Shown here piece after piece: positions 1 through 32,682 of a stretch of 32,682 bases of DNA (the first letter of the stretch is position 1; every line of letters starts with the position of its first letter). The notes below the pieces were generated by a model. The model had not been told where the DNA came from and did not search any database. It saw only the letters and a list, made by a program, of their open reading frames with translations. The stretch spans positions 1 to 32,682 of the forward strand of contig JAHFLV010000007.1 in assembly GCA_023264565.1 (NCBI GenBank), given 5' to 3'. Source of the stretch: Candidatus Zambryskiibacteriota bacterium. Lineage in GTDB: Bacteria; Patescibacteriota; Minisyncoccia; Phycocordibacterales; DATGWK01. The position numbers were made by a program, and so were the translations under genes.

Positions 1-130
1 TAGAATTTCTCATTGCTACTGACTCCGTTAATATGATGAGGATGGTTTCTTACGGTCCCGAACATCGGAACTTTGGTTTTCAGTCCTTCCGAAAGGTAAC
101 ATATATTTTATATTATGTCAACAAACGGTT

Positions 131-143
131 AAACCTGAGGTTT
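131..143. promoter_or_regulatory. Short perfect dyad upstream of grpE
   Basis: AAACCT-G-AGGTTT is a perfect 6+6 dyad about 80 bp before grpE. The classic HrcA operator (CIRCE) was looked for and not seen. The dyad could be an operator for the chaperone genes, but this is inference from position only. A weak -10-like TATATT lies at 182-187 with no good -35 partner. Confidence 0.25.
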
Positions 144-225
144 CGAAAGAATTTAAACTAAACTTTTTTCGTCGACTGTAGTATATTAGATACCTACTTA
201 GCTTTAATTAGCCTCAAAAACTCCA

Positions 226-846
226 ATGAAAGATGAACAAGATCACAAAAAAGTAGGGGCGGAAGATACTCAGGACGCTGGGCCGGAAATCACCACCGAC
301 ACCGGTGACGATGTGAGCCTTGAGCAAGACAGTGAATTCAGCGAACACACTGCGCGACAAAATAAAGATGTGGTTGCCGATCTCCGAGCTCGACTCAAAA
401 AAAGCGACGAGGAAAAACGAGAATATCTGACCGGCTGGCAAAAACTGAAAGCTGATTATATAAATTCTCGAAAACAGGACGAAGAAGACAATAAACGCCG
501 CATCAAATATGCCGAAGAAGAACTTTTGACTGAGCTCGCTCCGGTTTTAGACAGTTTTGAAATGGCTTTTGCAAATAAAGAAGAGTTGGCAAAGCTTCCT
601 GAAGTTTGGCGAAAAGGAGTCGAACAAATTCACAATCAATTCTTTGCGATTCTCACGAATCATAAAGTAAAAATTATTGATCCACTTGGCGAGCCATTTG
701 ATCCTCGCGAGTCCGAAGCAGTTGGAATTGTGGAGGTAACCGATCCAAAGCAAGACGACGTAGTCATTTCTGTTCTTCAAAAAGGATATAAGGTGCACGA
801 TAAAATCATCCGACCGGCGAAAGTACGAGTTGGAAAACTCGCATAA
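226..846 (+). CDS. grpE: GrpE, nucleotide exchange factor for DnaK
   Basis: GrpE releases ADP from DnaK so the chaperone can let go of its client and rebind ATP; it acts in the cytoplasm as a dimer. The 206-residue protein has a long acidic, disordered N-terminus (about 1-45), a charged coiled-coil region (about 50-110, LRARLKKSDEEKREYLTGWQ), then the C-terminal beta domain ending VLQKGYKVHDKIIRPAKVRV, which is the family hallmark. Length is normal for GrpE. The ATG at 226 gives the full acidic leader; no clear Shine-Dalgarno precedes it. It is first in a grpE-dnaK-dnaJ series on one strand, so the chaperone and both cochaperones are encoded together. The minus-strand ORF at 547-1038 is a shadow. 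Confidence 0.96.
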   Translation: MKDEQDHKKVGAEDTQDAGPEITTDTGDDVSLEQDSEFSEHTARQNKDVVADLRARLKKSDEEKREYLTGWQKLKADYINSRKQDEEDNKRRIKYAEEELLTELAPVLDSFEMAFANKEELAKLPEVWRKGVEQIHNQFFAILTNHKVKIIDPLGEPFDPRESEAVGIVEVTDPKQDDVVISVLQKGYKVHDKIIRPAKVRVGKLA

Positions 847-908
847 AACAGGAAATCGGCCGCGATTGGTAAGTATTTTGCCCGATTTTCCGGCCATTTT
901 GACAGGAC

Positions 909-937
909 TTGAAATTTGGGTCGGGGCCGAATATACT
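909..937 (+). promoter_or_regulatory. Promoter of dnaK
   Basis: TTGAAA (909-914), a 17-bp spacer, then TATACT (932-937): a good sigma-70-type promoter in the 155-bp grpE-dnaK gap. It implies dnaK-dnaJ can be transcribed apart from grpE. Just upstream, imperfect GC-rich pairing (GGCCG at 858 with CGGCC at 892) could form a hairpin ending grpE transcripts, but a clean T-run is lacking. Confidence 0.65.
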
Positions 938-1001
938 TTGCTCACTACAGATACGAAAGGAAGCGTGATTTTTTTAGTAAAAACATTAAATTCATAAAAC
1001 C

Positions 1002-2924
1002 ATGGCAAAAATAATTGGAATTGATTTGGGAACAACAAATTCTGCAGTCGCCGTCATGGATATCGGCGGCCCAAAAATTTTAGAAAACGCGGAGGGTGCA
1101 CGAACCACTCCATCTATTGTCGCGATCTCAAAAACCGGCGAACGACTCGTTGGTCTTTTGGCAAAACGCCAGTCTGTGACCAACCCTAAGGGCACAATCG
1201 TCGGCATCAAGCGCTTTATTGGCCACACATTTGAGGATCCTGCAGTTCAGAAAGACAAAGCCAACGTTCCATATGACATCATCAAAGGCACCGACGGTGG
1301 CGTTCAGGTCACCATGTCAGGCAAAAATTATCGACCAGAAGAAGTTTCTGCGATGATTTTGGCAAAAATTAAAGCTGATGCGGAAGCAAAACTCGGCGAG
1401 AAAGTGACCGAAGCAATCATCACCGTTCCAGCATACTTCAACGACGCTCAGCGAAAAGCGACAAAAGACGCGGGTCAGATCGCAGGTTTGGATGTAAAAC
1501 GAATCATTAATGAACCAACAGCTGCTGCGCTCGCATATGGATTCAATAAAAAGAAAGAAGAGAAGATCGCAGTCTTCGATTTCGGTGGCGGTACATTCGA
1601 TATCTCTATTTTGGAAGTCGGCGATGAGGTTGTTGAAGTAAAATCAACCGACGGTGACAGTCATTTGGGTGGACGCGACATCGACCAGAAAATCATCAAT
1701 TGGATTGCGGACGAATTCAAGAAAGAAAACGGTATCGATCTCCGAACCGATGCGTTTGCCTTGCAGCGCCTCGATGAAGCAGCGGAAAAGGCAAAAATCG
1801 AGCTCTCAACCGCGATGGAAACTGAAATCAATATTCCATTCGTAACCTCAGACGCCTCTGGTCCAAAGCATTTGATTTTGAAAATGAGTCGAGCAAAGCT
1901 CGAAGATCTCACCAAAGAGTTCATCGACCGCGCTCTGATGATCACCAAGAGAGCCATGGAGGCATCGCCATTCAAAGTTGGCGAGCTCAATGAAGTTATT
2001 CTTGTTGGAGGCCAAACTCGCATGCCTAAGATCGTTGAGGAGGTTAAGAAATTCTTTGGAAAGGAACCGAACAAGTCTATTAACCCAGATGAAGTCGTGG
2101 CACTCGGTGCTGCGATCCAGGGTGGAATTATTTCCGGCGACGTTAAAGACATTCTCTTGCTCGATGTTATTCCGCTTTCTCTCGGTATTGAAACCATGGG
2201 AGGTGTTTCTACAAAACTCATTGAAAAGAACACAACGGTTCCGGCTTCTAAATCTCAAGTTTTCTCAACCGCAGCCGACAACCAAACATCTGTCGAAATT
2301 CACGTTCTTCAAGGTGAACGACCAATGGCGAGCGACAATAAAAGTCTTGGCCGATTTATTTTGGACGGCATTCCACCAGCACGACGCGGTATGCCGCAAG
2401 TTGAAGTTACTTTTGACATCGATGCGAACGGAATTTTGAGCGTCAAAGCAAAAGACAAAGCTTCAAACCGCGAACAATCTATCCGAATCGAAGCAAGCTC
2501 CGGTCTTTCAAAAGACGACATTGCAAAGATGCAGAAGGACGCCGAAGTTCATGCCGCAGAAGATGCTAAGAAGAAAGAAGTAATTGAAGCCAAAAATTTG
2601 GCTGAGCAGCTCATTTACACTTCTGAAAAAGCCCTCGAAGATGCTGGAGCAAAAGTTCCAGACGACGTAAAGAAACCAATTACTGAAAAGATCGAAACTC
2701 TTAAGAAAGAAAAAGCGGGCGACAATCTCGACTCAATAAAAAAAGCTACAACCGAGCTTTCAAACGAAATTCAGAAAATCGGACAGTATATGCAAGGACA
2801 AGCTGGCGGACAAAATCCTGGCTCAAATCCAGATCAGTCTGCAGGTGGCAACTCTGATAGCAACGGCCCAGATGGCGACAATGTTCGCGATGCTGAATAC
2901 AAAGAAAATCCTCCGAAGCAATAG
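1002..2924 (+). CDS. dnaK: DnaK (Hsp70) chaperone
   Basis: Cytoplasmic ATP-dependent chaperone that binds exposed hydrophobic segments of unfolded proteins, working with DnaJ and GrpE. The 640-residue protein starts with the phosphate-1 motif [10 protein letters not shown] (5-14). It carries [11 protein letters not shown] and FDFGGGTFD (phosphate-2) in the ATPase domain, the VGGQTRMPK segment, the interdomain linker [16 protein letters not shown], the substrate-binding beta sandwich, an alpha lid and a Gly/Asn/Ser-rich disordered tail. Length is typical. The ATG at 1002 is the only sensible start, since the DLGTTNS motif follows at once. Promoter at 909-937; dnaJ follows 33 nt downstream. ORFs at 1654, 1661, 1848, 1978 and 2309 are shadows. 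Confidence 0.98.
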
Positions 2925-2935
2925 CAAGTAATCGC

Positions 2936-2951
2936 TGCGCGTTCGCGCGCA
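2936..2951 (+). other. Intercistronic UUCG hairpin between dnaK and dnaJ
   Basis: TGCGCG-TTCG-CGCGCA is a perfect 6-bp stem with a UUCG tetraloop inside the 33-nt gap between dnaK and dnaJ. No T-run follows, so it is not an intrinsic terminator. It may protect the dnaK 3' end or tune dnaJ translation; that role is inference. Confidence 0.6.
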
Positions 2952-2957
2952 AACTAA

Positions 2958-4043
2958 ATGGCAAAAAATTATTACGAAACTCTAGGAATCGACAAATCGG
3001 CCACAAAGGACGAGGTCAAAAAAGCCTTCAGAACGCTCGCACACAAATATCATCCCGACAAAAAGGGAGGCGATGAAGCGAAGTTCAAAGAAGTAAACGA
3101 GGCTTACACAATCCTCATGGACGATAAAAAACGCGCCGAGTACGATGCGTACGGCCGTGTCTTTAGCGATGGTCAGGGTCCTGGCCCAGGTGCCGGCGGT
3201 GGCGGATTCGACGGCTTTGATTTTTCTCAGTTCACCCAGGGCGGTCAGGGCTTTGGTGGCGACATGAATTTCGGAGACATCTTCTCTGAATTTTTTGGCG
3301 GTGGAAGAGGGGAGAAAGTAAAACGCGGCCGAGATATTTCAATCGACGTCGAACTCTCTTTCGAAGAATCAATTTTCGGCATTAACAAAAAAATTCTCCT
3401 CAACAAAACATCACAGTGCCAAACATGTAGCGGTTCAGGTGGCGCTCCTGGTACAGAATTTTTGACCTGCAAAACCTGCAATGGCAAAGGAAAGATTCGC
3501 GAGATGCGCAACACGATTCTCGGTTCATTTGCTTCAGAAAGAACCTGCGGCACCTGTAATGGTCATGGCAAGGTTCCAAAAGAAAAATGTAAAACCTGTG
3601 CGGGTGCAGGTGTTGTTCGTCGAGAAAATGAAATCAGTGTCAAAATCCCAGCAGGAATTGAAGATGGCGAAATGATCCGACTCACAGGCGCAGGAGAAGC
3701 TATCACTGGCGGCTCACCGGGCGACTTGTACATTAAAGTTCATGTCAAAAGACATGCGACCTTCCGCAAAGACGGCCGAAACCTCGTCACCGACCTCAAG
3801 GTAAAACTTTCTGACGCACTCCTCGGCGCCGAACACAATCTCCAAACCCTCGATGGCAATGTAACCCTTAAAATTCCTGCGCACGTAACTTTTGGAGAAG
3901 TTCTTCGCATCAAAGGCAAGGGTGTCCCAGATGACCGCAATAAACGCGGCGACATTATGGTTCGAATCATCATTGAGCTTCCGAAGAGTCTTTCAAGGGA
4001 TGCACGGAAGAAGATTGAGGAGTTGAAGAGGGAGGGGATTTAA
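2958..4043 (+). CDS. dnaJ: DnaJ (Hsp40) cochaperone
   Basis: DnaJ delivers clients to DnaK and stimulates its ATPase. The 361-residue protein has a complete type I layout: J domain with HPD at 32-34, a Gly/Phe-rich linker (about 72-118, GGGGFDGFDF), a cysteine-rich zinc domain with four CxxCxGxG repeats from residue 154 on (CQTCSGSG, CKTCNGKG, CGTCNGHG, CKTCAGAG), and two C-terminal client-binding beta domains (GSPGDLYIKVHVKRH; IKGKGVPD). All four zinc repeats are intact. The start at 2958 places the J domain at residue 4. It is followed after 4 nt by an intrinsic terminator, so it ends the chaperone unit. Confidence 0.98.
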   Translation: MAKNYYETLGIDKSATKDEVKKAFRTLAHKYHPDKKGGDEAKFKEVNEAYTILMDDKKRAEYDAYGRVFSDGQGPGPGAGGGGFDGFDFSQFTQGGQGFGGDMNFGDIFSEFFGGGRGEKVKRGRDISIDVELSFEESIFGINKKILLNKTSQCQTCSGSGGAPGTEFLTCKTCNGKGKIREMRNTILGSFASERTCGTCNGHGKVPKEKCKTCAGAGVVRRENEISVKIPAGIEDGEMIRLTGAGEAITGGSPGDLYIKVHVKRHATFRKDGRNLVTDLKVKLSDALLGAEHNLQTLDGNVTLKIPAHVTFGEVLRIKGKGVPDDRNKRGDIMVRIIIELPKSLSRDARKKIEELKREGI

Positions 4044-4047
4044 ATAG

Positions 4048-4075
4048 AAAAACCCGCGGTTCACGCGGGTTTTTG
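4048..4075. terminator. Bidirectional terminator between dnaJ and the minus-strand gene
   Basis: AACCCGCG (4051-4058), a 5-nt loop, CGCGGGTT (4064-4071), flanked by an A-run on the left and a T-run on the right. It works on paper in both directions, ending dnaJ on the plus strand and the 4098-4598 gene on the minus strand. Confidence 0.9.
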
Positions 4076-4097
4076 CTTGTAGAAACGTGGAGGTTGC

Positions 4098-4598
4098 TTA
4101 AGCCGACTCTTTCTGCTCCTTCCAGGATGGGCGGTATGGGAACATATCCATACAGCTCCATCTTTTGTAGTGTGCCGCGTGTGCAGTGCACAGATACACA
4201 TTACACACTGAGCCCCAGATATTTATCCACACGATCTCGGCTTGTTCGTGAGAACATTCATCAACCATGCACCTTTTTCGAGGTGAAAGCCGCGCCTTCA
4301 GAACTGCCACGGTACGCCACATGGTGCCAAAGTGCTTGTTTGCGTAGTACTCTGGGTCCCAGTCTGGTTCACGACGAAGTTCTCTTGCCGGGCACATATA
4401 GTATTCCCAGTTTGAATTCCTTTCTCTTTCGTCATGCGCAGAATAGAACATCAGACTGTCTCTTCGATCAAACCGCACGAGGATTTGGGGTGGTCTCCAG
4501 AAACGAAGTTGCACCTCTACGACGAGCCCTTGCTTGTTGTGGAAAATCGAACCGCGATCGATGTCCCTCACGATGTCACCTGGCATCAATATGGCCAT
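4098..4598 (-). CDS. Unknown protein with a C-terminal Cys/His cluster
   Basis: I do not recognise this 166-residue protein. The N-terminal half (GDIVRDIDRG...GLVVEVQ, then QILVRFDRRDSL) looks like a small beta-barrel, KOW/SH3-like fold. The C-terminal half has Cys110, Cys115, Cys132, Cys137, His140 and His143 (CMVDEC ... CNVYLCTAHAAH), a likely zinc site, and the protein is rich in Trp, Tyr and Arg. It is probably real: GGAG lies 7 nt before the ATG, a consensus TTGACA/TACTTT promoter lies upstream, and a shared terminator sits after its stop. The antisense ORF 4073-4600 lacks such signals. It may bind nucleic acid or protein; no function is claimed. It is monocistronic, convergent with dnaJ and divergent from trpS. 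Confidence 0.75.
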   Translation of the reverse strand: MAILMPGDIVRDIDRGSIFHNKQGLVVEVQLRFWRPPQILVRFDRRDSLMFYSAHDERERNSNWEYYMCPARELRREPDWDPEYYANKHFGTMWRTVAVLKARLSPRKRCMVDECSHEQAEIVWINIWGSVCNVYLCTAHAAHYKRWSCMDMFPYRPSWKEQKESA

Positions 4599-4642
4599 AG
4601 CTGTACTCCAGAGAATGAGATTTTTAGAACGATTCTGCCCTA

Positions 4643-4671
4643 AAAGTACTCTTCGATATGAGATATGTCAA
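4643..4671 (-). promoter_or_regulatory. Promoter of the 4098-4598 gene
   Basis: On the minus strand TTGACA (4671-4666), a 17-bp spacer, then TACTTT (4648-4643). The consensus -35 and ideal spacing make this a confident promoter. Its -35 overlaps the weak -35 region of the opposing trpS promoter. Confidence 0.75.
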
Positions 4672-4692
4672 AATCATTTTTCCTGCTACAAT
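4665..4692 (+). promoter_or_regulatory. Promoter of trpS, decides the start codon
   Basis: TGC-TACAAT (extended -10, TACAAT at 4687-4692) with a weak -35-like ATGTCA at 4665-4670 (16-bp spacer). Transcription should begin near 4699-4700, right at the ATG at 4700. The ORF-track start at 4658 would lie upstream of the transcript, so the 4700 start is preferred and the mRNA is probably leaderless. Confidence 0.6.
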
Positions 4693-4699
4693 TTCCAAC

Positions 4700-5695
4700 A
4701 TGTCAGAAATAAAAAGAATGGTCTCAGGCATCAAACCAACCGGCGCACTTCATGTCGGTAATTATTTTGGTGCAATGAAGCAATTCATTGAACAGGCAGG
4801 AAATTACGAAACCTACATTTTCATTGCCGATCTTCACGCCATCATCAGCGTTCAAAATGGAGCAGAACTCCGCGCAAACGTTTTGAATGTTGCGATCGAC
4901 TATCTTGCAGCTGGACTCGATCCTAAAAAGGCGACGATTTTTGTGCAGTCACAGGTGCCAGCCCACACCGAGCTTGCTTGGATTTTTAACTGCATCACCA
5001 CCATGCCATATTTGATGCGCGCGCATGCTTTTAAAGATGCCGAAGCAAAAAACAAAGAAATCAACGTTGGAGTTTTTGATTATCCACTTCTTATGGCTGC
5101 AGATATTTTGCTTTACGGCGCCCATGTTGTGCCGGTCGGTCAGGATCAAAAGCAGCATTTGGAAATTGCCAAAGACACTGCGCAGAAGTTCAACCGAATC
5201 TTTTCTCCAGGCATACCAGTTTTTGAAGAACCAGAGCCGCTAATTTTGCCAGATGTCGGTGTTGTACCCGGCACAGATGGTCAGAAAATGAGCAAAAGTT
5301 ATAACAATACTATCGGCCTTTTTGCGACCGACGAAGAAATTCGCACTGCGGTTATGAAAATACCAACTGACTCAAAAGGTGTCGCTGATCCAAAAGATCC
5401 TGAAACCTGCAAAGTTTTTGCGATCCATAAACTGTTCGCCACAAAAGAAGAACTCGAGAGTCTGCGAAACCGTTACATGGTTACCAATGGCGCGCAGGGA
5501 ATTGGCTATAAAGAGTCAAAAGATCTTTTGGTAGGTTATGCATCTCGATTTATTACTCCGATGCGCGAACGCCGTGCAAAAATTGCCGCAAACCCAAAGA
5601 AGGTCATGAAGATGCTTGAAAAGGGAAATAAAAAGGCCCAGAAAGTGACTGAAAAAATGATGGAGCGAGTACGCGAGGCGGTTGGGCTTCGATAA
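4700..5695 (+). CDS. trpS: Tryptophanyl-tRNA synthetase
   Basis: Class I aminoacyl-tRNA synthetase that charges tRNA-Trp with tryptophan. With the start at 4700 the protein has 331 residues, usual for bacterial TrpRS. It shows SGIKPTGALHVGNYFGA, with the HIGH-type motif HVGN at 18-21, then IADLHAI, the MAADILLYGAHVVPVGQDQKQH active-site region, and KMSKS at 196-200. Residues KIIFPATISN of the longer ORF-track version show no family similarity and precede the predicted transcription start. It opens a long plus-strand run with scpA 31 nt downstream. Confidence 0.97.
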   Translation: MSEIKRMVSGIKPTGALHVGNYFGAMKQFIEQAGNYETYIFIADLHAIISVQNGAELRANVLNVAIDYLAAGLDPKKATIFVQSQVPAHTELAWIFNCITTMPYLMRAHAFKDAEAKNKEINVGVFDYPLLMAADILLYGAHVVPVGQDQKQHLEIAKDTAQKFNRIFSPGIPVFEEPEPLILPDVGVVPGTDGQKMSKSYNNTIGLFATDEEIRTAVMKIPTDSKGVADPKDPETCKVFAIHKLFATKEELESLRNRYMVTNGAQGIGYKESKDLLVGYASRFITPMRERRAKIAANPKKVMKMLEKGNKKAQKVTEKMMERVREAVGLR

Positions 5696-5726
5696 TGAGT
5701 TGGTTTGAATAATACATTTTCACTGA

Positions 5727-6452
5727 ATGGCATTTCACATAAAAACTGAACATTTTCATGGGCCGTTCGATCTTCTCCTTGATCTTATTGAGCGTCGCAA
5801 ACTTCATATAAACGAAATTTCATTAGCCAAAGTCACTGATGACTTTATCAGCTACATAGAATCTCAAGAAAATTTTCCGATGGGTGAGTCGGCGAATTTT
5901 ATTTTAGTTGCGTCAACTTTGCTTCTCATAAAATCTCGATCGCTTTTACCAAATCTTGAACTGACCCAAGAAGAACAGGGTGATATCAAGTCTCTTGAAC
6001 TTCGCCTGGCGATTTATAAAAGAATCCGCGAAGCTAGCAAGACAATCGAGGACCGATATGGAAATGTGCAGCTTTTTGCTCCGGAAAAGCGCGATTTCAC
6101 GGAAATTGTCTTTTCTCCTGGTGCACTTTCCCAAACAAGCATTACCGAAGCCATAAAACGCATTCTCTTGGCCATTCCAAAGGTTCAGGCTTTGCCGAAG
6201 GTTGTAGTCCAGAAAGTCATCAGTTTGGAGGAAATGATTGACCGACTCACAAAACGCGTTGAGCATAGCCTTAAAATGAGTTTTAGGGAGTTTACGGGCC
6301 GCGAGAAAAGCGAGAAAATTAATGTTATAGTTGGGTTTCTAGCCATGCTAGAGCTCGTAAAACGGGGCATTATAAAGGCCGAACAAAAGGGCTCTTTTGA
6401 CGAAATCGAGATCGAAACCCAGGCGGCAGTCGGGGTGCCAACGTACACATAA
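5727..6452 (+). CDS. scpA: ScpA, segregation and condensation protein A (kleisin)
   Basis: ScpA is the kleisin that bridges the SMC heads and binds ScpB in the bacterial condensin complex, compacting and segregating the chromosome. The 241-residue protein starts with the diagnostic FHGPFDLLLDLIERRKLHINEISLAKVTDDFISYI. It continues with ANFILVASTLLLIKSRSLLP and ends with a winged-helix region (VIVGFLAMLELVKRGIIKAEQ). Length is normal. TACATT lies 8 nt before the ATG, so transcription may start almost at the start codon. scpB follows 27 nt downstream, the standard pairing. Confidence 0.96.
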   Translation: MAFHIKTEHFHGPFDLLLDLIERRKLHINEISLAKVTDDFISYIESQENFPMGESANFILVASTLLLIKSRSLLPNLELTQEEQGDIKSLELRLAIYKRIREASKTIEDRYGNVQLFAPEKRDFTEIVFSPGALSQTSITEAIKRILLAIPKVQALPKVVVQKVISLEEMIDRLTKRVEHSLKMSFREFTGREKSEKINVIVGFLAMLELVKRGIIKAEQKGSFDEIEIETQAAVGVPTYT

Positions 6453-6479
6453 ATCGTACATATAATCCGCGCCATATTT

Positions 6480-7025
6480 ATGCCACTTTCTCTTGAATCA
6501 AAAATCGAAGCTTTGCTTTTTTGGAAAGCTGAGCCTATGAGTATCAAGGAAATTTCAAAATTTCTTGAAGTTGAAGTCGGCGATGTGGAAAGCTCCATCG
6601 AAACTCTTAAAGCAGCATTAGCTGGGCGAGGTCTCGGAATCGTTCAAAATGGCGGCGAAATAATGCTCTACACAGCTCCAGAAGCAAGCGAGCTCATCAA
6701 AAAGCTGACCAAAGAAGAGCTTGCAAGGGAAGTCAGCAAAGCAGGTATCGAAGTTTTGTCACTCATCATCTACCGCGGACCGATTTCAAAAAAAGATATC
6801 GATTATATCCGCGGCGTGAACTCGAGTTACATCATTCGAAATTTGCTTGTCCGAGGTTTGATCGAACGAGTTGAAAATGGTGACAGTCGAAGTTTCGTGT
6901 ATCAACCAACCTTTGAATTTTTGGCTCATCTCGGAGTTTCAAAAAAAGAAGAATTGCCTGATTTTGAAACTGTTCAAAAAGATATCGCTGCGTTTATGGC
7001 AAACGACATAGAAAAAAATGGATAA
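6480..7025 (+). CDS. scpB: ScpB, segregation and condensation protein B
   Basis: ScpB dimers bind ScpA and complete the SMC-ScpAB condensin. The 181-residue protein has the tandem winged-helix pattern: SLESKIEALLFWKAEPMSIKEISKFLEV at the start, EVLSLIIYRGPISKKDIDYIRGVNSSYIIRNLLVRGLIE in the second half, and a YQPTFEFLAHLGV ending, all typical. A TATAAT at 6461-6466 lies 13 nt upstream of the ATG but has no strong -35. Its 3' end overlaps the next gene by 8 nt, suggesting translational coupling. Confidence 0.96.
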   Translation: MPLSLESKIEALLFWKAEPMSIKEISKFLEVEVGDVESSIETLKAALAGRGLGIVQNGGEIMLYTAPEASELIKKLTKEELAREVSKAGIEVLSLIIYRGPISKKDIDYIRGVNSSYIIRNLLVRGLIERVENGDSRSFVYQPTFEFLAHLGVSKKEELPDFETVQKDIAAFMANDIEKNG

Positions 7026-7977
7026 CGACATTATCAAACAAAAAAACGAAAAAGTGTTGGTCGCTGTTGTGGCGGTCGGTTTGGTATTGATCGTAATGGT
7101 AGCTTTGTATATCTATTCAAAAAATCAGCACGTCAAAATCGACCATATCAATAATTCAATCGTACAAAACACCGGAACTGTCACTGATCCTTTTGCAAAC
7201 ATGAATTTGTTTGCACACTCAGCCGTGGTCTGGGATGTAAAAAATCAAAAGTTTTTATATAAGAAAAATGAACAGGATGTTGTTCCGCTTGCGTCTTTGA
7301 CCAAACTCATGACTGCGCTCGCAGCTGTAGAAATTTTGCCAAATGGCTCAAATATTAAAATCACTAACGAATATCTTCAAGAAGAAGCGCCAAAAGAATT
7401 GCTTGCAAATGAAAATTGGGATCTCCGAAAACTCATTTCTTTAACCTTACTTTCTTCTTCAAACGCTGGGGCGCGAGCAATCGCCACTGTTGCCGGAGCC
7501 TTTTTGCCACAAAAACAAACCGAGGATACTCGCCAAGTATTCATCGACTACCTAAACAAGCGAGCAGGGGAACTCAAACTCGATTCTATGCGTTTTTACA
7601 ACGACAGCGGTCTTGATCTCGACACCGAAGAAAGCGGGGCATACGGCAGTGCTCAGGACGTTGCAAAACTCATGGATTACATCATCAAAACTCAGCCGAA
7701 TTTGCTTGAATCAACTAAATTTTCAAATCTAACATTGACCTCAAACAACAACTCGGTCCACCAGGTTAAAAACACCAACATCATCATCGACAGCATCCCT
7801 GGTGTTGCGGCTTCAAAAACCGGCTATACGGATTTAGCGCAAGGAAACCTGATGGTGGAATTTTCACCAGGCCTGGAAGGTCCGTACGTCGCAGTTGTAT
7901 TGGGATCAACATTTGAAGGTCGTTTTACCGACATAGACAAATTGATCAACGCAACAATTCAAAATATTTCAAAATAA
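7018..7977 (+). CDS. D-alanyl-D-alanine carboxypeptidase, S11 family, membrane-anchored
   Basis: Serine peptidase that trims the terminal D-Ala from peptidoglycan pentapeptides outside the membrane. The 319-residue protein has an N-terminal transmembrane anchor (about 13-33, VLVAVVAVGLVLIVMVALYI). The full S11 triad of motifs follows: SxxK at 93-96 (SLTK), SxN at 147-149 (SSN) and KTG at 267-269 (SKTGYTD). The DacA-type C-terminal beta domain appears to be absent, giving a compact enzyme anchored at the N-terminus. It overlaps scpB by 8 nt and precedes mraY by 12 nt, placing it in the wall-synthesis run. Confidence 0.93.
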   Translation: MDNDIIKQKNEKVLVAVVAVGLVLIVMVALYIYSKNQHVKIDHINNSIVQNTGTVTDPFANMNLFAHSAVVWDVKNQKFLYKKNEQDVVPLASLTKLMTALAAVEILPNGSNIKITNEYLQEEAPKELLANENWDLRKLISLTLLSSSNAGARAIATVAGAFLPQKQTEDTRQVFIDYLNKRAGELKLDSMRFYNDSGLDLDTEESGAYGSAQDVAKLMDYIIKTQPNLLESTKFSNLTLTSNNNSVHQVKNTNIIIDSIPGVAASKTGYTDLAQGNLMVEFSPGLEGPYVAVVLGSTFEGRFTDIDKLINATIQNISK

Positions 7978-7989
7978 TTATTTAAATAT

Positions 7990-9072
7990 ATGCCAATCGA
8001 TATCGTCAAAGTATTTCTACCATCTGTTATTGCCTTTGTTATCGGAATCGCTATTACTCCAGCAATCACACATTACCTCTACACTTACAAACTGTGGAAA
8101 AAACAGAGCGTTCAAAAAACTATCGATGGTCGTGAAGCGACAATCTCTGCATCACTTCACAACGACGAAGTAAAAAAAATCCCTCGCATGGGCGGCTTAG
8201 TAGTTTGGATTTCAGTTACGATTACCGCGCTTCTTTTTTGGATTATTGCATTCATTACCAAAACAGATTTTTTTGGAAAATTAGATTTCATTAGTCGAAG
8301 TCAAACATGGTTGCCATTCGCAACACTTATTTTCGGCGGAGTCGTTGGTTTTGTTGATGACTTTTTGGGTACACAAGGCGGCGCAGGAAAGGGTGGATAC
8401 ATTGGCGGCGGATTGTCACTTAAAAAGCGTCTTTTGCTTGTCGGTCTCATGGGTCTACTCTGTGCGTCATGGTTTTATTTCAAACTCGACATTCATTCGA
8501 TTGGTTTACCATTTGTAGGTGATCTTAATATCGGCCTTTTGTTTATTCCACTGTTTATTTTGGTTGTTATCGGTATTTACTCTGGTGGCGTGATCGACGG
8601 TATCGACGGACTTTCAGGAGGTATTTTGGCTTCAATTTTCGGCGCATATGCCGGTATCGCTTTTTATCAGCAACAAATTGATCTCGCAGCTTTCTGTGCA
8701 GTGATTGTGGGAGGTATTTTGGCCTTTCTTTGGTTTAACATTCCACCGGCACGATTTTTCATGTCAGAAACCGGCATGATGGGACTTACGATTACTTTGG
8801 CAGTCATTGCTTTTATGACCGATTCACTCGGTGAGGGCTACGGACTTTTGGTTTTACCAATCATCGCACTTCCACTCGTTCTCACCACGCTTTCAAATAT
8901 TATTCAGGTGCTGTCAAAAAAATTCAGGAATGGAAAAAAGGTTTTCAAAGTAGCGCCGCTTCACCATCATTTCCAAGCAATCGGCTGGCCTTCATATAAA
9001 GTGACAATGCGTTACTGGGTTGTTGGAATCGTGTGTGCTATCACCGGAATGATTTTGGCTCTTATTGGCTAA
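7990..9072 (+). CDS. mraY: MraY, phospho-N-acetylmuramoyl-pentapeptide transferase
   Basis: MraY transfers phospho-MurNAc-pentapeptide from UDP to undecaprenyl phosphate, making lipid I at the inner face of the membrane. The 360-residue polytopic protein carries KKIPRMGGLVV after the first membrane segment, the Asp pair in VGFVDDFLGTQ, GVIDGIDGLSGG, and the MraY-specific triple-His loop APLHHHFQAIGW near the C-terminus. This last motif separates it from WecA-type relatives. About ten hydrophobic segments are visible. It is followed by ftsW rather than the murD found next to it in many dcw clusters. Confidence 0.97.
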   Translation: MPIDIVKVFLPSVIAFVIGIAITPAITHYLYTYKLWKKQSVQKTIDGREATISASLHNDEVKKIPRMGGLVVWISVTITALLFWIIAFITKTDFFGKLDFISRSQTWLPFATLIFGGVVGFVDDFLGTQGGAGKGGYIGGGLSLKKRLLLVGLMGLLCASWFYFKLDIHSIGLPFVGDLNIGLLFIPLFILVVIGIYSGGVIDGIDGLSGGILASIFGAYAGIAFYQQQIDLAAFCAVIVGGILAFLWFNIPPARFFMSETGMMGLTITLAVIAFMTDSLGEGYGLLVLPIIALPLVLTTLSNIIQVLSKKFRNGKKVFKVAPLHHHFQAIGWPSYKVTMRYWVVGIVCAITGMILALIG

Positions 9073-9132
9073 TATTTCTGACTAGAAAGTTCGGGCACGA
9101 AGGGGTGAAGGGGGCGTTCGCAGTTTAAAACA

Positions 9133-10251
9133 ATGAAAAATAAAAACAAAGTCGATAAATGGTTTTTGATCGCCATTATAACCATGGCAGCCGGCGGTTT
9201 TTTCATTTTCATGTCTGCGTCTCTCGGTCTTTTGGCACGCGAGGGCGCACGATTTTCAAACGTGGCGTTTTCTCAAGCCTTTCTCGGTTTGTTTTTAGGA
9301 AGCATTGCGTGTTTCTTCACATCAAGAATCAATTACCGTTTCTGGCGTCAATATTCCTTTTATTTTTTCCTTGCGTCACTTATTTTAACTCTTGCTGTTT
9401 TTATTCCAGGGTTAGGACTAGACCACGGCGGCGCAAGACGTTGGATCGTTATTGGATCTTTCTCCATTCAAACCTCAGAATTTCTTAAGATCGGCTTTAT
9501 TATGTATCTGGCAGCATGGCTTTCTGGGGTTAAAAAACAGGTCATAACCATGCGATATGGTTTCCTGCCATTCGTTATTTTGACCGGCGTTGTTGGAATA
9601 GTGCTTTTGGTTCAACCAGACACTGACACTTTTGGAATATTGGCGCTCACAGCTTTGGCTATGTATGCGGTGAGTGGTGGTCGATGGCGGCACATTGGTT
9701 TGGTGCTTTTGGTTGGTATCTTGAGTTTTGCCGCGATCGCATATTCTCGTCCATATGTCATGGATCGAGTGATGACTTTTATTCATCCAGCAAATGACCA
9801 GCAGGGTTCAAGCTATCAACTCAACCAGTCACTCATTGCTATTGGCTCAGGTAAAATTTTTGGTAGGGGATTTGGTCAGAGCGTCCAGAAGTTTAGCTTC
9901 CTACCAGAACCAATCGGTGACTCGATTTTTGCAGTCATGGCCGAGGAGTGGGGTTTTGTTGGAAGCATCGTACTGATTTTCGTCTATCTTTTCTTTACCT
10001 TCAGAGGTATGCGAATCGCCATGAATTCCCCTGACACCTTCGGTGGACTGCTCGCATTTGGAATTGTTATACTGATCACAGCCCAGTCTTTTTGGAATAT
10101 TGGCGCAATGCTTGGAGTATTGCCACTTTCCGGAATCCCATTACTTTTCGTAAGTCATGGTGGAACGGCGCTTTTCATTACGTTAGCCGAAGTTGGTATC
10201 GTTTTGAATATTTCACGTTTTCAGAAAAAGGAACGATTGGAGCGCGCATAA
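9133..10251 (+). CDS. ftsW: FtsW/RodA/SpoVE (SEDS) glycosyltransferase, probably FtsW
   Basis: SEDS proteins polymerise lipid II into glycan strands together with a class B penicillin-binding protein. This 372-residue protein has about ten membrane segments and the SEDS signatures GGARRWIVIGSFSIQTSEFLKIGFI, VQPDTDTFGILALTALAMY (carrying the conserved catalytic-type Asp), SYQLNQSLIAIGSGKIFGRGFGQSVQKFSFLPEPIGDSIFAVMAEEWGF in short consecutive blocks, and the late GVLPLSGIPLLFVSHGGT. The call of FtsW rather than RodA rests on its place between mraY and murG. The 60-bp gap from mraY holds no clear promoter or terminator. Confidence 0.93.
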   Translation: MKNKNKVDKWFLIAIITMAAGGFFIFMSASLGLLAREGARFSNVAFSQAFLGLFLGSIACFFTSRINYRFWRQYSFYFFLASLILTLAVFIPGLGLDHGGARRWIVIGSFSIQTSEFLKIGFIMYLAAWLSGVKKQVITMRYGFLPFVILTGVVGIVLLVQPDTDTFGILALTALAMYAVSGGRWRHIGLVLLVGILSFAAIAYSRPYVMDRVMTFIHPANDQQGSSYQLNQSLIAIGSGKIFGRGFGQSVQKFSFLPEPIGDSIFAVMAEEWGFVGSIVLIFVYLFFTFRGMRIAMNSPDTFGGLLAFGIVILITAQSFWNIGAMLGVLPLSGIPLLFVSHGGTALFITLAEVGIVLNISRFQKKERLERA

Positions 10252-10272
10252 CATTTTGAATAACACACATAT

Positions 10273-11400
10273 ATGAAGATTCTTTTTACTGGCGGTGGTT
10301 CAGGCGGACATTTTTATCCGATTCTTTCGGTTGCTGAAGCTGTCCAAAAACTATCCAAAGAATATCGCTTGATCCAGCCGACGTTGTACTACATGTCGGA
10401 CACTCCATACAACGAAGCACTCCTTTTTGATAACGACATTATTTTTAAGAAAAATTCTGCGGGAAAACGCCGCATTTATTCTTCTGGCAAAAATCTTTTT
10501 GATTTCTTTAAAACAGGGTGGGGAGTCTTGACTGCTCTTATGACGGTTTTTTCTATTTATCCAGACGTGGTGTTTAGCAAGGGTGGCTATGCTGCTTTTC
10601 CAGTGTTGGTTGCCGCGCGGCTTTTCCGAATCCCCGTGGTCATTCATGAATCCGACACTGTTCCAGGCAGAGTAAACAAATTCGCAGGAAAATTTGCCAA
10701 ACGAATTGCAGTTTCATATGAAGAAGCTGCAAAGTTTTTCCCAAAAGATAAAGTTGCAATCACCGGCAACCCTGTTCGAGAAGAAATTACACATCCAATG
10801 AAAGAAGGTGCACATGAATTTCTTAAATTAAACGATGAGACACCGGTCATTTTGGTTTTGGGTGGCTCACTTGGTGCGCAGCTTGTAAATGACACCGTTA
10901 TCGACACCTTGCCGCAGCTTATTGAAAAATACCAAGTCATTCATCAGACTGGTAAAAACAATTACGCGGATATCGTGGCTCGGTCCGAAGCTATTTTGTA
11001 CAGCGAACAATTCAGAGCGCGATACAAAGCCTTCGATTATTTAAATGAAATGGCCCTTCGAATGGCGGCCGGTGTTGCAGACGTAGTGATTTCTCGTGCA
11101 GGTTCAGCAATTTTTGAAATCGCTTCCTGGGGCATTCCTTCTATACTCATTCCAATTACCGAGTCTCACGGAGACCACCAGCGAAAGAATGCCTACGCCT
11201 ACGCACGAAGCAAAGCAGCGGTGGTGCTCGAAGAATCAAACGTCACCCCACATATCTTAATGTCAGAGATCGACCGAATTATGAATAACCCAGAATTGAA
11301 GGAGTCGATGTCCAAGGCCGCAAAAGTTTTTTTCAAACCAGACGCGGCTCGAGGCATTGCCAAAGAAATTCTCTCAATCGCTCTCAAGCACGAAGTATAA
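10273..11400 (+). CDS. murG: MurG, lipid II-forming N-acetylglucosamine transferase
   Basis: MurG adds GlcNAc from UDP-GlcNAc to lipid I, giving lipid II, on the inner membrane face. The 375-residue protein is a GT-B enzyme: the GGGSGGH loop is at residues 7-13, SKGGYAAFPVLVAARLFRIPVVIHESD is the lipid-facing region, and the C-terminal nucleotide-sugar part has VLGGSLGAQLVNDTV, VISRAGSAIFEIASWGIPSILIP and HGDHQRKNA. Length is close to the usual 350-360. It lies 21 nt after ftsW and 42 nt before gltX. Confidence 0.97.
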   Translation: MKILFTGGGSGGHFYPILSVAEAVQKLSKEYRLIQPTLYYMSDTPYNEALLFDNDIIFKKNSAGKRRIYSSGKNLFDFFKTGWGVLTALMTVFSIYPDVVFSKGGYAAFPVLVAARLFRIPVVIHESDTVPGRVNKFAGKFAKRIAVSYEEAAKFFPKDKVAITGNPVREEITHPMKEGAHEFLKLNDETPVILVLGGSLGAQLVNDTVIDTLPQLIEKYQVIHQTGKNNYADIVARSEAILYSEQFRARYKAFDYLNEMALRMAAGVADVVISRAGSAIFEIASWGIPSILIPITESHGDHQRKNAYAYARSKAAVVLEESNVTPHILMSEIDRIMNNPELKESMSKAAKVFFKPDAARGIAKEILSIALKHEV

Positions 11401-11442
11401 AATCTGAAAATTCCGAAGTAAATAAATTTTCAAATAAAGAAT

Positions 11443-12852
11443 ATGAATAAATCAGAAAACCACAAACCAATAGTTACACGCTTTGCGCCGAGCCCAACAG
11501 GTAATTTGCATATCGGCGGATTTAGAACCGCGCTTTTTAATTATCTCTATGCCAAACATTTTGGTGGCAAAGTTGTGCTTCGAATCGAAGACACCGACCG
11601 TGAACGTTCAAAACCTGAATACGAGAAAAATATTCACGAAGGCCTCGAATGGCTTGGTTTGAAATTCGACGAAACATACAAGCAATCTGAAAGAAGTGCC
11701 ATTTATTCTCAGTATGTTTCAAAACTCATCGCCGAGGACAAAGCCTATGTTTCCAAAGAAGAAATTACTGCAGAAGATATTGCTGAAGCCGCCGACCCAA
11801 AAGCTAAGGGCGCTAAAAAGCGCAGTGAGGTCATTCGTTTTCGTAACCCAAACAAAGTAATTAATTTCTACGACATTATTCGTGGCGAAATTAGCGTCGA
11901 CACTACCGAGCTCGGTGACTTTGTCATCGCAAAGGGAATCGACGAGCCACTCTACAACTTTGCAGTTGTTGTCGATGAGTTTGAAATGGGAATTACTCAC
12001 GTTATTCGTGGCGACGACCATATTGCCAATACCCCTCGCCAGATCCTCATCGGCGCAGCGCTCGGAGCACATATGCCAATCTACGCCCATTTGCCGCTTA
12101 TTTTGGCGCCAGACAAAAGTAAACTTTCAAAACGAAAAGGTGCGCGATCACTTACTGAATACCGCGACGATGGCTACCTTCCAGAAGCTTTGACCAACTT
12201 TATGGCCATGCTTGGTTGGAATCCTGGCACTGAAGAAGAATTTTTCAGCCGAGATGAGCTTATTAAAAGGTTCGATGTTGCGCAGGTCCAAAAAGCCGGT
12301 GCCGTGTATAACGAAGAAAAACTTCGTTGGGTCAATCGCGAATATCTCAAAAGAAAACCGCATGTAGAAATTGCCACTGCCGCACGACCGTTTTTTGAAA
12401 GGTCAGCTGAATTCCAAAAGAATGGCTGGAGTATTTCTGATGGGCACATGATGAAACTTGTTCCAGTACTTCTTGATCGCATCAATGTATATACCGATAT
12501 CACAAAAATGGTTGATGATCATGAATTCGACTATCTGTTTGGTCAGCCAGAGTACGATCCAAAAGACATGATTTGGCGTGACGAAACCGGTCCAGAAAGA
12601 ACTAAAGAATTTTTTGAAAAAGTACTTGAGATTCTTGAAGCAGCACCAGAAGAAAGTTTTAAAGATTCCGAAAGCGTTAAGTCGCTTATTTGGGCATATG
12701 CTACTGACATGGGTCGCGGTGCGGTCTTGTGGCCAATTCGTTTTGCTCTTACTGGTAAGATGAAGTCTCCTGATCCGTTTACTCTGTTGACTATCCTCGG
12801 CAAGAAAGAGGGAATTAAAAGACTCAAACACGCTCACAAACTGCTCGCCTAA
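11443..12852 (+). CDS. gltX: Glutamyl-tRNA synthetase
   Basis: Class I synthetase charging tRNA-Glu, and possibly tRNA-Gln if the organism uses the GatCAB route. The 469-residue protein has FAPSPTGNLHIGGFRTALFN with the HIGH-type motif at 23-26, RIEDTDRERSKPEYEKNIHEGLEWLGL, VIRGDDHIANTPRQ, and the KMSKS-type KLSKR at 227-231. A C-terminal anticodon-binding helical region follows. Whether it is discriminating cannot be told by eye. The cognate tRNA-Glu lies at the far right of this window. The M23 gene follows after 18 nt. Confidence 0.97.
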   Translation: MNKSENHKPIVTRFAPSPTGNLHIGGFRTALFNYLYAKHFGGKVVLRIEDTDRERSKPEYEKNIHEGLEWLGLKFDETYKQSERSAIYSQYVSKLIAEDKAYVSKEEITAEDIAEAADPKAKGAKKRSEVIRFRNPNKVINFYDIIRGEISVDTTELGDFVIAKGIDEPLYNFAVVVDEFEMGITHVIRGDDHIANTPRQILIGAALGAHMPIYAHLPLILAPDKSKLSKRKGARSLTEYRDDGYLPEALTNFMAMLGWNPGTEEEFFSRDELIKRFDVAQVQKAGAVYNEEKLRWVNREYLKRKPHVEIATAARPFFERSAEFQKNGWSISDGHMMKLVPVLLDRINVYTDITKMVDDHEFDYLFGQPEYDPKDMIWRDETGPERTKEFFEKVLEILEAAPEESFKDSESVKSLIWAYATDMGRGAVLWPIRFALTGKMKSPDPFTLLTILGKKEGIKRLKHAHKLLA

Positions 12853-12870
12853 ATTCTCACAACCCAAACG

Positions 12871-14205
12871 ATGCATTTGCCCTTTAAAAAACTTTCACAC
12901 ATTCTTGTTACTCTTTCACTCCTGGCTAACCTGGTGAATGTTGCGCCATTTGTGTTTCCGTTGTCACCCACAGTAGCTCACGCTGCAGATGACACAACCA
13001 TCGATACCATAAAGAAAAACATCGATACAAAAAATGCGCAGATCGAGGCTCTCAATCAAGAAATTAACGAGCTCAACAACCAAATTCAAAGCACCACTAA
13101 GCAAGCACAAACCTTAAAAAGCGCCATCAGTACACTCGACGCATCAAGAACCAAACTCTCAAAAGACATTCAGGTGACTCAGACCAAAGTTGGTACGGCC
13201 AATCTCACTATCGAACAACTGGGTTTGGAAATGGACGACAAAGCTCGAAGAATTGCCCGAAATAAAGTTGTTCTCGCAGATACGATTCGAAATATAAACC
13301 AAGCCGAAGAATCTTCACTTGTTGAAACAGTTTTGGCATATAAAAATGTTACTGAACTTTGGAATGAAATCGAATCTTTGAATCGTTTTCAAATTGGCCT
13401 TCAAGAAAACACAGCAACCGTCGAAGATTTGAAAGAGCAGCTTGCTCAAAAACAAGCAGAAAATGTGGCACAAAGGAAAAAACTTCTTGATTTGCAAAAT
13501 CAGCTTGTTGATCAGAAAAAGATTGTAGAAACCAACAAAACCGACAAATCAAAATTACTGACAAGCACCCAAAGCCAGGAGGCTGCGTACCAAAAACAAT
13601 TGGCACTTAAAAAACAGCAGGCCGAAGCCTTTCTCCAAGAATTGAATGCATATGAAAGCCAACTTAAATTCATCATTGATCCAACGAGTTATCCAAGTTC
13701 TGGAAAAGGAATTTTGCATTGGCCACTGCAAAGTGTGTACGTGACCCAATACTTTGGTGACACCGAATTTGCCAAAACTACCAATGCGTATAACGGCAAA
13801 GGTCACAATGGTGTCGACTTCAGAGCATCTGCAGGAACGAACGTTCTCGCAGCGCTCGATGGCACCGTTGAGGGCATTGGAAACACCGACGCCGTGCCCG
13901 GCTGCTATTCATATGGTAAATGGGTGCTTATCCGCCATGATAACGGCCTATCGACCTTATACGCCCATTTAAGCCTTCAAAAAGTGGTGGCAGGACAGAG
14001 AGTCAAAACTGGGGAAGTGATTGGCTACAGCGGCTACACAGGCTATGTGGTTCCAGCAGGTCCATCTGGTGCCCACCTTCATTTTGGCGTATATGCCACC
14101 CAAGGTGTTAAGATAGTGCAGTACACTAACAGTATTAACTGTAAAAATGCTTTTATTCCTGTCGCCGACCTCAAGGCCTACCTCAATCCATTAACATATT
14201 TGTAA
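12871..14205 (+). CDS. Secreted M23 peptidase with coiled-coil N-terminus (EnvC/NlpD-like)
   Basis: Likely peptidoglycan endopeptidase, or an activator of amidases, acting outside the membrane at division. The 444-residue protein has a signal peptide (about 1-38, hydrophobic core then AHA-AD) and a long coiled coil (about 42-260) with heptad patterns and many Gln/Lys. A LytM/M23 domain follows, with metal ligands His312 and Asp316 (GHNGVDFRA) and His402/His404 (GAHLHFG), plus YAHLS. All the zinc ligands are present, so unlike EnvC it may be catalytically active. It ends the wall-synthesis run. Confidence 0.93.
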   Translation: MHLPFKKLSHILVTLSLLANLVNVAPFVFPLSPTVAHAADDTTIDTIKKNIDTKNAQIEALNQEINELNNQIQSTTKQAQTLKSAISTLDASRTKLSKDIQVTQTKVGTANLTIEQLGLEMDDKARRIARNKVVLADTIRNINQAEESSLVETVLAYKNVTELWNEIESLNRFQIGLQENTATVEDLKEQLAQKQAENVAQRKKLLDLQNQLVDQKKIVETNKTDKSKLLTSTQSQEAAYQKQLALKKQQAEAFLQELNAYESQLKFIIDPTSYPSSGKGILHWPLQSVYVTQYFGDTEFAKTTNAYNGKGHNGVDFRASAGTNVLAALDGTVEGIGNTDAVPGCYSYGKWVLIRHDNGLSTLYAHLSLQKVVAGQRVKTGEVIGYSGYTGYVVPAGPSGAHLHFGVYATQGVKIVQYTNSINCKNAFIPVADLKAYLNPLTYL

Positions 14206-14222
14206 TTTGAAAGATATCGAGA

Positions 14223-14468
14223 ATGCATATGAAAAACCGAAGGTTTAATCAGGGATTTATCGGAACTATTGTCATCATTCTGGTAGCAATCGTTCTTCTT
14301 AAATTCTGGTTCCATTTTGATATTTTTACTTGGTTCCAAAAACCTGAAGTAAAAGAATTTTTCGGAAAAATTTGGTCCGTCATAACAATGATTTGGAACA
14401 AATATCTGAAAGAAACGTTCCAGCAACTTCTTAAATTCATCAATGAAGTTATTATCAAGCATTTCTGA
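14223..14468 (+). CDS. Small single-span membrane protein of unknown function
   Basis: An 81-residue ORF (79 if the second ATG at 14229 is used). It has a basic N-terminus (MKNRRFNQG), one strong transmembrane helix (GTIVIILVAIVLLKFWF) and an amphipathic, aromatic and Lys-rich tail (WFQKPEVKEFFGKIWSVITM). It lies on the same strand between the M23 peptidase and GH1 genes with short gaps. Short proteins of this build are common in CPR genomes; no function can be assigned. The antisense ORFs at 14178 and 14249 are shadows. Confidence 0.7.
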   Translation: MHMKNRRFNQGFIGTIVIILVAIVLLKFWFHFDIFTWFQKPEVKEFFGKIWSVITMIWNKYLKETFQQLLKFINEVIIKHF

Positions 14469-14482
14469 TTACCGATACTGCC

Positions 14483-14593
14483 ATGAAAATTTTCAAAGTA
14501 CTGCTCTTTTTCTTGCTCCTCCCAATCTACGGCACCATGACCGTTGTGATGCATTTTAGCTACGAATGGTGGCAGGATTTGCTCGATAAATAA
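14483..14593 (+). CDS. 36-residue hydrophobic peptide
   Basis: Too short for the ORF track. ATG at 14483 to TAA at 14591-14593 encodes MKIFKVLLFFLLLPIYGTMT and a short tail with EWWQDLLDK. A Lys-flanked hydrophobic helix followed by an aromatic acidic tail fits a single-span membrane peptide. It sits 14 nt after the previous small membrane gene and 12 nt before the GH1 gene, so the two small proteins may be co-expressed. No strong Shine-Dalgarno is visible. Unknown function. Confidence 0.5.
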   Translation: MKIFKVLLFFLLLPIYGTMTVVMHFSYEWWQDLLDK

Positions 14594-14605
14594 AATAAAA
14601 AAAAC

Positions 14606-15772
14606 ATGAAGCACATACTTAATTTTCCTGAAAAGTTTCTCTGGGGCGCATCCACTGCTTCATTCCAAGTTGAAGGCGGTATCGAAAATTGCGATTGGGC
14701 GGAAGCTGCCCGAGAGGGAAGGGTACCGGTTTGTGGTGCGGCTTGTGACCATTACAATCGCTACGAGTCTGATTTTGATATTGCCCAAAAGCTCGGTCAC
14801 AACTGTCACAAAATTTCTATTGAATGGGCGAGAATCGAACCAGAAGAAGGGAAGTTCGACATGGAAGCTGTCACCCATTACAAAAATGTCTTAAATGCAT
14901 TGCGCGCTCGCGGTCTTGAACCATTTGTAAATATTTGGCACTTCACCTTGCCGCTGTGGTTTTCACACGATGGCGGTTTTTTAAATAAAAAATCTGCTGC
15001 ACGATTTGGTCGATACTCAGAATTTGTAGCCAAAGAAATTTTGAATGATGTGAAATATGTGGTTCCTATTAACGAGCCAGAAGTGTGGGTTACCAATGGC
15101 TACCTTCGAGGAAACTGGCCACCATTTAAAAAGAATCCGTGGAAACTTTTAATTGCCCTCAGAAATTTAATCAAAGCACACAAGGCCTCTTATTATGCGG
15201 TTAAAAAATATCACCCTGACGCGCTTGTGGGTCCTTCCAAAGACAATATCTATTTTAAGGCAACAAATGTTAATCCGATAAACCAACTTTTGGCTGCATT
15301 TATGGGCTGGTGGTGGAATCGATATTTTTTGAATCAAACTAAAAAAGAAACTGACTTCATTGGTCTCAATTATTATTTTTATTCTCCCTTTGGTCCGAAA
15401 GAAGAGCTGCCAAAAACCGACATGGGCTGGGGTATTTATCCAGAAGGCATCTATCATGTCCTCTTAGAACTCGGGCGATATCACAAACCTGTGTATATAA
15501 TGGAGAATGGGCTTGCCGATGCAACCGATTCCAAACGCAAAGATTTTATTTTGGATCATTTGTTTCAGGTGTATCGAGCAATCCAAGACAATGTTGATGT
15601 CAAAGGATATTTGCATTGGTCACTTTTAGATAATTACGAATGGGTTTTTGGTTTTGAAAGAAGGTTTGGTTTGGTCGAAATTGATTTCGTAACTCAAGAA
15701 AGAAAGATCAGGCCCTCAGCGTTCGTTTATAAACATGTATGCGAAACTAACACTATCGAAAAAGAATTATGA
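14606..15772 (+). CDS. Glycoside hydrolase family 1 (beta-glucosidase/galactosidase type)
   Basis: Retaining beta-glycosidase. The 388-residue protein begins with the family signature NFPEKFLWGASTASFQVEGG and has SIEWARIEPEEGKF. The acid/base Glu157 lies in PINEPEVW, and the nucleophile Glu300 in YIMENGLAD. LHWSLLDNYEWVFGFERRFGLVEID is the GH1 aglycone-site region. At 388 residues it is shorter than the roughly 450 usual for bacterial GH1 enzymes. No signal peptide is seen, so it probably acts in the cytoplasm. Its stop overlaps the start of the next gene by 4 nt (ATGA), showing coupling with a permease. The exact substrate cannot be read. Confidence 0.93.
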   Translation: MKHILNFPEKFLWGASTASFQVEGGIENCDWAEAAREGRVPVCGAACDHYNRYESDFDIAQKLGHNCHKISIEWARIEPEEGKFDMEAVTHYKNVLNALRARGLEPFVNIWHFTLPLWFSHDGGFLNKKSAARFGRYSEFVAKEILNDVKYVVPINEPEVWVTNGYLRGNWPPFKKNPWKLLIALRNLIKAHKASYYAVKKYHPDALVGPSKDNIYFKATNVNPINQLLAAFMGWWWNRYFLNQTKKETDFIGLNYYFYSPFGPKEELPKTDMGWGIYPEGIYHVLLELGRYHKPVYIMENGLADATDSKRKDFILDHLFQVYRAIQDNVDVKGYLHWSLLDNYEWVFGFERRFGLVEIDFVTQERKIRPSAFVYKHVCETNTIEKEL

Positions 15773-16692
15773 GTACTTGGTTATTATTTGTGGTCATTGG
15801 ACAGTTCCTTTTCTCGGTAGTCGTTTTGGTTGACCGGTTTATTGTCACCAAAGGAGTTGTTTCAAAACCCGTCGTCTACACCTTTTATGTAAGCTTTTTG
15901 TCTATTTTTGCGATTGTAGCTTTGCCATTTGGTGTAACAATCCCGACTCCAGCAGCGCTTCTCATTTCTATAATCGCCGCAATGAGCTACGCCATTTCAA
16001 TTTTGTTTTTGTATCAATCACTCCGCGGCGCAAATGCTTCAGAGGTTGTGCCCGTTGTCGGTGGGGTATCGGCAATTTCTGCTTTTATTGCGAGCTCGTT
16101 CCTTCTTAATGAACAACTTCCAGGACATTTCCTTCTCGGTTTCACAATTTTGGTTGCGGGCATGCTTTTGATCTCTCATTTTAAATTCACTGCGCGATCG
16201 CTTTTGTTTTTGTCAGGCTCTGGTGTTTTCTTTGGGCTTTCGACTGTCGTCACCAAACTCCTCCTTCAAAACGAAACCTTCATAAACGGCTTTTTCTGGT
16301 CACGAATGGCCAATGTCGTTGTTGCTCTTTGTTTTCTTCTTATCCCAAGCGTTTTCAAATCAATTCGCGAAGATTTTTTGCATTCTAGAAAAGAAAAACA
16401 TCATACACATCCAACCACAGGTCATAAGACAAATAAAATTGTTTTGATAGTGGGGAATAAGATTTTGGCTGCAATGGGCTTTATTTGTACGCTTATTGCT
16501 CTCAAATCCGGCAACACCACAATCGTGAACGCCCTCAGTGCTACTCAATACATCTTCCTTCTTATTTTTGCTATTTTCTTTGGCCGATTGATGCCCGAGT
16601 ACTTTGAAGAAACCGTTCACAAACACGAATTCCTTCACAAAACCCTTGCAACCGGTCTTATTGTTATCGGCTTTATAATTTTGTTCATCTAG
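15769..16692 (+). CDS. EamA/DMT-family permease
   Basis: A 307-residue protein with about ten hydrophobic helices in two EamA-like halves (first from residue 4, second from about 145), the usual drug/metabolite transporter build. The loop between helices 6 and 7 is unusually His-rich (SRKEKHHTHPTTGHK). Translation is coupled to the GH1 gene by a 4-nt overlap, and a second glycosidase-like gene follows after 11 nt. A role in moving a sugar or glycoside is therefore attractive, but this is inference from context; DMT proteins carry many substrates. Confidence 0.85.
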   Translation: MSTWLLFVVIGQFLFSVVVLVDRFIVTKGVVSKPVVYTFYVSFLSIFAIVALPFGVTIPTPAALLISIIAAMSYAISILFLYQSLRGANASEVVPVVGGVSAISAFIASSFLLNEQLPGHFLLGFTILVAGMLLISHFKFTARSLLFLSGSGVFFGLSTVVTKLLLQNETFINGFFWSRMANVVVALCFLLIPSVFKSIREDFLHSRKEKHHTHPTTGHKTNKIVLIVGNKILAAMGFICTLIALKSGNTTIVNALSATQYIFLLIFAIFFGRLMPEYFEETVHKHEFLHKTLATGLIVIGFIILFI

Positions 16693-16703
16693 TACATTCC
16701 TAC

Positions 16704-17735
16704 ATGAAACATTTTGCGAAAACACTCAAATGGTTACTTATTATTATTGTCATTTTGGTGGCGGCATTTTTTCTTCTTTCAATCCGCAAAATTCCTGATC
16801 GCGTACATTACGGCGTTTCTTTTAGCGTATTCCACTCACAAGAACTTGGCCTCGATTGGAAAAAGGTTTTTGATTCACTCATAAACGAGCAAAACGCTCA
16901 AAACTCTCCAGGTCTCGGTATCAAAAGATTCCGTCTTTCGGCTCACTGGCCGCTTACCGAGCCTCAAAAAGGCCGTTTTAACTGGTCTGAACTCGATTAT
17001 CAGATGTCACAGGCAGAAAAACACGATGCCAAGGTCGTCTTAGCTGTTGGCCGACGTTTGCCAGGCTGGCCAGAATGTCATGAACCAGACTGGGTCAAAA
17101 ATTACTCAAAATCAGATAAACAAGCTGAAGTTCTTGCGTATATCACTGCAGTTGTAAATCGATATAAAAATTCTTCTGCTGTTGAATATTGGCAAGTTGA
17201 AAATGAACCGTTCTTGAAAATTTTTGCTTCAGAGCAATGCGGTGATTTTCTCGATACTGAATTTTTGTACAAAGAAATTGCACTCGTAAAATCTCTTGAT
17301 CCAAATCATCCAGTTTTGATTACTGACAGCGGCGAATTAAGTCTTTGGAAAGATGCGCATCAAGCTGGAGATTTGTTTGGTACTAGTTTGTACATTTATG
17401 TTTGGAATCATTATTCAGGCGCAATCAGATACCCGATCGGTCCAGCCTTTTTCCGAGCTAAAAGAAACCTCGTAAACCTCATATATGGTCAAAAAGACTT
17501 ACTTTTGATCGAACTTGCACTCGAACCATGGCTTTTGCAGCCAATTAAAGACACTCCAATCGAAACACAGCTTGAACGAATGGATATTGATAAGTTCAAC
17601 GGAACAATCAGTTTTGCTCAAAAAGCTGGTTTTGAAAAGCAATATTTATGGGGCGCCGAATGGTGGTATTACATGAATCAAAATGGTCATCCAGAATTCT
17701 GGGAGAGAGCAAAAGAAATTTTTAATCAGAAATAA
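16704..17735 (+). CDS. Membrane-anchored clan GH-A-like glycoside hydrolase
   Basis: A 343-residue protein with an N-terminal membrane anchor (about 10-26, WLLIIIVILVAAFFLLS) and an extracytoplasmic TIM-barrel. FRLSAHWPLTEPQKGRFNWSELD near 77-98 is the substrate-binding strand seen in GH5/GH39/GH42-like enzymes. YWQVENEPF places the acid/base Glu at 168, and LLLIELALEPW offers a nucleophile (Glu270 or Glu274) at the expected strand 7. The exact GH family is not clear. Together with GH1 and the permease it suggests outside cleavage, import and inside cleavage of a glycan. The 310-bp gap to the next gene is non-coding. Confidence 0.75.
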   Translation: MKHFAKTLKWLLIIIVILVAAFFLLSIRKIPDRVHYGVSFSVFHSQELGLDWKKVFDSLINEQNAQNSPGLGIKRFRLSAHWPLTEPQKGRFNWSELDYQMSQAEKHDAKVVLAVGRRLPGWPECHEPDWVKNYSKSDKQAEVLAYITAVVNRYKNSSAVEYWQVENEPFLKIFASEQCGDFLDTEFLYKEIALVKSLDPNHPVLITDSGELSLWKDAHQAGDLFGTSLYIYVWNHYSGAIRYPIGPAFFRAKRNLVNLIYGQKDLLLIELALEPWLLQPIKDTPIETQLERMDIDKFNGTISFAQKAGFEKQYLWGAEWWYYMNQNGHPEFWERAKEIFNQK

Positions 17736-17791
17736 ATTAGGGAATCGCAAAATATTGTTCACGTCGAAGTTTCACACATTTTTAAAAAATA

Positions 17792-17894
17792 CCTGCGGGG
17801 AAGTGGTCGGATAAAAATCCGGCCTTTCTCCCTCTAGCTTAGTGTCGCAAAAGATATATTGTGCGACTCTTATCTATAAGCCACTTCCAGCAGG
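17792..17894. ncRNA. Candidate structured RNA in the 310-bp intergenic gap
   Basis: The ends pair over 13 bp: CCTGC (17792-17796) with GCAGG (17890-17894), and GGAAGTGG (17799-17806) with CCACTTCC (17881-17888), separated by a 2x1 internal loop. Inside are a hairpin CGGAT-AAAA-ATCCG (17808-17821), a hairpin GTCGCA...TGCGAC (17844-17867) and a small CTTA-TCTA-TAAG hairpin (17869-17880). Together they form a closed multi-branch shape. On the minus strand the 3' end runs into TATTTTTT, which could serve as a release tract, so minus is slightly preferred; no strong promoter is seen on either strand. I compared it from memory with SRP, 6S, tmRNA, RNase P and common riboswitches and found no match. 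Confidence 0.45.
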
Positions 17895-17988
17895 CTCAAA
17901 CAATTAAAGATTCAAAAAAACACTTCTCCCTACCGAGGCAACCAAAATTTTTAATCGGAATTAAATCGCTCAATTAAATATTTAGAAT

Positions 17989-18018
17989 AAAAAAAAACAG
18001 CCCCGCTTTCAGGACTGT
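17989..18018 (-). terminator. Terminator of the DUF1653-like gene
   Basis: On the minus strand a hairpin ACAG-T-CC / GG-G-CTGT with an 8-nt loop is followed at once by nine T. It lies 28 nt after the stop of the 18046-18402 gene. The remaining gap (17736-17791 and 17895-17988) is AT-rich with nothing else supported. Confidence 0.85.
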
Positions 18019-18045
18019 CTTGTTTTCATTTTTCCGCCCGATCTT

Positions 18046-18402
18046 TTAAGGATACATCCGCTGACTGAGCCAGTGTAAGTCCGTAATGGTTCCAGAATCT
18101 GTCACGGGAATAAATCGCGGACCCTTGTAGTCGCCCTTATCGACATCCCCCATCCAGTTATCAAGAGGCCGTGACCAATGAAAATTATTGCCACTTTTTT
18201 TGCTAGCCTCAACGAGTTCTGAATTGTACAAAGGTCGATAGAGGACCGTGATTCGATGTTCATGAGGACAATCGTCCTCTGTATTAACTCCGATCCCTAC
18301 AACTTCGTAGGTGTAGTTGTTGGTTGGTCCAGCTGGTTCATGTTTGTAGTGACGCCAGAAACCGAGCTTGGGAACATTTATTGGAAGTTTCAGTGGGTTC
18401 AT
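18046..18402 (-). CDS. DUF1653-like protein
   Basis: A 118-residue protein matching the DUF1653 pattern by eye: GFWRHYK near the start, YEVVGIGVNTED, ITVLYRPLYN, a WSRPLDNWMGDV segment and GPRFIPV. That family binds an unknown ligand through a small beta fold and often sits beside unrelated genes. This copy carries insertions (PAGPTNN; SELVEASKKSGNN) that make it longer than the 60-70-residue core. The ATG at 18402 is preceded by AAAGGGA, a modest Shine-Dalgarno. It is monocistronic, with its own terminator 28 nt downstream and another gene's terminator upstream. Confidence 0.7.
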   Translation of the reverse strand: MNPLKLPINVPKLGFWRHYKHEPAGPTNNYTYEVVGIGVNTEDDCPHEHRITVLYRPLYNSELVEASKKSGNNFHWSRPLDNWMGDVDKGDYKGPRFIPVTDSGTITDLHWLSQRMYP

Positions 18403-18477
18403 ATTTTTTCCCTTTGTGAGTTTAGTGTCAGTCTAATCCGAAAACATAGTAGCATAAATCCCCGTTTCTTTTACAAC

Positions 18478-18510
18478 AAAAAACCGCCCCATTTCTGGAG
18501 CGGCTTTTTT
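18478..18510 (-). terminator. Terminator of the SLT gene
   Basis: Minus-strand CCGC-T-CC-AGAAAT-GG-G-GCGG followed by six T, lying 35 nt after the stop of the 18545-19021 gene. It is almost identical to the rpmA terminator at 20922-20954. The flanking A-run makes it possibly bidirectional. Confidence 0.9.
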
Positions 18511-18544
18511 GTAACTGATTTTTTGTTTCGTCGTTACGAAGAGA

Positions 18545-19021
18545 TTATCGGTTGACTGCGATCTTACCCCAACATGGAGCAGACGCTAACCAAGGACGAT
18601 TACCAAGGCTGTCACCGTTGTCACCACCATGTTCATAGAGGTAACGAGCGTACCCAAGGTTTCCATCAAGGGTGTAGATATCGTATCCGAGCTTCTTGGC
18701 ACGAGCACCGTGATATTTTTCGTTAATCTGCATAACACCAACGTCGGCTGGAACAGCCATACCACGGAGCACCTTACCGTCCTTACCAAACTGACGGAAG
18801 CCAGATTCACAACGAGACACTTCAGCCAAAATTGGAATATCCTTAAAGTAGTTTCGAACATATGCTTCTACGTTCTTATCAACTTCTTCAGTAGATTCCT
18901 TTTTCTGGTTTTCCACAACGATTCCGGAATTATCGACGGCAATCGGAGCGGTAATGGCCTGCGGAGCGTTTGAAACGCTTGTAAGCAACATATAGAGACC
19001 GAGTGCTGCAATATTGATCAT
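18545..19021 (-). CDS. Exported lysozyme-like (SLT) peptidoglycan-cleaving protein
   Basis: A 158-residue protein with an N-terminal hydrophobic export signal (about 1-25) and a linker rich in Glu/Lys. A compact lysozyme-fold domain follows: ILAEVSRCESGFRQF with the catalytic-type Glu72, DVGVMQINEKYH (the GVMQIN signature, 95-100), then LGYDIYTLDGNLGYARYLYEHGG and a final WLASAPCW. Two Cys (71 and near the C-terminus) could form a disulfide. Such short SLT proteins are frequent in CPR genomes and probably remodel the cell wall of the host or the cell itself; which is unknown. Promoter TTGACA-17-TAGTAT lies upstream with a long leader. Confidence 0.82.
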   Translation of the reverse strand: MINIAALGLYMLLTSVSNAPQAITAPIAVDNSGIVVENQKKESTEEVDKNVEAYVRNYFKDIPILAEVSRCESGFRQFGKDGKVLRGMAVPADVGVMQINEKYHGARAKKLGYDIYTLDGNLGYARYLYEHGGDNGDSLGNRPWLASAPCWGKIAVNR

Positions 19022-19080
19022 AATTTTTATATTTATGGGGCACGGGGCGAGTTACGACTTGTTTTGAATAATCGCCCTAG

Positions 19081-19108
19081 AAAACAAAAAATCAGTCCTT
19101 ACGACTGA
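19081..19108 (-). terminator. Hairpin plus T-run in the SLT leader
   Basis: On the minus strand TCAGTC-GTAAG-GACTGA is a perfect 6-bp stem followed by TTTTTTGTTTT. It lies between the SLT promoter and the SLT start codon, only about five bases after the predicted transcription start, and about 170 bp after the exonuclease stop. It could end read-through from the exonuclease unit or act as an attenuator or 5' stabiliser for SLT. Confidence 0.7.
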
Positions 19109-19119
19109 CTCATGCATAT

Positions 19120-19148
19120 ATACTAGCACATTTAAAACAGCCTGTCAA
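19120..19148 (-). promoter_or_regulatory. Promoter upstream of the SLT gene
   Basis: Minus-strand TTGACA (19148-19143), 17-bp spacer, TAGTAT (19125-19120). The consensus -35 and perfect spacing support it. The mRNA would have a leader of about 90 nt that begins with the hairpin at 19081-19108. Confidence 0.75.
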
Positions 19149-19276
19149 TGACAAAATGGAAATTTCATGGTGTAGCTATAGCTAAAATATGGCCTATAAT
19201 AAGGCTTTTTTATGAAAAAACACCCCCCTTCCCTTTCAAAAATTGATATAGACAAAAGAAAACTGACCGAGAAATC

Positions 19277-19867
19277 TTACGAAAGCCAAGGAATTGGGTA
19301 TTGTGCAAATTGCACGAGTAAATTTTTACTAAAAATGAGCCGAGAAAGAGCTTCTGCCTCCCATACTGCCCCGTTTATAGCGATATGTGGCTTGGGTTCA
19401 GTCGGAATTCCTACATATTCCATGATTCCATCTGAATTTATGTCGCTTTTGCGATTTTTTGTAGGTGGAGCAATTTTTCTTTGCACCATATGCATGAACG
19501 CTACCGTATGAAGGTCGAGAGATCGGCGACCAACCGTGAAGTCGAGATGAGCTCGAGCCGCAGCCGCCTGAAGAAAACTAAGGTCAAAAATAGGATTTTG
19601 AGCTACCAATAGAATGTTTTGTCGGCCATCGAGCCACTTCAGAAACTCGGCTACGATTGTTCCCTCTTCAGACTTAGCGGGGTCTTTGGTAGCTTCGCGA
19701 CTATAGCCATTTACATCCAAAGCTTCTTGCTCAACACGTGCTCCTTCCCATACCCGACATTCCATATAAAACTGCTCTGTTGGGTTTTCAAAATCAATTG
19801 CCCCAATACTGAGAATTGAATGTTTATAAGGATCAGTTCCAGTAGTTTCAATATCAAAGACAATCAT
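19277..19867 (-). CDS. DEDDh-type 3'-5' exonuclease family protein
   Basis: A 196-residue protein with ExoI motif FDIETTGTD (Asp5, Glu7) and ExoII NPIFDLSFL (Asp95). The ExoIII region is HIAINGAVWEAEALSRL (His161). Family members of the DNA polymerase III epsilon type normally have an Asp five residues after this His; here that position is Gly166 with Asn165 before it, so the fourth metal ligand is missing or supplied by another residue such as Glu170. Role probably in DNA or RNA trimming. It is last in a three-gene minus-strand unit with 12 nt to the gene before. The plus-strand ORF at 19212 is a shadow. Confidence 0.85.
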   Translation of the reverse strand: MIVFDIETTGTDPYKHSILSIGAIDFENPTEQFYMECRVWEGARVEQEALDVNGYSREATKDPAKSEEGTIVAEFLKWLDGRQNILLVAQNPIFDLSFLQAAAARAHLDFTVGRRSLDLHTVAFMHMVQRKIAPPTKNRKSDINSDGIMEYVGIPTEPKPHIAINGAVWEAEALSRLIFSKNLLVQFAQYPIPWLS

Positions 19868-19879
19868 GGGTTTTATATA

Positions 19880-20167
19880 TTATCGTTTAATTTTCTTTAA
19901 AGCTGCCTTCCAGATGGTCTTAATTCTATCCCAAAACTTCTGTATCCAAACCTCAAAAGTACTGATCAAGCTATTAATTTTGGGATATCTGGTTCGTAAT
20001 GCGTCCAAGTGTCCCCTAACCCACACAGACCGAAGGGAAATAATGTATATACCGATCACAATGAACAAAACTCCCGGCACCAACGGAACAAACCCAGCCA
20101 CCACCCCACAGAGAATCAAAAACCAGCCAGCGATATACAAAGAAATAGTTTTTGCATGGTGACGCAT
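19880..20167 (-). CDS. Small two-helix membrane protein (PGPGW/DUF454-like)
   Basis: A 95-residue protein with a long hydrophobic hairpin (about 8-47, ISLYIAGWFLILCGVVAGFV-PLVPG-VLFIVIGIYIIS). The Pro-containing turn is as in PGPGW/DUF454-type proteins, and a basic amphipathic C-terminal tail follows (WIQKFWDRIKTIWKAALKKIKR). Function unknown; the tail may lie on the membrane surface. It begins 1 nt after the stop of the upstream gene and ends 12 nt before the exonuclease, so the three are surely co-transcribed. Confidence 0.7.
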   Translation of the reverse strand: MRHHAKTISLYIAGWFLILCGVVAGFVPLVPGVLFIVIGIYIISLRSVWVRGHLDALRTRYPKINSLISTFEVWIQKFWDRIKTIWKAALKKIKR

Positions 20168-20168
20168 A

Positions 20169-20537
20169 TTATTTTTGACCAGCCGTGAGCCCCCTACAGT
20201 TTGCAGCGGGTGTTAGACCCGCCTTTTCGGCCGCTTCCCTATTTTCAAAATAGACTCGGTTCTTTTCGGCAATGGTTTTGGCACCAGGACAGTCAAGCAA
20301 ATGATATTTCTTGCCAGTTTTAGAAGCGACGACTTGGCCGTTTTTTACCGCCATAGTTTCTTCATTTTCTGATGTTTTTTGGTCTACAATACTGGTCGAA
20401 TCAATCTTCAGGGGTGTCTTTTTGCTCGTAAAAGCATACAATTTGAGGCTTCCGAAGAGGATCATGAGGCCTAATGCCACACATATAGAAATCAAGACAA
20501 TAAGATTGATCTTTTTAGCGTCCTGGGGTATACTCAT
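20169..20537 (-). CDS. Membrane-anchored protein with Ada-like metal-binding domain
   Basis: A 122-residue protein: one N-terminal transmembrane helix (about 10-36), a polar linker, then a domain VVASKTGKKYHLLDCPGAK...NRVYFENREAAEKAGLTPAANC. Together with the final CRGL this matches the small metal-binding fold found at the N-terminus of Ada, with a single Cys in the CPGAK motif and one in AANC. Such TM-plus-Ada-like proteins are common in Parcubacteria. The domain faces outside if the helix is a signal anchor. TATAAT lies 6 nt before the ATG, so the transcript is probably leaderless. First gene of a three-gene unit. Confidence 0.72.
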   Translation of the reverse strand: MSIPQDAKKINLIVLISICVALGLMILFGSLKLYAFTSKKTPLKIDSTSIVDQKTSENEETMAVKNGQVVASKTGKKYHLLDCPGAKTIAEKNRVYFENREAAEKAGLTPAANCRGLTAGQK

Positions 20538-20543
20538 TCGACA

Positions 20544-20549
20544 ATTATA
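20544..20549 (-). promoter_or_regulatory. Extended -10 promoter of the 20537-19277 unit
   Basis: Minus-strand TGA-TATAAT, a consensus extended -10, ends 6 nt before the ATG at 20537. No clear -35 is seen, as expected for an extended -10 promoter. Transcription would begin at or next to the start codon. Confidence 0.65.
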
Positions 20550-20621
20550 TCAGAAAAGATATAGAGAAATTGAAGAATTTTTAAAGGAATTTAGCGAATT
20601 TTAGACAAAATTTAGAACAAT

Positions 20622-20894
20622 ATGGCAACAAAAAAAGCCGGTGGCTCAACAAAAAACGGTAGAGATTCAAATCCAAAATACCTTGGCGTTAAGGTAAATA
20701 CTGGTGAACTCGCTCCTGCGGGTGCTGTTGTCGTACGTCAGCGAGGAACAGACGTTCTTCCTGGCCGAAACGTTGGTATGGGCTCTGACCATACTCTCTA
20801 TGCTCTTAAAGAAGGCATCGTTTCTATCTCAAAGACTCGAAAGACTCATTTCGATAACTCATCAAAGAGCAAGAAAATCCTTCACATTTCTTAA
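20622..20894 (+). CDS. rpmA: 50S ribosomal protein L27
   Basis: L27 sits near the peptidyl-transferase centre of the large ribosomal subunit and helps position the tRNA acceptor ends. The 90-residue protein starts [20 protein letters not shown], the near-invariant family N-terminus, so no cleavable leader of the Firmicutes kind is present. [22 protein letters not shown] and [20 protein letters not shown] follow. In most bacteria rpmA is next to rplU; here rplU lies about 8 kb away on the other strand. It is monocistronic with its own terminator. Confidence 0.97.
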
Positions 20895-20921
20895 TCCTCT
20901 CGGCAGAAGCCTAACGATAAC

Positions 20922-20954
20922 AAAAAACCGCTTCCAGAAATGGGGCGGTTTTTT
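20922..20954 (+). terminator. Terminator of rpmA
   Basis: AAAAAACCGC...GCGGTTTTTT with an inner loop TTCCAGAAATGG, a long stem ending in six T. Nearly the same sequence, in the opposite orientation, ends the SLT gene at 18478-18510. Confidence 0.92.
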
Positions 20955-20957
20955 CGA

Positions 20958-20985
20958 TTGACAAATGGTATTTTTACGATATTGT
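20958..20985 (+). promoter_or_regulatory. Promoter of the zinc-ribbon membrane gene
   Basis: TTGACA (20958-20963), 16-bp spacer, TATTGT (20980-20985), starting only 4 bp after the rpmA terminator. A strong Shine-Dalgarno AGGGGG lies 4-9 nt before the ATG at 21024. Confidence 0.75.
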
Positions 20986-21023
20986 TTTTTCAGAAATGAA
21001 ATGAGATTGAACTAGGGGGAAAC

Positions 21024-21380
21024 ATGAAGAAGTCACGATGGAAGTTTGCCTTTGGTTTTGTTTGGTTTTTAATCACTACGGGCTTCTGGCCAAACATTAC
21101 ACTTATCACCGGACTAAGGTTGTTGGGGCATTTCCTGTTCCCTAACGTCGACAGTATCAAAAACCCATATGTATTTGTGGCAATTCTGGCAGTTTGCATT
21201 CTGGGTCTTTGGAGAACTTGGAAGCAACTTCAAAACACTCTTCAAGAAGACAGAACAAACTACCGGCAGCGCTATGGTCAATGTGTGGGATGCGGGTACG
21301 ATCTTCGCGGAATTGAGCCGTCAATAATTTGTGATCAAGGATATCGTCGAAGATGTCCTGAGTGCAGCAAAATCGCCTAA
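21024..21380 (+). CDS. Small membrane protein with C-terminal zinc ribbon
   Basis: A 118-residue protein with two hydrophobic helices (about 8-24 and 49-63), a basic coiled linker (WRTWKQLQNTLQEDRTNYRQ) and a C-terminal zinc ribbon CVGCGYDLRG...CPECS. This exact ribbon style is familiar from many planctomycete proteins, so lateral acquisition is possible. It is a self-contained cassette: promoter TTGACA-16-TATTGT, Shine-Dalgarno AGGGGG, and a terminator whose loop holds the TAA stop. Arg codons are more mixed than in neighbouring genes. Function unknown. Confidence 0.78.
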   Translation: MKKSRWKFAFGFVWFLITTGFWPNITLITGLRLLGHFLFPNVDSIKNPYVFVAILAVCILGLWRTWKQLQNTLQEDRTNYRQRYGQCVGCGYDLRGIEPSIICDQGYRRRCPECSKIA

Positions 21381-21394
21381 CGAGGCGATTTTTT
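21369..21394. terminator. Bidirectional terminator containing the stop codon
   Basis: AAAATCGCC-TAACGA-GGCGATTTT: the TAA stop of the 21024-21380 gene is the first half of the loop. It also reads correctly on the minus strand, 22 nt after the rplI stop, so the two convergent genes share it. Confidence 0.92.
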
Positions 21395-21416
21395 CATGCA
21401 CAAATTGGTAGCAAAC

Positions 21417-21860
21417 CTACGCCGCAACAATTTCAACAGAAAGCATTGCAATCTTATCCTCTGTTCCAATCTTTACCTTATGAGTTCCGGTTTCCTTGAG
21501 GGGTTTATCCAAAAGCACCATGTCTGCGGAAACGTCGAGATGCGCCTGAGATTTGAGAGCTGCGACAATTTCGGCAGTGTGGATTCCAGAGAAAAGATGA
21601 CCCTTTTCATTCGCCTTTGCAGAAATCTTCAATTTTGCCTCAGAGATAGCGGCCATATTTTTTTCAAAAAGTGCATGCTGAACTTTTTTCTCTGCTTCAG
21701 CAGCCTTCATGATAAGTGCATGTTGCTTTTCAGCTTCTGGGGTAGCCATAACCGCATACCCATTTGGGATAAGGAAGTTTAAAGCAAAACCACTTGAAAC
21801 AGTCTTGATCTGATTTTTTCGGGCAATATTTTGTAAATCACGCTTAAAGATAACTTTCAT
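21417..21860 (-). CDS. rplI: 50S ribosomal protein L9
   Basis: L9 is a two-domain large-subunit protein joined by a long helix. The 147-residue protein begins MKVIFKRDLQNIARKNQIKT and continues with SSGFALNFLIPNGYAVMAT, which matches the family N-terminal domain (KDGYARNFLIPKGLA in other bacteria). A long helix follows (about 45-85), then the C-terminal domain. The usual Gly-rich LGKKGD loop is altered to IARKNQI. It lies 51 nt after the S41 protease on the same strand and may share its transcript. Confidence 0.92.
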   Translation of the reverse strand: MKVIFKRDLQNIARKNQIKTVSSGFALNFLIPNGYAVMATPEAEKQHALIMKAAEAEKKVQHALFEKNMAAISEAKLKISAKANEKGHLFSGIHTAEIVAALKSQAHLDVSADMVLLDKPLKETGTHKVKIGTEDKIAMLSVEIVAA

Positions 21861-21911
21861 ATATGTGGATTATTCTGTTAGTTTCCGCTAGTAGTAGTGC
21901 CGAAAACTCTA

Positions 21912-23177
21912 TCACTTTTTGAGCAAAATCTCAACCGCTTTTGAAAGCTGCGGATCGCGACCAGCTTTGGCATCTGCCTCAGTAATTTCGACAGGAACGT
22001 CAGGTTTTAGCCCGCCAGCAGAGATTGACTGACCGTTTGGAGTGAGCCACCGTGCAATAGTAACCTTGAGTGAAGAATCAGTGGTGATTTTTACGAGTTC
22101 CTGTACAGATCCCTTTCCAAAAGATGTGGTTCCAACAAGTGTTGCGATGCCATGTTCAGAGAGTGCACCAGCAAGAATTTCGGCTGCAGACGCAGAACCC
22201 TTGTCGATCAAAATAGCCATTTTAAGATTACTTCCGAAAATGTCATAGCCACGACTTCGGTGAATGAGTTCGTCGCGGTTGTCTTTGTAGTCCTCTCGAA
22301 CCACAACTTGACCCGGAGGCAAGAACCAACTTGCCATATCTACTGCGGCTTCAAGGAAGCCTCCTGGATTGCCTCGAAGATCAAGAACGAGCTTGTGTGA
22401 ACCAGTTTTTACAAACTGACGAAGCGCGTCTCGGAAGAGATTTGGGGATGTTGCAGAGAAGCTATAGAGGCGAATAACGAACACGCCGTCAGATCGCATC
22501 TGATAATCGAGTGTTGGAATATCGATAACAGCGCGGGTGACAGAAATTTCGAGTGGCTTTGGGGCGGTGGTTGGTTTTGCACCAGAAACAGTCGCGGGGT
22601 CGTCTCGAAGAATCGTAAGTTTGACCTTTGTACCAACCTTTCCACGGATCAAGCGTACTGCTTGGTCGGTATTGAGGTTATCAGTCAGTGTGTCGTCGAT
22701 TTTTAGAATCTTGTCACCTGGTTTAATACCCGCTCGAGCGGCTGGTGTTCCCTTTAATGGAGAAATAACAGTCAAAACACCGTTCTGCACACCGATTTCC
22801 ATACCCACGCCTTCGAAGTTTCCGGCAATGTCGCTTTCAAAGATTTTTGCTTCTTCTGGAGGCAAGAAAACCGTGTATGGGTCGTGCAATGCAGCGACCA
22901 TACCACCAATAGCACCCCAGACACGTTCTTGGCTGGTGGCACCTTTGGCACTTGAGGTTGCGGTTGAAACAAACTTTTCATCCAAGGTTCTCCAGGCTTT
23001 CCAAAACGGACTAAAATCGGCATTGATGTCTGCTGGTGTAGCCAAACTTCCCACAGAAACACCGCTCAGTGAATCATTACTTTTATTTGTACCAAGTTTA
23101 TAACCAGCAAAAAAAGAAACTCCTATAATAAGGAGAGCTGTGGTGGCATAGGTGATTCGTTTTGAACTATAGTTCAT
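21912..23177 (-). CDS. S41 C-terminal processing peptidase with PDZ domain
   Basis: Membrane-anchored serine protease that cuts exported proteins at their C-termini. With the start at 23177 it has 421 residues: a transmembrane anchor (about 9-25), a PDZ domain (about 119-190, GVGMEIGVQNGVLTVISPLK, GIKPGDKILKIDD), and the S41 core with LDLRGNPGGFL. Ser330 (KGSASAAEILAGAL) and Lys355 (TSFGKGSVQ) form the catalytic dyad, 25 residues apart as in CtpA. The ORF-track start at 23225 is rejected because the promoter at 23188-23216 lies inside that extension. It is divergent from cysS. Confidence 0.95.
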   Translation of the reverse strand: MNYSSKRITYATTALLIIGVSFFAGYKLGTNKSNDSLSGVSVGSLATPADINADFSPFWKAWRTLDEKFVSTATSSAKGATSQERVWGAIGGMVAALHDPYTVFLPPEEAKIFESDIAGNFEGVGMEIGVQNGVLTVISPLKGTPAARAGIKPGDKILKIDDTLTDNLNTDQAVRLIRGKVGTKVKLTILRDDPATVSGAKPTTAPKPLEISVTRAVIDIPTLDYQMRSDGVFVIRLYSFSATSPNLFRDALRQFVKTGSHKLVLDLRGNPGGFLEAAVDMASWFLPPGQVVVREDYKDNRDELIHRSRGYDIFGSNLKMAILIDKGSASAAEILAGALSEHGIATLVGTTSFGKGSVQELVKITTDSSLKVTIARWLTPNGQSISAGGLKPDVPVEITEADAKAGRDPQLSKAVEILLKK

Positions 23178-23187
23178 CAGTTTGTAT

Positions 23188-23216
23188 ATTGTCTCAAAGC
23201 CCAAATCGAGAGTCAA
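23188..23216 (-). promoter_or_regulatory. Promoter of the S41 protease, decides the start codon
   Basis: Minus-strand TTGACT (23216-23211), 17-bp spacer, GACAAT (23193-23188), 10 nt before the ATG at 23177. The transcript would begin about 4 nt upstream of that ATG, so the 16-residue extension in the ORF track cannot be translated from it. Confidence 0.65.
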
Positions 23217-23259
23217 CGGATTCAAAATATTTCAGAACATATTTCAAATCAAATTTCTA

Positions 23260-23287
23260 TTAAGAAGATATCAAAAAGTGATATGAT
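23260..23287 (+). promoter_or_regulatory. Promoter of cysS
   Basis: TTAAGA (23260-23265), 16-bp spacer, and an extended -10 TGA-TATGAT (TATGAT 23282-23287), 6 nt before the ATG. The transcript is expected to start at or beside the start codon. Confidence 0.65.
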
Positions 23288-23293
23288 AGTGCC

Positions 23294-24781
23294 ATGATAT
23301 TTTATAATACTCTCACTAAAAAGCTCGATGTCTTCAAACCTCTCAAAAACACCGATGGTCATGTTCATATGTATCACTGTGGCCCGACAGTCTACAACTT
23401 TGCCCATATCGGCAACCTTCGCTCCTATGTATTTGCCGACACCTTGCGCCGGGCACTAGAACTAGAAACCTACAGCATCAACCAAGTCATTAACATTACC
23501 GACGTTGGTCATCTTACCAACGACACAAGTGATCAAGGTCAAGATAAAGTCGAAGCCGGTGCCAAACGGGAAAACAAAACTGTTCGGGAAATTATTGATT
23601 TTTATACCAAAGCGTTTTTGAGTGATCTCCAAAGTTTAAATGTTCGAACCGAAGGTACAAAATTTCCTAAAGCAACCGATCATATTGATGATCAAATCGA
23701 TCTCATCCGCACACTCGAAGAAAAAGGCTACACCTACACCACTTCTGACGGTGTGTATTTTGATACTGCGAAATTTAGCGATTATGGAAAGCTAGGACAC
23801 ATTGATCTGGCTAATCTCGAAGAAGGTGCTCGAATTGCCAAAAATCCAGAAAAAAGAAGTCCAACAGATTTTGCGTTATGGAAATTTTCTCCAAAACCAA
23901 CGGATAAATCGACCGACGGGAAAATCGAGAACACAACAGTCGCAAAGCGTCAGCAAGAATGGGATTCTCCATGGGGTATTGGTTTTCCAGGTTGGCATAT
24001 CGAATGTTCTGCAATGGCTATGAAATATTTGGGTGAGACTTTTGATATTCATACTGGCGGTATCGACCACATCCCCGTGCATCACAACAACGAAATTGCT
24101 CAGTCTGAAGCCGCAACTGGCAAACAATACGTAAAGTATTGGATGCACAATGAATTCGTAAATATTGAGGGCGACAAAATGTCGAAGTCCAAAGGAAATT
24201 TTATGCGCCTCAAAACGCTTGAGGATGCAAAAATTCATCCGCTGAGTTATCGATACTGGCTGCTTACTGCCCACTATCGCTCCCCTATTATTTTTAGTTT
24301 CGAAGCAGTGCAAGCAGCACAAAATGCTTTTGAAACCGTACTTCTAAAAATTGCTGCTGCTCAACAAAAAGAAAAAGATGTACACGCATCGTTTGCAGTC
24401 GAGGGTCCAGGGAAAAACGAAAAGTTCGCACGAGTAGCCCTTGGTGAGTTTCTCGGTAAAGATCTCGATACTCCAGGTGCTATCGCCTACCTTCATGAAT
24501 TTGTGACTGAGATGGCCGCAGGAAAAAGATCAGTCGAAGAATTAAAATATTTTGATGAAGCCCTTGGCTTGAGGCTTTTGGATTTGGCCTCCTACATGAC
24601 CGAAGTTCCAGAAAAAATTAAGAAATTATCAATGGAACGTGAAAATTTCCGTACGTCAAACAACTGGGCAGAATCCGACAGAATTCGTAAAGAAATCGAA
24701 AATATGGGCTACATAGTGAGCGATACAGCCGCGGGTACCAAAATTCATCGCCCACTTTCTTCGCTCATTGGAGTCCTATAA
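23294..24781 (+). CDS. cysS: Cysteinyl-tRNA synthetase
   Basis: Class I synthetase charging tRNA-Cys. The 495-residue protein has YHCGPTVYNFAHIGNLRSY, with Cys29 as a zinc ligand and HIGN at 38-41. GWHIECSAMAMKYLG and GGIDHIPVHHNNEIAQSEA carry the other zinc ligands, and KMSKSKGN is at 295-302. A helical anticodon domain follows, ending with the ENFRTSNNWAESDRIRKEI segment typical of CysRS. Length is slightly above the usual 460, through an insertion around 203-222 (SPKPTDKSTDGKIENTTVAK). dnaB follows 18 nt downstream. Confidence 0.97.
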   Translation: MIFYNTLTKKLDVFKPLKNTDGHVHMYHCGPTVYNFAHIGNLRSYVFADTLRRALELETYSINQVINITDVGHLTNDTSDQGQDKVEAGAKRENKTVREIIDFYTKAFLSDLQSLNVRTEGTKFPKATDHIDDQIDLIRTLEEKGYTYTTSDGVYFDTAKFSDYGKLGHIDLANLEEGARIAKNPEKRSPTDFALWKFSPKPTDKSTDGKIENTTVAKRQQEWDSPWGIGFPGWHIECSAMAMKYLGETFDIHTGGIDHIPVHHNNEIAQSEAATGKQYVKYWMHNEFVNIEGDKMSKSKGNFMRLKTLEDAKIHPLSYRYWLLTAHYRSPIIFSFEAVQAAQNAFETVLLKIAAAQQKEKDVHASFAVEGPGKNEKFARVALGEFLGKDLDTPGAIAYLHEFVTEMAAGKRSVEELKYFDEALGLRLLDLASYMTEVPEKIKKLSMERENFRTSNNWAESDRIRKEIENMGYIVSDTAAGTKIHRPLSSLIGVL

Positions 24782-24799
24782 ACAAGTTGCAAACATCCT

Positions 24800-26227
24800 A
24801 TGCAGAAAAACACAACAAACTATTCACCCCGCTCTGCTAGTATGAATGGCATGCAAAACATGCGACCGAACCTGAGAATTCCTCCACAAAATCTCGACGC
24901 GGAGACCGCGCTTTTGGGTTCGATCATGCAGCGCCCTGATGTCATCTACGAAATGGGAGACATCGTCAGCGCCGAATCTTTTTACGCAGAAAAGCATCGT
25001 TTGATTTTTGTCGTCATGATGGAGCTTTTCAAAAGAAGTTCCCCGATCGATCTCCTTTCAGTTTCTGCTCGACTCAAAGAAAAAGGCCAGCTCGAACAAC
25101 TTGGCGGTTCAAGTTATTTGGCCGAACTTGTTCAGGGCGTGCCGTCTTCAACCAACGCACTCTACTACGCTCAGATTGTGCAGAAAAAATACATGATGCG
25201 TCGCCTCATTGAAGCGGCCGAGCATGTTTCAAATTTAGGATACGACGAATCCACCGATATCGAAGAAATTCTTGATCGTGCAGAAAAACACGTTTTCGAC
25301 GTCACCAACTTTTCTACCGCTCATAAATTTATCGAACTCAAAGACGAACTTTCCGAGGCCTGGGAACGTCTCGACAAACTCCACAACACCAAAGAAGGTC
25401 TTCGAGGTGTTCCGACAGGCTTTGCCGAACTCGACGGCAAACTCGCCGGCTTCCAAAAATCCGATCTCATCATCCTTGCCGCTCGACCATCAATGGGAAA
25501 AACTTCCCTTGCGCTCGACATCGCTCGTTATTCTGCAGTCAACCACAACACTCCTGTTGGAATCTTTTCTCTTGAAATGAGTTCACAGCAGCTTGTCGAC
25601 CGTATGCTTGCAGCGCAGTCAAACGTCGACGCTTGGAAACTCCGAACTGGAAAATTGAACCGTGCGGAAGAATTCGAATCAATCCGCCAGTCGCTTGACC
25701 AACTTTCGAAAGCACCAATTTTCATTGACGACCAGCCAGGTAACAACATTTTAAAGATGCGCTCAGTCGCCCGTCGACTCAAAAGCGAAAAAGGTCTTAA
25801 GCTTTTGGTCGTTGATTACCTCCAGCTCATGGTGCCACTTGGTTCAAAAGCCAGTGACAACTTAGTCCAGCAAGTGACCGAAATTTCCCGATCCCTTAAA
25901 AACTTGGCCCGTGAACTCGACGTGCCGGTTCTTGCACTTTCCCAGCTTTCCCGAGCCGTTGAACAACGCGGAGGTCGCCCTCGTCTTTCAGACCTCCGAG
26001 ACTCCGGTTCTATCGAACAGGACGCCGACGTCGTGCTTTTTATTCATCGCGAAGACAAATACAAAGAAGAATCAGAGAAAAATAATATCGCTGAAATTTT
26101 GATTGAAAAGCATCGAAACGGCGAAACCGGCAAGGTTGAACTCTATTTCAATGATAAGAAAGTTACTTTCCAGAGCATGGCTAAGGGCGAATATGGTGGT
26201 GCCGAAAAAGAATTTGCGAACTTCTAA
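24800..26227 (+). CDS. dnaB: DnaB, replicative DNA helicase
   Basis: Hexameric helicase that unwinds DNA at the replication fork. The 475-residue protein has the N-terminal primase-interacting domain (PPQNLDAETALLGSIM onwards, about 29-130). The RecA-like motor has Walker A ARPSMGKTS near residue 230, GIFSLEMSSQQL, Walker B LKLLVVDYLQLM, the LSQLSRAVEQRGG loop and SDLRDSGSIEQDADVVLFIHR. No intein is present, which is worth noting because dnaB is a common intein site. The first 20 residues are poorly conserved, and the Met at residue 15 or 18 is an alternative start. Confidence 0.97.
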   Translation: MQKNTTNYSPRSASMNGMQNMRPNLRIPPQNLDAETALLGSIMQRPDVIYEMGDIVSAESFYAEKHRLIFVVMMELFKRSSPIDLLSVSARLKEKGQLEQLGGSSYLAELVQGVPSSTNALYYAQIVQKKYMMRRLIEAAEHVSNLGYDESTDIEEILDRAEKHVFDVTNFSTAHKFIELKDELSEAWERLDKLHNTKEGLRGVPTGFAELDGKLAGFQKSDLIILAARPSMGKTSLALDIARYSAVNHNTPVGIFSLEMSSQQLVDRMLAAQSNVDAWKLRTGKLNRAEEFESIRQSLDQLSKAPIFIDDQPGNNILKMRSVARRLKSEKGLKLLVVDYLQLMVPLGSKASDNLVQQVTEISRSLKNLARELDVPVLALSQLSRAVEQRGGRPRLSDLRDSGSIEQDADVVLFIHREDKYKEESEKNNIAEILIEKHRNGETGKVELYFNDKKVTFQSMAKGEYGGAEKEFANF

Positions 26228-26274
26228 TACCAATATACTCAGGCGAAATAAAGTTTCGATTAATTTTTATTAAA

Positions 26275-26889
26275 ATGAATTCGTTTAACCGACTTATTGA
26301 AATATTCTCTGACTTCCCTGGCATTGGGCCGCGTCAAGCCAAGCGCTTTGTCTATTTTCTTTTAACCAAGCCGCCAGCATATACTGGCGAACTTTTGCGC
26401 GCTATCGAAAATCTCAAAAACAATACCCAAACCTGCAGCTCATGCTACAGAATTTTTAATAAAAATGGTGGAATGGCCACACTGTGTTCAATTTGCTCAG
26501 ACAGAAATCGCGACCACTCACTTCTGGCCGTTGTATCACGCGACAGTGACCTCGAAAGTCTCGAAAAAAGCGGCTCATATAATGGTCTGTATTTCGTACT
26601 TGGTGGCATAGTTCCGATCCTCGAAAATGATCCTGAAAAATATGTGCGCAGTCGAGAACTTTTCACTTCGGTCGAAAAAAGAATCGGTGATGGACTTACC
26701 GAAGTCATTCTTGCTATGAGTGCCAACGCCGATAGTGAAAATACTGGTCAATTTGTCGACCGACTTCTTGTTCCATTTAAAGAAAGGGGCCTCAAAATTT
26801 CTCTCCTTGGCCGTGGCCTTTCAACTGGCACCGAACTTGAATATTCTGACGCCGACACCCTTCGAAACGCGCTCAAAAATAGAAAGTAA
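26275..26889 (+). CDS. recR: RecR, recombination mediator protein
   Basis: RecR works with RecO or RecF to load RecA on gapped DNA. The 204-residue protein has a helix-hairpin-helix (FPGIGPRQAKRFVYFLL), a four-Cys zinc finger (Cys54, Cys57, Cys71, Cys74), and a Toprim domain starting LLAVVSRDSDLESLEKSGSYNGLYFVLGG. DGLTEVILAMSANADSENTGQFV and a C-terminal GRGLSTGTELEYSDADTL follow. Length is standard. It sits 47 nt after dnaB, grouping replication and repair genes. Confidence 0.96.
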   Translation: MNSFNRLIEIFSDFPGIGPRQAKRFVYFLLTKPPAYTGELLRAIENLKNNTQTCSSCYRIFNKNGGMATLCSICSDRNRDHSLLAVVSRDSDLESLEKSGSYNGLYFVLGGIVPILENDPEKYVRSRELFTSVEKRIGDGLTEVILAMSANADSENTGQFVDRLLVPFKERGLKISLLGRGLSTGTELEYSDADTLRNALKNRK

Positions 26890-26918
26890 ACTCAGTTTTA
26901 GTTCATATTAGAGATCTA

Positions 26919-26947
26919 TTGACTTAAGGTAAATTTAATGATACTGT
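26919..26947 (+). promoter_or_regulatory. Promoter of cassette gene 26982
   Basis: TTGACT (26919-26924), 17-bp spacer, TACTGT (26942-26947), followed by a Shine-Dalgarno AGGGGG at 26971-26976, five bases before the ATG. GAAGC near 26954 could pair with GCTTC just before the ATG and mask the Shine-Dalgarno. Confidence 0.7.
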
Positions 26948-26981
26948 TTACCCAGAAGCATTTTAAAGAAAGGGGGCTTCG

Positions 26982-27302
26982 ATGTTGAATCAGCTGATGA
27001 GCTATCTACATCCCTTGATCTCAACGATCATTGTGTTTGTAGTTCTCATGGCCATTCTAAGCTATGGTTTCGCCTATATGTTTGGCGGCCAGAGCTACGC
27101 GAATCGTGTTCGCGTGAAGCTCATGGACTTCTTTATCTGGAGTCCACTCAAATGGCTCCGGAGAAAGTTGATCTACGAACCGGCCAAGTATCTCAAGAAA
27201 AAGGCCAAGGCGTGGGCAACCAGTCTACTTCGGTGGGCTGGAAGAGGGATCATGGCATTGCTTCGTCGATTTTGGGTCAAGGTCAGGGCTTGTTGGCCCT
27301 GA
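26982..27302 (+). CDS. Basic, Trp-rich single-span membrane protein
   Basis: A 106-residue protein with one transmembrane helix (about 13-34, ISTIIVFVVLMAILSYGFAYMF). A strongly basic, Trp-rich tail follows (KLMDFFIWSPLKWLRRKLIY, YLKKKAKAWATSLLRWAGRG), which looks like amphipathic helices lying on the membrane. I do not recognise the family. The cassette has its own promoter, Shine-Dalgarno AGGGGG and a perfect terminator in which the last codons and the TGA stop lie. Membrane disruption, toxin-like action or membrane shaping are possible readings; none is shown. Confidence 0.72.
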   Translation: MLNQLMSYLHPLISTIIVFVVLMAILSYGFAYMFGGQSYANRVRVKLMDFFIWSPLKWLRRKLIYEPAKYLKKKAKAWATSLLRWAGRGIMALLRRFWVKVRACWP

Positions 27303-27311
27303 CCTTTTTTT
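27279..27311 (+). terminator. Terminator overlapping the end of gene 26982
   Basis: AAGGTCAGGGC (27279-27289), 6-nt loop TTGTTG, GCCCTGACCTT (27296-27306), then T-run to 27311. The 11-bp stem is perfect and the TGA stop (27300-27302) lies in its right arm. Confidence 0.95.
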
Positions 27312-27312
27312 A

Positions 27313-27341
27313 TTGACTTACATTATTTACTGATTTACAAT
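27313..27341 (+). promoter_or_regulatory. Promoter of cassette 27377
   Basis: TTGACT (27313-27318), 17-bp spacer, TACAAT (27336-27341). It begins two bases after the T-run of the preceding terminator, so cassettes are packed end to end. A perfect AAGGAGG lies at 27364-27370. Confidence 0.75.
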
Positions 27342-27376
27342 CCTCTTTGGTCATTTTACAAAGAAGGAGGCATTGA

Positions 27377-27544
27377 TTGGCACGAACCAGAAGATCGTTT
27401 AGTCCAAGCAAGGGTGTCGCAAAGGCTCGGAGGTACCAGGAAGACTTGCGGGCATCCCGCGGTTTCCACTGCTCCACTCTTGCTCCACCGACTCATGGAC
27501 CAAGCAGACGGAAGTTTCCTCGCCGACTTGCGGGCACACATTAG
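27377..27544 (+). CDS. 55-residue basic protein, or a structured RNA
   Basis: Not in the ORF track. TTG at 27377 lies 6 nt after a perfect AAGGAGG and opens a 55-codon frame to TAG at 27542. The product is very basic (MARTRRSFSPSKGVAKARRY ... SRRKFPRRLAGTH) with one Cys. It has its own promoter and a perfect terminator 28 nt after the stop. The DNA is also rich in internal pairings and holds a 12-base direct repeat GACTTGCGGGCA (27443, 27525), so an RNA function is a real alternative. The perfect Shine-Dalgarno favours translation. No known family. Confidence 0.5.
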   Translation: MARTRRSFSPSKGVAKARRYQEDLRASRGFHCSTLAPPTHGPSRRKFPRRLAGTH

Positions 27545-27572
27545 TAACCCCACGTAACTCGACCAACCCCAT

Positions 27573-27600
27573 GCTCACGCGACACCGCGTGAGCTTTTTT
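27573..27600 (+). terminator. Terminator of cassette 27377
   Basis: GCTCACGC-GACACC-GCGTGAGC, a perfect 8-bp stem followed by six T. The segment GCGACACC overlapping its left arm and loop is the exact complement of GGTGTCGC at 27413-27420, giving a possible competing long-range pairing. Confidence 0.95.
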
Positions 27601-27625
27601 ATTCTCCTAGATCTTTTTATATCTA

Positions 27626-27653
27626 TTGACATATAATTTTAAAATTGTAAAAT
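27626..27653 (+). promoter_or_regulatory. Promoter of cassette gene 27713
   Basis: TTGACA (27626-27631), 16-bp spacer, TAAAAT (27648-27653), followed by AAGGAGG at 27700-27706. Confidence 0.75.
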
Positions 27654-27712
27654 CTTCCAAGAATTGCTCACTGAAATACTGCTAAACAAAAGAACACAGA
27701 AGGAGGCTCATT

Positions 27713-28600
27713 TTGGAACAGAACGGCGCGGAAAAGAAAAGTCCGCTTATCGGACTCGTTGGAGTAGTAGGAATCTGGGTTACGGCGGGACTCGCCCTGC
27801 CATTTGTAAACGTGCGGAAGGAGTTTACACCCGAACAGCTGATGGTGTTTCGTGGTTTCTTACCTGCCCTGATCGCGTTTGTGTTGCTTCGGGGCAAGAT
27901 CGGTAAGGTGGACAAATACACCTGGTTGATCGGCCTCACACTTCCCCTTGCAACCCTCGGCTTGTTTGAGGGTATTCGCAACTGGGGCGTTGGTCCGACA
28001 TTAATTGTCGTCACGGGGACGCCGGTTGTAAACTTCTTCATTGGAAGATTTCTGAAGAGACCGGTGTCGGATATGACGATCACGAGTCTGATAATCATGA
28101 TTTGCGGAGTTGCTCTCGCCTGCAAGGGCGGACACTTCAACTGGCCGGGGTTCCTCTGGAGCGTCGAGGGAACGATTGCGAACGGTATTCTGTACGAACT
28201 ATTCGCCAGGGCAAAAACCAAGCCGCTACAAAAATGCTTCTTTTCATGCTTCGGCATGGGTGCTCTTGGTCTGCTACTCAGTTTCGCTGATGCCACACCC
28301 TGGGTAGCAGAAACCTTCACCCTACCAATGACCCTTCAATTAGTTACCTTTGCTTTCGTTGGCGGTTTCCTGTACTGGATTGCCAACCAGGCCGCCTTCA
28401 AGCATCTGGAGACTATGCGGGCGAGCGTTCTCGCGCAAGGAGAGACACCCGCGGCAATGATCGGCGCCTACCTTCTGCTCGGAGAAAAACTGAGTATGAA
28501 TCAGTGGGTCGGAACAATCATCGCGCTTGCGGCCGCAGTCTCTTTGGTCTACGCTACAGCCAAAGAAGCAAAAGAACCTGCAGCAGTAGCTACAACATAA
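27713..28600 (+). CDS. EamA/DMT-family permease (second copy)
   Basis: A 295-residue polytopic protein with ten hydrophobic helices in two EamA repeats (about 12-140 and 148-285). The second repeat ends with the typical GETPAAMIGAYLLLGEKLSMNQWVG. It starts with TTG, six bases after a perfect AAGGAGG, which fixes the start. It shares little with the DMT permease at 15769. Its base content is higher than that of neighbouring housekeeping genes (31 G+C of 60 in 27841-27900, versus 18 of 60 in 12601-12660 in gltX, by hand count). Promoter and terminator are its own, so it looks like an acquired or separately regulated unit. Substrate unknown. Confidence 0.85.
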   Translation: MEQNGAEKKSPLIGLVGVVGIWVTAGLALPFVNVRKEFTPEQLMVFRGFLPALIAFVLLRGKIGKVDKYTWLIGLTLPLATLGLFEGIRNWGVGPTLIVVTGTPVVNFFIGRFLKRPVSDMTITSLIIMICGVALACKGGHFNWPGFLWSVEGTIANGILYELFARAKTKPLQKCFFSCFGMGALGLLLSFADATPWVAETFTLPMTLQLVTFAFVGGFLYWIANQAAFKHLETMRASVLAQGETPAAMIGAYLLLGEKLSMNQWVGTIIALAAAVSLVYATAKEAKEPAAVATT

Positions 28601-28612
28601 ACACAACAATGT

Positions 28613-28638
28613 GCCGCCCTGGCTTTCGGGGCGGTTTT
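28613..28638 (+). terminator. Terminator of gene 27713
   Basis: CCGCCC (28614-28619), 9-nt loop, GGGCGG (28629-28634), then TTTTCTTTT. It lies 13 nt after the permease stop. Confidence 0.88.
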
Positions 28639-28650
28639 CTTTTGTTTACA

Positions 28651-28792
28651 AAAGTCTCCACTCATTTGAAGGAGACTTTCGGAACCCGAGCAATGACCTC
28701 TTTGTGAAGTAAAAGTATGCGAGGGTGAGAGGGAGCAAAAAACCACCGGAAGGTGGTTTTTATGCGTGCTCCTGAAAATGAGTGGAGACTTT
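28651..28792. repeat. 142-bp element bounded by 17-bp perfect inverted repeats
   Basis: AAAGTCTCCACTCATTT (28651-28667) is the exact reverse complement of 28776-28792. A third partial copy GGAGACTTT (28671-28679) can pair with the first nine bases of the left arm, giving an alternative local hairpin. In the centre, the hairpin at 28738-28761 extends by GGAGC...GCTCC. The right arm runs into the stop codon of rplU. No ORF lies inside. Nature unknown: MITE-like element, regulatory RNA or processing site. Confidence 0.7.
28738..28761. terminator. Terminator of rplU, inside the inverted-repeat element
   Basis: AAAAACCACC-GGAA-GGTGGTTTTT, a perfect 10-bp stem with T-runs on both strands. On the minus strand it lies 30 nt after the rplU stop. 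Confidence 0.88.
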
Positions 28793-29111
28793 ATTTAATC
28801 TTCTCGATCTGAACCTTCATGAATGGCTGTCGGTGACCGTTTTTCTTGAAGTATCGGCTCTTTTGTTTGTATTTGATCACAGTAACCTTTGGAGCTCGGC
28901 CAGCTGATTTGAAAGTGGCTTCAACCTTTGCACCTGAAATGAAAGGTGTGCCGATAGTAGTATTTGAACCGTCATCAACCAAGAGAACCTTGTCGAAAGT
29001 GACCTTATCACCTTCTTTCATATCACCATCAAGCTTCTCAATAGTAATAACATCGCCAGATTTTACCTGGTATTGCTTGCCGCCGGTTTCGATGACTGCG
29101 TATTCGTTCAT
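28791..29111 (-). CDS. rplU: 50S ribosomal protein L21
   Basis: L21 binds 23S rRNA in the large subunit. With the ATG at 29111 the protein has 106 residues, close to the usual 103: MNEYAVIETGGKQYQVKSGD at the start, DKVLLVDDGSNTTIGTPFI in the middle and the KYKQKSRYFKKNGHRQPF signature near the end. The ORF-track start at 29150 adds 13 residues with no family similarity and lies at or above the promoter, so it is rejected. rpmA, its usual partner, is 8 kb away on the other strand. Confidence 0.95.
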   Translation of the reverse strand: MNEYAVIETGGKQYQVKSGDVITIEKLDGDMKEGDKVTFDKVLLVDDGSNTTIGTPFISGAKVEATFKSAGRAPKVTVIKYKQKSRYFKKNGHRQPFMKVQIEKIK

Positions 29112-29119
29112 ATCCGGAT

Positions 29120-29147
29120 ATTCTACATATATACGGGAAAAATGCAA
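29120..29147 (-). promoter_or_regulatory. Promoter of rplU, decides the start codon
   Basis: Minus-strand TTGCAT (29147-29142), 16-bp spacer, TAGAAT (29125-29120), eight bases before the ATG at 29111. Transcription should start next to the ATG, so the mRNA is probably leaderless. The region 29150-29220 beyond it holds competing short pairings (GCCCAA/TTGGGC, CAAATA/TATTTG) of unknown meaning. Confidence 0.6.
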
Positions 29148-29225
29148 CAAATAGGCCCAATAGAGCCGTTATTTGGGCAAAACACAGTAGATAGCCTGAA
29201 AGGCATCAGAACCCTTGTGTTACCA

Positions 29226-29253
29226 TTGACTTTTTATAAATTAGTGCTATTAT
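29226..29253 (+). promoter_or_regulatory. Promoter of the 23-residue peptide gene
   Basis: TTGACT (29226-29231), 16-bp spacer, TATTAT (29248-29253). The stretch TAGTGCTATTATAAATACAG matches the promoter at 31381 in nearly all positions. The leader can fold either as GTTTCCA/TGGAAAC (29273/29302) or as CCACGA/TCGTGG (29288/29299); the two are mutually exclusive. Confidence 0.75.
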
Positions 29254-29328
29254 AAATACAGAAGCTGGTTATGTTTCCAGCCCTGATCCACGAAGGAATC
29301 GTGGAAACTCCATTTGTTGGGAGATGTC

Positions 29329-29400
29329 ATGAACAAGTCTCGAGTCGCGTTCTATGCCTTTCTGGCAATCATGCTCGGCTTCGCTCTGGCCTCGATCTAA
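29329..29400 (+). CDS. 23-residue membrane peptide
   Basis: Too short for the ORF track. ATG at 29329, five bases after GGGAG, to TAA at 29398-29400. It encodes MNKSRVAFYAFLAIMLGFAL plus ASI, a single short transmembrane helix with a basic N-terminus. The cassette is complete: strong promoter, structured leader, Shine-Dalgarno, and a strong terminator 23 nt after the stop. Its size and build resemble type I toxin peptides and small regulatory membrane peptides; which, if either, is unknown. The overlapping ORF at 29271 has no Shine-Dalgarno and is rejected. Confidence 0.6.
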   Translation: MNKSRVAFYAFLAIMLGFALASI

Positions 29401-29421
29401 TCCATCAAACTGAAGATTCGA

Positions 29422-29453
29422 ACACCGCCCGCACTCTGTGCTGGCGGTTTTTT
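29422..29453 (+). terminator. Terminator of the 23-residue peptide gene
   Basis: ACCGCC-C-GCAC-TCT-GTGC-T-GGCGGT (29424-29448) followed by TTTTT. A long stem with one small internal loop. Confidence 0.92.
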
Positions 29454-29488
29454 ATTACACACGAACAATCAAATATTATTTAAGAAAG

Positions 29489-29521
29489 AAAAAACCCACC
29501 ATGCTTTGCAGCTAGGTGGGT
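29489..29521 (-). terminator. Terminator of the rmuC unit
   Basis: Minus-strand ACCCACC (29521-29515), 14-nt loop, GGTGGGT (29500-29494) and a T-run. It lies 9 nt after the stop of the 48-residue ORF, which supports that ORF being the last gene of the unit. Confidence 0.85.
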
Positions 29522-29530
29522 GTCGACAAG

Positions 29531-29677
29531 CTAGGTCCTGATGGAACTTATTGTCTGGGTCAGACAGAGAATGTTCGAACGCACTCTCTTTCTCTTACCA
29601 CTTCGGACTTTCATCCGCGTATTGGTTCCCGGACCGCTCGTGTTTGGATATCCTAACTCTTTAATGATTTCGGTCAA
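29531..29677 (-). CDS. 48-residue basic protein downstream of rmuC
   Basis: Not in the ORF track. TTG at 29677 lies seven bases after GAGG and opens a 48-codon frame to TAG at 29531. The product has an acidic start and a basic, Gly/Asn-rich middle (MTEIIKELGYPNTSGPGTNT, then RMKVRSGKRKRVRSN). It could bind nucleic acid. It begins 39 nt after the rmuC stop and ends just before a terminator. The overlapping plus-strand ORF at 29541 has no supporting signals. Family unknown. Confidence 0.5.
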   Translation of the reverse strand: MTEIIKELGYPNTSGPGTNTRMKVRSGKRKRVRSNILCLTQTISSIRT

Positions 29678-29716
29678 GGATTATCCTCGTTTTATTTTTC
29701 TGTTTTTAATCCCTGT

Positions 29717-30823
29717 TTATTCTTCCTGGTCAGTATCGGGTTTTGCGACAATCACAGACTCGAGTCCGGCTGAATTTCCAGCGATTTTCAAAACGTCTTT
29801 ATCAATTTTTAAAAGTTCTTTTTGAGCACGGTTGTAGTGGTTTACCGTTGTACCAAGAGATGAGCCAAGCGACGACATGTATTGGTCGTATGCAGCAATA
29901 TGTTTACCTAAATCCTCTACCCTCTTTCGAATCTCTTTAGCTGATTCTTCGATTTGTAGTGCCTTGAGACCCTGGAGAACGGTCTGGAGATATGCCAAGA
30001 AAGATGTTGGTGAGGTAATGATGACTCGGCGATCTTTGAAGGCGTATTCGATAAGGTCACGAGTATTCACTTTAACCGCACCAACCTGAGCGACCAGAAG
30101 GTCATAATAGATGGCTTCGTGCGGAATAAACATGAACGCAAAGTCCATAGTGTTTTCAGCTGGCTTTACGTACTTTGAAGTTTCATCGATGCGGTTTTTG
30201 AGATCGCGACGAAACGCGGTTTCGAGCTCTTCACGTCGAACTGGATCTTTTTCATCAACTAAACGATTGTAATTTTCGAGAGAAAACTTTGAGTCGATCG
30301 GAATGATTTTATCTTTTACAAAAACCACAGCGTCGACGATCGTGCCATCGTTGAACTCGTACTGCATTTGGTAGCTGCCGGTCGGCATCACGTTCTTCAA
30401 AAGGGTTTCCAAATAGTATTCACCCAAAATACCGCGTTGCTTTGGATTTTTCAAAATGTCCTGCAAAGACTGAAGCTGGTCAGCAAAAGACACAACTTGT
30501 TTGTTTGTTTCGTCGAGCTTAGTGAGCCCCATAGTGACATCGCGAATGAGCTTTGCGGATTCACCGAACTGATTTCGCATCGATTCGTTTTGGTTGCGCA
30601 TTGATTCACTCACCTGTCGGTTGGTCTCGCCCATTTTGGCATCGATAGTTTTTGAAAGTTCGTTAATATGCTGGAGCATGAGTGACATGGCTGGATCTGG
30701 CTTCCCCGCCAATTCATCTTCTGACTTTTTTGCATTACTAAGCCGTTGCATCAAAACCCACAGAAAACCAGCGTTTAATAAAACAATAATTGCGACGATT
30801 ATGATGACAGCGGTAGTAGACAT
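29717..30823 (-). CDS. rmuC: RmuC-family DNA recombination protein
   Basis: RmuC proteins limit recombination at inverted repeats and contain a nuclease-like core. The 368-residue protein has an N-terminal membrane helix (about 4-25), a coiled-coil region (about 50-120, ELSKTIDAKMGETNRQVSES) and the RmuC core. KQRGILGEYYLETLLKNVMP, IVDAVVFVKDKIIPIDSKF, MDFAFMFIPHEAIYYDLL and RRVIITSPTSFLAYLQTVLQGLKALQI are all family-typical. TATAAT ends 6 nt before the ATG, so the transcript is probably leaderless. The gene is divergent from the yqeY-like gene with only 47 bp between. Confidence 0.94.
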   Translation of the reverse strand: MSTTAVIIIVAIIVLLNAGFLWVLMQRLSNAKKSEDELAGKPDPAMSLMLQHINELSKTIDAKMGETNRQVSESMRNQNESMRNQFGESAKLIRDVTMGLTKLDETNKQVVSFADQLQSLQDILKNPKQRGILGEYYLETLLKNVMPTGSYQMQYEFNDGTIVDAVVFVKDKIIPIDSKFSLENYNRLVDEKDPVRREELETAFRRDLKNRIDETSKYVKPAENTMDFAFMFIPHEAIYYDLLVAQVGAVKVNTRDLIEYAFKDRRVIITSPTSFLAYLQTVLQGLKALQIEESAKEIRKRVEDLGKHIAAYDQYMSSLGSSLGTTVNHYNRAQKELLKIDKDVLKIAGNSAGLESVIVAKPDTDQEE

Positions 30824-30829
30824 GGGGCA

Positions 30830-30835
30830 ATTATA
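30830..30835 (-). promoter_or_regulatory. -10 box of rmuC
   Basis: Minus-strand TATAAT, 6 nt before the rmuC ATG, with no good -35. On the plus strand of the same 47-bp gap TACTAT lies 10 nt before the yqeY-like ATG, so the divergent promoters are very close. Confidence 0.5.
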
Positions 30836-30870
30836 CTACAGGGCGCGGCTTATGATACTATTTTCTCCAT

Positions 30871-31326
30871 ATGACACTTCAAGAAAAAATCAAAAGCGAT
30901 ATGGTTCAGGCAATGAGAGACAAAGACGCTGTAAAGGTTAGCGTTCTTCGCGGTCTTATGGCCAATTTCACAACTGAACTTGTGAATAAAAAGCGAAAGC
31001 CAGATGAAGTATTAAGTGACGAAGAAGTTACGACCGTCATCATGCGAGCTATCAAGCAACGCAAAGACTCAATCGACCAATTCAAAAAAGGTGGTCGCGA
31101 AGATCTTGTGGCTTCTGAAACAGCTGAGCTTGCGGTGATTGAAGGTTTCGCTCCTAAACTCATGTCTCCTGAAGAAATTATGGTATTCGCAAAACAAAAG
31201 AAAGCAGAAATGGATGTTGCTGATAAAACCGGAATGGGCAAACTCATGAGCGCTCTTATGAAAGATCTCAAGGGAAAAGCAGATGGTGCTGATGTTAAAA
31301 CGGCAGTTGAGTCGTTATTCCAATAA
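30871..31326 (+). CDS. GatB/YqeY-domain protein
   Basis: A 151-residue protein of the YqeY family, related to the tRNA-binding tail of the GatB amidotransferase subunit: MTLQEKIKSDMVQAMRDKDA, VSVLRGLMANFTTELVNKKR, IKQRKDSIDQFKKGGREDLV, EGFAPKLMSPEEI and GKLMSALMKDLKGKADG are all typical. It is thought to bind tRNA or act with amidotransferases, but the role is not settled. Length is standard. It is divergent from rmuC and has no clear terminator before the next promoter at 31381. Confidence 0.94.
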   Translation: MTLQEKIKSDMVQAMRDKDAVKVSVLRGLMANFTTELVNKKRKPDEVLSDEEVTTVIMRAIKQRKDSIDQFKKGGREDLVASETAELAVIEGFAPKLMSPEEIMVFAKQKKAEMDVADKTGMGKLMSALMKDLKGKADGADVKTAVESLFQ

Positions 31327-31380
31327 CCAACCCTCCAGAAATAACATAAAAAATGCCCGCAAATTAGTGGCTTTTATATA

Positions 31381-31409
31381 TTGACAAATAGCATGAATAG
31401 TGCTATTAT
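31381..31409 (+). promoter_or_regulatory. Promoter of the GC-rich membrane gene
   Basis: TTGACA (31381-31386), 17-bp spacer, TATTAT (31404-31409). The leader has a perfect hairpin GTCACC-GTGTT-GGTGAC (31425-31441) and a Shine-Dalgarno AGGAG at 31458-31462, eight bases before the ATG. Confidence 0.82.
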
Positions 31410-31470
31410 ACAAACAGAAATAACGTCACCGTGTTGGTGACAAAACAGCACTTTTACAGGAGCTAGAAAA

Positions 31471-31893
31471 ATGAATCAGCGTGATTTTGTTAACCGTATC
31501 ATGGGCTTCATGACAGCAATCGTACTCATCGCAATTCTTGCTTTTGTGTTCACCCACATTGGGGGCAAGACCGTCAGCGTGGAGTATGTGAATCTGCCAT
31601 CGGCCCGGGCGTTCAGCCTGCAGGTGCCGACCATCCAGAGCGAGAATGCGGTCTGGGCAACGAACACACCCTTCAAGATGACCTACATCTTCCCAGACAA
31701 GTCGCATGCGATCTACCAGACACCCGACAACCAGCTCGTGGAAACCACGAACAAGCAGGTCATCGACCTGGTCAACCGCAACGAGTACTTCGTCATAAAC
31801 GAAGGGGCGTATCGTGGTCCTCACGGCCTGATGAAGCTCACCGAGCATGACATCGACTTCACCAAGGCCGACTACTACGCCGTCGGCCCGTAA
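31471..31893 (+). CDS. Membrane-anchored protein of unknown function, GC-rich
   Basis: A 140-residue protein with an N-terminal membrane helix (about 13-31, GFMTAIVLIAILAFVFTHI) and a soluble domain probably outside the cell (about 35-140). It has no Cys and no motif I recognise; TYIFPDKSHAIYQTPDNQLV and KLTEHDIDFTKADYYAVGP are its most distinctive parts. The coding region is clearly richer in G+C than its neighbours (39 of 60 in 31561-31620, hand count) and uses CTG, GTG, GTC and CGG codons that are rare in the housekeeping genes. It has its own promoter, structured leader, Shine-Dalgarno and terminator, so recent acquisition or special expression selection is likely. Confidence 0.75.
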   Translation: MNQRDFVNRIMGFMTAIVLIAILAFVFTHIGGKTVSVEYVNLPSARAFSLQVPTIQSENAVWATNTPFKMTYIFPDKSHAIYQTPDNQLVETTNKQVIDLVNRNEYFVINEGAYRGPHGLMKLTEHDIDFTKADYYAVGP

Positions 31894-31916
31894 ACTCGAA
31901 CGATATCGAGTACACC

Positions 31917-31947
31917 AAACACCTTGCGATAGCGCGGGGTGTTTTTT
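31917..31947 (+). terminator. Terminator of gene 31471
   Basis: AAACACC-T-TGCG-ATAG-CGCG-G-GGTGTTT (31917-31944) followed by T-run. A smaller hairpin ACTCG/CGAGT lies just after the stop codon. Confidence 0.9.
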
Positions 31948-31970
31948 ATTTCTAAAATTTCCTGAGATTC

Positions 31971-32401
31971 CTACAACTTTTGTGCCGTAATAAAAAGCTT
32001 ATTAAAAGGAAATTCCATCCCACTTTTTGGTTCCCGTCTTTCAACTCTCATTATTCGAAAACCCGCATTCTCCAAATATTTTCTAATTTCAGCTTCAGTA
32101 AATAAATTAATGAACATTTTTACTTCCGGTTTATATACAACAGAAAAATATCCATCTCGATCCATTGACGTAATTGGTTCTTGTAATGCAAGGTATGCGT
32201 AGCCACCAATTTAAGCACCCGAGCAATTCCTTCAACCGACATCGTCACATCTTTTTCCGGAATATGAATCAGAGAATAATTTGCAAAAACACCATCAAAA
32301 CTTTTATCTGGGAAATCCAATTTGCGTAAATCCATTTGAATCATTTTGAGGTCGGGGTGTTGCAAACTACAGCCTCTTTTCTGGCTTTCTGAAAACTTCA
32401 A
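31971..32401 (-). pseudogene. Broken class I SAM-dependent methyltransferase
   Basis: Two frames on the minus strand are pieces of one methyltransferase. The first (32401 downwards) has MIQMDLRKLDFPDKSFDGVF, ANYSLIHIPE and GIARVLK, covering motifs II-IV. The second (ending at 31971) has FSVVYKPEVKMFINLFTEAE, IRKYLENAGFRIMRVERREP and the C-terminus. Adding one base in the A-run near 32209-32214 restores RVLK-IGGYAYLALQEP-ITSMDRDG, so a single-base loss caused the frameshift. The N-terminal SAM-binding motif I (GxGxG) is missing: homology begins right at the 3' end of tRNA-Glu. It is therefore both 5'-truncated and frameshifted. Confidence 0.8.
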
Positions 32402-32420
32402 AACAATGAAAGACTTCGAG

Positions 32421-32492
32421 TGACCCTACGGGGAATCGAACCCCGCTTTGGAGCTTGAGAAGCTCCCGTCCTAGCCGATAGACGATAGGGCC
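32421..32492 (-). tRNA. tRNA-Glu (anticodon CTC)
   Basis: A full cloverleaf on the minus strand: acceptor GGCCCTA/TAGGGTC, D arm GTCT...GGAC, anticodon stem GGAGC/GCTCC with loop TTCTCAA (anticodon CTC, reading GAG), T arm CGGGG-TTCGATT-CCCCG, discriminator A. The TCGTCTA...GGCTAGGAC D-arm region is typical of bacterial tRNA-Glu. The 3' CCA is not encoded. Confidence 0.95.
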
Positions 32493-32541
32493 ATAGTACT
32501 ACGCACAGAACATAAACTTACCTCAAAAGTAGCTTGATTTC

Positions 32542-32654
32542 AAACAAAGATAAGACATTTGAGAAATGAGTTTCCGGAGGCGCGTAGGCGCCGAGAGTAG
32601 CGAAAACCCAGCAGGGTTTATCGCGCTCATTTCGAGAATGTCTTATCTTTGTTT
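32542..32654. repeat. 113-bp palindromic element with 18-bp perfect inverted ends
   Basis: AAACAAAGATAAGACATT (32542-32559) is the exact reverse complement of 32637-32654. After four unpaired bases a further 7 bp pair (AAATGAG with CTCATTT). Inside are two hairpins: GGCGC-GTAG-GCGCC and AAACCC-AGCA-GGGTTT, the latter lengthened by GCG/CGC. No ORF is contained. It lies about 50 bp upstream of tRNA-Glu (on the tRNA strand). It could be a MITE-like element, a recombination site or a structured RNA. The last 28 bases of the window show nothing I can assign. Confidence 0.72.
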
Positions 32655-32682
32655 CCACTCAGGCTCCTGACGGACCAAAAGC

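Follow-up and report, generated by a model that had tools for sequence, protein, structure and literature searches.

What kind of genes are the short, self-contained units set among the housekeeping genes of this window (the whole stretch of 32,682 nucleotides analysed here, contig C13), and why do they carry strong Shine-Dalgarno (SD) sequences in a genome whose 16S rRNA cannot pair with them? A first-pass annotation had picked out six such units, three of them in tandem at 26919-28640. The window belongs to a draft genome of 580 kb (48 contigs, 92% complete), from which stretches amounting to 256 kb, about 44% of the total, were sampled; its placement in Patescibacteria comes from gene content and from the named relatives of the window's cassettes. 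Native (codon-typical) genes were called with a purpose-built codon model that leaves translation signals unused, and the nearest comparison genomes are order-level relatives, none from the genome's own family. A full cassette is defined as a monocistronic unit of promoter, leader, SD, ORF and terminator. Its layout comprises a sigma70-type promoter, mostly a (C/T)AGA motif 5-6 nt further on, a leader of 30-90 nt containing the SD, one ORF and an intrinsic terminator.

The window contains eight cassette candidates, the six already listed and two more on the minus strand, and their neighbours are genes of the dnaX operon, a ribosomal protein gene and further housekeeping genes. Rfam finds one tRNA in the whole window and nothing else. 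The TTGAC(A/T)-N16/17-TANNNT promoters, strong SDs and terminators described for the six are all present, and two of the six do start with TTG. The first plus-strand cassette (20958..21392) has its promoter at 20958-20985, CAGA at 20991-20994 and the SD AGGGGG at 21014-21019; its ORF (21024-21380) encodes 118 aa with two transmembrane (TM) segments and a CxxC pair, has no Pfam match, and is served by a terminator at 21369-21392. The tandem group, also on the plus strand, opens with 26919..27306 (promoter 26919-26947, CAGA 26953-26956, SD AAGGGGG 26970-26976, terminator 27279-27306), whose ORF (26982-27302) encodes 106 aa with a TM segment and a basic tail. It continues with 27313..27594 (promoter 27313-27341, SD AAGGAGG 27364-27370, terminator 27573-27594), where the TTG-started ORF (27377-27544; 55 aa, basic) is without homology support and doubtful as a protein, and ends with 27626..28635 (promoter 27626-27653, SD AAGGAGG 27700-27706, terminator 28613-28635), where a TTG-started ORF (27713-28600) encodes a 295-aa EamA transporter (Pfam PF00892, 42.7 bits against a curated cutoff of 28.2). 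Two more plus-strand cassettes follow. One (29226..29448) combines a promoter at 29226-29253, CAGA at 29259-29262, a structured leader, the SD GGGAG at 29319-29323 and a terminator-like hairpin at 29424-29448 with a 23-aa ORF (29329-29400) that is without homology support; the other (31381..31944; promoter 31381-31409, CAGA 31415-31418, SD AGGAG 31458-31462, terminator 31917-31944) has an ORF (31471-31893) for 140 aa with one TM segment and a GC3 of 0.77, whose product gives a single weak match (60 relatives). The minus-strand cassette 4048..4671 has its promoter at 4671-4643, CAGA 5 nt after the -10 box, the SD GGAG, an ORF (4598-4098) for 166 aa with no family match, and a hairpin terminator at about 4073-4048. 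The second minus-strand candidate (17994..18402) has a terminator at 18021-17994, a weak SD (AAAGGG) and no strict TTGAC promoter; its ORF (18402-18046; 118 aa) belongs to DUF1653 (PF07866, 31.7 bits against a curated cutoff of 23.5).

The description of the products as mostly small membrane or basic proteins fits several of those in the window, but not the genome at large, where other cassettes encode radical-SAM, OMP-decarboxylase-like, Nudix-like, HTH, lipoprotein-like and secreted repeat proteins. Given this mixture of functions, no single pathway is suggested. The product of a cassette at L010 9297-10562 (plus strand) is a secreted repeat protein of 421 aa, similar to PEP-CTERM/HAF-type proteins, and the DFNNDGDTDTDADIEAFF repeat at its C-terminal end is like repeats of Planctomycetota. 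Directly 3' of the rRNA region, from about 250-330 of L050 onward (plus strand), an SD-led ORF (AGGAGGAGGATCTATG) with a CAGA motif looks like one more cassette. Elsewhere in the window, a class I methyltransferase-like gene (31971-32401, minus strand) appears to be split into two overlapping ORFs, by a frameshift or as a pseudogene.

These units are far too frequent to be chance assemblies of signals. Outside typical genes, the 256 kb contain 14 full cassettes, compared with none in the reversed sequence and one in ten dinucleotide shuffles. As a guard against circularity, since cassettes were first sought only outside typical genes, the scan was repeated without that exclusion and returned 15 cassettes against one in the reversed sequence; one of the 15 is a typical gene with a weak promoter. 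Of 69 ORFs that lie outside typical genes and reach 100 aa or more, a set not chosen by SD, 24 have an SD. The cassettes also differ from host genes in composition, as horizontally acquired accessory genes do: their GC3 is 0.58 against 0.40 in native genes (p=1.8e-9, with the unfiltered scan in agreement), and they avoid host-favoured codons such as GAA, TTT, AAA and TAT. Both the signal scan, for which 256 kb were sampled, and the codon-usage comparison proposed in the first-pass annotation thus set the cassettes apart.

The native genes follow another format. ATG is the start codon in 167/175 codon-typical genes, and an SD of five bases or longer precedes 0 of 175-184, compared with 3.2% of random positions, in line with the earlier view that the housekeeping genes are ATG-started and mostly devoid of SDs. 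The same signals before housekeeping genes, the observation that would have counted against a separate class, were looked for, and SDs were found before 0/184. In many first genes, TATAAT-like -10 boxes peak about 5-9 nt before the ATG, the distance typical of leaderless transcripts, and the native genes are for the most part of this leaderless layout. Two minus-strand genes of the window illustrate the contrast, both without an SD: 20537-20169 (20169..20553), where TATAAT ends 6 nt before the ATG, and the rmuC-like gene 30823-29717 (29717..30838), where it lies 7 nt before the ATG. The leaderless -10 peak is present in pooled genomes lacking the anti-SD and absent from the anti-SD-bearing Patescibacteria genome G660; a second such genome, G502, has too few -10 boxes for a peak comparison. 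Over ten anti-SD-less genomes, 16/536 genes have an SD.

The 16S rRNA accounts for this format. In the genome itself the 16S tail reads GGAAGCTGCTCGTGGAATATTTCAATTTGAA, and CCTCC (anti-SD CCUCC) is gone after helix 45. CCUCC is likewise missing from all 30 order genomes among the matches listed (the window's own included) and from G151, G160 and G270, and a search pattern that includes the anti-SD matches 0/60 genomes, whereas one that leaves it out matches 35. The 16S gene of the genome is itself split between L031/L050 (contig C7; about 1-330) and L051 (C17), and the C17 match breaks off at model position 873 and resumes at 1228, perhaps because of inserts. Most genes are therefore read from SD-free messages because the ribosome has lost the matching sequence, and the cassettes bear a signal with which the host 16S cannot pair. 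Loss of the anti-SD is already known from some Patescibacteria (Campbellbacteria and Wolfebacteria, category iv; PMC10783764), and the present lineage shows both traits of the SD-scarce prokaryotes described there, a 16S tail without CCUCC and hardly any native SD genes. It differs in its distinct minority of strongly SD-led genes, which was not found described there. The open-access literature searched yielded no description of persistent SD cassettes in anti-SD-less genomes.

Cassette promoters also share a putative start-site motif. (C/T)AGA, or YAGA, follows the -10 hexamer at a distance of 5 or 6 nt in 12/16 cassette promoters and in 0/15 other strict promoters, the rRNA promoter among them (Fisher p=2e-5), with the classes sorted by hand and an automatic scan giving the same peak. 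Within order-wide pattern matches the motif gathers at offsets 5-7. The A of the ATG in leaderless genes lies at the same distance from the -10 box as the A of YAGA; most simply, a single polymerase would initiate at this A in either class of gene. The leaders have less in common: a shared structure was rejected, as only 2/8 fold clearly better than shuffles, and GTTCTTT (boxA-like, compare the boxA of rRNA antitermination), found in 8/76 leaders of order-wide matches against 0.5 in shuffles, was set aside as a class feature since it is not general in the genome itself.

The architecture extends beyond one genome. Full cassettes occur in 7/9 other anti-SD-less genomes sampled (the exceptions being G015 and G059) and in three more genomes, with zero reversed-control matches in each of these, although some single matches are doubtful (e.g. 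in L064, where a ribosomal protein has been given a false start). Across the first 60 order genomes, TTGACW-N40-70-AGGAGG-N4-8-DTG has 306 matches against 71 for the reversed pattern. Some genomes of one family (f45: G044, G115, G200) have 13-34 AGGAGG cassette matches where the control has 0-2. In 11/11 cassette-bearing genomes GC3 is higher in the cassettes than in the host genes (p=0.001), and the two correlate (rho 0.74, p=0.009); three of the 11 were scanned without excluding typical genes, so that their values include some chance matches. This tracking of the host implies long residence rather than constant fresh arrival.

Two families reveal how individual cassettes are distributed. Relatives of the EamA cassette, besides its own, occur in 3/297 order genomes and 3/380 phylum genomes, and a motif scan of 85,462 species, based on an alignment, yields nine loci, all those with a named phylum being Patescibacteria; a contig scan with one sequence finds nothing. 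One locus holds a decayed remnant of the gene. Each of the eight distinct intact copies, that of the window among them, has an SD, and a recognisable TTGAC promoter precedes most of them. The cassettes stand at unrelated positions in genomes of several families; their neighbours differ, with no synteny. EamA thus has the patchy, non-syntenic distribution of horizontally acquired accessory genes, and the phyletic spread that the first-pass annotation had wished to see compared proves uneven. Three EamA hosts have the anti-SD and four lack it, and on the gene tree, which is small and weakly supported, the four copies from hosts without it fall on one side (support 79/78), which suggests that the SD has been kept without an anti-SD. 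DUF1653 behaves differently. Its relatives occur in 27 other order genomes; four are cassettes complete with SD and terminator, and the others are SD-free and mostly host-like in composition. SD and terminator co-occur (p=0.003), and the two forms are interspersed on a likewise small and weakly supported tree. The same protein family thus comes in two formats of expression, and some copies look domesticated, with neither SD nor terminator and with a host-like composition.

Intergenic DNA also holds inverted repeats with long loops (arms 15-28 nt, loops 70-135 nt), at 28651-28792 and 32542-32654 of the window and at L004 5412-5559, L005 12793-12957, L005 19471-19621 and L006 3316-3421. That at 28651-28792 is directly 3' of the EamA cassette, and the EamA cassettes of L073 and L074 have comparable repeats after them. 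They are possibly REP-like elements; as recombination sites they were rejected, only 1 of the 8 in the sample being near a counted cassette.

The idea of a distinct expression class, acquired or accessory, is therefore borne out by the lack of SDs before 184 native genes, the GC3 shift, the patchy spread and the two states of DUF1653. In its best-supported version, which stands at about an even chance of being right, the cassettes are a horizontally circulating accessory class of single-gene units that keep the SD format within hosts that have abandoned it. Such self-contained units would move between Patescibacteria lineages. The housekeeping polymerase would start at the A of YAGA and produce leadered cassette mRNAs, so that core genes would give AUG-first messages and cassettes AGA-first, leadered ones. 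As the SD cannot pair with the 16S tail, ribosomes most likely locate the start codon of a cassette by internal initiation independent of an SD, which operon-internal native genes already need. The SD may persist because the units are adapted to, or arrive repeatedly from, a pool that includes anti-SD-bearing hosts. Neither an insertion event nor a mobile element is seen around the cassettes, and no donor outside Patescibacteria was identified.

Known portable genes resemble these units only in part. Phage morons are autonomous single-gene units with their own promoter and terminator and a divergent composition. The cassettes share this format and divergence, but they lie outside prophages, among housekeeping neighbours, and the tested proteins have no PHROG or viral-contig match; an origin from phages, plasmids or defence systems was rejected, as PHROG, PADLOC and five viral-contig scans were all empty. 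With integron gene cassettes they have in common the portable single-ORF unit, and even the tandem of three at 26919-28640. However, every unit is driven by a promoter of its own, most units lie dispersed one by one over contigs rather than arrayed behind a common promoter, no shared flanking repeat is seen, and the long inverted repeats are not common to them. With horizontally acquired accessory genes in general the cassettes share atypical codons, a patchy distribution and an absence of synteny, and they differ from these by their uniform single-gene format, their common start-site motif and a host unable to pair with the SD.

The persistence of the SD could also mean that it works. Some reader of AGGAGG other than the 16S tail, be it a protein, a small RNA or an interaction that stabilises the mRNA, might set the cassettes off from leaderless mRNAs and make them a true second translation class, a reading that is rather unlikely. 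All four EamA copies whose hosts lack the anti-SD retain an SD and group together, strong SDs stand on cassettes of host-like composition (e.g. L152, L158, L160), cassette GC3 tracks that of the host, and the YAGA motif is common to the class. However, AGGAGG has no known reader of this kind, the plain form of DUF1653 is maintained SD-free, operon-internal native genes are read without an SD, and support in the EamA tree is weak. That host-like copies retain the SD and that EamA copies from anti-SD-less hosts fall together leans towards a functional SD, whereas the SD-free DUF1653 copies and internal native genes lean away from it. Somewhat less probable is the alternative that the cassettes are recent imports from assorted SD-using bacteria, with decaying donor signals and a shared history of import rather than a class. 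Their atypical codons, patchy spread and decayed EamA copy would agree with this, as would the PEP-CTERM-like relationship of the HAF-repeat protein to other phyla, but EamA relatives are confined to Patescibacteria in the scan of 85,462 species, a common YAGA motif is unexpected from assorted donors, and the tracking of host GC3 speaks of residence. The wider proposition that anti-SD-less genomes keep, under selection, a class of SD-leadered mRNAs read by a factor other than 16S rRNA, or meant for the ribosomes of another cell, appears a shade more doubtful again; such a bacterium would run two translation-initiation formats, one for core and one for accessory genes.

A resident regulon, inherited vertically, evolving fast and expressed at special times such as attachment to a host cell, would explain the common promoter and start motif and the numerous small membrane and secreted products; it is improbable, as the EamA and DUF1653 cassettes are patchy and differently positioned, GC3 is unlike that of native genes, and the promoters are of ordinary sigma70 type. 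Much less probable still are units written for another cell, as DNA or mRNA passed on to the host of the symbiont, where ribosomes do have an anti-SD: a canonical promoter, SD and terminator in a genome unable to pair the SD would fit, but no delivery route or signal is seen, anti-SD-bearing Patescibacteria have cassettes too, and the products are of mixed range. Chimeric assembly, contamination or chance ORFs are a very remote possibility, since despite the 48-contig draft the eight candidates sit among typical genes of a single contig and other genomes show the same architecture, the single-contig G002 among them, with zero reversed controls.

Because the ribosomes of the lineage cannot pair with it, an SD before a gene serves as a ready label by which the accessory, patchy gene pool of these Patescibacteria is told from the core without a homology search. 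A testable question also follows, namely why strong SDs endure alongside promoter and terminator where the anti-SD is gone, and how the mRNAs that carry them are read.
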